DNA of 64,000 nucleotides from NCBI RefSeq assembly GCF_000711215.1, contig NZ_JOMF01000005.1, positions 1 through 64,000 on the forward strand, in the 5' to 3' direction. The notes under the pieces are model-generated. The model had not been told where the DNA came from, made no database searches, and saw nothing but the letters and a program-made list of their open reading frames with translations. Made by a program: the position numbers and the translations under genes. Positions 1-64,000 of the stretch are shown here, in pieces. This DNA is from Methanomicrobium mobile BP (GTDB lineage Archaea > Halobacteriota > Methanomicrobia > Methanomicrobiales > Methanomicrobiaceae). Each line of letters opens with the position of its first letter. Position 1 is the first letter of the stretch.

Positions 1-90
1 CACAGGACACGGGTAAAAGACCCGCTTGATAGGTCAGGGATGTAAGCACGAAGGCAACGACGTGTTCAGTCCACTGATACTAACGTCCGA
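1..90 (+). rRNA. 23S ribosomal RNA, 3' end (partial)
   Basis: The first 90 bases match the conserved end of large-subunit rRNA: a GATAGGTC-type segment, then GTAAGCACGAAGGCAACGACGTG and TTCAGTCCACTGATACTAA, the counterpart of the helix that closes domain VI. The gene enters from the left edge. The mature 3' end is uncertain by several bases. The 5S gene follows about 105 bases later, the usual 16S-23S-5S order. Confidence 0.85.
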
Positions 91-196
91 TAATTCAGTA
101 ATTGGTTTAGGTCCGTTAAAATCCAGACGAAATCCGTTATGTTATATCTGGTATGATACTTTTTGTGCAGGTTCACTGTTCCTGTAAAGAAGTCTT

Positions 197-319
197 CAAT
201 TGCGGCCATAGCAGCAGGGTCACACCCGGACTCATTCCGAACCCGGAAGTTAAGCCTGCTCACGTCGGATGCGGTACTCAGATACGCGAGTTCTCGGGAA
301 ACATCCAACGCTGCAATTG
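197..319 (+). rRNA. 5S ribosomal RNA
   Basis: About 123 bases. The 5' segment CAATTGCGGC pairs with the 3' segment GCTGCAATTG to form helix I. The interior has the conserved CCATAGCAGCAGGGTCACACCCGG and CCGAACCCGGAAGTTAAGCC blocks. It follows the 23S end in the same direction and is probably co-transcribed with it. Confidence 0.92.
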
Positions 320-337
320 TCTGAGATTGGATTGAAG

Positions 338-389
338 TTTTGTGATTGTTTTGTAATTGTTTTGTAATTGTTTTGTGATTGTTTTGATG
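338..389 (+). repeat. 11-bp tandem repeat with T4 tracts, possible rRNA terminator
   Basis: Four copies of an 11-bp unit, TTTTGTGATTG or TTTTGTAATTG (338-348, 349-359, 360-370, 371-381), then a partial copy. It starts 19 bases after the 5S gene. Archaeal RNA polymerase stops on runs of T, so a series of T4 tracts here could end rRNA transcription. That function is inferred; the repeat is seen. Confidence 0.6.
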
Positions 390-561
390 TAAGAGCGGAT
401 GCTCTCGCGATTGTTTTTTGCGATGATTTTTTCCATGACTGCGGGCGCTGTCTTTTTGTTAGCCTGTGACTGTCGATAATCTGTGCGCGACCCCTCTTCG
501 TGCGGCGCGTGTTCTGTTCAATGTCACATGACATCACACGCGGTATCTCTTTGCGAACTCA

Positions 562-575
562 TTCACAATTGTGAA
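562..575. promoter_or_regulatory. Perfect palindrome TTCACAATTGTGAA, distal copy
   Basis: A 14-bp perfect dyad, repeated base for base at 695-708, 133 bp downstream. Two identical copies on one side of a promoter suggest a protein binding site, with this as the upstream copy. The regulator is unknown. Confidence 0.45.
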
Positions 576-685
576 AACAAACTGCAAAAGATCATCTGTT
601 TTGAAATCCCGCGTAGATTCACGTTGTTATTTAAAATCACGCCAAAATTGCGTCACACTGTCAACCGCGTTACAAAAAACCGATA

Positions 686-708
686 GCTATATATTTCACA
701 ATTGTGAA
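686..708 (+). promoter_or_regulatory. Candidate tRNA-Cys promoter overlapped by palindrome
   Basis: A TATA-like stretch (AGCTATATATTT, about 685-696) runs into the second TTCACAATTGTGAA palindrome (695-708). The tRNA-Cys gene starts 47 bases after the palindrome. A dyad touching the TATA box is placed to block TBP/TFB or polymerase, so this looks like a repressible promoter for tRNA-Cys and perhaps the GNAT gene beyond it. The regulatory role is inferred. Confidence 0.45.
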
Positions 709-754
709 TATTTGTATGCACTACTGCGCTGAGATGCGAAGTGCGGAGATTACA

Positions 755-827
755 GCCAAGGTGGCGGAGTGGCTACGCGGTCGCCTGCAGAGCGACTATT
801 ACTCCAGTTCAAATCTGGACCTTGGCT
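755..827 (+). tRNA. tRNA-Cys (anticodon GCA)
   Basis: Cloverleaf: acceptor GCCAAGG pairs with CCTTGGC; anticodon stem GTCGC/GCGAC encloses loop CTGCAGA, giving anticodon GCA; T stem TCCAG/CTGGA encloses TTCAAAT. The discriminator is U, as expected for tRNA-Cys. No intron and no encoded CCA. It lies downstream of 5S rRNA but probably has its own promoter. Confidence 0.93.
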
Positions 828-966
828 TTGCGTTTTTTGAAGAAATTTTTACCTGTTTTCCCATTTTTATGGATTTTGAAGTTTTAGACTCTGTATCGGA
901 AGCGTCGGTATTCCCGATAAAACCGCAACTTACCTAAAGAATGCGGCAGAATACTTTTAGAGAAAT

Positions 967-980
967 ATCGGAATTCCGAT
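967..980. promoter_or_regulatory. Perfect palindrome ATCGGAATTCCGAT upstream of GNAT gene
   Basis: A 14-bp perfect dyad, 18 bases before the start codon of the GNAT gene and just before its GGTGA ribosome binding site. Related half-sites (TATCGGAA, TTCCCGATA) lie near 894-920. It could be an operator or a 5' UTR hairpin; the sequence cannot decide. Confidence 0.3.
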
Positions 981-998
981 TAAGGTGAGTGTGAAAAT

Positions 999-1496
999 AT
1001 GGAATTTGTGACAAAGGAACTGCGCATAATCCCTTTGAGCGTCGAACAGTTCAGACTGATGCTTGAGAGATTCGATAAGATGGAGGATGCCTTCAAGCTC
1101 AAGCACTCGAAGCAGAAACTCGATGATGAGACGAAGGCGGCAATGCAGGAACTCTATGACAAGGCGGTGCAGCACGAGGACGAGTATGTCTGGTACACAA
1201 ACTGGCAGATAATACTGAAAGAGGAGAATGTGTCCATCGGCAGCGCCTGCTTCAAGGGAGAGCCCGACGAAAACGGCGTCGTCGAGATTGGCTACGGTCT
1301 GGACGAAAAATACCGCGGCAAAGGCTACATGACGGCAGCCTTAAAGATAATGCTTCGCTGGGCAAAGGCAATGCCGCATGTAAAGAAAGTCATTGCCCTG
1401 ACCTCAAAGGACAATGCGGCATCGCAGAAAGTCCTTGAGAACTGCGGCATGAAGTTCGAGCGCGAAGAAGGCGATCTGCAGTACTGGTCGATATAA
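999..1496 (+). CDS. GNAT family N-acetyltransferase
   Basis: 165 residues of the RimJ/RimL-like GNAT type, which moves acetyl from acetyl-CoA to an amine of a small molecule or protein. The C-terminal half has the GNAT core: strand VVEIGYGL, then YRGKGYMTAAL (the R/Q-x-x-G-x-G/A acetyl-CoA loop), then NAASQKVLENCGMKFER, the usual motif B region. An extra charged helical stretch (about residues 20-60) precedes the core, as in archaeal and firmicute homologues. The ATG has a GGTGA site 11 bases upstream. It stands alone, convergent with the next gene. The substrate cannot be told. Confidence 0.8.
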   Translation: MEFVTKELRIIPLSVEQFRLMLERFDKMEDAFKLKHSKQKLDDETKAAMQELYDKAVQHEDEYVWYTNWQIILKEENVSIGSACFKGEPDENGVVEIGYGLDEKYRGKGYMTAALKIMLRWAKAMPHVKKVIALTSKDNAASQKVLENCGMKFEREEGDLQYWSI

Positions 1497-1520
1497 TCCG
1501 CGGGATTTCGACCGCGGAAT

Positions 1521-2630
1521 TTACTCTTTCTTCGGCATTATTTTTTCTTCGACATTGCTCTTCTTCTGCCGGATATCCTCTTTGATGTCCGCCTTAATCT
1601 TCGAGATCTTCTGTCTCACAATCTCACGCTTGACGATGACAATCGAGCCGAAGATGCCCAGGAATATATTCATGTAATAGAGAATCAGACGCCACAGCAC
1701 GACGAAGACGCCGACAATCGAGGACGGGACAAAGACGCTGTAAAGCGAGGTTGCCGAAATTTCGGCAATACCTGAGCTTCCCGGAGTCAGCGGAATCATC
1801 ATTATAATCGCGATTATGATCTGCGCGACAAAAGACTCCCCTATATGCGGTGCCTCCCCGAGACCCATAAGAATCAGCGACGCGATAAAGAACTCGCTGA
1901 ACCAGTAGAACACGGTAAACAGCGTTCCCCATACCAGACCCGTCTTGGAGTGGCTGACGTAATTCGTCATGGCGTGATTGAAGTTGTCGACCTCGGAATC
2001 TATCTTGCCGGCAAACTCCTCAATCTTATCCGCCTGCCACCGCTTTGTGAACAGCCCCGAGATTTTCTTGACGATATTCTTCAGAAACGCCGGATTCTTT
2101 ATGGAATACGCGAATGCCACGACAAATGCCGTTATCAGAACCCACATCAGGAAGAGCGGAATCGTGATTGAAAGACCCAGTTCCTCGGAGCCGAGCCACA
2201 TAGCAATGATGGCAATGCCGCCGATGATGCCGAGCAGGATGCCGTCAAGCACCCTCTCCATGATGACAATCGCGGTCGCGTCCCCCAGCGGCACTTCGGC
2301 GCGGTAAAGCTCATGGATTCTTACCGGCTCCCCGCCCACCTGTGACGGTGTCACGGCGGCAATCAGAAGATTTGCAAAGACCGCATTGAGGCAGTGTAAG
2401 AAGGGAACCTTATAGCCCAGAGAACGCGCCATGAACTTCATTCTCAGTGCCCATGCGCACATCGAAGCAAGGTGCATGAGAATTGCGGCAACAAGGTATT
2501 CCGGTTTTAAAGAGTTGAGGTAATTGACGGTATTTTCGTCGATGGTAAAATAAAGGACAAGTGCAAGGACAACTATGCTGAACACTATCGAAAGTATCAG
2601 CCATTTCCATTGTGACCTGTCAATATTCAT
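1521..2630 (-). CDS. Flippase-like membrane protein (LPG synthase transmembrane/UPF0104 family)
   Basis: 369 residues with about eight hydrophobic segments, starting with one near residues 10-30. It keeps family marks: the Pro-Ser-Gln-Val-Gly-Gly-Glu-Pro stretch after TM3 (VTPSQVGGEPVRI) and the PLTPGSSGIAE loop near residue 280, typical of the integral part of lysylphosphatidylglycerol synthases. The soluble aminoacyl-transferase domain of MprF is absent, so a lipid-flipping or lipid-transfer role is more likely than lysinylation. The tail is rich in Lys and Glu. It is transcribed alone; the substrate is unknown. Confidence 0.78.
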   Translation of the reverse strand: MNIDRSQWKWLILSIVFSIVVLALVLYFTIDENTVNYLNSLKPEYLVAAILMHLASMCAWALRMKFMARSLGYKVPFLHCLNAVFANLLIAAVTPSQVGGEPVRIHELYRAEVPLGDATAIVIMERVLDGILLGIIGGIAIIAMWLGSEELGLSITIPLFLMWVLITAFVVAFAYSIKNPAFLKNIVKKISGLFTKRWQADKIEEFAGKIDSEVDNFNHAMTNYVSHSKTGLVWGTLFTVFYWFSEFFIASLILMGLGEAPHIGESFVAQIIIAIIMMIPLTPGSSGIAEISATSLYSVFVPSSIVGVFVVLWRLILYYMNIFLGIFGSIVIVKREIVRQKISKIKADIKEDIRQKKSNVEEKIMPKKE

Positions 2631-2695
2631 ATTCTTCTATCTGTTTTGTCCGCAGTGCATATATACACTTTTAATCGACTACAGTGACGCGGAGA

Positions 2696-3304
2696 TCAGA
2701 CCGTGAAGAGATCGCGGTTGCCCGTTATGATGAAATGTCCGCACCTTACGGCGCCGTCGAGAAGACCGTATCCGTAACTGAAATGCGCAAGGGCATTGAC
2801 GTATCTCTCGGCGGCAAGATGTTCCCGTCCCGAATCGAGGTAGTCTCCCGTAATCTCCGCGATACTCTCAGCAAACTTATGCAGCGGACTTTCGATGTCG
2901 GGCGCGGTCTTCACCGACGAAAGTGCGGCGGTAAGCATCCTCTGATACCTGTTCGTCTTCTCGAAGAGTTTATCGAAGAGTTCGGCGGGCATATCCTCCT
3001 CGAATTCGAATACCGTGAGGTCGGGCGAGAACGCCGATTCGGGCGCGGAGGGCACGCACTCTATCCCGATAAGCCCCGCTTTAATTCCGAGATCGAGCCA
3101 TCCGAAACCGTATGCATACGAGGCATGCCCGTTCACGAGGTCGCCGCCCGAGACGAACGACCCGCCGTCGTTCACGTATGAGACCGCCATGGTCATAATC
3201 TCGTCGGCAAGTCTGTAATAGGGGCTGTCGGGGCAGGGAAGAATAGAGCAGTTATTCAGGTGCTCCTTAAAGATTCTGCCGTACTCATCGGAAGTAAGTC
3301 TCAT
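2696..3304 (-). CDS. DUF357 domain-containing protein
   Basis: About 202 residues, all helical in appearance. The first part carries the DUF357 pattern (YYRLADEIMTMAVSYVNDG followed by HASYAYGFGWLDLGIKAGL). A second copy of the idea occurs near the C-terminus (AERYVNALAHFSYGYGLLDGAVRCG), which suggests an internal duplication. The ATG at 3304 lies 4 bases beyond the dph5 stop and its GAGG overlaps that stop. An upstream TTG at 3331 is in frame but weaker. Its conserved position behind dph5 suggests co-expression. No biochemical function is known to me. Confidence 0.75.
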   Translation of the reverse strand: MRLTSDEYGRIFKEHLNNCSILPCPDSPYYRLADEIMTMAVSYVNDGGSFVSGGDLVNGHASYAYGFGWLDLGIKAGLIGIECVPSAPESAFSPDLTVFEFEEDMPAELFDKLFEKTNRYQRMLTAALSSVKTAPDIESPLHKFAESIAEITGDYLDSGREHLAAERYVNALAHFSYGYGLLDGAVRCGHFIITGNRDLFTV

Positions 3305-3308
3305 ATCC

Positions 3309-4070
3309 TCATTCCCGTTTAAGACCGGCAAAAATCTCCAGATACTCCCTCTCCATCTCGTGCAGGGATGCGGGGACGGCTATGATGTGAAGCGGCGCCC
3401 CGTAATCATGATTCATAACATCCTCAGCACTGCCGGCAAATACCGACGGACTCTCCGAGCCCGCTCTTGCCATGCCGACATAGAGAGGCGGCGCAGTCTC
3501 CCCGCACTTCTCGGCCATGCGGCATATCAGCTCCACACCCTCGGGAACGCTCATATGGCGGTCCGGCTTGATGTCGAGGAAGACTAGGGTATGCAGGTCC
3601 TGCCTGAAGTTGGACAGAATCGTATCCAGCGGCGTTGTGGGGAACCAGTTCCTCTCGGGGTAGGGGACTGAGCATGACTTGCCGAAACGGTAATTCTGAA
3701 GCCCCGAGAGGCCGCATACGGCACTCTGTATCGAAGCGCCGTGTATGATGCGGGTTGCAATGCCTCTCTCTTCGGCACGGATTCTGATATCCGCATGCGT
3801 CGTCGAGACCATGGGGTCGCCGCCCGTGAGAAAGACCGCATCCCCTTCTGCGGCGGCATCGAGGATCTTCCCCGGGAATCTCTCGACATCGTCGCGGTTG
3901 AGCAGGGTCACGGATTTGCCGTAGAATTCTTCAAGTTTGCGCACGTCAGCGCCCATAAGCCGTGAGGTATACCCCTCGAGGTATACCTTATCTGCGCTTT
4001 TGATAATTTCGAGCCCTTTTACCGATATATCTCTCTCGTCATAGAGTCCGAGACCGATGAATGTAAGCAT
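3309..4070 (-). CDS. dph5: Diphthine synthase
   Basis: 253 residues, the usual size. It uses S-adenosylmethionine to methylate the modified histidine of translation elongation factor 2 during diphthamide formation. The opening [21 protein letters not shown], then [10 protein letters not shown] and the glycine-rich [16 protein letters not shown]-binding segment are typical of the precorrin-type methyltransferase fold used by Dph5. DUF357 follows directly. A TATA-like stretch lies about 30 bases upstream. Together with dys at 14.85 kb, two elongation-factor modification enzymes are in the window. Confidence 0.93.
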
Positions 4071-4094
4071 ATTTTCACCCTAAATTTGGAATCA

Positions 4095-4112
4095 GATACT
4101 ATATATTTATCA
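4095..4112 (-). promoter_or_regulatory. Candidate promoter of dph5-DUF357
   Basis: Read on the minus strand, ATAAATATATAGT forms a TATA-like box about 25-40 bases before the dph5 start, which fits a short leader. No other promoter-like sequence is evident between it and the gene. Confidence 0.4.
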
Positions 4113-4196
4113 GTAATGAGATAAAACAGAATAGTTAGTTTGTGAAGAATTTCACAGACATACACCGAACGACTGAATGTCTTTGGGGTACCGGAG

Positions 4197-4796
4197 ATGT
4201 TAATTCACCGTTATTATGGGCGTATGCTGAAAAAGGAACTCGTAAGTCTTCCCGATTCGGTCTGCTTCATGGTTGCGGCGGATGAAATTTCCGGAACTCC
4301 ATCGAAATTTAGTGAAGTTGTCTCATGGTGTAAAAATCTGGGCATTTTTAAGGTAATTTTTCATATCGATACCGATAACGTGAGTTCCGTCATTCCGCAT
4401 CTTGATACGGTTCGCGGTATTTCCGGTGCGGCACGTCTTAATCTCTTCTACGACGACAAGGTCGAGAGGCTCGGCGAGGACTGCGGCATGACCGTTACCG
4501 TGGCTGTGGGCATGAGCGGACGCGAGGAGATAGCAAGCGCCGTAAAGCGCATGGCGGCGGATAAGATCGCACCCGAAGACGTCACCGAAGAAGTGCTTGA
4601 GTCCTATCTCAAGTTCAAGGTAGAGCCCGACTTCGTGATAAAAACGGGGGGCAGCCACCTGACCGATTTCCTGATATGGCAGTCCGTATACTCCGAGCTG
4701 TTCTTCCTCGACGTCAACTGGGACAGATTCCGCGAGATCGACTTTTTAAGAGCGCTGCGCGATTATCAGATACGAAAGCGCCGCTACGGTGCATAA
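4197..4796 (+). CDS. Cis-prenyltransferase-like protein without the catalytic Asp motif (NgBR/Nus1-like subunit candidate)
   Basis: 199 residues, shorter than a normal UppS (about 250). The C-terminal half aligns by eye with UppS: DFVIKTGGSHLTDFLIWQ matches the RTGxxxRxSxFxxW block, and FLDVNWDRFREIDFLRALRDYQ matches the final block. In the N-terminal part the DGNRR active-site segment is replaced by MVAADEIS, so the catalytic Asp and phosphate-binding Arg are gone. The protein ends RRYGA, giving an RxG motif at the C-terminus, a mark of the non-catalytic NgBR/Nus1 type partner. It faces the active-looking uppS 75 bases away. A heterodimer with that enzyme is inferred. Start ATG at 4197 has GGAG directly before it. 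Confidence 0.75.
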   Translation: MLIHRYYGRMLKKELVSLPDSVCFMVAADEISGTPSKFSEVVSWCKNLGIFKVIFHIDTDNVSSVIPHLDTVRGISGAARLNLFYDDKVERLGEDCGMTVTVAVGMSGREEIASAVKRMAADKIAPEDVTEEVLESYLKFKVEPDFVIKTGGSHLTDFLIWQSVYSELFFLDVNWDRFREIDFLRALRDYQIRKRRYGA

Positions 4797-4806
4797 AACA
4801 GGATTG

Positions 4807-4893
4807 TGCTCTGTTGTGATTTGTTGCAATTTATTGCGATTTATTCAGATTAATTGAAATTGACTGCATTTTACTGTGTTTTGCTCTGTTTTA
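4807..4893. repeat. Degenerate 10-bp periodic repeat between convergent genes
   Basis: A run of about eight imperfect units of a TTGTGATTTG/TTGCAATTTA/TTGCGATTTA kind, in strict 10-base register. It fills the space between the two convergent prenyltransferase-type genes and runs over the uppS stop codon (4871-4873), so the last residues of UppS (KQSKTQ) are encoded by it. The T tracts could also act as a bidirectional terminator. Confidence 0.6.
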
Positions 4894-5662
4894 AAGCCCT
4901 GACTCTCTGGTCATAGAGGCGTATTCCGCGCAGGAGATCTATCTTGCGGAACATCGGCCAGTAGGGTGCGCAGAAATAGACCGCGGATTTGTTGCCGTTG
5001 GCAAGCCACGGCAGAAAATTGGATGTTCTCTTCTCGTTGCCGGTCCTGATGATAAGATCTACGGGGGAGATGCTGACATCGCTGTAGAGGTTCTCGTCGA
5101 CGGTATCGACATCTATATCATCGGCATTGAGTTCACCGGAATAGACCTTGTTCAGAATCGATCTGGCGGCACACAGAATCTCGTTTCTGCCGCCGTAGGC
5201 GATGGCAAGATTGATGGTATAGGTATTGTAGTCCCTTGTCATCTCTTCCACCTTCTCTATTTTGCTCAGGAAGTCCTGCGGCAGAAGAGAGCGGTCGCCG
5301 ACCATCTGGATACGAATTCTGTTATCGGGCGAGACACCTTTGTTTAAGGAATCCAGAGCCTCGTTCGCCTTGTCCATGAAGAGACTGAAGAGGTCGCGCA
5401 GCTCGCCCTCGGATCGGTTGAAGTTCTCGGTCGAAAAACAGTAAAGCGTGATCTGCTTCACGCCTATGGTCCTTGCCCACTCCAGAACATCCCTGGTCTT
5501 CTCGGCGCCGAGTCTGTGACCTGTCGCTATGTCTATCCCCATCTCTTTTGCAAATCTCCGGTTGCCGTCCTGGATGATTGCTATATGTTCGGGGACATAC
5601 TCTATCTGGGAAGCAAGCTTCTTCTCGTATATCCTGTCGGCAATATCTTTCAGACCAATCAT
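4871..5662 (-). CDS. uppS: Undecaprenyl/polyprenyl diphosphate synthase (cis-prenyltransferase)
   Basis: 263 residues. It adds cis-isoprene units from IPP to an allylic diphosphate to build the lipid carrier for protein glycosylation. All family blocks are present: HIAIIQDGNRRFAKE (catalytic Asp in DGNRR), GHRLGAEK, YCFSTENFNRSE, INLAIAYGGRNEI, the RTGNEKRTSNFLPW block and APYWPMFRKIDLLRGI. The C-terminus (RALKQSKTQ) lacks the RxG motif found in the convergent paralogue. Start ATG at 5662. It was named by homology; the product chain length is unknown. Confidence 0.93.
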   Translation of the reverse strand: MIGLKDIADRIYEKKLASQIEYVPEHIAIIQDGNRRFAKEMGIDIATGHRLGAEKTRDVLEWARTIGVKQITLYCFSTENFNRSEGELRDLFSLFMDKANEALDSLNKGVSPDNRIRIQMVGDRSLLPQDFLSKIEKVEEMTRDYNTYTINLAIAYGGRNEILCAARSILNKVYSGELNADDIDVDTVDENLYSDVSISPVDLIIRTGNEKRTSNFLPWLANGNKSAVYFCAPYWPMFRKIDLLRGIRLYDQRVRALKQSKTQ

Positions 5663-5838
5663 GCTGAATCGTGAATCGCGTATCTGTTATCTGATTCTTT
5701 TCAATAATCGGATTCCTTTCAATACAGTTTTTAGGACAGTATCCGTTAATATCATTTTGTTGACCCGAGACCCCGGGGCTTTGACGAAGGGGGGCGGGTA
5801 TGGACGGTTCCGCCGTGCCCGCGTATCGATTACTCCGT

Positions 5839-6846
5839 TTAAAGCGGCGTAAGTTCGACGATCATGCCGTCGTTTGGATACTTCTCTATAACCTGCTTCT
5901 CGCCCTTAAAGTCCTCGGGGAAGTCGGTCAGAAGCCACCACGCAAGCTCGATGTGATCCTCAAAGGTCTCATACATGTCTTCCTCGAGATCTTCTGGAAG
6001 CGGCGCTTCCATGCCGCCTTCGGGAACCCAGTATCCGTAGACGACCGTGCCGTCCTCGGTTATCTCCTCAAAAGGTCTTGCCGTATTCTCCGCTATGCGC
6101 TTGAGACGTTCGCGGAGCTGCACCGAGTCCTTGAACGTGGAGGAGCACCAGTGCACCTTGCCGCAGGTTCCGTCCTCGCACCTGCCGCCGCCTGCCGCGA
6201 GGAGTTTTTCCGCCCAGACCTCGGCGCCCGGGACGGCATTGTGGTAATCGTCCTCTAGGCTGTAACCGCGGCTGCGCATTGCCTCGGCATTCGTCTCGCT
6301 CCATTCGAGTTCGTTGATGTTTAAGTAATCGAGATACGGAAGCGCTGGTATGAGGTATTCCAGCCCGGGCAGGGAGGGAACTTCGATTGTGACCTCAAAG
6401 CCCATCTCCTTCGCCGCCTTCGCCGACTCGATATACTTCGTATTCAGGATATCTTTCCAGAGCTCCTGCGGAGGGTGCATCCTTATCTCGTCGACAAGAC
6501 CCGAGAGTTTTTTAAGTATCTCGGCGTTCGGCGCCGTTCCTGTATACAGGTGGATATGGTGCTCCTTTCCGAACTCGTTCTTTAAGAGGCGGCAGTATTC
6601 GACAACCCTGTCGACCCTGAGGAGCGCTTCGCCGCCCGTGACACCAGTTCCGAGAGCGCTCATCATCCTTGCCTCGTCTATGATGTCCTGCGGGTCGAAG
6701 ACCTGACGGTCGTTTGCGAAGGTCAGGTCTTTATCCTTTCTCTCGTAGGATATCGGGCAGTACCAGCAGTCTTTGCCGCAGATGCCGGTGACAAAGAGCA
6801 CCATCTTTGCCCCCTCGCAGCACTGCCGGCACGCCTTACTCAGCAT
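5839..6846 (-). CDS. Radical SAM protein
   Basis: 335 residues. CGKDCWYCPIS near residues 23-33 is the CxxxCxxC motif that binds the radical-SAM [4Fe-4S] cluster. GTGVTGGEALL (about residue 70) corresponds to the GGEP motif that helps bind SAM. Further cysteines near the N-terminus (CRQCC) and in the second half (CEDGTCGKVHWC) could hold another metal centre, but no SPASM domain was recognised with certainty. The start overlaps the lysK stop by one base (TGATG), so the two genes form an operon. The substrate is unknown; coupling to lysK is by position only. Confidence 0.82.
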   Translation of the reverse strand: MLSKACRQCCEGAKMVLFVTGICGKDCWYCPISYERKDKDLTFANDRQVFDPQDIIDEARMMSALGTGVTGGEALLRVDRVVEYCRLLKNEFGKEHHIHLYTGTAPNAEILKKLSGLVDEIRMHPPQELWKDILNTKYIESAKAAKEMGFEVTIEVPSLPGLEYLIPALPYLDYLNINELEWSETNAEAMRSRGYSLEDDYHNAVPGAEVWAEKLLAAGGGRCEDGTCGKVHWCSSTFKDSVQLRERLKRIAENTARPFEEITEDGTVVYGYWVPEGGMEAPLPEDLEEDMYETFEDHIELAWWLLTDFPEDFKGEKQVIEKYPNDGMIVELTPL

Positions 6847-8375
6847 CAGTTCACCGTTTCCGAGAGTCTCTTGATTACAAAGTCGCTGCCGAGAGCCTCG
6901 AGGAACCAGCCGGCACGCGGACCTCTCTCCTGTGCGAGAATCGCCTTATAGATGCAGGTAAAGATGTCTTTCGGATTTATGCCCGCTTCCGTGCCCGTAT
7001 CGTAGACGGCGTTGTGGATATTCTCGGCGTTCCATACGGGCACCTTCGAGAGTTTTTCGACGAGAGTCTTAATGGCGCGTTTTTCTTCGTCGCCGAATGA
7101 CTTAGCGCACTCGGGCAGTTCTTCCTTCACCGTGAAACTGACGTTCTCGGGCGCATACTGCTCGACCCAGATCTTTGCACGGCGGGCACGCTTTATGACG
7201 GCATCGCGGTTGCTGACATTATATCCGCTTCTGGCAAGTGTCTCGAGGATGGCGTCGTCGTCCTTTGCAATCTGAACGACGGTGACCAGGTGCCTGAACG
7301 GGATGTCGGTGGCGACATCCGATATCTTTGACAGCTCATACTCGCGGCTTTCGCCTTTCTCGGCGACCCTTGAGTATTCGTCGATGAGGGTGAGAAGTCC
7401 CATTCCCGGGTCGAAGTTGATTGCCTTCTCGGGTTTGCTCCTCACAATCATGTAGCGGAGAACGTCGGGGGGCACAATCTCGAGCATGGACGAGATGGTG
7501 ATTGCGACACCCGTCGAGGATGCCATTGCGCCCTTTCCTTTGAGGCTGATCCACTCGTACGGGACGGGGAAAGGTGCCTTGCCGCCGAAGATCTTCTCCA
7601 CAATCTCTTTGCCGGTGTCGTAGGAACCGCCGGCTGCGGCATGGTCTTTGCCGAAGGGCTCAACGGTAACGCCTAGCGCATTCCAGCGCATGGGCCAGTC
7701 GACACGCCAGACGAGTTTGCCTTCGCCTTTGGAGTAGTCGCATTCGTCGACATGTCCGCAGGAACATCTGTATTTGACGATATGTCTCTCGGGGTCGTGC
7801 TCCAGAATTTCCGCGTTGCTGATCTGTCCGCATCCTTTACAGATGGGGTAGAAGGGCACCCAGTTGTCGGGCAGTTTTCTCTGTGAGACTCTCTCGAGGA
7901 TCTCTTTTATTTCGGCGGTGTTCTCGAGAACCGTCTTTATCTGCTCGGTGTATTTTCCGCTTCTGTAAAGCTCGCTCGAACGGAGAACTTTGGGTTTTAC
8001 GTCAAGTTCTTCGAGTGCCTTTAAGAAAGGCTCAAGGAAGTGGTCCGCATAACTCTTGTGTTTGCCGCAGGGGCAGGGTATGTCGCAGAGCGGGTATCCT
8101 ATATATTTTGCGTAGGACTCGTCAAGGAACGGGTAAACCTTTCTGAGCGGGTCGAAGTCATCGGCATTGTAGATAAGTTCCGCATCCAGACCTTTGGCCC
8201 TCATTGCCTTGTAGACGACGTCGCCCGTGACGACTTCACGCATATTTCCGAGATGTATCGGTCCTGACGGTGTGATTCCCGTGGCGATGAGGTGCTTTAC
8301 GCCTCTGTCGACATCGGCGGCGCAGACATCCGCCCAGTGAATCTTCTCGTTTGAATTTCCGCCTGTTATTTCCAT
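6846..8375 (-). CDS. lysK: Lysyl-tRNA synthetase, class I
   Basis: 509 residues. It charges tRNA-Lys with lysine in the cytoplasm. This is the class I enzyme of many archaea, not class II LysS: residues 34-41 hold the HIGH-type signature GPIHLGN, and KGKGAMASS near residue 280 is the KMSKS-type loop. A cysteine-rich zinc-binding part lies at CKGCGQIS...YRCSCGHVDEC (about residues 173-210). ATG at 8375. The radical SAM gene is translationally coupled behind it. A tRNA-Lys(UUU) gene is also in the window at 44.9 kb. Confidence 0.95.
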   Translation of the reverse strand: MEITGGNSNEKIHWADVCAADVDRGVKHLIATGITPSGPIHLGNMREVVTGDVVYKAMRAKGLDAELIYNADDFDPLRKVYPFLDESYAKYIGYPLCDIPCPCGKHKSYADHFLEPFLKALEELDVKPKVLRSSELYRSGKYTEQIKTVLENTAEIKEILERVSQRKLPDNWVPFYPICKGCGQISNAEILEHDPERHIVKYRCSCGHVDECDYSKGEGKLVWRVDWPMRWNALGVTVEPFGKDHAAAGGSYDTGKEIVEKIFGGKAPFPVPYEWISLKGKGAMASSTGVAITISSMLEIVPPDVLRYMIVRSKPEKAINFDPGMGLLTLIDEYSRVAEKGESREYELSKISDVATDIPFRHLVTVVQIAKDDDAILETLARSGYNVSNRDAVIKRARRAKIWVEQYAPENVSFTVKEELPECAKSFGDEEKRAIKTLVEKLSKVPVWNAENIHNAVYDTGTEAGINPKDIFTCIYKAILAQERGPRAGWFLEALGSDFVIKRLSETVN

Positions 8376-8456
8376 GTGCCTTATCTATTGGATCTATTAT
8401 ATTAACAATTTATAGGTTAGACTTCCGGTGCGGCGGGGAAGATACGAAAAAAGTGT

Positions 8457-8502
8457 ATGTGTGTATGTAAAGGTGTATGTAAATGCGTATGTAAACGGGT
8501 GC
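8457..8502. repeat. 12-bp GTATGTAAA-type direct repeat
   Basis: Imperfect copies of GTATGTAAAnGn at 12-base spacing (GTATGTAAAGGT, GTATGTAAATGC, GTATGTAAACGG) follow a short TGTGTATG run. It lies in the 209-base gap between lysK and the flavodoxin gene. Cysteine-rich short frames across it are produced by the repeat and are not genes. Confidence 0.55.
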
Positions 8503-8584
8503 TCTCCCGTATGCGGCTTTTATTCCGCACCCTTTGCAGCCGTAAGCCACATACTGAGGCACTATATGTGCCCTGTACTGAGCC

Positions 8585-9202
8585 TTATGCTGTAAGTCCC
8601 ATACCGTCAAGCCATCCGCGAATATCATCCCCGGAGGCTTCGGCGGGGAAACGACGGCTGTCAAGCCACTTAACGTTCTTGGGTACAAGTGTATGCAGAT
8701 ATTCCAGACTTTCTTCTATGCCGCTTGAATCCGAGGTGCAGAATGCCGCAAGTGACTTTCCGTTCAGATCGTTGTTTTCAAGGAAAGTGCAGATAATACG
8801 CGGTGCCTGCCCGTACCAGATCGGATAACCGATCAATATCGTATCGTATTTGTCGGGATTGGGGACCGAACCGTTTATCGCGGGTCTGACAGTCGGATCG
8901 GACTGCTCTCTGATTGCGCGGGACTCCGTGGAATAGGAGATATCCTCTTCATTGTAGGGTACTTCGGGAACGATTACGTAGAGATCCGCATTCAGTATCC
9001 TGGCGGCGGAATCGGCTATCCGTTTCGTGTTTCCTGTTGCCGAAAAGACGGCAACAAGGACATGGTGTTTATCGTCGTTATTGCTCTGAACGGTATTGTT
9101 ATCGACTCCGGTTCCCGTATTCTGTCCTCCGTTCACACCGACGCAGCCTGCCGAAGCGAGCAGAAAGATCAGAACGATAAAAATGCACAGTATTTTTTTC
9201 AT
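8585..9202 (-). CDS. Flavodoxin-family lipoprotein
   Basis: About 205 residues. The ATG at 9202 begins MKKILCIFIVLIFLLASAGC, a signal peptide with a lipobox ending in the lipidated Cys. A more upstream in-frame start would bury this signal. An Asn/Gly/Thr-rich linker leads to a flavodoxin fold: VAVFSATGNTKRIAD is the FMN phosphate-binding loop (T/S-x-T-G-x-T) and ILIGYPIWYGQAPR is the isoalloxazine-contacting loop. It is thus an FMN protein tethered outside the cell membrane, an unusual location for a flavodoxin. Its redox partner is unknown. Confidence 0.8.
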   Translation of the reverse strand: MKKILCIFIVLIFLLASAGCVGVNGGQNTGTGVDNNTVQSNNDDKHHVLVAVFSATGNTKRIADSAARILNADLYVIVPEVPYNEEDISYSTESRAIREQSDPTVRPAINGSVPNPDKYDTILIGYPIWYGQAPRIICTFLENNDLNGKSLAAFCTSDSSGIEESLEYLHTLVPKNVKWLDSRRFPAEASGDDIRGWLDGMGLTA

Positions 9203-9430
9203 GCGATGTCTCCGTTTACCGCACTGCGGTAATGCCGTTTTATGCGGTATAATTTCTTTATTATGTCGCAATTACATTAATTTATGCAATAGATTGTGCC
9301 GTATCCGTTATTTTTGAGGCAACGTTGAAATTCGGGGAAGTATCGCTGACGGAAACCGAAAAATCCGAATTGAAGACTGAATTAAAAAAATAATTCAAAA
9401 AGAAAATGAAAAGTAAAAAATGAAATGTAA

Positions 9431-9826
9431 TTATCTGTTCTTTTTCGACTTGCCTTCTTTCTTCTTCTTTGCCATCGAAAGAATATCGACGATGTACTTG
9501 TCGTCGGAACCCATCTGCATAATCATGTCGTCGCCCGAGGCAAGTTTCTCGAGATTCAGTTCGTACGAACCCGGGCTTAAGACCCTTATGCTCTCTATTC
9601 TGTCGTATATTTCGGTTCTTTCAGGTGCTTTCTGTGGAATCTCTATGATTTCCTGTTTGGTTTCGGCGGCAATCTCCTCTATGGATTTCTCTTCGAGGAC
9701 ATCCCTGTGTAAATCAGCCCTCTTTATGTAGAGAAATTTTTTGCCGCCGCAGCTGGGACAGCCTTTCAGTATATCCGTGGAACCGTCCTTGAACTCTCTT
9801 CCGCACTGTGCGCACTTATGCGGCAT
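9431..9826 (-). CDS. arvC: Zinc-ribbon protein of the ArvC/OapC family (DUF2072)
   Basis: 131 residues. The N-terminus carries two CxxC pairs (CAQCGREF and CPSCGGKKF, residues 5-30), a zinc ribbon. The rest is charged, with a helical middle (EEKSIEEIAAETKQE) and a Lys-rich tail. It is the last gene of a three-gene minus-strand group with the DUF2073 protein and the Era-like GTPase. In Haloferax the corresponding genes were named oap for their place beside a replication origin and arv for their part in extracellular vesicle formation. Start ATG has a good GGTGAT site. The family call is by pattern and gene order. Confidence 0.78.
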   Translation of the reverse strand: MPHKCAQCGREFKDGSTDILKGCPSCGGKKFLYIKRADLHRDVLEEKSIEEIAAETKQEIIEIPQKAPERTEIYDRIESIRVLSPGSYELNLEKLASGDDMIMQMGSDDKYIVDILSMAKKKKEGKSKKNR

Positions 9827-9894
9827 ATTCTATCACCTTTTTTCTGTCGCGCTGTTCGCTTTTGTTTATTTATTGTTTTTATTGCTTTATTGCA

Positions 9895-10278
9895 TTATTT
9901 GGATGAAACCCATGTGCTGATGAGGTCCTTGTCCTTCTTTAAGGTCTTCATCTGGTTTGCGGGTCCGATAACCGTGAGTCTTCCCGCGGTAGAACTCTCC
10001 TTCTTGCCGAAGAGTCCTCCGAAAAGTCCCCCGCTCTTGTGACTGCTCTCGGAACCTGCCGAATAGGTCTCCATCTCGATACCGGCAAAGCCGTCCGGCG
10101 TTATCTCGCGCATGGTTGTCTCGATGAGAAAACTCTGCTCATCCGGTGTAAGACCTTTCTCGAGAACGACAACGTTTCCCTCCATGACTTTTTCCAGTAT
10201 GAGTCGCACCTTTTCGAGTGTGGTCAGGTTCTCAAGTCGCTCCGATGAGATAAGATCTATTTGCACTCCCTGAATCAT
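9895..10278 (-). CDS. arvB: ArvB/OapB family protein (DUF2073)
   Basis: 127 residues from the ATG at 10278, which has GGTGATC four bases upstream. The in-frame GTG at 10287 overlaps the GTPase stop as GTGA but has no site of its own. It has an alpha/beta N-terminal part (MIQGVQIDLISSERLENLTT...KVMEGNVVVLEKGL), then a Gly/Ser-rich insert with GGLFGGLFGKK (residues 83-93), then a last strand. It is thought to act with the ArvA GTPase; no enzyme motif is visible. The FGGLF-KK insert resembles the N-terminal segment of the GTPase next door. Confidence 0.78.
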   Translation of the reverse strand: MIQGVQIDLISSERLENLTTLEKVRLILEKVMEGNVVVLEKGLTPDEQSFLIETTMREITPDGFAGIEMETYSAGSESSHKSGGLFGGLFGKKESSTAGRLTVIGPANQMKTLKKDKDLISTWVSSK

Positions 10279-10283
10279 TCTGA

Positions 10284-10925
10284 TCACCCGAAGTACTCAA
10301 TCATTTTCTCGTAAAGCTCATCGACGTTGTTGCCCTCAAGACCGGAGATGGAGATGACCGGATGCTGGGGGAAGGCACTCTTGATTCTTGCCGGCGATGC
10401 ATCCGGAAGATCGTTCTTGTTTGCGACTATGATGACGGGCAGTTCGCGGCTCTCGATGATGCCGACGAGCATGATGTTGACCTGAACAAAGGGATCCTGC
10501 GTCGAGTCGAGCATGTAGATGACGCCGTCGATGTCCTCTCTGAGCCAGTGCATTGCCTCGGCAACACCCTCGGTAGCCTCGCGGGCGCGGACAACTGCCT
10601 CGTCGGGCTGCATGCCGTATTCGAGGAACTCTTTGTAGTCGATTTTGGTGGTGACTCCCGGAGTATCGACAATATCGATTGTGATGGAATTGCCTTTCTC
10701 ATCCGAGATCTTTACGCCTTCCTTCCTTCTTGCACGGCGTGTTTCGTGCGGAATCTCGCTTACGGGTCCGACCGCATCGCCGGTCCAGTCTCTGACAATC
10801 CTGTTGGAAAGAGTGGTTTTTCCTGCGTTCGGCGGTCCGTAGATTCCGATTCTCATCTGTTTTTTCTTGAAGAGACCGCCGAAAAGTTTAGCAAATCGTT
10901 GTTTCGTTTTTAATAAAAAGCTCAT
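10284..10925 (-). CDS. arvA: Era/Ras-like small GTPase ArvA/OapA
   Basis: 213 residues from the ATG at 10925 (GGAGG eight bases before it; a TTG one codon upstream is also in frame). G motifs are clear: G1 GPPNAGKT (residues 30-37), G3 DTPG, G4 NKND. A basic amphipathic N-terminal helix (residues 1-23, with FGGLFKKK) precedes the G domain and could bind membrane. This is the GTPase reported to drive extracellular vesicle budding in haloarchaea, with ArvB and ArvC. Here all three genes are adjacent in the order A-B-C. A vesicle role in this organism is inferred. Confidence 0.85.
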   Translation of the reverse strand: MSFLLKTKQRFAKLFGGLFKKKQMRIGIYGPPNAGKTTLSNRIVRDWTGDAVGPVSEIPHETRRARRKEGVKISDEKGNSITIDIVDTPGVTTKIDYKEFLEYGMQPDEAVVRAREATEGVAEAMHWLREDIDGVIYMLDSTQDPFVQVNIMLVGIIESRELPVIIVANKNDLPDASPARIKSAFPQHPVISISGLEGNNVDELYEKMIEYFG

Positions 10926-11118
10926 CAAATATCCTCCGATTATATACCCATTTGATCAATTTGACTGATATCTACTATGTACCATGTACAATATAGAGAT
11001 ATATCATGTTTTGTTCAATAAATAAGATTTCTATTGGATTCGGGATTGCATAAAACGCAGATCTTCGTTTTATATCGTTTAATATCGTCATATTACCTTT
11101 TATATCCTTTTAACTCAC

Positions 11119-11158
11119 CCGGAGTTGCAGTGCCCGCGGAGGTTGCGGGTACGTCCGG
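11119..11158 (+). other. Nested GC-rich stem-loop in AT-rich spacer
   Basis: CCGGA (11119-11123) can pair with TCCGG (11154-11158) and, inside, CCCGC (11133-11137) with GCGGG (11145-11149); the loop holds GGAGGTT. No T run follows, so it is not a simple terminator. A small structured RNA or a DNA-level element is possible. Confidence 0.3.
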
Positions 11159-11410
11159 TAAATTATGAATATATAAATCCCGTATACGTTCGAAATCTCA
11201 TGATTTGGTCATTAACATTAATGTTTTATACTGACAGGTTATAGGAATAGTTATAGGACCCGTCTCCGGTACGGGATGGCTGCAAGGGTAAACGATTCAG
11301 ACAGTATCCGGTTATTTTTGAGATAGATTGAATATTTCCGGATATTTCGGAATGATGTTTTGCATCCTGTGTCTGCTGTTTTCCGCCGGATTTGGGGGTT
11401 GACAATAATC

Positions 11411-11560
11411 AAATTCCATCGAAATCAATCAAAATCAATCGAAATCAATCAAAATCAATCGAAATCAATCAAAATCAATCGAATTCAATCGAATTCCATA
11501 AAATTCCGCCGAAATCAGTCATATTTCACTGAAATCAACTGAAATCAACTGAAATCAGAC
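11411..11560. repeat. 10-bp periodic A-tract repeat (GAAATCAATC / AAAATCAATC)
   Basis: From 11421 to 11480 the units GAAATCAATC and AAAATCAATC alternate perfectly in 10-base register, giving a 20-bp repeat. Decayed units continue to about 11560 (GAATTCAATC, GAAATCAACT). A-tracts spaced at one helical turn are known to bend DNA, so this block, 100 bp before the CBS gene, is probably intrinsically curved. The curvature is inferred. Confidence 0.75.
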
Positions 11561-11659
11561 ATAAATCAACAGAAGTCGGGCAAAATTGCCCGAAATCAAT
11601 TCAAATTAGCGGTATGCTGCGCAAAGAGCATAACCTGATTAAATCGGAGGTGATCAGAA

Positions 11660-12229
11660 ATGAACAATAATATAGGCACCGGTCAGTATCACATAAATGT
11701 ACCTGTCAAGGAGATCATAAAGTATAATGCCGTTACCGTAAGTGCGGACACGCGTGTCGATAAGGTAGCGGAGAAGATGTGCAGGATAGGAACGGGCAGC
11801 TGCATTGTTCTGCAGAATAACGTCCCCAAGGGTATAGTCACGGAAGACGACCTTACCTGCAAGATTGTGGCACGCAACAGGAAGCCGAGCGAAGTCTTTG
11901 CGGGCGAGATTATGAGCACTCCGCTCATCACTATAGATGCGGATACCACCGTCGATGAAGCGGCTCATCTCATGATCTCGCGCAAGGTGAGGAGGCTTCC
12001 CGTTGTCGACAAGCAGAAGGTTATCGGGCTTGTGACCATAAGGGATATTCTCCCCGTTACCAGCGAGTTGAACGAGATAATGTCCGAACTTCTCAAGTTC
12101 AGGTCAGGCGAGGAATCACACAACCATCCGGGCGTCTGCGATTCCTGCGGAAAGATGACGGACAATCTTTATGCGGTCGACGGAGTTTTCCTCTGCCACA
12201 AGTGCTCGCACGGCGATGACACGGATTGA
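11660..12229 (+). CDS. CBS-pair protein with C-terminal zinc ribbon
   Basis: 189 residues. Two CBS motifs occupy about residues 16-75 and 80-135 (VSADTRVDKVAEKM...GIVTEDDL; ITIDADTTVDEAAHLM...GLVTIRDIL) and form one Bateman module, which usually binds adenosine nucleotides or SAM. A zinc ribbon (CDSCGKM...CHKC, residues 158-182) follows. The start has a near-perfect ribosome binding site, GGAGGTGATC. It is the first of three CBS genes in a row. Ligand and target are unknown; a nucleotide-sensing regulator is a reasonable guess. Confidence 0.85.
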   Translation: MNNNIGTGQYHINVPVKEIIKYNAVTVSADTRVDKVAEKMCRIGTGSCIVLQNNVPKGIVTEDDLTCKIVARNRKPSEVFAGEIMSTPLITIDADTTVDEAAHLMISRKVRRLPVVDKQKVIGLVTIRDILPVTSELNEIMSELLKFRSGEESHNHPGVCDSCGKMTDNLYAVDGVFLCHKCSHGDDTD

Positions 12230-12448
12230 GACAGGGATCAACGGTTTAAAGATCAAAGAGAATTAAATAATAAACTGCAACAATTACAATAAATTAAAAA
12301 ACGAAAACGTGCTTAAAGAAGTGCGCACCAATCAAATCCAACCATAATATTTCGGGTGTCGGCGGTCGCGGTCTTAAACTCCCGCGAAATCGGGTAAGAA
12401 AAACAGAAAAGACCCGCATGGTCGAAACTCTGAGATATGGAGAATAAT

Positions 12449-13309
12449 ATGCATAAGGATGTGAAGAAACAAAATATCTCGGTAAATGAAATAGCAACGA
12501 CGAACGTAATCTCCGTTCCGCAGACCATGAGCATTATCCATGCGGCAAAAACGATGACAAAGAACGGTTTCAGACGTCTTCCCGTTACGGATTCGGGTAC
12601 AAACAAGATAATCGGAATCGTTACGGCAACGGATATTGCCAATCTCATGGGCGGCGGCGACAAATACAACCTTGTCTCGGGTAAACACAAAGGGAATCTT
12701 ATCTCCGCCTTAAACGACAGCGTTCACGAGATTATGAGCAAAAATCTCATCACATTCGGCGAAGACGGCATGGTTGAGGATGTCGCGAAAGTAATCGTCG
12801 AGCGCAAATGCGGCGGAATGCCCATTGTCGACAAAGACGGCGTGCTTATAGGCATAGTCACCGAAAGGGACATACTGAAAGCCTTCGTCGATACGCCGAA
12901 TTACATGAGCGTCGGCGACGTAATGACAAAAAGACCTCATGTCATCTCGCCTGACACACCCATATGCAGCGTCACCAAAGAGATGATATCAAAGAAGTTC
13001 CGCAGGCTTCCCGTGGTCTCCGACGACGTCCTCTACGGAATCGTTACCGTCATGGATATCTTAAAGCATGTCGGCAACGGCGAGGTCTTCAAGGATATGG
13101 TAACCGGAAATGCCTCCGATGTCATGTCCGTGCCCGTAAGGAATCTCGTAAGCGACAACCTTCTGACCACGGTGCCGGATGAAAGTCTCACCGACATCGC
13201 AAATACCATGCTAAGGAAGAACATCGGAGCCTTCCCCGTCATAGACAACTCGCATCTCACCGGAATAATCACGGAATTCGATCTGGTAAGGGCGCTCACA
13301 AAGATTTGA
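12449..13309 (+). CDS. Four-CBS-domain protein
   Basis: 286 residues made only of four CBS motifs, i.e. two Bateman modules: about residues 15-68 (ISVNEIATTNVISV...), 85-142, 146-205 and 218-284. Each ends with the typical GIVTxxDI/GIITEFDL strand. The ATG at 12449 is preferred because GGAG lies six bases before it; an in-frame ATG at 12437 lacks one. It probably senses adenosine ligands and has no catalytic domain. Between modules 1 and 2 sits a short Gly-rich insert (MGGGDKYNLVSGKHKGN). Confidence 0.82.
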   Translation: MHKDVKKQNISVNEIATTNVISVPQTMSIIHAAKTMTKNGFRRLPVTDSGTNKIIGIVTATDIANLMGGGDKYNLVSGKHKGNLISALNDSVHEIMSKNLITFGEDGMVEDVAKVIVERKCGGMPIVDKDGVLIGIVTERDILKAFVDTPNYMSVGDVMTKRPHVISPDTPICSVTKEMISKKFRRLPVVSDDVLYGIVTVMDILKHVGNGEVFKDMVTGNASDVMSVPVRNLVSDNLLTTVPDESLTDIANTMLRKNIGAFPVIDNSHLTGIITEFDLVRALTKI

Positions 13310-13735
13310 GAAAATATCCTGTCTCATACGGCATTATGCGGTCCCGGTCGGAATCCCCTTTCCGCATACTTTTTAAGGGGGATTCGGTTGAACACACGAC
13401 AGCCTAAAAAATAGCATATGCTTTCTTTTTTCGGCAGACAGTCATTGAATCAGCCAAATCAATACACTGATATACTATTAAAGATACTAAGGAAATTATA
13501 AACAATCGGAGGGGAGTATCACACCTTGTTTAATGATAACTATCTTCATCAATTGTTGAAAGCGGCGTTTTTGAGACCGCTTGCGTTTGTTTGAGAATCC
13601 CTTTTCCGTGCATGCATTGCGCGGGCGGGTTTACTCATGATTTTTGCCGGTATAATGCGAAAAGTGCGAAATGTGCGAAAGATGCAAATAAAAAGCAGTT
13701 TATGCATTTAAACTAATTTAATTGAGGTATATAAA
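13310..13735. other. 426-bp intergenic region between two CBS genes
   Basis: No recognisable gene. It has a TATA-like TATACTATTA at about 13471-13480, then a GGAGG at 13508-13512 and a TTG-started frame of only 22 codons (13526-13594). A second, separate AT-rich promoter zone precedes the next CBS gene (13680-13735), which has its own GAGGT site. Confidence 0.4.
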
Positions 13736-14515
13736 ATGAGCAAGAAATTATTGATAAAAGATGTTATGTCAAAGCCTGTCACCATCGCAAAGTCAGCGGT
13801 CATCACCGAGGCACTTGATAAGATGCTCGATCTCGGTATCGATCCGCTGGTCGTGACAAACAACGACGCGGTTGTCGGCACCATCTCAAGGAAAGCAATC
13901 GCAGATGTATTGGGCAGCAAGAAAACATCCGCCATATCTCCGACAAAGATCCACGTATCAAACAAATTGGATGAAGAGTTCACCTCGGCATATCCGGATC
14001 AGGATGCCGAGATACTCGTCCCGCTGCTTCAGGAATACAAGGTTGTCGTGGTCTTAAACGAGGATCACAAACTTGTCGGCAAGGTCGACGCGACCGATCT
14101 TCTCGCGGTCATGACTCCACAGTCGCCGATTGACAAGATTATGCAGAACGCACACACCGTGCTCCCCGGCGACCGCGTTATACACCTGAGAAGGAAGATG
14201 ATTGACGCGGGCGTCACAAAGTTCGTCGTCGTCAACGAAGACCGCTCGATTGCGGGCGTTGTGACCGAGACCGACGTTGCACGCTCCATGAGAAAGTTCC
14301 GTGAGTCCGTCGACGAGAAATACCAGGACAATCAGGTCAGAAACCTCTTCGTAAGCGATATCATGACAAGCCCCGCGCTCTGTATCGATGCGGGCGAGAG
14401 CACGGAGAAGGTCAAAGACCTCATAGTCAACAAGAGAATCAGCTCGGTACCGGTTACACGCGACGGCAAGCTCGTCGGCATAATCTCAAAAGATGCAATG
14501 CTCGTTGCACTCTGA
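13736..14515 (+). CDS. Four-CBS-domain protein
   Basis: 259 residues, four CBS motifs (about residues 6-58, 72-126, 130-186 and 202-257). The second motif is decayed (DAEILVPLLQEYKVVVVLNEDHKLVGKVDATDLL). The last three have the usual endings (GVVTETDVA, GIISKDAML). No extra domain. It differs from the preceding four-CBS protein enough to be an old paralogue. Start ATG follows GAGG by eight bases. It is separated from its neighbours by long spacers, so it probably has its own promoter. The ligand is unknown. Confidence 0.82.
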   Translation: MSKKLLIKDVMSKPVTIAKSAVITEALDKMLDLGIDPLVVTNNDAVVGTISRKAIADVLGSKKTSAISPTKIHVSNKLDEEFTSAYPDQDAEILVPLLQEYKVVVVLNEDHKLVGKVDATDLLAVMTPQSPIDKIMQNAHTVLPGDRVIHLRRKMIDAGVTKFVVVNEDRSIAGVVTETDVARSMRKFRESVDEKYQDNQVRNLFVSDIMTSPALCIDAGESTEKVKDLIVNKRISSVPVTRDGKLVGIISKDAMLVAL

Positions 14516-14850
14516 TTCAGCCGACGATTTAACAGGCCTATAGCCGGTTATACGGATATATTCAGACAAATAATGAACGGATAACGAACTGATATAGAAC
14601 AAATAACGAACAACAAAATAACCGATAACGAACAAATAAATAAAAAATAACATACAAGTGAACCGACCGATAACAAAAACAACAGACAGCACAAAAAATA
14701 ACGACAATTAAAGCAATAACGACAATTAAAGCGATTGAACGATTTCATATGCCGGTGCTTTCAGAAAAGCACCCGAAACCTACATTTTTTCATCTTCCGT
14801 TCTCATATTAATTACTTAAAGTACTTACGATACACGGGGAATTGCACGAT
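14516..14850. repeat. Intergenic region with degenerate AACGAACAAATAACGA-type repeats
   Basis: 335 bases without a gene. From about 14565 to 14735 it is filled with imperfect repetitions around ATAACGAACAAATAACGAAC and AACGACAATTAAAGC, with 10-15 base spacing. The final 80 bases before dys are plain AT-rich promoter sequence (TTAATTACTTAAAGTACTTACG). Confidence 0.5.
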
Positions 14851-15870
14851 ATGAAGCGGATAAGAGCAGTCAGACCGAACGAACGAATCGACGAACTTCT
14901 GGGCGACATGGCGGATGCCGGTTTTCAGGGCAGAAAACTCGGCGAATCACTGGAAGTTCTGACGCGGATGATAACGGACGAAGACTGCACGGTAATACTC
15001 GGACTTTCGGGCGCAATGATCCCCGCCGGCATGCAGAAGGTAATAATCGAGCTTGTAAAACGGCGATATGTCGACGTAATCGTATCGACGGGCGCAAACA
15101 TCTTTCATGACGCCTGCGAGCACCTCGATGTCCATCACTACAAGGGTCATCACAATGTCGACGACGCCGAACTCTTCTCGAAAGGAATCGACAGGATATA
15201 CGACGTCTTCGCGCACGAGGATGAATTCAGAAAGATTGACGGCATTATCGCCGATTTCGGAAGAGAGCTCGCATGCGGAATGCCTGCGGGCATGACATAT
15301 AATAAATCCTCGGCGGAGTTCGCTTACGGTCTGGGCAGACATCTCATGAAGCTGAACCCGAACGGAGAGTCCGTCCTGTCCGAAGCCGCAAAGAACGGGG
15401 TAAGAATTTATGTCCCCGCACTCTGCGACTCCTCGATAGGAATAGCGCTTGTAAGCGCAAGGCGCGGGGGCGTCGATATCTCAATCGATCAGCTTGCCGA
15501 TGCCGATGAGCTCACCCGCATAGTCGAGCACTCCGAAAGGACGGGTGTAATATATGTCGGCGGCGGCGTCCCGAAGAACTTCATACAGCAGACACAGGTA
15601 ATCGCCTCAATCCACGATGCCGGAAAAGAAGGTCACAATTATGCCGTTCAGTTCACGGTCGACTCCCCTCACTGGGGCGGTCTTTCGGGATGCACGTTCG
15701 AGGAGGCGGTAAGCTGGGGCAAGGAAGCCGCCGACTGTCACAATGTCCAGTGCTTCTGCGACGCAACCATAGCCTTACCCGTGATCGTCTCGGGACTCAT
15801 CGCAAAGGGAGTCGCACGCCGCAACCCGCCCGATGTCACGGGACTCATCTCTTCCGTTTCGGTCTTTTAA
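14851..15870 (+). CDS. dys: Deoxyhypusine synthase
   Basis: 339 residues from the ATG at 14851 (an in-frame TTG lies three codons upstream; GGGGA precedes both). It transfers the aminobutyl group of spermidine to a lysine of initiation factor aIF5A. The active-site region FEEAVSWGKEAAD contains the family's catalytic lysine. Other family blocks are VSTGANIFHD, HHNVDD, DSSIGIAL and GVPKNFIQQTQ, the last being NAD-binding. Transcribed alone. A decarboxylase of the polyamine-forming fold is in the same window (33.6 kb), though linkage is weak. Confidence 0.93.
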   Translation: MKRIRAVRPNERIDELLGDMADAGFQGRKLGESLEVLTRMITDEDCTVILGLSGAMIPAGMQKVIIELVKRRYVDVIVSTGANIFHDACEHLDVHHYKGHHNVDDAELFSKGIDRIYDVFAHEDEFRKIDGIIADFGRELACGMPAGMTYNKSSAEFAYGLGRHLMKLNPNGESVLSEAAKNGVRIYVPALCDSSIGIALVSARRGGVDISIDQLADADELTRIVEHSERTGVIYVGGGVPKNFIQQTQVIASIHDAGKEGHNYAVQFTVDSPHWGGLSGCTFEEAVSWGKEAADCHNVQCFCDATIALPVIVSGLIAKGVARRNPPDVTGLISSVSVF

Positions 15871-15947
15871 TAATCTCCGTCTCAATCTCCGTCCCTTACC
15901 GTCCCTTACCGTCTCTTAAAAAACCATAACCATTAATAACAATTCAT

Positions 15948-15960
15948 GATAATATATACA
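15948..15960 (+). promoter_or_regulatory. Candidate promoter of tRNA-Ser and the S13 cluster
   Basis: GATAATATATAC is TATA-like and lies about 70 bases before the tRNA-Ser gene, in an AT-rich block after a short CCGTCCCTTA repeat. It could start a transcript covering tRNA-Ser and the ribosomal genes behind it. Confidence 0.35.
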
Positions 15961-16026
15961 GGCAACATTCATGGAGCAGCACAATATTTGTGGTGTTGCG
16001 AGTGTCGAAAGATGCGAGATTACTCT

Positions 16027-16113
16027 GTTGAGGTAGCCAAGCTAGGTATGGCGCGGGGTTGCTAACCCCGTGTCCCCTTAAAGGACTCGGGGGTTCAAAT
16101 CCCTCCCTCAACG
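16027..16113 (+). tRNA. tRNA-Ser (anticodon GCT)
   Basis: Acceptor GTTGAGG pairs with CCTCAAC; discriminator G, as usual for serine. Anticodon stem CGGGG/CCCCG encloses TTGCTAA, anticodon GCT, reading AGC and AGU. The long variable arm (TGTCCCCTTAAAGGAC) is a class II tRNA feature. It lies 33 bases before the S13 gene in the same direction. Confidence 0.92.
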
Positions 16114-16146
16114 CTTTCCGAGCAAATCTCACTGTGAGGCAGTTGA

Positions 16147-16596
16147 ATGGAAGAGAAAGAGATAAACTACTTTGTCAGGATTGAGGATAACGATCTTGAC
16201 GGTACCAAGTCGGTACAGATTGCTCTTACAGGACTTCCGGGTATCGGAATGCACACCTCCGTCAGCATTGCAAAGATGGCGGGCGTGGATCCCTTAGCCA
16301 CAATCGGACTTCTTGATGAAGAGCCCGTAGAGCGCATTCGTGAGGTTATCAGAAACTACATCGAGCGCGTACCTGTCTGGATGTTAAATCGCCAGAAGGA
16401 CTTCTACGGCGGAGAAGCAAAGCAGCTTCTGGGAACCGATCTCAGGATGGCAATCGACGAAGATGTCAACCGCATGAGAAAGATCCGTTGCTACCGTGGT
16501 ATTCGCCACGAGACCGGACAGAAGGTTCGCGGACAGCGCACGAAATCAACCGGCAGAATCGGCTCAACGGTCGGTGTCAGCAGGAAGAAGGCATAA
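16147..16596 (+). CDS. rpsM: 30S ribosomal protein S13 (uS13)
   Basis: 149 residues, archaeal length. It sits in the head of the small subunit and contacts the large subunit and P-site tRNA. The N-terminus [26 protein letters not shown] and the C-terminal basic tail [20 protein letters not shown] are diagnostic. First protein gene of a tight plus-strand cluster that runs to S2. Confidence 0.97.
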
Positions 16597-16609
16597 TCGG
16601 GTGTAAAAC

Positions 16610-17158
16610 ATGGCATATCCGGGAAAGAACCACAAAGCTTACGAAACGCCCAAAAGGCATTTTGAGAAGTCACGTATCGAGGACGAGAACCGCCTCGTAA
16701 TTGAGTTCGGTCTTCGTAACAAGACCGAGGTCTGGAAAGCCCAGAGTACACTCAGAGGATACCGCCGCGCGGCAAGAAATCTCCTTGCACTCAGATCGGC
16801 ATCGACCGATGCCGAGCTCATCGCAAGAAAAGAGAACGAACTTCTCGGTCACCTTGCAAGCTACGGACTGCTCGGCGAAGACGCCGATATCGGTGCAATT
16901 CTCTCGCTCAAGGCAGAGAACGAGCTTGAACGCCGCCTTCAGACACTTGTCTACAGAAGGGGACTTGCACGCTCACCCAAGCAGGCACGTCAGATGATCA
17001 CGCACGGACACATCACCGTAAACGGTCGCAGAGTCACGGTTCCGGGATACCGCGTCAGAAAAGTTGAGGAATCCTCAATTGCATACGATGCGACATCCCC
17101 GCTGACAAACGACGCTCATCCCGAGCGCGCACGCATAATATCCAGAGGCAGGGCATAA
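16610..17158 (+). CDS. rpsD: 30S ribosomal protein S4 (uS4)
   Basis: 182 residues. It binds 16S rRNA early in assembly. It opens [23 protein letters not shown], typical of archaea. An S4 RNA-binding domain lies at about residues 105-165 ([33 protein letters not shown]). It follows S13 by 13 bases and ends one base before S11. Confidence 0.97.
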
Positions 17159-17159
17159 A

Positions 17160-17561
17160 ATGGCAGTCGCAGAGTCTAAAGAGAAATGGGGTGTCGCACA
17201 CATCTTCGCTTCCTTCAACAACACCGTAATCACGGTAACCGATCTCTCCGGCGCTGAGACAATCACGAAGTCCAGCGGCGGCATGGTCGTGAAGCAGGCA
17301 AGAAACGAGAGTTCCCCCTACGCCGCAATGCAGATGGCAACAAACCTTGCACAGGCGGCAATGGACAAAGGCATCGTCGGATTACACGTAAAAGTACGTG
17401 CACCCGGCAGAGGAAAGCAGCGCAGCCCCGGTCCGGGAGCACAGGCGGCAATCCGTGCATTCGCACGTGCCGGCATGAGAATCGGACGTATAGAGGATGT
17501 AACACCCGTTCCACACGACAGCATTCGCGTAAAAGGTGGAAGAAGGGGCAGGAGAGTCTGA
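17160..17561 (+). CDS. rpsK: 30S ribosomal protein S11 (uS11)
   Basis: 133 residues. Platform protein near the mRNA exit. [26 protein letters not shown] and the end [21 protein letters not shown] are classic. It lies in the conserved order S13-S4-S11-RpoD. Confidence 0.97.
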
Positions 17562-17564
17562 TCA

Positions 17565-18386
17565 ATGGATATTGCGTTCAGCAGACTTGAGAGCGAGGTA
17601 GCAAAATTTGTTCTCTCGGAGTCCATACCGGCCTTTGCGAACTCGTTTCGCAGAACAATGATCAGCGATGTGCCCAAGCTGGCAATCGAAGATGTGATTA
17701 TCTACGATAACAACAGCGCATTATTCGATGAGATGCTTGCACACCGTCTGGGGCTTATCCCGCTGAAAACAAACCTTTCGGAGTATAAGAAAAAGTCCGA
17801 ATGCTCCTGCGGGGGCGAAGGATGTTCCTTATGCGAATCTGTATACACACTCAGTGCCGAAGGTCCGTGCCTTGTCAAGTCCAGCGACCTGATAGCACAG
17901 AACCCCGATGCCGCACCGGTTACCGGTGAAATTCCGATTGTAAAACTGGAAAAAGGTCAGAAAGTGGTGCTCGAAGCACATGCCGAGATCAACACGGGTC
18001 TTGAACATGCAAAATGGCAGTCAACACTCGCCTGCGGATACAAGACATACCCCGTAATCACAATCGGCGACAACTGTGACGCATGCGGACACTGCGCGGA
18101 CGAATGCGCAAGACATGTCCTTAAACTCGCAAAGAAATCCGTTGAGGTAATCGACGGCAAGCTCATTGACTGTTCGATGTGCAAACTCTGCGAGAAAGCA
18201 TGTGTCGGCAGCGGCTGGGAAGATGCCGCAATAAGAATCTCCTCGGACAACACAAAATTCGTATTCGTTGTCGAGAGCGACGGTTCGTTGCCGGTAAAGG
18301 AAATAATGACCTACGCACTGACAGATCTGAAAGACAAATCCGACAGTCTGGTGGATGTATTAACCAATATCTCTGGAGCATTGTAA
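17565..18386 (+). CDS. rpoD: DNA-directed RNA polymerase subunit D
   Basis: 273 residues. It is the archaeal counterpart of bacterial alpha/eukaryotic Rpb3 and forms the assembly platform with subunit L. The dimerisation part includes SIPAFANSFRRTMISDVPKLAIEDV. Domain 3 carries two ferredoxin-like clusters, CDACGHCADEC and CSMCKLCEKAC (about residues 170-212), so two [4Fe-4S] clusters are expected. A further cysteine group, CSCGGEGCSLC (about 79-89), may bind zinc. Subunit N is encoded downstream in the same cluster. Confidence 0.97.
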   Translation: MDIAFSRLESEVAKFVLSESIPAFANSFRRTMISDVPKLAIEDVIIYDNNSALFDEMLAHRLGLIPLKTNLSEYKKKSECSCGGEGCSLCESVYTLSAEGPCLVKSSDLIAQNPDAAPVTGEIPIVKLEKGQKVVLEAHAEINTGLEHAKWQSTLACGYKTYPVITIGDNCDACGHCADECARHVLKLAKKSVEVIDGKLIDCSMCKLCEKACVGSGWEDAAIRISSDNTKFVFVVESDGSLPVKEIMTYALTDLKDKSDSLVDVLTNISGAL

Positions 18387-18387
18387 A

Positions 18388-18747
18388 ATGAAAGCTGGAA
18401 AGACAAACCCCCGTTACACAGCCCTTATTGCAGCCCTTAAGGAAGCATCAAGGACTAATGAATCAGGTGTCTGGCGCGAGATTGCAAAGAGGCTCGAAGC
18501 CCCTAGCAGGAACTATGCTGAAGTCAACTTAAGCAAGATCAGCAGATATGCCCGGGATGGCGATGTAATACTCGTACCGGGTAAAGTTCTTGGAAGCGGC
18601 ATGTTAGAGTCGGGAATCAGCATTGCTGCACTGAGTTTCAGTGACGCGGCTGTTGAAAAGATTCAATCCGTAAAAGGAACCTGTATGACAATTGAAGACC
18701 TCATCAAATCGAATCCCGAGGGTAAGAAAGTAAGGATTATGAGGTAG
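18388..18747 (+). CDS. rpl18e: 50S ribosomal protein L18e (eL18)
   Basis: 119 residues. [33 protein letters not shown] at the N-terminus and [19 protein letters not shown] in the middle are typical of archaeal L18e. The start follows the rpoD stop by one base, so translation is probably coupled. Confidence 0.95.
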
Positions 18748-18752
18748 ATCAA

Positions 18753-19178
18753 ATGGCAGCAACAGTAATAGACGCAACAGGACTTCGCCTCGGAAGGCTT
18801 GCAAGTATCACCGCAAAGCGCGCACTTGCCGGCGAAGAGATTGCCATCGTCAACATCGAGCAGGCAGTCGTCTCCGGTGCAAAGGCACGCATTCTTGCGG
18901 ACTACGACGAGAAACGCAAGCGCGGATCACGCGAGGGCGGACCGTTCTTCCCGAGAAGACCTGAAGATATCGCAAAACGCACAATACGCGGAATGCTTCC
19001 CTACAAGAGAGAACGCGGAGCCGCGGCATACAAGCGCATCCGCGCATATGTCGGCGTGCCCGCACAGTTCGCGGACGCAAAACTCGAGACACTCGAGTGC
19101 GCGCACATCGAGGGTCTTTCGACACCCAAGTATGTGACGGTCGCTGCGGTCAGCAGAAGCCTGGGAGCAAAATTCTAA
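18753..19178 (+). CDS. rplM: 50S ribosomal protein L13 (uL13)
   Basis: 141 residues. [21 protein letters not shown] at the start, then [27 protein letters not shown], are family marks. Five bases behind L18e, followed by S9. Confidence 0.96.
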
Positions 19179-19193
19179 GAGAGGTTTTGAGAT

Positions 19194-19598
19194 ATGGCTA
19201 CAAAAGTTATAAACACAAGCGGTAAGAGAAAGACTGCGATTGCCCGCGCGACCCTCAAGGAGGGTAAAGGACGTGTAAGAGTTAACTCCGTCCCTCTTGA
19301 GATCTACGGCACCGAACTTTCGCGCATGAAAATTTCGGAAGCTCTTCTCTTAATCCCGGGCGTCATTGACGGAATCGACGTTAGTATCGAGGTTTCCGGC
19401 GGCGGCTACATGGGACAGGCAGAGGCTGTAAGAACGGCACTTGCACGCGGAATTGTCGAATGGCACAACGACCCGAGGATCAAGGATACCTTCCTTGCAT
19501 ACGACAGATCGCTCGTTGTTAACGATTCCCGCCAGAAAGAAGCCAAAAAGCCTCACGGTCGCGGTGCAAGAAAGAAGTTCCAAAAGTCTTATCGTTAA
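19194..19598 (+). CDS. rpsI: 30S ribosomal protein S9 (uS9)
   Basis: 134 residues. [23 protein letters not shown] at the start and the basic C-terminal tail ([13 protein letters not shown]), which reaches the P-site tRNA, identify it. The L13-S9 pair is conserved in all domains of life. Confidence 0.97.
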
Positions 19599-19627
19599 GA
19601 CTGTCCAAAATATAAGGGAGAGATCAA

Positions 19628-19816
19628 ATGATACCCGTACGTTGCTTCACCTGTGGAAAAGTAATCTCCACGGAATGGGAGGAATACAAGAAACGCAGAG
19701 ATGCCGGTGAAGATCCTCGTGTGATCCTTGATGACCTCGGACTTGAGCGCTACTGCTGCAGGCGTATGTTGCTCACGCACAAGGAGATCATTGACGATCT
19801 CAATCCTTATCAATAA
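19628..19816 (+). CDS. rpoN: DNA-directed RNA polymerase subunit N
   Basis: 62 residues, the normal size. [14 protein letters not shown] at the N-terminus and [10 protein letters not shown] near the C-terminus carry the CxxC and CC zinc ligands of the Rpb10 family. It joins the D/L platform of the polymerase. tRNA-Pro follows 11 bases downstream. Confidence 0.96.
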
Positions 19817-19827
19817 ATTTTATTTGC

Positions 19828-19901
19828 GGGGTCGTGGGGTAGCCTGGCCATCCTACGGCGTTCGGGACGCCGTAACCTGAGTTCAAATCTCAGCGACCCC
19901 A
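19828..19901 (+). tRNA. tRNA-Pro (anticodon CGG)
   Basis: Acceptor GGGGTCG pairs with CGACCCC, discriminator A. Anticodon stem CGGCG/CGCCG encloses TTCGGGA, anticodon CGG, reading CCG. T arm CTGAG/CTCAG encloses TTCAAAT. It lies inside the ribosomal cluster between rpoN and rpoK. A tRNA-Pro(GGG) gene is at 43.9 kb. Confidence 0.92.
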
Positions 19902-19944
19902 TTCTGCATGGATAACGTTCATGTAAGAATATGAAGCTTTGAGA

Positions 19945-19985
19945 CGCTTACGACTAAGACGTTTAAGACGTTTAAGACGTTTACT
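19945..19985. repeat. 9-bp AAGACGTTT-type direct repeat
   Basis: Tandem units GACGCTTAC, GACTAAGAC and three near-perfect GACGTTTAA between tRNA-Pro and rpoK. It is in the slot where related methanogens often carry no sequence of note; no gene is present. Confidence 0.5.
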
Positions 19986-20059
19986 TCGTGTAAATGTCTT
20001 GAAGTTTCATAATTGTCTAAATCTGAGAAACATACCCAAAATTAATCTGCGGAGTCATG

Positions 20060-20227
20060 ATGGAATCATACACACGATACGAAAGAGCAAGAATTGTAGG
20101 CGCTCGCTCGCTTCAGATCTCTATGGGCGCGCCGGTTCTTGTAAAGACAGATAAGATAGATCCTCTTGAGATTGCTCTTGTCGAGTATCAGAAGGGTGTC
20201 ATACCTATCACCGTAAAAAGAAGCTAA
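20060..20227 (+). CDS. rpoK: DNA-directed RNA polymerase subunit K
   Basis: 55 residues ([20 protein letters not shown], ending ITVKRS), the archaeal Rpb6/omega homologue that stabilises the large subunit A'. [24 protein letters not shown] and the C-terminal [21 protein letters not shown] are diagnostic. Two adjacent ATGs occur (20057, 20060); GGAG at 20051-20054 is better spaced for the second. It is short enough to be missed by length filters. Confidence 0.93.
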
Positions 20228-20247
20228 GTATTAATGGAGCTGATGTA

Positions 20248-20859
20248 TTGAACGTAACTAATGATATTGAAATAGAACTTGTCGAATCGCTTGTACCTGT
20301 TGAGGATTACCTTGCGGCAGGCGTTCACATAGGAACACAGCAGAAAAGTCAGGACATGAAAAAATTCATCTACCGCGTTCGCGCAGACGGATTATACATT
20401 CTTGATATCCAGCAGACCGACGACAGACTCAAGACTGCGGCGGCATTCCTTTCAAAGTTTGAACCTGCAAAGATTCTTGTAGTCACCTCCCGCCAGTACG
20501 GTCAGTATCCTGCAAAGAAGTTTGCGGACGCAATCGGCGGAGTCGCAAAAGTCGGCAGATTCATCCCGGGCATGCTTACAAACCCTGACATGGAACACTA
20601 CGTCGAGCCCGAAGTTATTGTCGTAACCGACCCCATCGGCGATTCACAGGCAATCAACGAGGCTGTTCAGTGCGGTATTCCGGTTGTTGCACTCTGTGAT
20701 ACCAACAATATTACAAAATACATTGATCTTGTAATTCCGACAAACAACAAGGGAAGAAAGGCATTAAGCATGATCTACTTCCTCCTGACAAGAGAGATCC
20801 TCAAGTCGCGCGGAGTTACGACATCATTAACACCAGAAGACTTTGAGATTGAGTTATAA
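20248..20859 (+). CDS. rpsB: 30S ribosomal protein S2 (uS2)
   Basis: 203 residues. [41 protein letters not shown] is typical of archaeal S2, and the C-terminal [30 protein letters not shown] agrees. The start is TTG: no in-frame ATG occurs before residue 37, which would delete conserved sequence. GGAG lies 9 bases before the TTG. Enolase, which often sits between rpoK and S2 in methanogens, is absent here. Confidence 0.95.
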
Positions 20860-20904
20860 GTTACTCTGCTTTAATATAGAGCAACCGTTAGAGGTATCAC
20901 TTTC

Positions 20905-21855
20905 ATGGTGACACGCAGGACAACGTTGTCGGGGATGTTCTATCCCGACAATCCTGTTTTATTGAAGCGCACTCTTGATGCTTTCTATGATAATCCGCAG
21001 TTGCGGGACTTTTTTGCGAACTGTTCTCCGAAGATGAAGGAGAGCGGCATTTCATCCGAATCCGTCTCCGAAGGCATGATGCCCGAAGTGAAATCCGGGT
21101 TGTCCGAAGGGCAATCCGGAATTCCCGAAAAGAAATCCGAAATTCCCGAAGATAAGCCGCGTATGCCCAAAGGCATAGTCTCCCCTCATGCCGGCATTGT
21201 ATATTCGGGGCTTACGAGCGCATATGCCTACGGCACGATTCCGCAGGACTTTTCGGGGACTTTCGTCATTATCGGTCCGAGCCATTCGGGATATTCGGAC
21301 TGCATGTCGTCGCAGGACTGGGAGACGCCGCTGGGGGATATCGCCGCGGACGGCGTCCTTATCAGGGAGCTTTCTAAGCATCTGCGGGTTGACGACTACG
21401 CCATGAGCAGGCGCGAGAACTCGATTGAGGTGCAGACTCTCTTCATTAAGCATCGTTTTCCGAATGCAAAGTGCGTCTGCATCCTTATGGGTAATCAGAC
21501 CGAGAGGAATGCACTTGCGATGGGAAGAGCAATCTATAATGCTATCTCAGTTACAAATACTGAATCAGTAATTGTTGCATCCTCCGACTTCTCGCACTAT
21601 ATACCTGCCGCGGAAGCAGAGAAATACGATATATATGCAATAAATGCGCTGGGCAATCTCGATACGGGGTTATTTTACAAGAGAATAATCACCGAGGGGA
21701 TAAGCGCTTGCGGATACGGTCCGATAATTGCCATGACGGAATGCTGCCGGCTGATGGGGGCGGAGTACTCGGAACTCCTGAAATATTCGACGAGCGGCGA
21801 TATCACGGGCGAATATTCGGAAGTCGTCGGATATGCGGCAATATCTGTGGAGTAA
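20905..21855 (+). CDS. MEMO family protein (AmmeMemoRadiSam system protein B) with repeat insertion
   Basis: 316 residues. Family blocks: SGMFYPDNPVLLKRTL near the start, GIVSPHAGIVYSGLTSAYAYG (about 93-113), IGPSHSG, RRENSIEVQTLFIKHRF, ILMGNQ, ASSDFSHY and GYGPIIAM. Histidines in PHAG, PSHSG and SHY match the metal-like pocket of Memo/extradiol dioxygenase folds. Residues about 47-90 (SESVSEGMMPEVKSGLSEGQ and onward) are a low-complexity insertion coded by a degenerate CCGAA-containing repeat in multiples of 3. Most family members have only a short loop there. The function is unknown; it is fixed in this isoprenoid/ribosomal cluster. Confidence 0.85.
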   Translation: MVTRRTTLSGMFYPDNPVLLKRTLDAFYDNPQLRDFFANCSPKMKESGISSESVSEGMMPEVKSGLSEGQSGIPEKKSEIPEDKPRMPKGIVSPHAGIVYSGLTSAYAYGTIPQDFSGTFVIIGPSHSGYSDCMSSQDWETPLGDIAADGVLIRELSKHLRVDDYAMSRRENSIEVQTLFIKHRFPNAKCVCILMGNQTERNALAMGRAIYNAISVTNTESVIVASSDFSHYIPAAEAEKYDIYAINALGNLDTGLFYKRIITEGISACGYGPIIAMTECCRLMGAEYSELLKYSTSGDITGEYSEVVGYAAISVE

Positions 21856-21861
21856 AATTTA

Positions 21862-22779
21862 ATGGCTACATGGAGCGCACCTGGCAAGGTGTTTTTGTTT
21901 GGCGAACATGCGGTGGTCTTCGGGAAATCGGGACTTGCGATGGCGATAAAACCGCGTGTCTACGTTACCGTAAGGAAGGTACGTAATCCGGCGAAGGTCA
22001 ATTCACCCTATATCGAGGGCTGTTTTGAGGAACTCGGAGTTACGGGCAGCGTCTATATTCATTCGCAGCTTCCGAGTTCGTCGGGTCTGGGGTCGTCGGC
22101 GGCGGTGACCGTCGCCACTCTCTGCGCAATCAATGACGAGTTCGGTCTGGGTCTTACGCGCTCGGATATTGCGTCTACGGCTTTCAACATCGAGAAGAAG
22201 GTGCAGAAGGGCAGGGCAAGCCCCACGGATACCTTTGTCTCGACATACGGCGGTCTCGTGCTGATTAAGGACGGAAAGCGCCGCAGGCTGCCGCCGGAGA
22301 ACTTCAATATCGTAATCGGCAACACCATGGTCTCGCATAAGACCTCGGAGCTTGTTGCCATGGTCGGCGAGTTCCGTGCGAACAATCCGCTTGTCGTCGA
22401 CCCTATTCTTGACGCAATCGAGGCAGTAACCTCGCGTTCCATGCACAATTTCCAGAATCTGAAGCTTCTGGGAAGATATATGGACATAAACAATGCCCTG
22501 CTCGAGGCTCTGGGCGTGGGTCATCCGGCATTGTCTAGGCTGATTACGGCATCGAGGGCTGCGGGCGCATACGGCGCGAAGATTACGGGCGCGGGCGGCG
22601 GCGGCTGCATGATCGCACTATGTCCGAAACGCTCCAAGAGCAAGGTTGCGGGCGCAATCGAGGCGGCGGAAGGCAAAGCGATTATAACAACGATGGATAC
22701 CGAAGGAGCCAGAAAAGAGGAGGATAACGGAAACAATGGCAGCAATGGCAGATCTGATTATATTAAAACTGGGCGGTAG
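21862..22779 (+). CDS. mvk: Mevalonate kinase
   Basis: 305 residues of the GHMP kinase family. It phosphorylates mevalonate with ATP. KVFLFGEHAVVFGK at the start, the ATP loop LPSSSGLGSSAAVT (about residues 70-84) and the C-terminal GAGGGGCMIAL are present. The final 20 residues (Asn/Gly-rich) extend beyond the domain and overlap the ipk start by 44 bases. mvk, ipk, fni and idsA are consecutive parts of one pathway. Confidence 0.94.
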   Translation: MATWSAPGKVFLFGEHAVVFGKSGLAMAIKPRVYVTVRKVRNPAKVNSPYIEGCFEELGVTGSVYIHSQLPSSSGLGSSAAVTVATLCAINDEFGLGLTRSDIASTAFNIEKKVQKGRASPTDTFVSTYGGLVLIKDGKRRRLPPENFNIVIGNTMVSHKTSELVAMVGEFRANNPLVVDPILDAIEAVTSRSMHNFQNLKLLGRYMDINNALLEALGVGHPALSRLITASRAAGAYGAKITGAGGGGCMIALCPKRSKSKVAGAIEAAEGKAIITTMDTEGARKEEDNGNNGSNGRSDYIKTGR

Positions 22780-23500
22780 CGTAATTACCGACAAGGCGGG
22801 TAACGGCGGCGTGGATTATGCGCGCATAAACGAACTTGCACGCGAGATAGCGGAAAGAAAGAATATCTTCCCGATTATTGTTCACGGCGCCGGTTCCTGC
22901 GGACATCCCGAGGCAAAAGAACATCATATTCATATGGGTTTAGATGCAAACAATAAAGCAGGTATATTTATCACGCATCGTGCCGTCTGTGGACTGAACG
23001 ATGCCGTGGTAAACGCGCTTCGTGCCAGCGGGGTGGAATCCGTGGGAATCCATCCGCTTGATGCATGCACTGCGAAAAACGGACGTCTAATCTCATTTCA
23101 ATGCGGTCAGATAGAACTTCTTGTCAGGCACGGTATTGTGCCCGTTCTTCACGGCGATGTCGTGATGGACGAGGATAAGGGAGTCTGCATTGTTTCAGGA
23201 GATCAGTTGATTAGTTATCTTGCATCCCATATCCGGGCAAAGAGAATAGGTCTTGCAACCGATGTTGCGGGGCTGCTCCAGAACGGCAGCGTGGTCAGGA
23301 GGATCACACCCGAATCGGTGAAAAATCTGGATATAAGCAGTTCCGGAAGTGTCGATGTTACCGGCGGAATGAAGGGCAAGATCGATGAACTTCTGCTGCT
23401 CTCGGAGAAGGGTATAGAATCGAACATATTCCATGTTTCCAGAGTGGGAGACTTTTTAGACGGGCGCGACCATGGCGGCACTGTTGTCGCCGAAAGATAA
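22736..23500 (+). CDS. ipk: Isopentenyl phosphate kinase
   Basis: 254 residues of the amino-acid kinase fold. It converts isopentenyl phosphate to IPP, the last step of the archaeal mevalonate route. LIILKLGGSVITDKAG is the nucleotide-binding start; HGAGSCGHPEAKEH contains the conserved His of the GAGSFGH signature that separates IPK from carbamate and fosfomycin kinases; GLATDVAGL and DVTGGMKGKIDELL follow. It begins inside the end of mvk (ATG 22736 or 22745, GGAGG upstream). Confidence 0.94.
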   Translation: MAAMADLIILKLGGSVITDKAGNGGVDYARINELAREIAERKNIFPIIVHGAGSCGHPEAKEHHIHMGLDANNKAGIFITHRAVCGLNDAVVNALRASGVESVGIHPLDACTAKNGRLISFQCGQIELLVRHGIVPVLHGDVVMDEDKGVCIVSGDQLISYLASHIRAKRIGLATDVAGLLQNGSVVRRITPESVKNLDISSSGSVDVTGGMKGKIDELLLLSEKGIESNIFHVSRVGDFLDGRDHGGTVVAER

Positions 23501-23590
23501 GAGAGCGATAAGAAAATATCTCCGCATTGCGGAACGAAAGAACGCGGATTTTACGAGTGTGAATCCGCGATTCATTGTTCTTTCCAATAT

Positions 23591-24700
23591 TTGTGCTTCT
23601 CCCTCGTATTCATATCACCTTCAATATCACCATGCGGGGTTGATACTATAGAAAAATCTGCATACACATCTTCAAGAAAACGCGAGCATATGGAGATCTG
23701 TTGCGCAAACCCAATCGAGAGAGGTTTCTCGGGTTTCGACGACATAAGGCTCGTCCATAACGCTCTTCCGGAATGCGACATGGATGCGATAGATACATCC
23801 GTCAGTTTTCTGGGGTATAATCTCTCGTCACCGCTCTTTATTGCGGGAATGACGGGCGGACATCCCGATACCACCGAGGTCAACATGGCGCTTGCGAATG
23901 CGGCGGCGCACTTCAATATCGGTATGGGTGTGGGTTCTCAGCGTGCGGCGCTGGAGAATCCCGAACTTGAGAGCAGTTTTACGATTGTCCGTGATGCCGC
24001 TCCTAAGGCTTTCATCTGCGGCAATCTCGGCGCGGTTCAGCTCGTCGAGAAGGGCGCGGAGTGGGCCGACAGGGCAGTTGAGATGATTGATGCTCAGGCT
24101 CTTTGTATTCATCTGAATCCTCTTCAGGAGGCTATTCAGCCGGAAGGCGATCACAATTCCGCCGGATGTCTCGAGGCTATCCGCGATCTCTGTGCGAGTG
24201 CGAAGTATCCGGTTATCGTGAAGGAGACGGGATGCGGTATCTCAAGCGGCACAGCAAACAGACTCTGGGGTGCCGGCGTAAGCGCAATCGATGTCGGCGG
24301 TCTCGGAGGAACTTCGTGGGCGGCGGTCGAGGCTCTGCGTGCGAAAGACGAGACGCTTGCGGCTCTGGGCAACAGGTTTGCCGACTGGGGTATTCCCACA
24401 ACCGTATCACTCCTTGAGATCTGCGACCGCAAAAAGCCGGTTATCGCAACCGGCGGTCTCAGAAGCGGTCTGGATATAGCCAAGGCGCTCTCTCTGGGGG
24501 CAACGCTGGGCGGAATGGCACTTCCCCTGCTTAAGCCAGCAATGGTCAGTTACGACAGTCTGCTTGCCGAGATTGAGAAGATTCAGAAGGAGCTCAGGGT
24601 TGCCATGTATCTTACGGGGGCGACCGATTGCCGCCGTTTACAGATGTCGCGCAAGTACGTGACGGGTCTGACACGCGAGATGACCTCGAATACACCGTAG
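23591..24700 (+). CDS. fni: Isopentenyl-diphosphate delta-isomerase, type 2 (start uncertain)
   Basis: FMN-dependent isomerase that interconverts IPP and DMAPP. SSPLFIAGMTGGHPDTTEVN, GMGVGSQRAAL, HLNPLQEAIQPEGD and VKETGCGISSGTANRLWGAGVSAIDVGGLGGTSW are clear family blocks. The conserved RKxxH segment (TSSRKREHMEIC) must be translated, yet the first ATG (23690) comes after it. The only usual in-frame start upstream is the TTG at 23591, which would add about 33 hydrophobic residues and has no clear ribosome binding site. A non-standard start nearer the RKREH segment, or a sequence error, is possible. Confidence 0.9.
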   Translation: MCFSLVFISPSISPCGVDTIEKSAYTSSRKREHMEICCANPIERGFSGFDDIRLVHNALPECDMDAIDTSVSFLGYNLSSPLFIAGMTGGHPDTTEVNMALANAAAHFNIGMGVGSQRAALENPELESSFTIVRDAAPKAFICGNLGAVQLVEKGAEWADRAVEMIDAQALCIHLNPLQEAIQPEGDHNSAGCLEAIRDLCASAKYPVIVKETGCGISSGTANRLWGAGVSAIDVGGLGGTSWAAVEALRAKDETLAALGNRFADWGIPTTVSLLEICDRKKPVIATGGLRSGLDIAKALSLGATLGGMALPLLKPAMVSYDSLLAEIEKIQKELRVAMYLTGATDCRRLQMSRKYVTGLTREMTSNTP

Positions 24701-25083
24701 ATACAGGTCAATACAGGTTGAATACAGATCGAATACAGGTCTTTGAGAATAACCGATCTTTGAGAAAAAAGGTCGTTGAGAAAACGGGTTGAATCCTTAA
24801 AATAAGGAAATATTCGGAAATTAACCAAAATCATTCAAAATTAACCCAAAATCATTCAAAATTAACCCAAAAATAACCCAAAATTAACCCAAAAATAACC
24901 CAAAATTAACCCAAAATTAACCAAAAATTACCCAAAATTAACAAAAATAATCATAATTTACCAAAATTATCCAAATATCAGAAAATATCCAAAATATCGG
25001 GAATCGTCCAAGATATTCGGAAACATTCGAAAATATTCGGGATTATTGAAACCATTCAAAAATATTGCAAATACGGAGATTAT
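24701..25083. repeat. Intergenic 11-bp A-tract repeats upstream of RNase J
   Basis: 383 bases without a gene. Positions 24706-24760 hold AATACAGGT-type units at about 11 bases. Positions about 24820-24960 hold many units of the form AAAATTAACCC or AAAAATAACCC, mostly 11 bases apart. Positions 24960-25060 hold weaker AAATATTCGG-type units. A-tracts near the helical pitch should bend DNA. No promoter can be singled out inside so AT-rich a block. Confidence 0.65.
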
Positions 25084-26430
25084 ATGGAAGTTGAAATAAT
25101 AGCCGTCGGCGGATACAACGAGGTCGGAAGAAACATGACCGCGGTACGCTGCGGCAAAGAGATAGTTATCTTTGATATGGGTCTTAGGCTTGACCAGATA
25201 ATGATCCATGAGGATGCCGAGGTAGAAAACATGCATTCTCTCGATTTAATCGAGATGAAGGCAATCCCCGACGATACCATAATGAACACGGTCGAGGGCA
25301 GTGTCAAGGCAATCGTCTGTACTCACGGACATCTGGACCACATCGGCGCCATCCCCAAGCTTGCGCACCGCTACAATGCGCCGATTATAGGCACACCCTA
25401 TACCGCGAAGCTCATCGAGCAGCAGATCGAGGGCGAGAAGAAGTTCGGTGTCTCAAACAAGGTCTTCGCGCTCAATGCGGGCTCGAAATACAGATACGAG
25501 ATCTCAAAGGATCTCAGCCTCGAGTTCGTTAACGTCCAGCACTCTATTATAGACACGGCGATGGCGGTTCTTCACACGCCGGCGGGCATCATCATCTACG
25601 CAAACGATTTCAAGCTTGACAGGACACCCGTCCTCGGAAATCCGCCGGACTTCACGAGACTTCGCGAACTCGGAAAGGAAGGCGTTCTGGCTCTCATCAT
25701 CGAGAGTACCAACGTAAGACTTCCGGGACGCTGTCCGAGCGAGAGGATCGCTCAGAAGCTTGTCCGCGACGTCATGACGAGTTACGAGGACGAGAAGTGC
25801 GCTATGATTGTAAGCACTTTCTCATCCCACATTGCGCGTGTCAAGACGATTGCGGAGTGTGCTCACGAGATCGGAAGAGTCCCCATTCTTCTGGGACGCT
25901 CCATGGAGAGATATGCGGGCACTGCCGAGCAGATGAAGCTTGTCAGTTTCCCGCAGAGCACATCGATGTTCGGAAACCGCAAGACCGTCGACAGGACAAT
26001 GCGCCGCATGATGAAGGAGGGCAAGGACAAGTTCGTGCCCATCGTAACGGGTCATCAGGGTGAGGCGGGCGCCATTCTGACGAGGATTGCCGCCGGCGGC
26101 ACCCCTTACCGCATAGATAAGGGCGACAAAATCCTCTACAGCGCAAATATCATCCCCAACCCGATGAACTTCGGTCAGAGATATCATCAGGAAACCCTTC
26201 TGCGCATGAGGGGCGCAAGAATCTTCGACAGTCTTCACGTGAGCGGTCATGCACAGCGTGAGGATCACTACGAGGTCTTAAATCTCTTAAATCCGCAGCA
26301 CATCATACCGTCGCACGGCGATATCGACATGACCGGCGAGTACGTGAAGCTTGCGGCGGAATGCGGTTATACTCTGGGCAATGACGTTCATCTGCTCAGA
26401 AACGGCATGAGAGTTCTGGTTAACAGGTGA
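25084..26430 (+). CDS. rnj: Ribonuclease J (metallo-beta-lactamase/beta-CASP)
   Basis: 448 residues, the archaeal RNase J class that lacks the long bacterial C-terminal domain. It degrades or matures RNA, usually 5' to 3'. CTHGHLDHIGAIPKL is the HxHxDH zinc motif (about residues 80-94), IIYANDFKLD follows, and the beta-CASP part includes VSTFSSHIARVKTI and HVSGHAQREDH. It is the first gene after the A-tract block, and idsA and gltX follow. Confidence 0.93.
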   Translation: MEVEIIAVGGYNEVGRNMTAVRCGKEIVIFDMGLRLDQIMIHEDAEVENMHSLDLIEMKAIPDDTIMNTVEGSVKAIVCTHGHLDHIGAIPKLAHRYNAPIIGTPYTAKLIEQQIEGEKKFGVSNKVFALNAGSKYRYEISKDLSLEFVNVQHSIIDTAMAVLHTPAGIIIYANDFKLDRTPVLGNPPDFTRLRELGKEGVLALIIESTNVRLPGRCPSERIAQKLVRDVMTSYEDEKCAMIVSTFSSHIARVKTIAECAHEIGRVPILLGRSMERYAGTAEQMKLVSFPQSTSMFGNRKTVDRTMRRMMKEGKDKFVPIVTGHQGEAGAILTRIAAGGTPYRIDKGDKILYSANIIPNPMNFGQRYHQETLLRMRGARIFDSLHVSGHAQREDHYEVLNLLNPQHIIPSHGDIDMTGEYVKLAAECGYTLGNDVHLLRNGMRVLVNR

Positions 26431-26593
26431 AATCCGCAGATCTCACCCAATCTCAGCCGGATCTCAAACGCAATATTTTTGCATATATTCAATATCTTTC
26501 GGGGACAATCTGAATAGATATCAGTTAAAACAATAATGCAATCCGAAATTAAAAAACAGTAAAATTCGCTTTAATTCAGTAACAGGTAATACA

Positions 26594-27559
26594 ATGAATC
26601 TTGAAGAATTTCTGGAAAAAAACGCTGAAGATATAGATTTGGAACTTGACAGACTCTTTGGAGCCGCACCGGGTCAGCTCAGCAAGGCAAGTGCCCATCT
26701 TCTTGTTGCCGGCGGCAAAAGACTCAGACCCGCGGTTACCCTGCTTGCGGCGGAGATAATCAAGGCGGGATGTTCACGCGATATTCTGCCGGCGGCGCTT
26801 GCGCTTGAGGTTACCCATACTTTCACGCTCGTCCACGACGATATCATGGACAACGACTCGACACGCCGCGGTGTTCCCACCGTTCACTGTGTCTGGAACA
26901 TGCCGACGGCGATTCTTGCCGGCGATGTCCTCTATGCCGAGGCATTCGAGCTGATTACACGCAGTATCGCGGATGACACGGCAAAAGTCCTGAGCACCGA
27001 GATACTTGCACGCACATGCGTGGAGATCTGTCAGGGTCAGTTCGAGGATATGACTTTCGAGACCCGCGACGATGTCCTTGAATACGAATACATCGATATG
27101 GTCGGAAAAAAGACGGGCAAACTCTATGCGGCTGCTGCGGCAATCGGCGGCACGCTCGCCGGCGGCAACGTCAAGCAGGTTCAGGCTCTGCACGACTGGG
27201 GTTACTACAGCGGCATTGCTTTCCAGATTCAGGATGATGTAATCGATCTGATAACGCCGCCGGAGAAGAGCGGCAAGGATCAGGGCTCGGACTTAAGTGA
27301 GGGCAAACAGACCATTGTCGCCATAAAGGCACGCGAGGCGGGAATCGATCTCTCCAAGTTCAAGAAGCCGAACCTCACGAAAGAGGAGGTCGCCGAGGCC
27401 ATCGCACTTCTGGAGTCGAAGGGTATCTTAAAGGCGGTCACCGATACGGCGATGGAGTATGTCGCACGTGCAAAGGAACAGCTTACCGCTCTTCGCGACT
27501 GTCCCGAGAAACAGCTTCTGGCTGACATTACGGATTACTTTGTCACCAGAAACTTCTGA
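26594..27559 (+). CDS. idsA: Geranylgeranyl/farnesyl diphosphate synthase (trans-prenyltransferase)
   Basis: 321 residues. It condenses IPP with allylic diphosphates to form the C15-C20 chains of archaeal lipids. The two Asp-rich metal motifs are LVHDDIMDND (first, about residues 81-90) and FQIQDDVIDL (second). GGKRLRP at about 36-42 binds IPP. The product length determinant was not analysed. It also supplies the allylic primer for uppS. Confidence 0.94.
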   Translation: MNLEEFLEKNAEDIDLELDRLFGAAPGQLSKASAHLLVAGGKRLRPAVTLLAAEIIKAGCSRDILPAALALEVTHTFTLVHDDIMDNDSTRRGVPTVHCVWNMPTAILAGDVLYAEAFELITRSIADDTAKVLSTEILARTCVEICQGQFEDMTFETRDDVLEYEYIDMVGKKTGKLYAAAAAIGGTLAGGNVKQVQALHDWGYYSGIAFQIQDDVIDLITPPEKSGKDQGSDLSEGKQTIVAIKAREAGIDLSKFKKPNLTKEEVAEAIALLESKGILKAVTDTAMEYVARAKEQLTALRDCPEKQLLADITDYFVTRNF

Positions 27560-27586
27560 TTTTTTTAGTATTACTGAGAGGATTTT

Positions 27587-29284
27587 ATGTCGGTTGATCC
27601 AAGAGAGTTTTTTCTGATTCATGCGTTGAGCAACGCCGTTCAGCACAACAACGTTCCCAAGGCGGGCACGGTTCTCGGAATGCTGATGGGCAAACACCCG
27701 GAGTTTCGCTCGCAGGCAAAGGAGATGTCGGCGATTCTTGCCGAAATTTTAAAGGAAGTCGAGGCTTTGAGCCCCGAGGAGCGGGTTGCAAGACTTGAGA
27801 AGCTTGCACCCGAACTTCTGAACGCAAAGAAAGAGAAGAAGGAGAAGGTGCGCGAACTCCGTGCTCTTAAGAACGTCGGCGAAAGCGGCGTTGTTATGCG
27901 TTTTGCGCCGAATCCCAGCGGACCTCTTCATCTCGGTCACGCAAGAGCCGCGTATCTGAACGATTACTATGTGAGGAAATACGGCGGTCGATACGTGCTC
28001 AGGATTGAGGATACCGACCCGCGTCGTGTCGAGCCGGAGAACTATCAGCTCTTAATCGACGATACAAAGTGGATGGGGCTCAACATCACCGAGACCGTCT
28101 ATCAGAGCGACCGTTTCCCGATTTACTACGAGCACGGCAGAAAACTCATCGAGATGGGCGCGGCATATGTCTGTACCTGCGATTCGGAGAGTTTCAAGAA
28201 GCTCAAGGACGCCAAGGAGGAATGTCCGTGCAGGAACAGGTCGGTTGAGGATAATCTCGCGATGTGGGAGGATATGCTTGCCGGCAAATACGCGGAAGGC
28301 AGCGTTACCGTGCGCCTTAAGACCGATATCGCCCATCCCGACCCGGCAATGCGCGACTTTTCGATATTCCGCGTCGTCGATTCGCCGCATCCTAAGTTAA
28401 AGGACGCGAAAGTTTATCCGATGATGAATCTCTCGGTCGTCGTCGACGATCACCTGCTCGGCATTACCCATGTCATCCGCGGCAAGGACCATATCGCGAA
28501 TACGAAGAGGCAGGAGTATATCTACAATTATTTCGGCTGGAAGCAGCCCGAATACTACCATTACGGCAGGATGTCAATCGGCGATGTCGTTTTGTCGACG
28601 ACGGCGATGAAGAACGGTATCCGCGAGGGCACCTATACGGGCTGGGACGATATCCACCTCGGCACCATGAAAGCGATTGCAAGACGCGGTATTCTGCCTG
28701 AGGCGATTAAGAACGCGATGATAGATATCGGCGTGGGACAGACGGATATTCAGTTCTCGTGGGAGAATCTCTTTGCGGCGAACAAGGAGCTTATCGACCC
28801 CGTAGTAAACCGCTACTTCTGCGTGACCGATCCCGTAAAGTGCGTTGTAAAGAATGCGCCGACCGTGACCGCAAAAGCGCTCTTAAACCCCAACGACGAA
28901 TCGAAGGGTTACCGCGAGCTGAAGTTTTCCGGCGCTCTCTATGCCGATCCCGCCGACCTTAAGGACGTAACCATGGTGAGATTCAAGGATCTCTTCAATG
29001 CGAAGGTTTCCGCGAATGCGGACGGCACTTTTTCGCTCGAATACTCTGGAGAGTCCCTTGAGGATGCGAGAAAGGAGAAGGCAAGGATTGTTCACTGGCT
29101 GCCGGCGGACGATTCACAGATTGTGAAGTGCCTGCTCCGTGCGCCCGACGGCGATAAGGAAGGTTTCTGCGAGAGGAGCGTCATAAAGGAATCCGGCAAA
29201 GTCGTTCAGTTCGAGAGAGTCGGCTTTGCAAGGATAGATTCCGCGGACAACGAAAAGGTTGTTGCCTACTTCGCACACCATTAA
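27587..29284 (+). CDS. gltX: Glutamyl-tRNA synthetase
   Basis: 565 residues, archaeal/eukaryotic type. NPSGPLHLGHARAAYLND (about residue 108) is the HIGH motif. The KMSKS-type loop reads LSTTAMKNGI, less lysine-rich than usual. An N-terminal helical part of about 95 residues precedes the catalytic domain, and a beta-barrel anticodon domain forms the C-terminal 180 residues, as in non-bacterial GluRS. In this lineage the enzyme may also charge tRNA-Gln for later amidation. A T7 run (29287-29293) follows the stop. Confidence 0.95.
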   Translation: MSVDPREFFLIHALSNAVQHNNVPKAGTVLGMLMGKHPEFRSQAKEMSAILAEILKEVEALSPEERVARLEKLAPELLNAKKEKKEKVRELRALKNVGESGVVMRFAPNPSGPLHLGHARAAYLNDYYVRKYGGRYVLRIEDTDPRRVEPENYQLLIDDTKWMGLNITETVYQSDRFPIYYEHGRKLIEMGAAYVCTCDSESFKKLKDAKEECPCRNRSVEDNLAMWEDMLAGKYAEGSVTVRLKTDIAHPDPAMRDFSIFRVVDSPHPKLKDAKVYPMMNLSVVVDDHLLGITHVIRGKDHIANTKRQEYIYNYFGWKQPEYYHYGRMSIGDVVLSTTAMKNGIREGTYTGWDDIHLGTMKAIARRGILPEAIKNAMIDIGVGQTDIQFSWENLFAANKELIDPVVNRYFCVTDPVKCVVKNAPTVTAKALLNPNDESKGYRELKFSGALYADPADLKDVTMVRFKDLFNAKVSANADGTFSLEYSGESLEDARKEKARIVHWLPADDSQIVKCLLRAPDGDKEGFCERSVIKESGKVVQFERVGFARIDSADNEKVVAYFAHH

Positions 29285-29286
29285 TC

Positions 29287-29293
29287 TTTTTTT
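29287..29293 (+). terminator. T-run terminator after gltX
   Basis: Seven T residues begin two bases after the gltX stop, with another T-rich stretch after 29345. Archaeal polymerase can terminate on such runs. The next gene is convergent, so an end of transcription is expected here. Confidence 0.45.
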
Positions 29294-29398
29294 CGGCGGC
29301 GAATCATATTCGCAGCTGTTCGCGTCTATTCACGTCTGTTTGCGGCTGGAATTGGGTCTTTTGTTCGGAAAAACGAATTATTATGGATTTAAAATCCT

Positions 29399-30226
29399 TT
29401 ATATCGGTACCGCGCCCTGTATTCTCTCTTTAGTGAATGTCCTTTGCGGATATGAAGGTGCATCTTCCCCGTAAATATAAAAGCCAATGATGCTGGAAGG
29501 TTGGTTCATATTGTGGGGGTTGCATTTCGTACAGATATCTTCTCTCAATCTCTTTTTATTATTATAATCCGTGAAATAACCGGGCCAATTGACGGTGAAC
29601 GTTAATTTGTAGATTTCGTCCTTTTCAGGTTTTATCAGATCTGCATTAATCCTGTATGTTCTTGATTCTGAGGCTGCCAGATTGTTTACTTCTATATCCT
29701 CAACCGGCAGGTATGCAATAAATTCTTCATCAATGTATTCTACGCTTGTATTGACTTTTGAGACGCTCAGCGTTACGTTATAGACGGCATGACGACAATC
29801 AATACCTGCTCCGTTATATACGGTGTAATCATAACTCAGTTTGTTTCCGTCAACCGATACATTTGCATTATACCAGATATCATCATACTCTTTCGGTCTT
29901 GTTTCTTTTTTGCTCATGTGATCTCCGATATATACGGGTTTTTGCCACATTTCGGGCTTTCTGAGCTGAAATGTGTCGTTGTCGCTGAAATAATCAATCT
30001 CCGGCGGGCGATCCTCAGGATCAGACCACATAATCACTAAGTCTTCGGGAAGCGAGTATCCGCCCATCCACTGCCTCATCATCTCTTCATCCAAGTAGTA
30101 ATATGCCGATTGCACCGGCGGCGGCACAAAGAGAATTACGTAAATCATTACGGATGTCATTATTGCCGCAATTAAAACCAATATTTTTGCCTTTTTTGAG
30201 ATCGTAGTGTCCATCTTATTCCCCAT
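29399..30226 (-). CDS. Membrane-anchored extracellular protein, distant member of the 53-57 kb paralogue family
   Basis: 275 residues with one hydrophobic segment (about residues 15-35) and a long outside part rich in Tyr, Asp and Asn with several N-x-S/T sites. I do not recognise a named domain. The stretch VDGNKLSYDYTVYNGAGIDCRHAVYNVTLSVS follows the same pattern as a segment of the paralogues at 53.6, 55.3 and 56.2 kb (Asp, LxYD, NG, Cys, Ala, Asn, Ser). It later has DEIYKLTFTVNWPG against NEIYYLRIYYK...VPG. A beta-sandwich surface protein is inferred. An ACTATATATAGT promoter-like sequence lies upstream. Confidence 0.6.
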   Translation of the reverse strand: MGNKMDTTISKKAKILVLIAAIMTSVMIYVILFVPPPVQSAYYYLDEEMMRQWMGGYSLPEDLVIMWSDPEDRPPEIDYFSDNDTFQLRKPEMWQKPVYIGDHMSKKETRPKEYDDIWYNANVSVDGNKLSYDYTVYNGAGIDCRHAVYNVTLSVSKVNTSVEYIDEEFIAYLPVEDIEVNNLAASESRTYRINADLIKPEKDEIYKLTFTVNWPGYFTDYNNKKRLREDICTKCNPHNMNQPSSIIGFYIYGEDAPSYPQRTFTKERIQGAVPI

Positions 30227-30349
30227 GTAAGAAACCGAACGCGGCTATTTTATGAGACTATTCTTCTGCGACTATATATAGTAATACGCTATCGTCAGGA
30301 AAAAAGCGAACATCGGGAAAGTTTCTCCGGCAAAAAAGGTATATTCGGG

Positions 30350-31024
30350 TTATTCTTCGGTCTTCGGTACTTTCAACTGCTCGGTAAGGCTCTTGAACGA
30401 CGCTTCTTCGGCTTCCTTCTTTGTGAAGACCGTAATTTTGTCGTTTGCCTGGAGTTTAATAAGACCGTTGGGGATGATGAGTTCCTTTCCTTCCCTGTTA
30501 ATCGCGATAAAGACAAAGTCTTTGACACGCAGCTGGCGGATTTCTTTATCGACGGAGGGTGCGCCTTCCTCTACGGTCATCTCAAAGATGGTGCCGCCCG
30601 GAATCGTGGCGACCTGCTGCATATCGGGAGATCCCGACCAGTAATAGAGTCTGTTGGCGACGAGCTCATCGGGATTTTCGGTGATCTTTACGCCGACCTC
30701 TTTGAACAGGTCGGAATGTCCCATCTGATTGACGATAGAGACCACATTCGCGACATTGTATCGTTTTGCGAGCCAGCATGTCATGAGATTTACGGCATCG
30801 TCGGCGGTTGCGGTGACGATTGCGTCCGCCCTGTCGATACCGGCATCCTCAAGTATCGATCTGTCGGTCGCGTTTCCGACGACTGCCATGACATCGTAAT
30901 GTTCCAGAATCTCATTACAACGCTCTTCTTTTACGTCAACAACCGCGATACTGTCACCGTGTTCCGCCGCGATGGATACAAGCGTTCTTCCTATTCCCCC
31001 GAGACCGACAATAATGATATACAT
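30350..31024 (-). CDS. trkA: TrkA-type potassium uptake regulatory protein
   Basis: 224 residues, one RCK unit. The N-terminal Rossmann domain starts MYIIIVGLGGIGRTLVSIA (GxGxxG, NAD binding) with VVDVKEERC after strand 2; the C-terminal RCK_C domain spans about residues 140-215. It gates a Trk/Ktr-type potassium channel from the cytoplasmic side. No trkH or channel gene is next to it, so its partner must be elsewhere. Confidence 0.9.
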   Translation of the reverse strand: MYIIIVGLGGIGRTLVSIAAEHGDSIAVVDVKEERCNEILEHYDVMAVVGNATDRSILEDAGIDRADAIVTATADDAVNLMTCWLAKRYNVANVVSIVNQMGHSDLFKEVGVKITENPDELVANRLYYWSGSPDMQQVATIPGGTIFEMTVEEGAPSVDKEIRQLRVKDFVFIAINREGKELIIPNGLIKLQANDKITVFTKKEAEEASFKSLTEQLKVPKTEE

Positions 31025-31161
31025 ATTATTTTCTTATTAAGCGGCATTCCATTAAAAACTGTTCTATTGTTCCCTCCGCCGATTATTTTCTCAAGAACGG
31101 ACGACAATTTCCCAAGCGGCAATGCTTATAAATATAATTCATGAACGGCAAATACTAAAGC

Positions 31162-31845
31162 GTGATCTGCGGAATTGATGAAGCCGGAAAAGGCTCGGTC
31201 TTGGGTCCCATGGTAGTCGGCGGTGTTCTGGGCGTCTCCGCCGAAGAGATGAGCGGGCACGAGTTTGCCGATTCGAAGACGCTCACCCCGAAGAGACGCG
31301 AAGAGTTGTATGACGATATCGTCTCGCGCTATAAAACCGCGGTCGTCGTCCTCGATGCCGTTAAAATCGACGAATGCCGCAAAATACATTCAATGAACGA
31401 GATAGTCGCCATCTGCCATGCGAAAACCGTTGAAAAACTGGAGCCGCCGGAGGATTCGCGCATATATCTCGATGCCTGCGACGTCAATGAGGTAAGATAC
31501 GGCTTTGAAGTCGGCAGATATCTCTGCGAGTTCAGCGAGACAATAGGTTCGCGGATTAAATCCGGCAATACCGAGATAATCTCGGAGCACAAAGCCGATA
31601 TGAAATTCCCCGTCGTAAGCGCGGCGTCGATAGTCGCGAAGGTGACCCGCGACAGACTCATAGAGAAGCTCTCGGGGGAATACGGCGATATCGGCAGCGG
31701 ATACCCTTCCGATCCCGTAACCATGAGTTTCCTCGAGAGATACATGCGAAACGAGGGGAAAACACCGGCGATTGCGCGGCGAAGCTGGAAGACGGTCTCG
31801 AATGTCGAGGCAAAACTCAGACAGAGGACACTTTTCGATTATTGA
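31162..31845 (+). CDS. rnhB: Ribonuclease HII
   Basis: 227 residues from a GTG. It cuts RNA in RNA-DNA hybrids and at single ribonucleotides. ICGIDEAGKGSVLGPMVVGG carries the first catalytic Asp-Glu pair; DSKTLTPKRRE and YLDACDV (third Asp) follow; SAASIVAKVTRD is also conserved. The start codon has no ATG alternative that keeps the DEAG motif, which lies at residues 5-8. Confidence 0.94.
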   Translation: MICGIDEAGKGSVLGPMVVGGVLGVSAEEMSGHEFADSKTLTPKRREELYDDIVSRYKTAVVVLDAVKIDECRKIHSMNEIVAICHAKTVEKLEPPEDSRIYLDACDVNEVRYGFEVGRYLCEFSETIGSRIKSGNTEIISEHKADMKFPVVSAASIVAKVTRDRLIEKLSGEYGDIGSGYPSDPVTMSFLERYMRNEGKTPAIARRSWKTVSNVEAKLRQRTLFDY

Positions 31846-31917
31846 GCCCGAAATAATTTCGGCTCACATATCCCTCAAGAGTAATTTCATCATATAGGGA
31901 GTTTAATTAATAGAGAG

Positions 31918-33219
31918 ATGGATTGGCTCATAATAGTACTTCTGGTAATCGCGGTTTACCTCCTGATTGTCGAATATATCCGGCAAAGGAATCTGTTTCC
32001 TGATTATGTCATGTTTTACGGTCCGATTCTGGCGCTTAAGACCGACAACGTAAAATTCTTCGACAGGTTCATTCCGTACACGCGATTCTTCAGGGCATAC
32101 GGAACGCTCGGCGCACTCATGGTCGTGGTCGTATCCGTTCTCATGTCAATCCTTATGCTTCTAACTCTGTATCGGACGGCAATGTCGCCGCCGCCGGCAA
32201 CGGGCATCTATGAGCCGCAGAATATTCTCGCGATTCCGGGGGTAAACGAGTTCCTGCCGCTCTCGTTTGCCGTAATCTTCGCATTCGTCGTCACTCTCGC
32301 CGTGCATGAAGGCGGTCACGGCATTCTCTCGAGGATTGAAGGGATGAGGGTAAAGAGCACGGGTCTTTTATTCTTTGTCATCCCAATCGGCGCTTTCGTC
32401 GAGCCGGACGAGAAAGATGTCGAGTCGGCATCGCGGAAAGCAAGAATCAGGATGTTCGGAGCCGGCATCACCAATAATATCGCCGTTGCTCTCGTGAGTT
32501 TTATCGCGGTGGTTCTGCTCATGGGGCTTGCGGTGCCAGCCGATACTCCCTATGTCAACTCCATATACAAGGATTATCCCGCATACAACGCCGGACTTGA
32601 GCCGAATTCGCTGATTGTCTCCTATAATGGGGTGCCGATATCGACAAGAGCCGACCTCTACGGATACCTCGACAAGACGAAGCCCGGCGATATCGTCGAA
32701 CTCGGCACGGAGAAGAACGGCGTCGTCTCGTATCACAAGCTCACCCTTTCCGAGTGGCCCAAAGGCTCGAACAACGAATACGGGTTTATGGGTGTCGCCT
32801 TCTATGATGCCGCGCAGGTAAAGAAGATCTTCAATGCGATGAGCCTGTCGCCGATAGGACCCATTTTCCTGGTCTATGTGCCGATAAACACCATGATGGA
32901 CGGCAACAGCATGGGTCTGGGTATCCTCGCCTTTGATTCGCCGGAATACATCTGCTGGGATGTGCCCTTCGCGGGTTTCTGGACGGTTGTGCAGGTGTTC
33001 TTCTGGTTATTCTGGCTGAATTTTGCGGTCGCGACCTTCAATGCGCTTCCTTTCGTCCCGCTGGACGGCGGTTACATCATGAAGGAGGGTGTTCAGCATA
33101 TCTTTGAGAAGAGGAAGTATCCCGAGAAATACGCGAATATGGTAGTGGCTTCCCTCAGCTGGTTCATGATAATGGTGGTCGTGATGATAATCTTCATCCC
33201 CCACATCACGCATCTCTGA
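31918..33219 (+). CDS. Site-2 protease family membrane metalloprotease (M50) with PDZ domain
   Basis: 433 residues with several membrane segments (about 2-22, 65-90, 115-140, 180-205, 345-370, 405-430). HEGGH at about residue 127 is the HExxH zinc site, and NALPFVPLDGGYI near residue 380 supplies the third ligand Asp. A PDZ-like domain (about 215-290, YPAYNAGLEPNSLIVSYNGVPI) lies between them, as in RseP-type proteases. It probably cuts membrane-bound regulators or signal peptides. The window has a membrane-anchored winged-helix protein at 54.7 kb, but no link can be shown. Confidence 0.88.
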   Translation: MDWLIIVLLVIAVYLLIVEYIRQRNLFPDYVMFYGPILALKTDNVKFFDRFIPYTRFFRAYGTLGALMVVVVSVLMSILMLLTLYRTAMSPPPATGIYEPQNILAIPGVNEFLPLSFAVIFAFVVTLAVHEGGHGILSRIEGMRVKSTGLLFFVIPIGAFVEPDEKDVESASRKARIRMFGAGITNNIAVALVSFIAVVLLMGLAVPADTPYVNSIYKDYPAYNAGLEPNSLIVSYNGVPISTRADLYGYLDKTKPGDIVELGTEKNGVVSYHKLTLSEWPKGSNNEYGFMGVAFYDAAQVKKIFNAMSLSPIGPIFLVYVPINTMMDGNSMGLGILAFDSPEYICWDVPFAGFWTVVQVFFWLFWLNFAVATFNALPFVPLDGGYIMKEGVQHIFEKRKYPEKYANMVVASLSWFMIMVVVMIIFIPHITHL

Positions 33220-33638
33220 GATGCCGATGAAGTGCATAAGAGCAAAGTTCGATGTTTGAGGTCCAAAGTCCGAAATCCGAAGTTTGAAGTCCGAAGTTCA
33301 AAATTTGAAATTCGGAAAAAATTCCTGCCCGAAAACGGGGAAATCCGCCTAACGGTGTCCCTGCCTTACTCACGTGCCGAATCACGGTGTGAAGAAATAA
33401 ATCAACTTTTTTTCATCTCAGTTTGCAAAGTTTTTTATTATCCCTTGACTCAATTGTATTTACCGACAGCAACAAGTATGTAATATTATCCGTGATATTA
33501 TCCGTTACAGTCTCCGTGACAATCTCTGTGAAGTATCCGTTACGGAATCCGTGACAGTATATGTGTAATATCCGTTTAGTATCTGTGTAATCTTTCGAAT
33601 TCCAGTAATATTTATTAAATCGGGTAAAGGGCGGGCAT
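33220..33638. repeat. 419-bp intergenic region with two families of short repeats
   Basis: Positions about 33243-33320 consist of AAGTCCGAAATCCGAAGTTTG-like units, 7-12 bases each. Positions about 33473-33600 consist of ATCCGTGAC/ATCCGTTAC-like units spaced by 10-14 bases. No gene is visible. The last 40 bases before the decarboxylase contain its ribosome binding site (AAAGGGCGGG). Confidence 0.5.
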
Positions 33639-34841
33639 ATGATTGATCCAAACCGAAAGATCACTGTTCATCATATCGGCGATGAGCACAAGGAACTCCT
33701 GTATAAGCTTGCGGAAGAGCACGGCACTCCGCTTTTCATTGTAGATCATCAGCAGATAGAGAAACAGTACAGCGAATTTACGACGCGGCTTCCGAACGTT
33801 CAGGCATACTACGCGGTAAAAGCGAATCCGGATCCCGAGATAATCAAGACTCTTTTCGATGCCGGCGCAAGTTTCGACGTTTCCACAATGAAGGAGTTCA
33901 ATCTCGTATACGAGAACATTAAGGATATGCCCGAGAAAGAGCGCCTTGATTGGATAAAGAACAATATCATCGTCGCAAACACGATAAAGCCGGTTGAGAT
34001 GCTTGAGGAGCTGGATAAGTACGGTCCGCTGCTCACTTTCGACAATGCCGAGGAACTAAAGAAGATAAAGGCGCATGCACCGCATTCGGGATTAATACTT
34101 AGAATCCGCGTCCCCAACACGGGCTCGCTCTCGGAACTTTCGTCGAAGTTCGGCGCCGACCCCTCGAATGCCGTTAATCTCATTACCGAAGCCTATGTGA
34201 TGGGTCTTACGGTGGAGGGTCTGAGTTTCCATGTCGGCAGCCAGTGCGTAAACTTCGAGAATTATATCGTTGCCCTTGAGATGTGTTCGGGTATTCTGAA
34301 GGAATATTACGCACGCACGGGTCAGAAGATGAGAATTCTGGATATCGGCGGCGGATTCCCCGTAAAATACAATAATTCGGTGAAGTCCATAAGGGCGCTT
34401 GCCGTCCTCTTCAACGAGGAATTGAAACGTCTGTTCCCGCCCGACATTCTGGTCATTGCCGAACCCGGACGTTTCATTGTGGCAAATGCCTGTGTTCTCG
34501 TCTCGAAAGTCATCGGAAAGGCTGTTCGCGACGGCAAAACCTGCTACTACATCAACGACGGCATATACGGAACTTATTCCGGGCTGGTCTTCGATCATAT
34601 CAGTTATCCGATTCTTTCGTTTAAGGAGTCGGAAGAGACCAAACTTTCGTCGGTTTTCGGTCCGACCTGCGATGCTTTCGATACCCTGACGCTCTCGGCG
34701 GAGCTTCCCGATCTCAGGATAGGCGACTTTGTCTATACCGAGAATATCGGCGCGTACTCCTCGGCATCCGCGACCCTCTTCAACGGTTGCGAGCCGGCGA
34801 AAGTGCTCCACATCAATATCGACCGAAGGTCGATTGATTAA
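33639..34841 (+). CDS. Fold III PLP-dependent ornithine/lysine-type decarboxylase
   Basis: 400 residues. An alanine-racemase-like barrel binds PLP through the Lys of YYAVKANPDPEI (about residue 55). HVGSQC, DIGGGFPV and AEPGRFIVA are phosphate- and substrate-binding blocks. GPTCDAFDTL near the C-terminus matches the Cys-Asp motif of ornithine/lysine decarboxylases rather than the meso-diaminopimelate type. It would make putrescine or cadaverine for polyamines, in line with the spermidine need of deoxyhypusine synthase. Substrate assignment is tentative; diaminopimelate decarboxylase is the alternative. Confidence 0.82.
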   Translation: MIDPNRKITVHHIGDEHKELLYKLAEEHGTPLFIVDHQQIEKQYSEFTTRLPNVQAYYAVKANPDPEIIKTLFDAGASFDVSTMKEFNLVYENIKDMPEKERLDWIKNNIIVANTIKPVEMLEELDKYGPLLTFDNAEELKKIKAHAPHSGLILRIRVPNTGSLSELSSKFGADPSNAVNLITEAYVMGLTVEGLSFHVGSQCVNFENYIVALEMCSGILKEYYARTGQKMRILDIGGGFPVKYNNSVKSIRALAVLFNEELKRLFPPDILVIAEPGRFIVANACVLVSKVIGKAVRDGKTCYYINDGIYGTYSGLVFDHISYPILSFKESEETKLSSVFGPTCDAFDTLTLSAELPDLRIGDFVYTENIGAYSSASATLFNGCEPAKVLHINIDRRSID

Positions 34842-34850
34842 ACCTATATT

Positions 34851-34930
34851 CTTATTTTACTGTTTATTGCCTTATTTTACTGTTTATTGCCTTATTTTAC
34901 TGTTTATTGCCTTATTTTACTGTTTTTTGC
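34851..34930. repeat. Four tandem copies of a 20-bp repeat
   Basis: CTTATTTTACTGTTTATTGC occurs four times head to tail (34851, 34871, 34891, 34911), the last with two base changes. Each unit has two 10-base halves of T-rich sequence. It starts just after the decarboxylase stop, so it may also serve as its terminator. It has no spacers and is not a CRISPR. Confidence 0.85.
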
Positions 34931-35019
34931 GCATTGTCAATGCAGACATGCGTGTGTTTGACGTGTGTTTAACCGAAGGTATCCCAAGATTAAATAATGT
35001 ATAAATCGAGTTATATGAG

Positions 35020-35727
35020 ATGAAAAGTTCACATATAGCATTTTCGGCACTTTCCGCGGCGGTATTGCTTTTAGCGCTGGTATCCGCGGGATGCACGGGC
35101 ACAACGGATACAACACCTGATCTTTCAAACACCGGCATGGTCGGAACATGGCAGACTAACGCTCAGATTGCCAAATACGATAAGCCAATCGATATTATAT
35201 ACTCGTTCAAAGCTGACGGCACGGGAAAGGCATACTATTACCTTAACTGGAACAGTTCGGTGACAGCCGCGGTTCCGTTTACGTGGACAATCGGCAATTC
35301 TAAGCTCAATACCTTTGATGTCGTCTACCCGACGATAAGTTCGAGCGAGACATTCACTCTTGCCGGGGACAAAAACTCCATCGTCGACGGATATAATCTG
35401 AAATATGATAAATCCGAAGCGAAAAAAGACCTCATTGTAGGTACGTGGAAGTCCGTAAATAAGTATATCTCCGGCGATAAAGCCTATGATCTGACCTATG
35501 TGATGTATGCGAACGGCACCGGCAAGGATGCATGGTATCTTGACGGCAACCTGACCCAGTCCGATCCCGATACATGGGACTTTATCTGCATAGGTGAAGA
35601 CGGCAGATATATCTATTACCTTGATTATCCGCAGTTCATGTCCAACACCGTTCAGGAGCTGTTCTATCTGTCGCCGGACGGCAAGGTTCTGGAAGATAAG
35701 TATAATGTAACCTATATGCGTGAATAA
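35020..35727 (+). CDS. Lipoprotein with duplicated lipocalin-like domain
   Basis: 235 residues. The N-terminus has a signal peptide ending LLALVSAGC, a lipobox. Two similar domains follow: GTWQTNAQIAKYDKPIDIIYSFKADGTGKAYYY (about 42-75) and GTWKSVNKYISGDKAYDLTYVMYANGTGKDAWY (about 142-175). Each starts with GTW, as in lipocalin/DUF5640-like small barrels. It is anchored on the outer face of the membrane. The ligand is unknown. First of several lipoprotein genes in this stretch. Confidence 0.72.
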   Translation: MKSSHIAFSALSAAVLLLALVSAGCTGTTDTTPDLSNTGMVGTWQTNAQIAKYDKPIDIIYSFKADGTGKAYYYLNWNSSVTAAVPFTWTIGNSKLNTFDVVYPTISSSETFTLAGDKNSIVDGYNLKYDKSEAKKDLIVGTWKSVNKYISGDKAYDLTYVMYANGTGKDAWYLDGNLTQSDPDTWDFICIGEDGRYIYYLDYPQFMSNTVQELFYLSPDGKVLEDKYNVTYMRE

Positions 35728-35773
35728 GCAGAGAGACAAAACTCATCTTTTATTTTTCATACCGATATCAGAT

Positions 35774-35956
35774 ATGTCCAAAGTTATCCGTATTCAGGAA
35801 GATGCCGAAGAGATAGCGTTGTCATACGGCGCCAGCGTGAGCGAAGGTATTCGCACTATGGATAAACTTCTCAGGAAGGCAAATAAGAAGGATTTCGACC
35901 TCGAGGATATCAGAAACGTCATCCGCGACGAACTCGAGAACATGAACCGTTACTGA
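35774..35956 (+). CDS. Small ribbon-helix-helix-like protein (antitoxin-type)
   Basis: 60 residues from the ATG at 35774 (MSKVIRIQEDAEEIALSYG). A short strand VIRIQ, then two helices with SVSEGIRTMDKLLRK, resembles RHH DNA-binding antitoxins that read a SxSEAIR pattern. An earlier start at 35720 would overlap the lipoprotein end and adds an unlikely segment. The phosphoesterase-fusion gene begins 20 bases after the stop, so the two are likely one transcript. A regulator or antitoxin role is inferred only from fold pattern and pairing. Confidence 0.6.
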   Translation: MSKVIRIQEDAEEIALSYGASVSEGIRTMDKLLRKANKKDFDLEDIRNVIRDELENMNRY

Positions 35957-35975
35957 ATATCTACGGACATCGAAA

Positions 35976-37349
35976 ATGCCGCGGAAAACAGAGAACTATG
36001 AGATAGAGATCGCTCTCGAATGGGGCTTTAACGAATATCTCATAAATAACAGGTATTCCGAGATTACGGATGCCGCGCCGTATCTGAAATACCGCGGTGC
36101 CGTTGCCGAACCGATAAAGCTCTTTAAGATCCGGACCGAAAATCGCGACGACCTCAAAGTCGTAACCCGCATTATTCTCGAGGAGACCCGCGGCTGGAAC
36201 TATCTGACTTTCTCCGTAAACGGGCTGTTCAAGAGGAAGCTTAAGAGGAATTTTAATGGGGTGCGTGACGGCATTACCGAATTGCTCTATCGCTGTAATC
36301 CCGATGCCGTTTCAAAAGAAAAAATCGAGAGACTTGCTCTTGCTCTCGGTTCAAAATATGCCGGTTCGCTCGAGAGGGTTTCGGACGGCATCCCATTGGC
36401 GGAATCGGAGAAGTTCGGCGAGGTTGAGTCGGTTTTAAAAGCGGCACACGAGGAACTGACTTTTTTCGATAAGGTAAAAACGGCGTTCTTTGCACGGGGC
36501 ATAAGACCCGCCTACAACCCGCGGAGATTCTGCGGAAGATTCGATCTGACCGAACTGACCGTTATCGTCAATCAAAAACGATACAGGACTTTTGATCTGA
36601 CCGATCCCAATCCGCGGATGCTTGAGAATCGGCATTCGATGAAGGATGAATACGCAAGATACCGCAGGTCAAAGGGTATTGACAGCGTCATTGACGGCGG
36701 TGAGATTGCGGGGGACCGTGAGCCTTGCGAGCGGGATGATTGCGGTGATTGCGATGATTGCGATGATTGCGATGATTGCGGCGGGGACGGGTCAATCTAT
36801 CTTATCTCGGATCTGCACCTGAATCATGCCGACATTATCCGCACAACCGCACGCCCGTTTGCCGACCGCGACATCGAAGAGATGAACCGCGTTCTTATCG
36901 AAAACTGGCGCGGGACGGTGAAAGACGGCGACAGGGTCATATATTTGGGCGATCTGACATACAAGGCGGACGAGGAGACCGCCGACCGCTTCCTGGGGAT
37001 GCTTAGCGGCAATCTTACCTTTGTCGAGGGCAATCACGACAAAAACGTAAACCGTGACCTTGTCGGCTCCGTTTCAGACTATACCTTCGAATACGGGGGC
37101 TACAGATTTTACTGCGTCCATAACCCGAAGTTTGCGCCGAAAGATTTCGCCGGATGGATAATCCACGGTCATACGCACAATACCCGCATGTGCAGGTATC
37201 CGTTTGTCAATATGAAGGAGCGGACGATAAATGTCAGCTGCGAAGTTATCGGTTACCGCCCCGTAAGCATTGACACGATTATCACCGCAATCGGGAGATG
37301 CCGCGACGAAAAATGGGAAAGGGCGGATTATCTTGAGGATTTTTCTTAA
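35976..37349 (+). CDS. Unknown domain fused to calcineurin-like phosphoesterase
   Basis: 457 residues. Residues 1-235 are a charged alpha/beta region with no family I recognise. Residues about 236-268 are a linker with repeated CDDCDDCDDC coded by a 9-bp GATGATTGC repeat. Residues about 270-440 are a metallophosphoesterase: ISDLHLNHADIIRTTARPF (metal site 1), YLGDLTY, VEGNHDKN (about 349) and HGHTHN (about 396). The SDxHxxHxNI-RP pattern is that of the small AQ1575-type phosphoesterases often seen in phages. Paired with the small RHH-like gene upstream. The substrate is unknown; an effector of a two-gene module is possible. Confidence 0.72.
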   Translation: MPRKTENYEIEIALEWGFNEYLINNRYSEITDAAPYLKYRGAVAEPIKLFKIRTENRDDLKVVTRIILEETRGWNYLTFSVNGLFKRKLKRNFNGVRDGITELLYRCNPDAVSKEKIERLALALGSKYAGSLERVSDGIPLAESEKFGEVESVLKAAHEELTFFDKVKTAFFARGIRPAYNPRRFCGRFDLTELTVIVNQKRYRTFDLTDPNPRMLENRHSMKDEYARYRRSKGIDSVIDGGEIAGDREPCERDDCGDCDDCDDCDDCGGDGSIYLISDLHLNHADIIRTTARPFADRDIEEMNRVLIENWRGTVKDGDRVIYLGDLTYKADEETADRFLGMLSGNLTFVEGNHDKNVNRDLVGSVSDYTFEYGGYRFYCVHNPKFAPKDFAGWIIHGHTHNTRMCRYPFVNMKERTINVSCEVIGYRPVSIDTIITAIGRCRDEKWERADYLEDFS

Positions 37350-37524
37350 AGTATCCCGATTATCACAGGAATATTATTGATTTTTCCTGCTGACTTATTT
37401 TAGCATCACAATCAGCAGTAAATTGAAATTTGCTTTCTGATTGACAATTTAAGACATTATCTCCGATATATTTGAAAAAGTCATATGAATAATTATATTT
37501 GTGTATGCTGCAAAAATAATACCA

Positions 37525-38292
37525 ATGAATTCTAAAGAAGTTTTTTTAATGGTTTTATGTCTGCTGTGTGCTTTTCTCATAACGGCAGGTTGTGTTAACG
37601 TAAATGTAGGTTCAGGCAGTCCCACGGATAGCGGCAGTTCAACCGCGGTTGCGACATCGACTCCAATTCCGACTCAGAGTCCGACAGAAACCCCGACGCC
37701 GGTACCAACCGAAACTGCAACTCCGACAGCAACTCCAACACCTGTACCAACGCAAGTTGCGACTCCTACTCCAACTCCTACACCAATACCAACAGCAACT
37801 CCGACTCCAACGACATTTAGTTTAGGTCCAAGGGTTTCGTCCGCTAACAATGGTCCTGAGATTGAGCTTCTCGGTCAAGTCTATGGATTTGGAAAAGTAT
37901 CAGATAATCCATATGATTCACGTGTTGACGGAATCCAGTTTAAGTTGGGTTTATTAGCCAACGCAGATTCTTATGATTTCACTAAGGCAAAAATGAAACT
38001 CCGCACAAAGACAGATGTTTATGAATTATCTCTTGCAGATACACAGGAAGTTAACAGCGAATATATCGGATTAAAACAATGGGGTGTTATAAATATATTC
38101 AACAGTATGCCAGGTACAACAGATCTGATTCTTGAGAATCAGGAACAATTTGTAATCTTTGTAAGACCCCCCGGCAAAGGGCTTTTACCAAACGATAAGT
38201 TTGATATTGAAATAGTTACTGAATCGGGTCCTGCCTATAATATAAGTAGTAAGATTCCGGCAGGTATCAAAGAGGTCAATTTACTAGTCTAA
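37525..38292 (+). CDS. Lipoprotein with Pro/Thr linker and archaellin-like domain
   Basis: 255 residues from the ATG at 37525 (a GTG at 37501 is in frame). The signal peptide ends CAFLITAGC (lipobox). Residues about 45-105 are a Thr-Pro rich stalk (TPVPT, TPTPTP units), likely extended and glycosylated. The remaining 150 residues look like the beta-sandwich of archaellins/ArlF-G: VYGFGKVSDNPYDSRVDGIQFKLGL, then WGVINIFNS, then LLPNDKFDIEIVTESGPAYNISSKIPAGI. No N-terminal class III signal is present, so it is not itself a filament subunit. A cell-surface stalk protein is inferred. Confidence 0.65.
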   Translation: MNSKEVFLMVLCLLCAFLITAGCVNVNVGSGSPTDSGSSTAVATSTPIPTQSPTETPTPVPTETATPTATPTPVPTQVATPTPTPTPIPTATPTPTTFSLGPRVSSANNGPEIELLGQVYGFGKVSDNPYDSRVDGIQFKLGLLANADSYDFTKAKMKLRTKTDVYELSLADTQEVNSEYIGLKQWGVINIFNSMPGTTDLILENQEQFVIFVRPPGKGLLPNDKFDIEIVTESGPAYNISSKIPAGIKEVNLLV

Positions 38293-38511
38293 GTTAATAG
38301 GATTATATTAATGGGGTGTAATTTATACCTCCCAACTTAGGGAAGTGACTCGTGTCTAAACTAAGTAGATAAAATATAGGATATAATTAGTCATTGACGA
38401 AGAATCCATCTTTTTTTTTAATGCGATAGTCTGCGGCATTATTTTCAGCATCCCGCAACAATTTAGATCGTTATGATATCTATTTATTTAATGTTGTGTA
38501 AAGTAAAGATC

Positions 38512-38970
38512 ATGAAGTTAAAAATATTATCACTTATGATTATCTGCATTATGGGTGCATTTCTCTTATCAGCGGGCTGCACGGTCAGCGTCGGCAACGG
38601 CGCCGATGTAAATTCGGGAGCAGACACCTTCAAATATAACTTCTCGGACCCGTACGATACCGACTCCGACTTCACTTGGGTGGACAAAAAGACGGAATAC
38701 GATCTTACAGGCACTTATACGACGCCGGATGATGACGTTCTGACATACAAGATAAAATTCGACACAATCAACAATTCAAATGAAGTTCTGCTCTCCAGAG
38801 GGTCAAAGAAAGACTTCAACTCAATGACCGTGACTTTATCGGGAACGGTAACGAATTCGGGAACGGATCGCGTGATTACGCTGATTAACGATGCCGTATA
38901 CACTCTGTCTGCGTCAAATGTCCTGACCACGCCCGAAGGCTACACGGTGCAGATGAGACCAAACAACTGA
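38512..38970 (+). CDS. Small lipoprotein, paralogue A
   Basis: About 152 residues from the ATG at 38512, giving MKLKILSLMIICIMGAFLLSAGC, a lipobox signal. The mature part has an Asn/Asp/Gly-rich spacer, then a beta-rich domain with WVDKKTEYDLTGTY, LTYKIKFDT, LSGTVTNSGTDRVI and SNVLTTPEGYTVQM. The next gene has the same order of motifs, so the two are tandem duplicates. Family and function are not known to me. Confidence 0.68.
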   Translation: MKLKILSLMIICIMGAFLLSAGCTVSVGNGADVNSGADTFKYNFSDPYDTDSDFTWVDKKTEYDLTGTYTTPDDDVLTYKIKFDTINNSNEVLLSRGSKKDFNSMTVTLSGTVTNSGTDRVITLINDAVYTLSASNVLTTPEGYTVQMRPNN

Positions 38971-39164
38971 TCCAATCGGTTCAACCGATCTCATTGATTC
39001 AATTGAGCACATATATTCAATAGATGTCATCGATTCAATTGATCTCATGGATTGCGGTCGTGACCTACTCATAAAAAAGACCTTTTTTTATTTTATAAAT
39101 GTCTGCGCCATTCTCTTTGCAAGAATGCGAAATAATATATTTAAGTCCGTGTAAACGGAGAAAC

Positions 39165-39605
39165 ATGAAAGGAAAATATTTTTTGGTAACGGTTTTATGC
39201 ATTATGTGTGCATTTCTCTTATCCGCGGGATGTGTTTCCGTAAATACCGACGTAAGTCCGTCAAATTCTGACGGTGATTATCCGTCATATTCTGAAGGTG
39301 ATTACGAATGGGTAGAAGAAGATATAAAATATGATATTGAAGGATCTTACGATGAACCCGACGGTGTTACTTTAGTCTATAGGATCAAATTCAATGCGGG
39401 AAACGGTGCAGATGGGATTCTGTTCTATCAGGAAACCCTGAAAGATCAAGTCGGAGTAATGTCCATGACGCTACCCGGAAGCATCACCGTGTCGGGAACG
39501 GATCGTAAGATTGAGACATCTCTCGGCGACACCTATTATCTTTCGGATTCAAATGTTCTGACCACGCCTGAAGGCTATAAGGTGTCGATGAAATCCGTTA
39601 AATGA
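39165..39605 (+). CDS. Small lipoprotein, paralogue B
   Basis: 146 residues from the ATG at 39165, which has GGAG six bases upstream. Signal peptide MKGKYFLVTVLCIMCAFLLSAGC. The mature domain repeats the pattern of the preceding paralogue: WVEEDIKYDIEGSY, LVYRIKFNAG, LPGSITVSGTDRKI, SNVLTTPEGYKVSM. An acidic spacer (DGDYPSYSEGDYE) replaces the neutral one of paralogue A. The C-terminal block is best conserved. Function unknown; surface location expected. Confidence 0.7.
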   Translation: MKGKYFLVTVLCIMCAFLLSAGCVSVNTDVSPSNSDGDYPSYSEGDYEWVEEDIKYDIEGSYDEPDGVTLVYRIKFNAGNGADGILFYQETLKDQVGVMSMTLPGSITVSGTDRKIETSLGDTYYLSDSNVLTTPEGYKVSMKSVK

Positions 39606-39689
39606 ACTCTCATAATTTATCTGTTCTGCGGCGGCATAACTCCGATCAGAACAGATAACCGCCTTTATTTTTTCACTTTCAGCAATCAG

Positions 39690-39766
39690 TCGCAATATAT
39701 TCTGCTATTCTGTTATGTTCTATTGCATTCTGTTATTCTATTGCATTCTGTTATGTTCTGTTATGA
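39690..39766. repeat. Degenerate TTCTGTTAT/TTCTATTGCA repeat
   Basis: About seven units near 10 bases long (TTCTGCTA, TTCTGTTATG, TTCTATTGCA, TTCTGTTA) between the lipoprotein and the convergent RNase III-like gene. T-rich, so it may also act as a terminator. No gene. Confidence 0.5.
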
Positions 39767-40363
39767 CTACTGCATATTCTTCGGGCAGAAAAATCCCGTC
39801 TTCTCAAGGAATTCCCTGACCGCGGCAATGCCGCCGTCGAGATACATCGCGCCGCAGATGGATTCCACGGATTCGGCAAGAACACGCCCCGACGTCCAGA
39901 TATGCTGCTGCTTCTCGCCCTTTCCCCAGAGCACGTAATTCTGAAGACCAAGCCCGGAAGCGAGGTTTCGAAGCCGCGTCATATTCACGAGATCGGTCTT
40001 CTTTGTCGTAATCACGCCCTTGTCGTGGTCTTTGTTTACGATAACGAGCCTTTCTATCACTACGACGTCGATGACGGCATCGCCCAGAGTGGCGTATGCG
40101 TCCATATAGTCATCTTCGGGCAGACTGTTCTCTTTTGCGTATGCAAGCCGCGTCAGTGACCTTCGGAGAATAGCTTCGTCATTGAATTTATAATCGATAA
40201 GTTTCTGAAAAAGAGTAAGATTGAATTCCGTAAGCGATTCCTGCGGCAGATCCGATTCCCGTGCAATATCGGGATATGCCTCCCGCGAAAATTCGAATTT
40301 AATCTCTTTTTTGACGGCACGGTCTCTTGAAATTCTCGCCGGTTGTGATTTTTGCGCAGACAT
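39767..40363 (-). CDS. Ribonuclease III-like protein with altered active site
   Basis: 198 residues. LIDYKFNDEAILRRSLTRLAYAKE matches the start of an RNase III domain; DAYATLGDAVIDVVVIERL is the place of the signature ERLEFLGDAVL; VLAESVESICGAMYLDGGIAAVREF matches the second catalytic helix. In the signature only the last Asp (LGD) is kept: the usual second Glu is Ala and the first is Asp. In the second helix the Asp is Glu and the Glu remains. No double-stranded-RNA-binding domain follows. It may be a weak or non-catalytic RNA-binding relative. Confidence 0.78.
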   Translation of the reverse strand: MSAQKSQPARISRDRAVKKEIKFEFSREAYPDIARESDLPQESLTEFNLTLFQKLIDYKFNDEAILRRSLTRLAYAKENSLPEDDYMDAYATLGDAVIDVVVIERLVIVNKDHDKGVITTKKTDLVNMTRLRNLASGLGLQNYVLWGKGEKQQHIWTSGRVLAESVESICGAMYLDGGIAAVREFLEKTGFFCPKNMQ

Positions 40364-40439
40364 GGTTTGACTCTCTGACTCTATGACACTTTTCTTTTTC
40401 GGGCAGGTCGATTTGCCAGTTTATCCGGCAGGACCTGCC

Positions 40440-40490
40440 GTCCGCTCATTGCTCATTATAATTGCTCATTGCTCATTTACTCATTTATTC
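40440..40490. repeat. GCTCATT short repeat
   Basis: TTGCTCATT-type units (GCTCATTGCTCATTATAATTGCTCATTGCTCATTTACTCATTTATTC is the general form; units of 8-10 bases) fill the gap between the RNase III-like gene and the oxidase-like gene and reach the stop codon of the latter. No gene. Confidence 0.4.
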
Positions 40491-40957
40491 TTCAACGCCA
40501 CAATCTCGGCAACGCCGGTGAGCTTCCAGATATTCGCTCTTTCTTCGGTCGCAATCGACTCAAGTGACTCGGTCGGCTCGTGACCCAGTGCCGAGAGGAT
40601 ATTCTTCGAGAGATTCTTCTCGCGAATCATGTCTATGAACATGCGGCGTATCTTCTTCTTCGTAATCGAATCCTCCTCCTGAATCAGATAGCCCTGGAGC
40701 GTGACGAAATTATACTCGGACAGATCCGCGGATATACGTTCAATCTCCACGGAAACATGCGGATCGAGTCTGTAGAGGTCGTTCTTTCTGCCGTACTTGG
40801 TTGAGAGGAAGTAAAGGAATTTGCCGTCGAAAACATATAAAAATGGCGCCATATATGGATATTTTTCGCCGCGGAACGCTATCCTGCAGACATATCCTTC
40901 CATGATAAGACGGTTGTATTCCGCAACCTCCATCTTGGGTATCTTGACTATATTCAT
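40481..40957 (-). CDS. Pyridoxamine 5'-phosphate oxidase-like flavin-binding protein
   Basis: 158 residues of the split-barrel FMN-binding fold. MNIVKIPKMEVAEYNRLIMEG, then CRIAFRGEKYPYMAPFLYVFDGKFLYFLSTKYGRK, then the DPHVSVEIE strand are family patterns (nimA/PNPOx-like). True PNPOx substrate residues were not identified, so a general flavin, F420 or haem-binding role is equally possible. It is transcribed toward the RNase III-like gene with a 117-base gap. Confidence 0.8.
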   Translation of the reverse strand: MNIVKIPKMEVAEYNRLIMEGYVCRIAFRGEKYPYMAPFLYVFDGKFLYFLSTKYGRKNDLYRLDPHVSVEIERISADLSEYNFVTLQGYLIQEEDSITKKKIRRMFIDMIREKNLSKNILSALGHEPTESLESIATEERANIWKLTGVAEIVALKNK

Positions 40958-41170
40958 ATTGCACCTTTGAATATATTGATTAGTTTTGCAGTTGATTCAT
41001 ACGGCAATAAAGGTTTCTATCTTTGGCGGAAAATCGCGTGCGAAGTCTTCGCGGGCGTTATCTTTAAACAAAATTTGCCGCTTAAATCCGTAAAAAGTCA
41101 AAAAATAGGGTTTTATGTTGGTGCCATGTTTTCGGGAATCACACCGGAAATGCCTCTGTTATCGGCTGTT

Positions 41171-42232
41171 TCACGATTCCGGTGCGGGTTCGTCCGCCGG
41201 CGTCGTGGGGTCTTCGAGGCTCTGAATGTTCTTCTCGATATTCTTCACATACTCCGATGCATCGTCGATTCCCTCTTCGGCAGGCGATTTGCCTAAGATA
41301 GACTCATCCAGATCGAACTCCTTCCATGAGTCGTCCTTGAAGTCTTCGTCCTCGGCGCCGAGGAACTTGGCGCCCTGCTTGATGAGGCTTGAAACTTCGA
41401 ACGGGAAGATTATCTTGGTTGCCTGACCGTCCGCCATCTGCTGAAGCGCGTTAAGGGAGAGGACCGTTATCGCCTTCTTGTCCAGCGGTCTGGAACCGAG
41501 CGAGAGGATTCTCAAGGCCTGTGCTTCACCCTGCGACTGAAGAATCTTCGATTTCCTGTCACCTTCGGCTCTGAGGATCTTTGACTGGCGGTCACCCTCG
41601 GCTTCGAGGATCATGGACTGGCGTTTACCTTCGGCGGTAAGGATTGCCGAGCGCTTCTCACCGTCGGCGCGGAGGATAGCGGCACGGCGTTCACGTTCCG
41701 CGGCTGTCTGCTCGGTCATTGCCTGTTTTACGGCGCCGATGGGGTCGACTTCCTTAATCTCGACACGCTCCACCTTGACACCCCACTGGTCGGTCTCGCG
41801 GTCGAGGATGTCGCGGAGTTTGTTGTTTATCAGTTCGCGGTTGTAGAGCACCTCATCGAGTTCGAGGTCGCCGATGATTCCTCTCAGACTTGTCTGTGCG
41901 AGAGCGACGGTTGCCATGCGGTAGTTTGAGACCTCGAAGTATGATTTCTCGGGGTCGATTACCTTAACATAGACGATTGCGTCGACGTTCGTCGGCGAGT
42001 TATCCTTTGTGATTACTTCCTGCTTGGGAACGTCCATGACCTGCGTTCGCAGATCCACCTTGATAATCTCGGTGATGAACGGAATTACCCAGCGGAATCC
42101 CGGGTTGAGCCTTCCGATATACTTTCCGAGCCTTATCTGAAGTGCCTGCTCGTAAGGCTGAACGATTACCACACCTTTTGCAAATATGAAGACTATTGCA
42201 ATGACCAATACAATTGTTAATGCCGTGTCCAT
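41171..42232 (-). CDS. SPFH/Band 7 (stomatin-like) membrane protein
   Basis: 353 residues. One N-terminal membrane segment (residues 4-24), then the Band 7 domain beginning VQPYEQALQIRLGKYIGRLNPGF (about 28-210), then a coiled coil with AEGDRQSKILRAEGDRKS repeats (about 180-230) and an acidic C-terminus. Such proteins form membrane-bound rings and work with NfeD proteins, one of which is encoded just upstream on the same strand. A membrane-organising or protease-partner role is likely. Confidence 0.9.
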   Translation of the reverse strand: MDTALTIVLVIAIVFIFAKGVVIVQPYEQALQIRLGKYIGRLNPGFRWVIPFITEIIKVDLRTQVMDVPKQEVITKDNSPTNVDAIVYVKVIDPEKSYFEVSNYRMATVALAQTSLRGIIGDLELDEVLYNRELINNKLRDILDRETDQWGVKVERVEIKEVDPIGAVKQAMTEQTAAERERRAAILRADGEKRSAILTAEGKRQSMILEAEGDRQSKILRAEGDRKSKILQSQGEAQALRILSLGSRPLDKKAITVLSLNALQQMADGQATKIIFPFEVSSLIKQGAKFLGAEDEDFKDDSWKEFDLDESILGKSPAEEGIDDASEYVKNIEKNIQSLEDPTTPADEPAPES

Positions 42233-42357
42233 TTTATCACTTTTTTATATTTACTCAATATTTTGTTTTTAAAGTCAATACTTAAATCCGAAAAACCGTT
42301 ACTTCGTCAATCCGTCAATTCGGCAATCCGTAATCGGCAACCGGTCGACAATCGCGG

Positions 42358-42813
42358 TCAGCATTCCTCCACCACTACGTGAACGCCTTCCGAAAAGACT
42401 ACCTTTATCTTCTTCCCCGTCGCTATTGTGCCGCTCTTCGATCTGGCGCTCCAGTCGGTATTCCCGATCCTGACCTTGCCCGAGATGCCGTCGCTGTCGA
42501 CCTCCTTTATGACAAGACCGGTCTTGCCGATGAGCGAGTCTTTGCTTGTGGTCTCGGGTTTTGTGCTCCCCGACCCTATAAGACTGTAAATCCAGACCGA
42601 GATCCCCGCCGATATGAGTGCGGTTATGACCGCGATTACAATAAGCAGCGGCGACGAAAAGATATCCGGAACGATGAGAGATACAATGCCGATGATGATG
42701 AGCGTAGTCCCCGGCACCCCCATGAAGAATCCCGGGTTAAAGGTCTCTATTGCAAGAAAGAGGACACCTATCAGTATCAGGTACCAGCCTACCGAGATAA
42801 TTCCTTCTATCAT
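42358..42813 (-). CDS. NfeD-like membrane protein
   Basis: 151 residues. About three membrane segments (10-30, 33-50, 58-80), then a small OB-fold domain (LIGKTGLVIKEVDSDGISGKVRIGNTDWSARSKSG) at 94-148. This is the short NfeD class that pairs with stomatin. The stomatin gene starts 125 bases downstream, in the usual order. No protease domain is present. Confidence 0.9.
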   Translation of the reverse strand: MIEGIISVGWYLILIGVLFLAIETFNPGFFMGVPGTTLIIIGIVSLIVPDIFSSPLLIVIAVITALISAGISVWIYSLIGSGSTKPETTSKDSLIGKTGLVIKEVDSDGISGKVRIGNTDWSARSKSGTIATGKKIKVVFSEGVHVVVEEC

Positions 42814-42977
42814 ATATGGTAATTGATTTTCTGTTATTTATCTTAGTAGGATGCATAAAAATGTTAAAATGAGTATATTCGCCGCCATGGTGCGGGTGTC
42901 CGCCCGCGTTGACTGCCACGACCGCAGCCATTGCCTCCGCCGCCGCCCTCGGATAAGTGGCGGAAAAGTGCAGCCGC

Positions 42978-43859
42978 TCATTCGGTCAGATAAGCAATCC
43001 TTGAGCCTTTTTCTATGCCGATATCCTCAGCAATCGGTGCACACTTGACCATCATCAGGTAGGCAACCGGCGGCAGTTTCATGACTTTTTTGTATTCGCT
43101 TAAGGATTCGTAGTTTGCCATGCCCTTGGAGACAATGAGCGTCGCCTTCGAGATCTCCTCCTTAAGTTCGTCGCTTATCATGCGGATATTGAAGCCGACC
43201 TCGGGAATCCCGTCCGTACTCGTATAAACGGCGTCGGCGACCTTGTCCATGCCGAGTTTTACGGCGTCGCTCATGGTCGCGTCATTGATAATCGGCGCAC
43301 CCTTGACGACGACCGTGACGCGGCAGCCCTTGTTCTTCAGATATTCGACGAGTTTTCTGTCGAAGACGATCTCGCCGCAGTTGTCGCAGAGAAATACGGT
43401 TCTTGCGGCAAGTCTCTCGATTCTGTCGCAGTCGTCGACGCTGAACCCCTTCCTGAATTCGTCCTTGAAGAAGCCGGTGAAGTCATCGGTGACCACATGC
43501 TCCTTCGATCCGAAATCGAGGGTGTTTCCGATGACCGCCGCCAGCGCACAGTCCCTGAAGGTCTTAAGGCTGCCTCCGACTTCGGCGAGGAGTTTTTCCG
43601 CCTCGATATTTGTCCGCTCCTTAATCTCCACATAGGGATCGATATGCTCAATCATCCGGCAGGCAAGCCTGTGAACGCGGCTTGAGAGTTCGGGTGAGGG
43701 AATATTCTCCGAAAGACCGCGTTTAAGCTCGTCGCGGCAGATGCCGACGACGTTTTGGACGCGCTTTTCGTTTTCGGGATTTGAACAGTCCAGAACAAGG
43801 CGGCATTCATACTCGATTCTGGTTAAAAGACATCCGAAACAAACTTCTCTGATTCTCAT
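42978..43859 (-). CDS. DUF89 family metal-dependent phosphatase
   Basis: 293 residues. CFGCLLTRIEYECRL near the N-terminus is the archaeal DUF89 CxxC region. TVFLCDNCGEIVFDRKLVEYL (about 153-173) holds the Asp/Asn metal ligands. VVKGAPIINDATMSDA is another core block, and VSKGMANYESLSEY supplies the late Lys/Gly segment. DUF89 proteins act as damage-control phosphatases on sugar phosphates or related side products. The substrate in this organism is unknown. tRNA-Pro lies just upstream in the same direction. Confidence 0.88.
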   Translation of the reverse strand: MRIREVCFGCLLTRIEYECRLVLDCSNPENEKRVQNVVGICRDELKRGLSENIPSPELSSRVHRLACRMIEHIDPYVEIKERTNIEAEKLLAEVGGSLKTFRDCALAAVIGNTLDFGSKEHVVTDDFTGFFKDEFRKGFSVDDCDRIERLAARTVFLCDNCGEIVFDRKLVEYLKNKGCRVTVVVKGAPIINDATMSDAVKLGMDKVADAVYTSTDGIPEVGFNIRMISDELKEEISKATLIVSKGMANYESLSEYKKVMKLPPVAYLMMVKCAPIAEDIGIEKGSRIAYLTE

Positions 43860-43909
43860 GTTCCGATACTCATGAAGAAAAAAACTTTGAAAACAATAAA
43901 AACAACGTA

Positions 43910-43984
43910 TGGGGCCACCGCGATTTGAACGCGGGTCAGAAGACCCCCAGTCTCCTAGGATGGTCCAGGCTACCCTATGGCCCC
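43910..43984 (-). tRNA. tRNA-Pro (anticodon GGG)
   Basis: Read on the minus strand: acceptor GGGGCCA/TGGCCCC with discriminator A; anticodon stem GGAGA/TCTTC encloses CTGGGGG, anticodon GGG, reading CCC and CCU; T stem CCGCG/CGCGG encloses TTCAAAT. No intron and no encoded CCA. With the tRNA-Pro(CGG) at 19.8 kb, two of the proline isoacceptors are in the window. Confidence 0.9.
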
Positions 43985-44069
43985 CGATGGCACGCTGCGT
44001 ATACCTGCACGTTCGGGCACTTACCGCCCCTGCCGTTACGCTGTGCTATTACATATTGTAATGTATAGT

Positions 44070-44276
44070 TTATCTATTTTGCCTATTGAATTCTTCAACG
44101 TCCTTCGATAATGCATCCAGCTTATTGCATGTAAACTGCATTGTACTGTTTATTCCCTCGACATCGTTCCTTAAGATTCTGATGCGGCATTGCATCAGAT
44201 ATATTATGCCGAGCAGGAAGACAATCACGATTCCGAACAATATTATAATCAGATATTCGGCAGAAAATTCAAACAT
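44070..44276 (-). CDS. Small single-pass membrane protein with coiled coil
   Basis: 68 residues from the ATG at 44276 (MFEFSAEYLIIILFGIVIVF). One membrane helix spans about residues 8-28. A heptad-like helix follows (RIRILRNDVEGINSTMQFTCNKLDALSKDVEEF). GGTGAT precedes the start; GTG 44285 and ATG 44282 are in frame. No family recognised. The size, clean membrane helix and ribosome binding site support a real gene. It stands just upstream of tRNA-Pro on the same strand. Confidence 0.55.
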   Translation of the reverse strand: MFEFSAEYLIIILFGIVIVFLLGIIYLMQCRIRILRNDVEGINSTMQFTCNKLDALSKDVEEFNRQNR

Positions 44277-44285
44277 CCCCATCAC

Positions 44286-44924
44286 CTGTTATCCCGTATA
44301 TCTCCCGCGGCATGCGGTTGCGGTATCCTATCGTATGCTGCGACCCCGACCCCCGCCATGCCGCGTGTTTACGGTTAGTTTCTATCTTTTTGCATAGGGA
44401 ATAATTATAGATATGTATCCTGTCACCTCCCGCGGACGCGGGGGTTGTGTGCGGCGGCATCGTCATCGTCATCGGCACCGGCAGCGTCGGCAGCATCTGC
44501 GGCAGGGACGGGGGGTCGATGAGGGTGTGTGTTGCGGTACGGTGCGGGTGTTGTGCGGGTATGGTAAGTGTGTTGTGTCTGGCGTGATTGTGCGGGGTTA
44601 CGGCAGGTGCGGCATGTCGGGAATAATCCGTGACGGTCAATGCGGATCGTCGACCTTCGGGAATTATGCGGTTAATTTTATACAGCGTCTGACAAAATAT
44701 ATCGCCGGCAGGCGCGTAAATCAGCGGGTAAATTGCTGTCTGTTTGGCGAAAAATTCCAGAATAATGCAAGTCGTAAAAACAGGTTTCATAATGAACCCG
44801 AAAATGTGGTTGCGCGTCGCTTTGAAGATTTATTCAGCAAGCATATAAAGCGACTGCGACATTTAAACAAGTTTTATATACTTATCTCTCATTGTAATAA
44901 TGCTGAATAGATTGTAAAATCAGG
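44286..44924. other. 639-bp intergenic region with a GC-rich core
   Basis: No supported gene. Positions about 44410-44640 are strikingly rich in G and C compared with other spacers of this window, with many GTGCGG/TGTGTTG units and a hairpin-like CCCGCGGACGCGGG. Positions 44640-44924 return to ordinary AT-rich sequence. Open frames cross the core on both strands (His/Arg-rich or Thr/Pro-rich) but have no ribosome binding site or family. A structured RNA or decayed gene is possible. Confidence 0.4.
44872..44880 (+). promoter_or_regulatory. Promoter of tRNA-Lys
   Basis: TTTTATATA is a strong archaeal TATA box, 45 bases before the tRNA-Lys gene, which leaves room for a start site about 25 bases downstream and a short 5' leader. 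Confidence 0.55.
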
Positions 44925-44998
44925 GGGCCTATAGCTCAGTTAGGCAGAGCGCCTGACTTTTAATCAGGTGGTCGGGGGTTCAAATCCCCTTGGGCCCG
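44925..44998 (+). tRNA. tRNA-Lys (anticodon TTT)
   Basis: Acceptor GGGCCTA pairs with TGGGCCC (one G-U), discriminator G. Anticodon stem CCTGA/TCAGG encloses CTTTTAA, anticodon TTT. T stem GGGGG/CCCCT encloses TTCAAAT. It lies 95 bases before rpoH in the same direction. It is the substrate of the class I LysRS at 6.8 kb. Confidence 0.93.
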
Positions 44999-45092
44999 CT
45001 TGCCACGTCAATTATGACTCAAATGTGGCGTTTTGGTATTTTTTCAATGGTGATGCATCTGAACAAAATCTTAACTATAAAAGGGGCTATCG

Positions 45093-45344
45093 ATGGGCAC
45101 CGGTTTTTCCGTAATTAAACATGTAATGGTACCTGACCATCAGATTATGACTGCCGAAGAGATCGAAGAGTTACTCGCGGCATTCAAGATCACACGCGAC
45201 CAGCTTCCCAACATCTATCATGATGATCCTGCAGTAAAGGAGATTGGCGCAAAGATCAACGACGTTATCAGGATTGTTCGCAACAGTAAGACCGCAGGTA
45301 AGGCTGAAGCGTACCGCATAGTAGTAAAGAGACCAAAGAAATGA
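45093..45344 (+). CDS. rpoH: DNA-directed RNA polymerase subunit H
   Basis: 83 residues, homologue of the C-terminal domain of eukaryotic Rpb5. [37 protein letters not shown] and the end [14 protein letters not shown] are diagnostic. First gene of the H-B''-B'-A'-A'' operon. Confidence 0.96.
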
Positions 45345-45372
45345 ACTCCTTTAGCAAAAAGGGGGGTCTTCA

Positions 45373-46932
45373 TTGTTAGATCGTAAAACTTTATCCGAGG
45401 CATATTTCTCACGCGCCCACGTAGCGCGACACCAGCTGGATTCATACAACTTCTTCCTGGAGTACAACCTTCAGAAAGTCGTCGATGAACAGAGAATTAT
45501 TGAAACCGACATTGCACAGAGGGGCAAAGACAACGACAACGTCTGGGTTGAACTCGGCGAAATCCGCGTCGAAAAACCCGTAGTCCGTGAAGCCGACGGT
45601 TCTCAGTCCGGATTGTATCCGAGTGAAGCACGCTTAAGAAACCTGACCTACGCCGCACCTATTCAGCTTGACATGATTCTTTGTCAGGGCGAAGAAAGAC
45701 AGGAACCTATTGTGACCACAATCGGTCAGCTTCCCGTCATGGTCGGGTCCACGGCATGCAACCTCTGCGGACTTTCCGACGAGGAAAGAATCAGTCACGG
45801 CGAAGACTCGCACGACCCGGGAGGATACTTCATCATCAACGGCTCCGAGCGCGTTCTCATGACACTCGAAGATCTTGCGTCCAACAAGATCATGACCGAG
45901 TTCACCGAGAGGTACAACGAGCGTATCTACGTCGCAAAGGTATTCTCGCAGTTCCGCGGATACCGTGCACTCGTCATCGTCGAGAGAAACAAGAAGAACC
46001 TTCTCGAGGTCTCGTTCCCGTCCGTCGCCGGTCACCTTAAGTTCGTTGACCTTATGCGTGCACTCGGTCTCAACGGCGATCAGGAGATCGTGGAAGCGGT
46101 CTCGACCGACGAAGATATCCTCACGTTCATGCTTCAGAACCTTGAGGAAGCGGAGTGCGACAACACCGAGGAAGGCATAATGTATGTCGGAAAGAAGCTC
46201 GCACCGAACCAGACACGCGACTACCAGAAGAAGCGTGCCGAGTTTGTCCTTGACAGCTATCTCCTCCCGCACTTGAACGAGCTCATGCCCGACGGTCTCA
46301 AGGAGGGCGACGAGGGCTACGAGGAGGCATGCGAGAGCGTGCGTCTTGCAAAGGCTCACTTCCTCGGCAGAATGGCTGAGGCATGTTTCGACCTTGTTCT
46401 CGACAGAAGGAGAATCGATGATAAGGATCACTACTCGAACAAGCGCTTAAAGCTCGCCGGCGACCTTATGGAGGATCTCTTCCGTATCTCGCTCAACAGA
46501 CTCACACGCGACGTCAAATACCAGCTCGAACGCGCCAGCATGAGACACCGCGACCTCTCAATCGGAACGGCGGTGCGTGCCGATGTCCTTACCGAGAGAC
46601 TTCTTCACCCGCTTGCGACCGGTAACTGGGTGGGCGGAAGGACGGGTGTATCCCAGCTTCTCGACAGAGTCGACCACATGGCTGTCATCTCTCACCTTCG
46701 CCGCGTAATCTCGCCGCTTTCACGTTCACAGCCGCATTTCGAGGCACGTGATCTTCACCCGACACAGTGGGGAAGAATCTGTCCGTCGGAGACTCCGGAA
46801 GGACCGAATTGTGGTCTTGTAAAGAACTTCGCACAGATGGTCGAGATCTCCAAGGGCGTCAAGGACGAGCAGGTAATCAACAGAATGCTCTACAACCTCG
46901 GCGTTGAAGAGCTTAAGAGGGAAGTATTATGA
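45373..46932 (+). CDS. rpoB2: DNA-directed RNA polymerase subunit B''
   Basis: 519 residues, the N-terminal half of the split second-largest subunit (lobe, protrusion, fork). [40 protein letters not shown] and [30 protein letters not shown] are typical. It starts with TTG after a GGGGGG site. The stop overlaps the start of B' by four bases (ATGA), so translation is coupled. Confidence 0.97.
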
Positions 46933-48755
46933 GCACAGGTCATAAAAAATCGAGAGTATTCGTTAACGGCGCTTTAATCGGTCTCTGCGAAGACCCCGTT
47001 ACCCTTGTCGCCAATGTCCGCAGGATGCGAAGACGCGGCGAACTTCCGACCGAGGTCAATATCTCGTATAAGGAATACAACGGCGACATCATCGTCCATA
47101 CCGACAGGGGACGTGCACGCCGCCCGCTCATCATTGTCGAGAACGGAAGACCGGCAATCACGAACGAGGATATTGAGAAGTTAAAGACCGGAGATTCCGA
47201 CTTCAATGACTTGGTCGGCAAAGGTTTTATCGAGTACATTGACGCGGAAGAGGAGGAAGATCTCTATATCGCGGTCAACGAAGAGGACATCACTCCCGAG
47301 CACACCCACCTCGAGATCGACCCGTCGCTTATCCTCGGTATCGGAGCGGCTCACGTTCCGTTCCCGGAGCACAATGCGGCACCCCGTGTAACAATGGGTG
47401 CGGGTATGATTAAGCAGGCACTCGGATTCGGTGCGTCGAACATGAAGTTAAGACCAGATACACGCGGTCACCAGCTTCACTACGTCCAGAAACCTCTGGT
47501 TCACACCCAGACATCAAGGATCATCGGCTCGGACGACCGTGCCGCGGGTCAGAACCTTGTGGTCGCAATTCTTTCCTACGAGGGTTTCAACATTGAAGAT
47601 TCGCTTATCTTCAACAAAGCCTCAATCGAGCGCGGTGTCGGACGTTCCCACTTCTTCAGAACCTACGACGGCGAAGAGAGACGCTACCCGGGCGGACAGG
47701 TCGACAAGATCGAGGTCCCCGACGAGGAAGTCTCGGGTGCACACGGTGTCGAGTCGTATCAGAACCTCGATACCGACGGTATCATCAACCCCGAGACCTT
47801 CGCCGCCGAGAAAGCCGTTCTCATCGGTAAGACATCCCCGCCGAGATTCCTCGAAGAGCCGTCGGGAGAGCTTATCGCCGTTGAGAAGCGCCGCGATACC
47901 TCGGTTACAATGAGGAGCAACGAGCACGGTATCGTCGATACCGTCATCATTACCGAGGGTGAGAACTCATCGAGACTCGTCAAGGTCAGAACGAGAGATC
48001 TCCGTATCCCCGAGGTAGGCGACAAGTTTGCGTCCAGACACGGACAGAAGGGAGTCGTCGGACTCATAACGCCGCAGGAGAACATGCCGTTTACGGAGTC
48101 GGGAATCGCACCCGACCTTGTTATCAACCCGCACGCAATCCCGTCGCGTATGACAATGGGTCATATGCTCGAGATGCTCGGCGGCAAGGTGGGCTCGCTC
48201 GAGGGCAGAAGAATCAATGCAACCGCATTCAGCGGAGAACGCGAGGAAGATCTCCGTGAATCCTTAAAACAGCTCGGTTTCGCGAACAACGGCAGAGAAG
48301 TCATGTATGACGGTATTACGGGACGTCAGTTCAAGGCTGATATCTATGTCGGCGTCATCTATTACCAGAAACTCTACCACATGGTCTCTTCGAAGATGCA
48401 TGCACGTTCGAGAGGTCCCGTTCAGGTTCTCACACGCCAGCCGACCGAAGGACGTGCCCGTGAAGGAGGTCTCAGGTTCGGAGAGATGGAACGTGATGTT
48501 CTTATCGGACACGGCGCTGCAATGGCACTTAAGGAACGTCTTCTTGACGAGTCCGATAAGGTCGAGCAGTATGTCTGCGCAAAGTGCGGTATGATCGCCT
48601 TCCTTGACAGAAACAAGAATACGACACGCTGTCTCTCATGCGGCAACGAGACCGATATCTACAGCGTTGAGATGAGTTATGCGTTCAAGCTCCTTCTCGA
48701 CGAGATGAAGAGTATGGGTATCGCACCGAGAATGCAGCTTGAGGATCAGGTATAG
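46929..48755 (+). CDS. rpoB1: DNA-directed RNA polymerase subunit B'
   Basis: 608 residues, the C-terminal half of the split B subunit (hybrid-binding and wall domains). [44 protein letters not shown] and the C-terminal zinc site [11 protein letters not shown]...[10 protein letters not shown] are conserved. The B split is found in many methanogens. Confidence 0.97.
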
Positions 48756-48775
48756 GAGAAAGGAGGAAAACAGAA

Positions 48776-52614
<3,839 letters not shown>

Positions 52615-52617
52615 AGG

Positions 52618-52649
52618 GGTTTAAACCGAGTGGTTTAATAACCTTTTTT
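52618..52649 (+). terminator. Candidate terminator after rpoA2
   Basis: GGTTTAAACC (52618-52627) and GGTTTAATAACC form short dyads right after the stop, and T6 (52644-52649) follows. It may end or weaken transcription before L30e, which has its own AT-rich upstream sequence. Confidence 0.4.
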
Positions 52650-52729
52650 GGTTTTCGGCGCTAATGATATGATGAAGAAAAACACACAACCAAAAATTAC
52701 CAAATTGATTCAAATTTAGGAGAATTTCA

Positions 52730-53020
52730 ATGGATTTCGAAACGTCATTAAGACGGGCAATTAAAACCGGTAACGTCGTTATCGGACAGAATGAAACAAA
52801 AGAATGCATCGCAAGCGGAAAAGCAAAACTCGTGGTCGTCGCCGGCAACTACTGCCCTGATGATTTCGCGGCATTCCTCAAGGAGAAGAATGCGAATGTC
52901 TACACCTATGAGGGTACGAGCAAGGCTCTCGGTATCTCATGCGGAAGACCGCACTTTGTAAGTGCTCTTGCTATTGTCGATGCAGGCGACTCGGATATCC
53001 TTTCAATCCAGAGGGCTTAA
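52730..53020 (+). CDS. rpl30e: 50S ribosomal protein L30e (eL30)
   Basis: 96 residues of the L7Ae/L30e/S12e fold. LRRAIKTGNVVIGQNETKECIASGKAKLVVVAGNYCPDD and the end CGRPHFVSALAIVDAGDSDIL are diagnostic. It often follows the polymerase genes in archaea. The nusA start comes immediately at its stop. Confidence 0.95.
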   Translation: MDFETSLRRAIKTGNVVIGQNETKECIASGKAKLVVVAGNYCPDDFAAFLKEKNANVYTYEGTSKALGISCGRPHFVSALAIVDAGDSDILSIQRA

Positions 53021-53470
53021 ATGGGCGAGATTGTCTTGAACGAGCAGAGTCTTCAGCTGATGAAGCAATTCGAGGACATCACCGGCGCGGGAAGCCGCGA
53101 CTGTATCATAGATGAGAGGAACGATCGCTTAATTTTCGTTATCAACCCCGGCGACATGGGTCGCGCAATCGGAAAGCAGGGTGCAAGCATCAAGAAGGCT
53201 TCCGAGGATCTCGGTAAGAAGATTGAGGTAGTCGAGTTTTCGCAGGATGCAAAGCAGTTTATCAAGAACTGTTTCCTTCCGGCACGCGTTAAGTCGGTCG
53301 AGATTACCGAGAACGAAGAGGGCGAGAGTGTCGCCAATGTCGATATCGAGGAAGAAGACCGCGGTATCGCAATCGGCAAGGGCGGAAAGAACATCTTTAA
53401 AGCCAACAAGCTTGCCGAACGCCAGCATGACATTGTGAGCGTTCAGATCCTTACTGATGAAAATCAGTAA
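53021..53470 (+). CDS. nusA: NusA-like KH-domain transcription factor
   Basis: 149 residues: two KH domains only, without the N-terminal or S1 domains of bacterial NusA. GRAIGKQGASIKKASEDLGKKIEVVEF and RGIAIGKGGKNIFKANKLA contain the two GxxG loops (IGKQG, IGKGG). It binds RNA and is thought to affect termination or pausing. In most methanogens S12, S7 and elongation factors come next; here an unrelated convergent gene follows. Confidence 0.95.
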   Translation: MGEIVLNEQSLQLMKQFEDITGAGSRDCIIDERNDRLIFVINPGDMGRAIGKQGASIKKASEDLGKKIEVVEFSQDAKQFIKNCFLPARVKSVEITENEEGESVANVDIEEEDRGIAIGKGGKNIFKANKLAERQHDIVSVQILTDENQ

Positions 53471-53606
53471 ATAATCATTTTTATCGAAAAATAATTGTCT
53501 TAGTGAATAATTTTGTTTTAGGTTTTATTGATCTTCAGCGCTGAATTTCTTTCTTATTGTCAAGCGCTTGGCTTTCTGTTTATTCTCTGTTTATATTATT
53601 ATCTTA

Positions 53607-54488
53607 TCATTCATATGAACAGCAGAGTTTTGTGTTGGATTCCTTCATGTATTTTAACAGGTTTGCGGTGTATTCATCGTAAGGTGAGTCAAACCGCGTC
53701 CTGCTGTCTTTTATTACAAAGACTGCCGGCTTCATCGTGTAAGTTTCGTTTATCAGCGTGTCATAATTATGTATGAATATTGTTCTGCCGGGGACATCCA
53801 CCGAGTATATTTCCTTGTAATATATTCTCAGATAATAAATTTCGTTGAGTTTCGGTATCGGCAGGCTGTATGAGTCCTCGATGCAGGTCGATGTATGATC
53901 GGGTAAATCGGCAATTCTGACTGTTTTATTCCTGCTGTAAATCAGTTCTTCGGGGATTTTATCAATTTCCCGCCTTGTTAAATTCGCCGATACAATCTTT
54001 CGCGATAAATTATATCTTATGTTGGAGAATGCCTCAATGCATTCCACGTTCATTCCGTTTCTGAAATAGAGATCATATCTTAATGTCGCGTCATCCGCCC
54101 TAAAATTGAAGGTATAGTTTAATTCGGGTATCTTGGTATTATTGGCAATGTCAATCTCCGAATAATCCACTTCTTCGATTGGCACAAATGCAGGCATCTT
54201 CTCCGAAAGAAGATAATTAAATTTATAGTCCTTTCTTATGACATTCCAGTCATCGGCGTCGCGAAACAGCCATTCGCCCGAGGAGGCGTTATGCTCGATT
54301 ATAAACGGAACGTCATCGTCACTGTAATGTGCTCCGGGATTTTTTTCGATGACAAAATACGGTTCAAAGTACTCATGTGTGGACTTTGAGCTTGAAATCT
54401 CGAATGCAACCAAAATTGCAAATTCCGTTAAAATGACTGTTAAGACGACTATTATTACCGCCGCAATCAGAAGGCGCTTTATATTCAT
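53607..54488 (-). CDS. Membrane-anchored extracellular protein, paralogue 1 of the island family
   Basis: 293 residues. One N-terminal membrane helix (about 7-30) and a long outside domain with many Asn, Asp and Tyr residues and several N-x-S/T sites. Shared with the two paralogues: EPYFVIEKNPGAHY, VPFIIEHNASSGEWLFRDADDWNVIRK, YFRNGMNVECIEAFSNIRYNLSRK, PEELIYSRNK, NEIYYLRIYYK, VPGRTIF, and FVIKDSRTRFDSPYDEYTA. I know no named family. A conserved promoter element lies 41 bases upstream. Its C-terminus has two cysteines (LCC) not seen in the others. Confidence 0.68.
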   Translation of the reverse strand: MNIKRLLIAAVIIVVLTVILTEFAILVAFEISSSKSTHEYFEPYFVIEKNPGAHYSDDDVPFIIEHNASSGEWLFRDADDWNVIRKDYKFNYLLSEKMPAFVPIEEVDYSEIDIANNTKIPELNYTFNFRADDATLRYDLYFRNGMNVECIEAFSNIRYNLSRKIVSANLTRREIDKIPEELIYSRNKTVRIADLPDHTSTCIEDSYSLPIPKLNEIYYLRIYYKEIYSVDVPGRTIFIHNYDTLINETYTMKPAVFVIKDSRTRFDSPYDEYTANLLKYMKESNTKLCCSYE

Positions 54489-54528
54489 ACTCTCTATGAT
54501 AAAACTCTCTTTTTCTCATTAATAATAG

Positions 54529-54556
54529 TTTAGAGATTGTCCGTATTTTTACGGAC
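54529..54556 (-). promoter_or_regulatory. Shared 22-bp promoter element, copy 1, with perfect inverted repeat
   Basis: Positions 54529-54550 (TTTAGAGATTGTCCG...) are identical to 57102-57123. Both lie exactly 41 bases from the start codon of a paralogue, next to a TATA-like TATTATnAAT. In this copy GTCCGTATTTTTACGGAC (54539-54556) forms a perfect 7+7 bp dyad; in the other copy the second arm has decayed. The position just upstream of TATA suits an activator or repressor site. The best candidate regulator is the winged-helix gene at 54687; this link is inferred. Confidence 0.65.
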
Positions 54557-54686
54557 ATCCATTCTTTGTATCAATTGGAAGCAGTCAGCAGTCCGTATCC
54601 TGCGTCGTGTCTGGCGTGACTTGCAGTGAATGCCCGACCCGATTGTGACTAAGTTAATTATGATGAAACAGATATTTAGATGAGTT

Positions 54687-55223
54687 ATGGATTCCGAGGC
54701 ATCCGATGCAATTACGCTTGACAAATCCGATATGAGTGCTTTGTCGTCGGATGTCCGCATAAGTATACTGCGGGCGATTGACGGTTCCGCGGGGGGAACT
54801 GTTTCGGCGGCGACGCTTGCGGATGAGTTGTCAATCGGCAAATCTACGCTTCATCAGCATCTTTCCGTTCTTGAAAACGCGGGGATTGTCAGCGCGGATA
54901 AGAGCCGCAAATGGCATATGTATTCGCTGACGCGGAAAGGAAAGTGTATTCTTCATCCCAAGCAGAGTTTCAAATTTATTCTGGCGTTATCTTCATCCGT
55001 GTTCTTCGGGTTGTATGGCGTTTATATGCTTGTGCTTTTCTTTAAGGGGATGGAGTTTCAAGGCGGCGGTCACGTTAAGCATCTGCCCGAACTGCTCATC
55101 GGCGGCGAGATATTTCTGATTGTTGCGGGATGTCTGATATATCTTGCATTGCGGATAAATAACCGCGATAAATGCAGTTATGCCGATTCTCTTGTGCGCA
55201 AAAAGTTGACGGAAGAAAAATAG
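54687..55223 (+). CDS. Membrane-anchored ArsR-like winged-helix regulator
   Basis: 178 residues. Residues about 15-90 are a winged helix (LSSDVRISILRAIDG...TVSAATLADELSIGKSTLHQHLSVLENAGIVSADKSRKWHMYSLTRKG), with recognition helix around STLHQHLSVLE. Two membrane helices follow (about 98-122 and 136-158) and a basic tail ends the protein. DNA binding from the membrane suits sensing of an envelope or surface state. It is divergent from paralogue 1 and flanked by paralogues 2 and 3, whose promoters share an element. ATG at 54687. Confidence 0.78.
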   Translation: MDSEASDAITLDKSDMSALSSDVRISILRAIDGSAGGTVSAATLADELSIGKSTLHQHLSVLENAGIVSADKSRKWHMYSLTRKGKCILHPKQSFKFILALSSSVFFGLYGVYMLVLFFKGMEFQGGGHVKHLPELLIGGEIFLIVAGCLIYLALRINNRDKCSYADSLVRKKLTEEK

Positions 55224-55320
55224 TTTGACTGTTTAACAGTTTACGGATTAACTGTTGAGCAGTTTAACAGTTTAACGGTTTTATTTTCGGCATCCTGCGG
55301 GATTTTTCAGGTATGACTGG

Positions 55321-56151
55321 CTATTTTTTGATTATAGGGGTTGTCGTGTACATTTTCTTTTGAGTATCCAATATGGTTGCAGTAAATTCATTGTAAGGTG
55401 AGTCAAACCGTGTTCTGTTGTCTTTAATTACGAATACCGATGTCTGCGTATCATAATGATAATTTGGTTTCGGGATTGTTCTGCCGGGAACATACACTGA
55501 ATCTATTCCTTTGTAAACTACTCTCAAGTAATATATTTCGTTGATTTTCGGTATCGGCAGGTTATACGTATCTTCCATGCAGATTGATTCATATGGTGTT
55601 AAATTGGAAAACCTAGTCGATTTATCCTTGCAGTAAATCAGTTCTTCGGGAATATCCTTCAGTTCCTCTCTTGTTAAATTATCCGTAACAGTCTGTCGTG
55701 ATAAAGTGTATGTTATGTTTGATAGTGCCTCAATACACTCGACATTCATTGCGTTGTGGTAATACAAAAAATATCGCAACACTCCGCCATCTGCACTGTA
55801 GTTATATGTATATTTTAATTCCTTCAGGGTACTATTCTCCGTGTCGTATGTATATGGCATGTCCTCAGAAAGCGTGTATCCTCCAAAATAGTATTTTCTT
55901 ACGACATTCCATTCGTCCGCGTCACGAAAAGTCCATTTGCCCGTGGAGTTATCATAATCTATTACAAAGGGAACTTCATCAGCTTTAAAGTAATTTCCAT
56001 GTTCTATTTCAATAATATAATACGGAGTATATATGTTAACAGTTGCATAATTTTTAGAATTGTCGAATAAACCCAAAAATGCCAAATCGGCTATAATTAT
56101 CACAAATGCCGCTAAAATAATCGCCGTAATTTTGAGGTACTTTGAGTTCAT
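55321..56151 (-). CDS. Membrane-anchored extracellular protein, paralogue 2
   Basis: 276 residues. N-terminal membrane helix (LKITAIILAAFVIIIADLAFLGLF), nearly identical to that of paralogue 3. The outside part repeats the family order: EVPFVIDYDNSTGKWTFRDADEWNVVRK, YYHNAMNVECIEALSNITYTLSRQTVTDNLTREELKDIPEELIYCKDK, NEIYYLRVVYKGIDSVYVPGRTI, FVIKDNRTRFDSPYNEFTA. It starts 37 bases after the stop of paralogue 3 and is likely co-transcribed with it. Its ribosome binding site (GATAGGAGAAAGA) equals that of paralogue 3. Confidence 0.7.
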   Translation of the reverse strand: MNSKYLKITAIILAAFVIIIADLAFLGLFDNSKNYATVNIYTPYYIIEIEHGNYFKADEVPFVIDYDNSTGKWTFRDADEWNVVRKYYFGGYTLSEDMPYTYDTENSTLKELKYTYNYSADGGVLRYFLYYHNAMNVECIEALSNITYTLSRQTVTDNLTREELKDIPEELIYCKDKSTRFSNLTPYESICMEDTYNLPIPKINEIYYLRVVYKGIDSVYVPGRTIPKPNYHYDTQTSVFVIKDNRTRFDSPYNEFTATILDTQKKMYTTTPIIKK

Positions 56152-56188
56152 TCTTTCTCCTATCAGATTGTTTTAGGCAGTTCTATAC

Positions 56189-57061
56189 TTACTGATTATC
56201 CTGTCCGCGGGTATCGTTTATTGTGTTCCTTTTCTTTTGAGTTTCCAATATGCTTGCAGTAAATTCATTGTAAGGTGAGTCAAACCGTGTCCTGTTGTCT
56301 TTAATCACGAATACCGATGTACGTATAGGATCATAAAAATCCGGTTTCGGGATTGTTCTGCCGGGAACATCCACTGAGTCTATGCCCTTGTAAGATACTC
56401 TCAAGTAATATATTTCGTTGATTTTCGGTGTCGGCAGGTTGTATGCATCTTCAACAGTGGTTGATTCATGATCCTGCAAATTTGAAATTCTGATTGATTT
56501 ATCCTTGCTGTAAATCAGTTCTTCGGGAATGTCCTTCAGTTCCTCTCTCGTTAAATTATCAGTTACAGTCTGTCTGGATAAAGTGTATGTTATGTTTGAT
56601 AGTGTCTCAATACACTCGACATTCATTGCGCTGCGGAAATACATATTGTATCTCAGTATTCCGTCATCTGCCCTAAAATTAAATGTATGGTTTAATTCCG
56701 GAATCTTGGTTTTGTTGGCTGTGTCAACTTGAGACCAATCGAGATCCTTGAGTTTTACACAATATGGCATTTTATCCGAAAGAAGGTATCCCGCGAAAAC
56801 GTTTTTTCTTACTGCATTCCATTCATCAGCATCGCGAAACTGCCATTTGTCATCGGAACTGTCATAATCGATTACAAAGGGAACTTCATCACCCTGCAAG
56901 TAATTTCCCGGTTTCATTTCAAGAACATAATATGGGTCAAATATGTAATACGCTTCATAATTTTTAGAATTGTCGAATAAACCCAAAAATGCCAAATCGG
57001 CTATAATTATCACAAATGCCGCTAAAATAATCGCCGTAATTTTGAGGTGAGTTGAGTTCAT
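56189..57061 (-). CDS. Membrane-anchored extracellular protein, paralogue 3
   Basis: 290 residues, closest to paralogue 2; long stretches match at the DNA level, so the duplication is recent. Membrane helix at about 7-30. It keeps the middle block of paralogue 1 that paralogue 2 lacks (DLDWSQVDTANKTKIPELNHTFNFRADDGILRY). The end repeats FVIKDNRTRFDSPYNEFTA, then a polar tail. First gene of the two-gene unit, preceded by the shared promoter element 41 bases upstream. Function unknown; extracytoplasmic. Confidence 0.7.
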   Translation of the reverse strand: MNSTHLKITAIILAAFVIIIADLAFLGLFDNSKNYEAYYIFDPYYVLEMKPGNYLQGDEVPFVIDYDSSDDKWQFRDADEWNAVRKNVFAGYLLSDKMPYCVKLKDLDWSQVDTANKTKIPELNHTFNFRADDGILRYNMYFRSAMNVECIETLSNITYTLSRQTVTDNLTREELKDIPEELIYSKDKSIRISNLQDHESTTVEDAYNLPTPKINEIYYLRVSYKGIDSVDVPGRTIPKPDFYDPIRTSVFVIKDNRTRFDSPYNEFTASILETQKKRNTINDTRGQDNQ

Positions 57062-57101
57062 TCTTTCTCCTATCAGACTCTATTTTTCCTATTTATAATA
57101 C

Positions 57102-57123
57102 TTTAGAGATTGTCCGTATTTTT
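57102..57123 (-). promoter_or_regulatory. Shared 22-bp promoter element, copy 2
   Basis: Identical over 22 bases to 54529-54550 and at the same 41-base distance from a paralogue start. On the minus strand it is followed by a TATA-like GTATTATAAATAGG. It sits 85 bases before the divergent PepSY gene, so it could serve both directions. The inverted repeat of copy 1 is only half kept here. Confidence 0.65.
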
Positions 57124-57208
57124 CCGAACGATTAAGCATTGTTTATATCTTAAAAAGTTTGAAAGATTGTATTATCCGAAGATTATTGAATCTTAGAGGG
57201 GGATAAAA

Positions 57209-58180
57209 ATGCAAAAAGGAGTAATTATAGCGGCAGCGGCAGTCGTTGCTGTCGTTGTTGTCGTTGCTGCGGTTGCAGTCGTCTGCGGCATTCCGGCAGT
57301 GAGCATGTCAAATTCAGCATCCGCAGGTGCCGACAACGGAAATGCAGGTGCCGATGCGGGTAAAGTAAGCGGCGAGAGCGTAAAAACAACCGCCGCCGAC
57401 GAAGGAAAGAGTACCGAAAGCACAGTTAGAGCCGGTGACGCCGGCGGGGAGATAACCGTTGAGGAAGGAAAAGAGAGCGTATTGAAGTTCATCGGCGATG
57501 ACAGTCTGAAACTCTCCGACATAAAATTCGCAAATGAAGTCGACTACTTCAGTCAGGGGGATTATTATCAGTATAACGTCGACGGCGGCAACGGAATCGG
57601 CAAAGTCGCCGCATATGTCAGTAAAGATAACGGCAATGTGGAGATGATCTCATTCTACGACAAGAGGAGCGGCGGAGAAAAGGAGAAGGCAATAACGCTT
57701 GATCAGGCAAAAGAGAATGCATGGCGCTATATTGCCGATAAGTATCCCGAATTTGTGAAGATGAATACGGTCGAAATCGACTCGGAATATAACGATCACA
57801 TGGCGGGGGGCAAGGATTACATCTTCACTTGGAGGGAGTCGGTTGACGGCGTTCAGACTCTGAATCTTGTCACACTCGCGGTTGACGCGGTTAACGGCGA
57901 AATTCTCTCGTATATGGCGCTTAACCGCGATTATACGGGCACGATGACGCCGAAGCTGAGCGAAGACGAGGCTTATGCAAAGGCAATCGAGGCGTTCCCC
58001 GGCATTGAGATAACCGAGAAGTCCTGCACGCTCTCAGTGGAATATGTCGAGAAGGGTCGCCCCGCATTGAGTTATACCGTGACGCTGAAAGGAAAACCTG
58101 TCAATTACACGTCATACGGCGGCATTGTCCTCATTGACGCCGAAACCGGCGAGATAATGCTTAAGAGCGGATATAACTGA
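57209..58180 (+). CDS. Membrane-anchored PepSY/YPEB domain protein
   Basis: 323 residues. A membrane helix of mostly Ala and Val (about 4-32) is followed by a Gly/Asp/Ala-rich spacer to about residue 85. Two PepSY-like repeats follow: ITLDQAKENAWRYIADKYPEF...LVTLAVDAVNGEILSY and LSEDEAYAKAIEAFPGIEI...GIVLIDAETGEIML. PepSY domains are often inhibitory or regulatory and lie outside the membrane. A GAGGGGG ribosome binding site precedes the ATG. It is divergent from the paralogue operon. Confidence 0.75.
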   Translation: MQKGVIIAAAAVVAVVVVVAAVAVVCGIPAVSMSNSASAGADNGNAGADAGKVSGESVKTTAADEGKSTESTVRAGDAGGEITVEEGKESVLKFIGDDSLKLSDIKFANEVDYFSQGDYYQYNVDGGNGIGKVAAYVSKDNGNVEMISFYDKRSGGEKEKAITLDQAKENAWRYIADKYPEFVKMNTVEIDSEYNDHMAGGKDYIFTWRESVDGVQTLNLVTLAVDAVNGEILSYMALNRDYTGTMTPKLSEDEAYAKAIEAFPGIEITEKSCTLSVEYVEKGRPALSYTVTLKGKPVNYTSYGGIVLIDAETGEIMLKSGYN

Positions 58181-58280
58181 TCGCAAAAACGATCCTGTGC
58201 TTTTCAGATGCTTTGTGCATTTGAAGAGCATCAATTTTGATTTTCTTTATTTTAACGGCGTTTGGGATGATCGCATATCC

Positions 58281-58475
58281 TTAAGTACCCAATATTTTTT
58301 CGGCTTCTTCTGCGGAATAACGCGGCTCTCTTCTCAATCGCTCCAGTTCTTCGCGTATTTCGCATTTCTCTGCCGGTCTTAGTTCCCTCAATATCGTTTT
58401 TGAAAAGGATTCACGCCCTATACGACGGGAACAGAGTTCATTATACGCGGCATCGGACAGGACTAAAGTTTTCAT
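58281..58475 (-). CDS. VapB-type antitoxin (DUF217 pattern), orphan
   Basis: 64 residues. MKTLVLSDAAYNELCSRRIGRESFSKTILREL matches the archaeal VapB/DUF217 pattern (KTIxLSDExYxxL...ESFSDVI). The C-terminal half is a charged helix. No PIN-domain VapC toxin is next to it: the downstream gene is convergent and unrelated. It may be a solitary remnant or act on a toxin elsewhere. No clear ribosome binding site; the start ATG is at 58475. Confidence 0.65.
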   Translation of the reverse strand: MKTLVLSDAAYNELCSRRIGRESFSKTILRELRPAEKCEIREELERLRREPRYSAEEAEKILGT

Positions 58476-58902
58476 ACTATTTTCTTGGCTGTGATATCCA
58501 TAATCTTTCTGCCCGAAAATCCGAACATATGATATTGCCGTCGTTCCCCGTTCCCACCATTCACCCCCTCACCCAACCCCGCCTCCGTCCCCCGCAACCT
58601 CCCCCGCCGCCCGCCCCGACAATCCGAAGTATGTTTCAAAAAATATGCCGAAAATATGCTTCTATTATAATAAAAGTATGCAAAAGATATGTTGTAAATT
58701 CTTTGGAGTTATGCCGAAAAAAGCGCACGTAACACTGTGAATTTTTTTCAGGAACTTTGTATCCGCGACTGATTTTTCACGCGGAAGCGTGCCGAAAATC
58801 CCGCAAAATCCGTTATCCCGAAAATTATCGCGGCATAACCGATACGTGATGAATTGTAAATGATAAATAGTGATAAATCCGATATTTACAATAGAGGATT
58901 AG
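58476..58902. other. 427-bp intergenic region upstream of ech
   Basis: No gene. Positions about 58555-58620 are a pyrimidine-rich, C-rich tract (runs of CCCCC) on the plus strand that stands out from AT-rich surroundings. Positions 58853-58892 hold the inverted repeat at the ech promoter. Other sequence is AT-rich without clear signals. Confidence 0.45.
58853..58892 (+). promoter_or_regulatory. Candidate ech promoter between arms of a 9-bp inverted repeat
   Basis: ATTGTAAAT (58853-58861) and ATTTACAAT (58884-58892) are perfect inverted arms 22 bases apart. Between them are two copies of TGATAAAT (58861, 58871), the only TATA-like sequence close to echA. The right arm ends just before the GAGG ribosome binding site (58894). 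The arms could be an operator around the TATA box, or a hairpin that hides the ribosome binding site if transcription starts earlier. Both are inferences. Confidence 0.5.
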
Positions 58903-60837
58903 ATGTTGGATATGTTATGTTTCCTTATTCTTTTTCCGCTCATAGCCGCATTACTGATGCTCATTCTTCCTAACGGCAATGCCCGTGACATAATAGTGAA
59001 GATTGCGGCACTCATAACCGCGGCAGGCTCGGTATATCTCTTTATCGAGACCTTCGGAAAAGGAATACGGTATGTGTCGATAGGCAACGGAACCGTGGAT
59101 CTCATCGTTTTCGTTGCGGAACTCGTGATTGCCCTGTTTATCATCGCAATCAGCTTAAAATTCAGGAAGTATATCGTAACCGCACTCGGTGCGATACAGC
59201 TTGCATTCGTGCTCTATCTTGAATATCTCATGCACAGCGGCGTCCTTCCCGCCGCAGGCGAGCTCTTTGCCGATGAATTCTCAATGATAATGACGCTCAT
59301 CATCGGTCTTATAGGCGGCATTATCTGTGTATATTCGGTCGGCTACATGAGAGGCTATCACGAGATGCACAAGGATGTAAAGGATCACAGAAAACTCTTC
59401 TTCTTCCTTATTTTCCTGTTCCTCTCGGCAATGTACGGTGTCGTATACTCAAACAACCTTGTATGGCTCCTCATGTTCTGGGAGATAACCTCGCTGTGTT
59501 CATTCCTTCTGATAGGATATGCACGCGACGAGCTCTCGTGGAACAATGCGTTCAGGGCGCTGATGTTCAATGTGCTCGGCGGAATCGCCTTCTCCGCGGC
59601 GATACTCTACATTGTCGCGGTCATCGGAGACTTCGGTTATCTCTTCATGGATAAACTGCTGGCATCCGGCAGTGCCGTTGCGATAATACCCGCGGCACTC
59701 ATAGGATTTGCTGGACTCACCAAATCCGCACAGTATCCGTTCTCCTCATGGCTTGTCGGCGCAATGGTGGCACCCACGCCGGTATCGGCACTCCTCCATT
59801 CATCGACGATGGTAAAGGCGGGTGTCTACATTATCGTCAGATTCGCGCCGATATACGAGATGACCTATACGGGAATGGCGCTCTCGCTTGTCGGCGGCAT
59901 CACCTTCCTCATAGCATCGGCGGTCGCAATCGGTCAGAGCAATGCCAAGAAAGTCCTTGCATACTCGACCATAGCCAACCTCGGTCTCGTGGTTGCCTGT
60001 GCGGGTATCGGAACCGAAGCGGCAATCTGGGCGGCAATTCTGCTGATAATCTTCCACGCGGTCGCAAAATCGCTCCTCTTCCTCTCGGTCGGCTCGGTCG
60101 AGCATCAGAAGCACTCCCGCGACATCGAGGACATGACGGGACTTATCTCGGAGATGCCGAAGGTATCCGTGATGATGCTCATCGGCATTGCCGGCATGTT
60201 CCTGGCGCCGTTCGGTATGCTTATCTCCAAGTGGGCGGCAATCGTTGCGTTCATCGACGCAATGAAGCCCTTCGGAGCGGTCTATATCATGATAATAGCG
60301 TTCGGAAGCGCCCTTACGGTATTCTTCTGGACGAAATGGATGGGCAAACTCATAGAAGTTAGGCATCCGAAGACTCCTCTTGCCCGCGAAGCAACACCGC
60401 AGGAGATGTTCTCGCTCTATTTCCTGACGACACTGACCGTGCTTGCGACGATATTCTTCCCGCTGATATCCTACGATCTCATAATACCCTATCTCGAGAG
60501 TCTGGGATCTGCCGTGCCCGTTCTGCTGAGTTCGGGAGACATCATAACCATGTTTATCATGACCGTAACAATAGTCCTCCTCCCGCTCTCGATGGCATAC
60601 TTCAGCAACGGCAGAACGATAAAGGGACAGTATATGAGCGGCAGACCCGTGGATGCGGAGCTTAACTTCTCCGGCAGCCTCGGACGCACAATGAAGACCG
60701 ACATATCCAACTACTACATCGAGGAGTATTTCGGCGAAGAAAAGAACTGCAGATACGGAATAGTGATCTCCGTGCTTATACTCGCGGTTCTTGCCGCAAT
60801 ACTGGTTTACACGTTTACATCGGGGGCGGTCTTATGA
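58903..60837 (+). CDS. echA: Ech hydrogenase subunit EchA
   Basis: 644 residues, about 15-16 membrane helices, related to NuoL and other antiporter-like subunits of complex I. FAGLTKSAQYPFSSWLVGAMVAPTPVSALLHSSTMVKAGVY is the signature of this family, with the Lys residues of the proton path. It is the large ion-translocating subunit of the ferredoxin-linked [NiFe] hydrogenase. The stop overlaps the echB start by four bases (ATGA). Confidence 0.95.
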   Translation: MLDMLCFLILFPLIAALLMLILPNGNARDIIVKIAALITAAGSVYLFIETFGKGIRYVSIGNGTVDLIVFVAELVIALFIIAISLKFRKYIVTALGAIQLAFVLYLEYLMHSGVLPAAGELFADEFSMIMTLIIGLIGGIICVYSVGYMRGYHEMHKDVKDHRKLFFFLIFLFLSAMYGVVYSNNLVWLLMFWEITSLCSFLLIGYARDELSWNNAFRALMFNVLGGIAFSAAILYIVAVIGDFGYLFMDKLLASGSAVAIIPAALIGFAGLTKSAQYPFSSWLVGAMVAPTPVSALLHSSTMVKAGVYIIVRFAPIYEMTYTGMALSLVGGITFLIASAVAIGQSNAKKVLAYSTIANLGLVVACAGIGTEAAIWAAILLIIFHAVAKSLLFLSVGSVEHQKHSRDIEDMTGLISEMPKVSVMMLIGIAGMFLAPFGMLISKWAAIVAFIDAMKPFGAVYIMIIAFGSALTVFFWTKWMGKLIEVRHPKTPLAREATPQEMFSLYFLTTLTVLATIFFPLISYDLIIPYLESLGSAVPVLLSSGDIITMFIMTVTIVLLPLSMAYFSNGRTIKGQYMSGRPVDAELNFSGSLGRTMKTDISNYYIEEYFGEEKNCRYGIVISVLILAVLAAILVYTFTSGAVL

Positions 60838-61730
60838 TTGACACGGCAACCGCATCGGCATTCTTCACATCGGGAATTTCGCAGGTAATCGGAGCATTGC
60901 TCTTTATTCTGCTTGCACCGCTCGTCGGCGGTATCATAACGGGACTTGACAGGAAGATAACGGCAAGGATGCAGGGACGCGTGGGTCCGCCGGTCTTACA
61001 GCCCTTCTACGATATAAAAAAACTCTTCGAGAAGGAGAAGATGGTGGTCACGACCGCGGAGAACTTCTGGGTCTTCGCCTACCTCGTCTTCATAGTAATC
61101 TCGGGTATGCTGCTCTTTGCAAACAGCGATCTGCTGCTTGTCATCTTTGCGCTGACGCTTGCGCACGTATTCCTCATACTCGGCGCCTACTCGACGGGTT
61201 CGCCTTATGCGCATGTCGGTGCCGAGAGGGAACTGATTGCTCTCATGTCGGTGGAGCCGATGATTATAGTGGCGGCGGTCGGTCTTTACATGGTAACCGG
61301 CTCGTTCGAGACCTACGGCATAATCGTTTCGAGCACTGCCCCGATTCTTCTGATTCCGTGTCTCTTCATAGGAATGGTATATATCCTCACGGTAAAACTC
61401 GGCAAGTCGCCGTTTGACATCGCGACCTCGCACCATGCGCATCAGGAGCTTGTCAAGGGTCTTACGACCGAGTTCTCGGGTTCGACGCTCGGCATGATCG
61501 AGATTGCACACCTTTACGAGCTTGTATTCCTGCTGGGATTCCTCTTCCTGTTCTTCGGACTTGCGGCTCCGCTTATAGGAATAGTCGTTATCGCGGCGGT
61601 ATACCTGCTTGAGATATTCATAGACAATGCGGCATCGAGGGCGAAGTGGCAGTTCGTCTTCAAAGGATGCTGGGCGATTACTCTGGTGCTCGGATTTTTG
61701 AATCTGTTTGCACTGTATTTTGTGAGGTGA
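60834..61730 (+). CDS. echB: Ech hydrogenase subunit EchB
   Basis: 298 residues, a NuoH-like membrane protein with about eight helices. GLDRKITARMQGRVGPPVLQPFYDIKKLF and GTSPFDI-like KSPFDIATSHHAHQELVKGLTTEFSG are the contact regions for the hydrogenase arm. It joins the soluble module (C, D, E, F) to EchA. Confidence 0.95.
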   Translation: MIDTATASAFFTSGISQVIGALLFILLAPLVGGIITGLDRKITARMQGRVGPPVLQPFYDIKKLFEKEKMVVTTAENFWVFAYLVFIVISGMLLFANSDLLLVIFALTLAHVFLILGAYSTGSPYAHVGAERELIALMSVEPMIIVAAVGLYMVTGSFETYGIIVSSTAPILLIPCLFIGMVYILTVKLGKSPFDIATSHHAHQELVKGLTTEFSGSTLGMIEIAHLYELVFLLGFLFLFFGLAAPLIGIVVIAAVYLLEIFIDNAASRAKWQFVFKGCWAITLVLGFLNLFALYFVR

Positions 61731-61733
61731 AAA

Positions 61734-62222
61734 ATGTCAGGTTTAACGAAATCCCCATGGATTATACACTACGATGCTTCAAGCTGCAACGGTTGCGATA
61801 TTGAGGTTCTGGCATGTCTTACGCCTCTGTATGATGTGGAGCGCTTCGGCATTCTGAATACGGGCAATCCGAAGCATGCCGATATCTTTGTGGTCACGGG
61901 CAGTGTCAACGAGCAGAACAGGCAGGTTATTAAGAATATCTACGACCAGATGCCCAAGCCCAACGTCGTTATCGGCGTCGGTATCTGCGCCTGTTCCGGC
62001 GGTGTATTCAAGGAATGCTACAATGTCGCGGGCGGCGTCGGTCAGGTCATCCCCGTGGATGTCTATGTCCCGGGCTGTTCGGTGAGACCGGAGCAGATCA
62101 TCGACGGCGTCGTGAAAGCTCTGGGCATTCTCGAGGAGAAGAGAGCGGCGTTTGCGGCGGAGAGCAAAAAGGGCACCGACACGGGTGCGAATGCGGACGC
62201 AAAAAAGGATGGAGGTAACTGA
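61734..62222 (+). CDS. echC: Ech hydrogenase small subunit EchC
   Basis: 162 residues, NuoB-like. The proximal [4Fe-4S] cluster ligands are CNGC (Cys18, Cys21), GICACSGG and VPGCSVRP. It transfers electrons between the EchF clusters and the NiFe site in EchE. The C-terminal 25 residues (AAESKKGTDTGANADAKKDG) are a Lys/Asp/Ala tail beyond the core domain. Confidence 0.94.
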   Translation: MSGLTKSPWIIHYDASSCNGCDIEVLACLTPLYDVERFGILNTGNPKHADIFVVTGSVNEQNRQVIKNIYDQMPKPNVVIGVGICACSGGVFKECYNVAGGVGQVIPVDVYVPGCSVRPEQIIDGVVKALGILEEKRAAFAAESKKGTDTGANADAKKDGGN

Positions 62223-62224
62223 AG

Positions 62225-62704
62225 ATGCATAAAGAAGAGCAGACGATTACGGAGGTCGGCGTTGATAATCTCGTCTCCGAGGTCTCGAAGATGTATGATG
62301 AGGGTTACCGCCTTGTTCAGATAGGCTGCGGCAAATACGACGATATCTTCGAGATAAATTACTCCTTCGACAAGGACTGCAAGTTCGTGAATCTGCGCCT
62401 GAAGATTACCGAGGGCGTTGTCGTTCCGAGTATTACGGGAGTGTATCTCTGTGCGTTCATCTACGAGAACGAGATTCACGACCTTTTCGGCGTGAGCATA
62501 AAGGATATTGCCATCGATTTCAAGGGCAATCTCATCAGGACAAGCGTAAAGAATCCTTTCAATACGCCGACGGTGACAAAGGTCAAAGCGGCCAAGCCGG
62601 CAAAGTCGGAGAATGCGGCGGCAGCGGGGGCAAAGCCCGATGTCAAGTCGGATGCGAAGCCCGATACCAAGCCCGATGCCGAAAAGAAAAAGGAGGAAGC
62701 ATAG
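62225..62704 (+). CDS. echD: Ech hydrogenase subunit EchD
   Basis: 159 residues; the first 115 are the NuoC-like domain (LVSEVSKMYDEGYRLVQIGCGKYDDIFEINYSFD...YENEIHDLFGV). The remaining 45 residues are an Ala/Lys/Pro/Asp-rich tail with near repeats KPDVKSDAKPDTKPDAEK. Usual EchD proteins end near the core. It starts two bases after echC and ends directly at echE. Confidence 0.92.
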   Translation: MHKEEQTITEVGVDNLVSEVSKMYDEGYRLVQIGCGKYDDIFEINYSFDKDCKFVNLRLKITEGVVVPSITGVYLCAFIYENEIHDLFGVSIKDIAIDFKGNLIRTSVKNPFNTPTVTKVKAAKPAKSENAAAAGAKPDVKSDAKPDTKPDAEKKKEEA

Positions 62705-63784
62705 ATGGCAGGAAGAATTGTTGTTCCGTTCGGTCCCCAGCACCCCGTTCTTCCCGAGCCGATTCATCTGGATCTGGTTCTGGAGGACGAGAGGGTTGTT
62801 GAGGCAATTCCCTCGATAGGGTATGTCCACCGCGGTCTCGAAAAGCTTGTCGAGAAGCGCGATTTCAAGGACTTTGTCTATATTGCCGAGCGTATCTGCG
62901 GTATATGCAGTTTCACGCACAGCGTCGGATACTGTAAGGCAATCGAGGCGATTATGGACCTGCAGGTTCCCGAGCGTGCCCAGTATCTGAGAACGATATG
63001 GAGCGAGTATTCGAGGCTTCACAGCCATCTCCTCTGGCTCGGTCTTTATGCGGATGCAATGGGCTTTGAGAATCTGTTCATGAACGCATGGAGGATTCGC
63101 GAGACGATTCTCGACGCCATGGAGGAGACAACCGGCGGCAGGGTCATTCAGGGCGTCTGTAAGGTCGGCGGCGTAAGGCGCGATATCTCGGATGCGAAAC
63201 TCAAAGAGATGACCGCAAAGCTGGATTCCATCGGCGGCGAGATAGAGGATCTCTGCCATGTATTCTTCGATGACGCGAGCGTAAAGCACAGGTCGGTCGG
63301 CGTGGGTATGCTCTCAAAGGAGGATGCGCATAAGCTGGGCGCGGTGGGTCCGGTCGCGAAGGGAAGCGGCATTGCCCTGGATCTGAGGCAGACGGGTTAT
63401 TCCGCTTACGGCAGTCTGGATTTCAAGCCGATTGTCGAGACGGGCTGCGACTGCTATTCGAGATGTATCGTGAGAGCAAAGGAGCTTGCGCAGTCCGTGG
63501 ATCTGATTAAGCAGGCGGCGGCGAACATCCCCGCGGGCGATATCGAGGTCAAGGTCAAGGGCAACCCCGACGGCGAATACTTCTCGCGTGTCGAGCAGCC
63601 CCGCGGCGAGTGCATACACTACGTGAAGGCGAACGGCTCGAAGAATATCCTGAGAGAACGCGTGAGGACTCCGTCGTCGGCGAACATACCGCCGCTTGTG
63701 AAGATGCTCGAGGGCTGTCAGATGGCGGATGTGCCGGTGATTGTGCTTTCAATCGACCCGTGTATCGGTTGTGCGGAGAGGTGA
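62705..63784 (+). CDS. echE: Ech hydrogenase large subunit EchE
   Basis: 359 residues, NuoD-like. The four Ni ligands are in RICGICSFTHS (Cys65, Cys68) and DPCIGCAER at the very C-terminus (Cys353, Cys356). There is no C-terminal peptide after the last motif, so protease maturation is not expected. It carries the hydrogen-splitting NiFe centre. Confidence 0.95.
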   Translation: MAGRIVVPFGPQHPVLPEPIHLDLVLEDERVVEAIPSIGYVHRGLEKLVEKRDFKDFVYIAERICGICSFTHSVGYCKAIEAIMDLQVPERAQYLRTIWSEYSRLHSHLLWLGLYADAMGFENLFMNAWRIRETILDAMEETTGGRVIQGVCKVGGVRRDISDAKLKEMTAKLDSIGGEIEDLCHVFFDDASVKHRSVGVGMLSKEDAHKLGAVGPVAKGSGIALDLRQTGYSAYGSLDFKPIVETGCDCYSRCIVRAKELAQSVDLIKQAAANIPAGDIEVKVKGNPDGEYFSRVEQPRGECIHYVKANGSKNILRERVRTPSSANIPPLVKMLEGCQMADVPVIVLSIDPCIGCAER

Positions 63785-63790
63785 AAGAGA

Positions 63791-64000
63791 ATGGGATTAT
63801 TTTCGATGACGAAGACGGTTCTGAAGTCGCTGTTTAAGAAGCCGGCGACGATTCGCTATCCCGCCGAGCCTGCGAAGCGCTTTGAGGGCACCCGCGGTCA
63901 GATGGAGATTGATATCGATAAGTGCATCTTCTGCGGTCTGTGCTCGAAGCACTGTCCCGCCGATGCGATTACGGTGAACAAGAACGAGAGGACGTGGAGC
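63791..64000 (+). CDS. echF: Ech hydrogenase ferredoxin-like subunit EchF (partial)
   Basis: 70 residues, cut by the window edge. MGLFSMTKTVLKSLFKKPATIRYP is the usual N-terminus. CIFCGLCSKHCP binds the first [4Fe-4S] cluster; a second motif should lie beyond the edge. GAAAGAGA precedes the ATG at 63791. Homologous to NuoI, it takes electrons from ferredoxin. Confidence 0.9.
   Translation, partial: MGLFSMTKTVLKSLFKKPATIRYPAEPAKRFEGTRGQMEIDIDKCIFCGLCSKHCPADAITVNKNERTWS

Follow-up and report, generated by a model that had tools for sequence, protein, structure and literature searches.

A cluster of membrane-anchored proteins beside a membrane-bound winged-helix regulator raises the question of whether this regulator controls its neighbours and through which DNA element. 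The cluster lies in a window (the whole 64,000-nucleotide stretch of DNA that was analysed) from the 1.71-Mb, 12-contig genome of the rumen methanogen Methanomicrobium. A metagenome bin of Methanomicrobium from a goat, present in the public genome set, is closely related to it. All features given in a preliminary description of this DNA were found at their positions, and one gene that it had overlooked, encoding a PepSY protein, was added. The features considered here are:

29399-30226, minus strand: anchored-family gene 4, 275 aa, far from the island and in the same window
30294-30311, minus strand: diverged putative operator GTTCGC-N6-CCTGAC, upstream of anchored gene 4, 13 bp from its TATATATA box
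53607-54488, minus strand: anchored protein 1, 293 aa, N-terminal membrane helix and external beta-rich domain
54518-54525, minus strand: TTATTAAT, TATA-like box for anchored gene 1; 13 bp separate it from operator copy 1
54539-54556, minus strand: putative operator copy 1, perfect dyad GTCCGT-N6-ACGGAC
54687-55223, plus strand: regulator of the winged-helix (ArsR/HTH_20) type, its C-terminal part carrying two membrane helices
55321-56151, minus strand: anchored protein 2, 276 aa
56189-57061, minus strand: anchored protein 3, 290 aa
57091-57098, minus strand: TTATAAAT, TATA box for anchored gene 3; 13 bp separate it from operator copy 2
57112-57129, no strand assigned: putative operator copy 2, GTTCGG-N6-ACGGAC as read on the minus strand, common to divergent promoters
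57143-57150, plus strand: TTATATCT, TATA-like box for the PepSY gene; 13 bp separate it from operator copy 2
57209-58180, plus strand: PepSY/DUF4901 protein, 323 aa, N-terminal membrane helix or signal

The middle anchored gene is probably co-transcribed with gene 3, since it has no palindrome of its own and starts 37 bp past gene 3. A short ORF at 58281-58475 (minus strand) gave a VapB-antitoxin-like match slightly under the Pfam cut-off. Elsewhere in the genome there are two more regulator loci: C6, which has a PepSY gene and, as a marginal candidate, an anchored gene, and C10, where the contig end interrupts an anchored gene. More anchored-family genes are cut off at the contig ends G000:C10 and C11, where one tandem array is possible.

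The preliminary description had taken a 22-bp element as its key evidence. This element is indeed identical at 54529-54550 and 57102-57123, each time 41 positions from a start codon, and a genome search allowing up to three mismatches returned these two copies and no third. The identity itself carries less weight than had been given to it, as another 22-bp identical run sits in the coding region of the paralogues. In addition, the identical block takes in the promoter-proximal spacer adjoining the TATA box. The 18-bp palindrome, located at 54539-54556 and 57112-57129, is a better candidate for the functional unit. The perfect dyad reported for copy 1 (GTCCGTATTTTTACGGAC, 54539-54556) is the only instance of its pattern in the genome.

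A profile search with the three anchored proteins found distant relatives within the order, lying beside the same kinds of genes as in the window. Anchored and regulator genes are adjacent in more than 20 genomes, and the order peptidase-PepSY-anchored-regulator is kept together in about 20 genomes, in some of which the peptidase gene is broken or at a contig edge; in the family to which the window belongs, two genomes show the order anchored-peptidase-PepSY-regulator instead. The peptidase gene is split into fragments in two relatives (L053 and L054). The window's PepSY protein passes two Pfam cut-offs (PF03413, 29.1 vs 24; PF16244, 38.3 vs 27). No peptidase gene was found in the window's own genome, which was searched by pattern and by regions. 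By its gene content, the island is a derived variant of the conserved operon, one that would have kept the regulator, the PepSY gene and three anchored genes while the peptidase was lost from the genome. The proposal that the anchored proteins belong together with the element and the regulator as a unit is borne out by the adjacency of the anchored and regulator genes and by a palindrome that tracks this pair. Calling the module self-contained was too narrow, as the PepSY gene, the distant anchored paralogue and, in relatives, the peptidase also belong to it.

Across genera, the palindrome has a 6-N6-6 form (consensus RTTCGG-N6-CCGAAC), and in most cases 13 bp separate it from the TATA box downstream. 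It precedes the peptidase gene in those relatives' operons that have an anchored gene. With up to two mismatches allowed, it was present upstream of 18/18 related operons with an anchored gene and of 0/10 peptidase-PepSY pairs lacking the anchored/regulator pair (Fisher p 8e-8, for loci that are not independent). Some of the 18 loci stop before the regulator position; the regulator is seen in most, wherever the contig extends far enough. Rather than occurring widely before unrelated genes, exact palindromes cluster at operon loci, with 13/15 of those in five genomes lying within about 10 kb of the operon. Extra exact palindromes (L058, L059), belonging to a single relative, lie near reprolysin-like and transglutaminase-like secreted-protein genes, and a palindrome is also near a secreted-protein gene in genome G083, which was outside the regulator-presence check.

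An operator scoring model built from 12 unique sites, all from other genera, and combined with a TATA term gave 57112-57129, in either orientation, the highest rank of all sites in the 64-kb window; this site may serve anchored gene 3 as well as the PepSY gene that diverges from it. The fourth match among those listed is upstream of anchored gene 4, and the best match at the C6 locus is upstream of its PepSY and regulator genes. Operator copy 1 keeps its dyad symmetry with changed half-sites; it scores poorly, outside the top matches listed, and copy 1 of the sister species also differs. Could the shared element then be a core promoter merely retained after gene duplication, with the adjoining regulator acting elsewhere? 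Its position next to the BRE/TATA element, the other 22-bp identical runs that the paralogues have in common and a sister-species copy 1 that is not identical would all fit. However, other genera have the palindrome at equal spacing before non-homologous first genes (peptidase, PepSY), and it is missing where the anchored/regulator pair is missing; we consider a retained core promoter very unlikely.

The protein at 54687-55223 had been described as a winged-helix protein with two membrane helices, and this agrees with a Pfam HTH_20 match of 42 bits (cut-off 27) and hydrophobic helices near residues 97 and 132. With HTH_20 above cut-off and two helices by hydropathy, it has a predicted DNA-binding domain and at least one predicted membrane region in one polypeptide, as transmembrane transcription regulators (TTRs) do. 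Its DNA-binding part resembles ArsR-family structures; an assignment as ArsR/SmtB metalloregulator was rejected at 44.2 bits for NCBIfam NF033788, below the cut-off of 55. The external loop is short (roughly 15-20 residues), no sensor domain was found in the protein, and its own promoter in the window has no clear palindrome. In PADLOC, the winged-helix domain matches Csa3/CARF winged helices. A known anti-phage defence system was rejected, as PADLOC matched only this domain, plus the PepSY protein in one marginal match (E 0.0095).

We judge it fairly probable, from gene order and operator geometry, that this membrane regulator controls the anchored and PepSY promoters through the palindrome, and that its targets form an extracytoplasmic peptidase-control system. 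The palindrome could instead be owned by a different regulator, with the membrane winged-helix protein co-regulated by it and not binding the palindrome. Palindromes do precede other nearby secreted-protein genes too, but the membrane regulator is the only DNA-binding protein of the operon. Related two-helix regulators stand beside chymotrypsin-type-looking secreted proteases (L063, L064, L065, L066, L068, L039). Such regulators have similarly spaced 6-N6-6 palindromes with different half-sites, individually weak and consistent with the membrane regulator as the binding protein; this argues against a different owner, which we regard as unlikely. At L067 (6561-8548), GTTCGA-N6-TCGAAC lies between a related regulator and a downstream C39-like secreted-protein gene.

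As for the regulator's presumed targets, the three homologous single-pass proteins are confirmed as ORFs, each with one N-terminal hydrophobic helix. Two of the copies are 51-53% identical to copy 1, and copies 2 and 3 are 72% identical to each other; each has 7 N-glycosylation sequons (vs ~2.6 expected). The statement that no family is described for them also stands, considering that no model matched in Pfam, NCBIfam, PHROGs or PADLOC (for PHROG, proteins 1 and 3). PADLOC likewise had no match for the peptidase. A viral origin was rejected, as IMG/VR held no relatives of the anchored family or the peptidase, and PHROG no match for anchored proteins 1 and 3. The anchored family was seen within the order only, and the peptidase extends to a few genomes beyond. 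After its one membrane helix, the anchored protein is modelled as beta-rich (pLDDT 73). Its top Foldseek match is 3isy, an intracellular proteinase inhibitor (E 1.3e-4, but with a TM-score of 0.19-0.35 and the model at pLDDT 73), so that a BsuPI/IPI-type inhibitor-like fold is a weak lead only. The model of the relatives' peptidase (pLDDT 85) matches CHAT, gingipain R, separase and caspases. Its His and Cys are invariant, and this caspase-like fold with a His/Cys dyad places it in clan CD as a predicted peptidase without a Pfam match.

Between the Methanomicrobium sister species, the anchored proteins are 58-86% identical, the regulator 96% and the flanking genes 98-100%. The sister species' anchored gene 3 (L042, G020, 5695-7345) is clearly a recombination mosaic, its first half matching window gene 2 and its second half window gene 3; its anchored gene 2 (L042, G020) has a C-terminal truncation. 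The anchored proteins may have no part in proteolysis and may instead be surface proteins that diversify, as adhesins or receptors, with incidental PepSY and peptidase neighbours, a reading compatible with control of the operator by the regulator. Fast evolution (58-86% amino acid identity, vs 96-100% for neighbouring genes), mosaicism, sequon enrichment and the window's own peptidase-free genome all speak for it, whereas the order with peptidase and PepSY is retained in about 20 genomes. We give this possibility serious weight, at somewhat below an even chance.

Under the preferred reading of a peptidase-control system, the protein at 54687-55223 would be a one-component transmembrane transcription regulator that uses its winged-helix domain in the cytoplasm, probably in dimeric form, to bind the 6-N6-6 palindrome directly preceding BRE/TATA. 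From the membrane it would control the promoters of anchored genes 1 and 3 (the latter with gene 2) and of the divergent PepSY gene, with anchored gene 4 under weaker control. Activation would be somewhat likelier than repression, because the palindrome sits upstream of the BRE. In relatives, the targets would include the secreted caspase/gingipain-fold peptidase, with the PepSY protein likely restraining peptidases and the anchored beta-domain protein possibly an inhibitor, receptor or substrate. The rumen Methanomicrobium may have lost the peptidase and retained the envelope part under control, while its anchored genes were amplified and reshuffled. More broadly, there may be a methanogen family of membrane regulators that each have a separate 6-N6-6 operator, placed 13 bp before TATA, and that act straight from the membrane, without a sensor domain, to control neighbouring extracytoplasmic peptidase/inhibitor genes by reading the state of their anchored/PepSY partners, and whose set in rumen Methanomicrobium is now peptidase-free, recombining and made up of anchored inhibitors or receptors. 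In this full extent, the idea is tentative and rather unlikely.

Membrane-bound transcription regulators are common in methanogens, but the operator, regulon or signal is known for few of them. In the present case, a target operon can be named together with a specific palindrome and a promoter geometry, which makes binding and signal directly testable. The operon ties together a secreted protein with the caspase/gingipain fold, a PepSY protein and a surface protein that evolves fast and has no model in Pfam or NCBIfam, and the system points to an undescribed regulation of outward-facing proteins. The literature searched held no description of the operon, or of the operator with its set of targets; the TTR class is already known, and the combination of regulator, palindrome and target operon was not found described in these papers.

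Several known systems resemble parts of this one. The operon partner in relatives has the fold and the invariant His and Cys of gingipain R, CHAT and other caspase-fold (clan CD) proteins, but is small, secreted, without a Pfam match and missing from the window's genome. The protein at 57209-58180 belongs with PepSY/YPEB-domain proteins (Pfam PF03413, DUF4901), with both Pfam cut-offs passed; its relatives differ in sharing an operon with a caspase-fold peptidase rather than being fused to a metallopeptidase. We know of no operon of ArnR or ArnR1 with PepSY or peptidase genes. These two proteins, which regulate the archaellum and pili of Sulfolobus (cited in PMC13286277), are alike in being archaeal helix-turn-helix proteins that act on surface-protein genes from the membrane. 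They differ in their targets: the window regulator has PepSY and anchored genes as neighbours and no archaellum genes. TTRs, a known class that is reported as enriched in Methanomicrobia (Demey et al. 2023, PMC10269533), have a DNA-binding domain and membrane helices in one protein, as in the window regulator; this regulator is of ArsR/HTH_20 type, and that paper makes no mention of ArsR. Activators typically bind upstream of the BRE, EarA and Ptr2 being such methanogen activators (PMC5512572). While these two are not described there as membrane proteins and have other sites and other targets, they share with the putative operators of the window a position just upstream of BRE/TATA.
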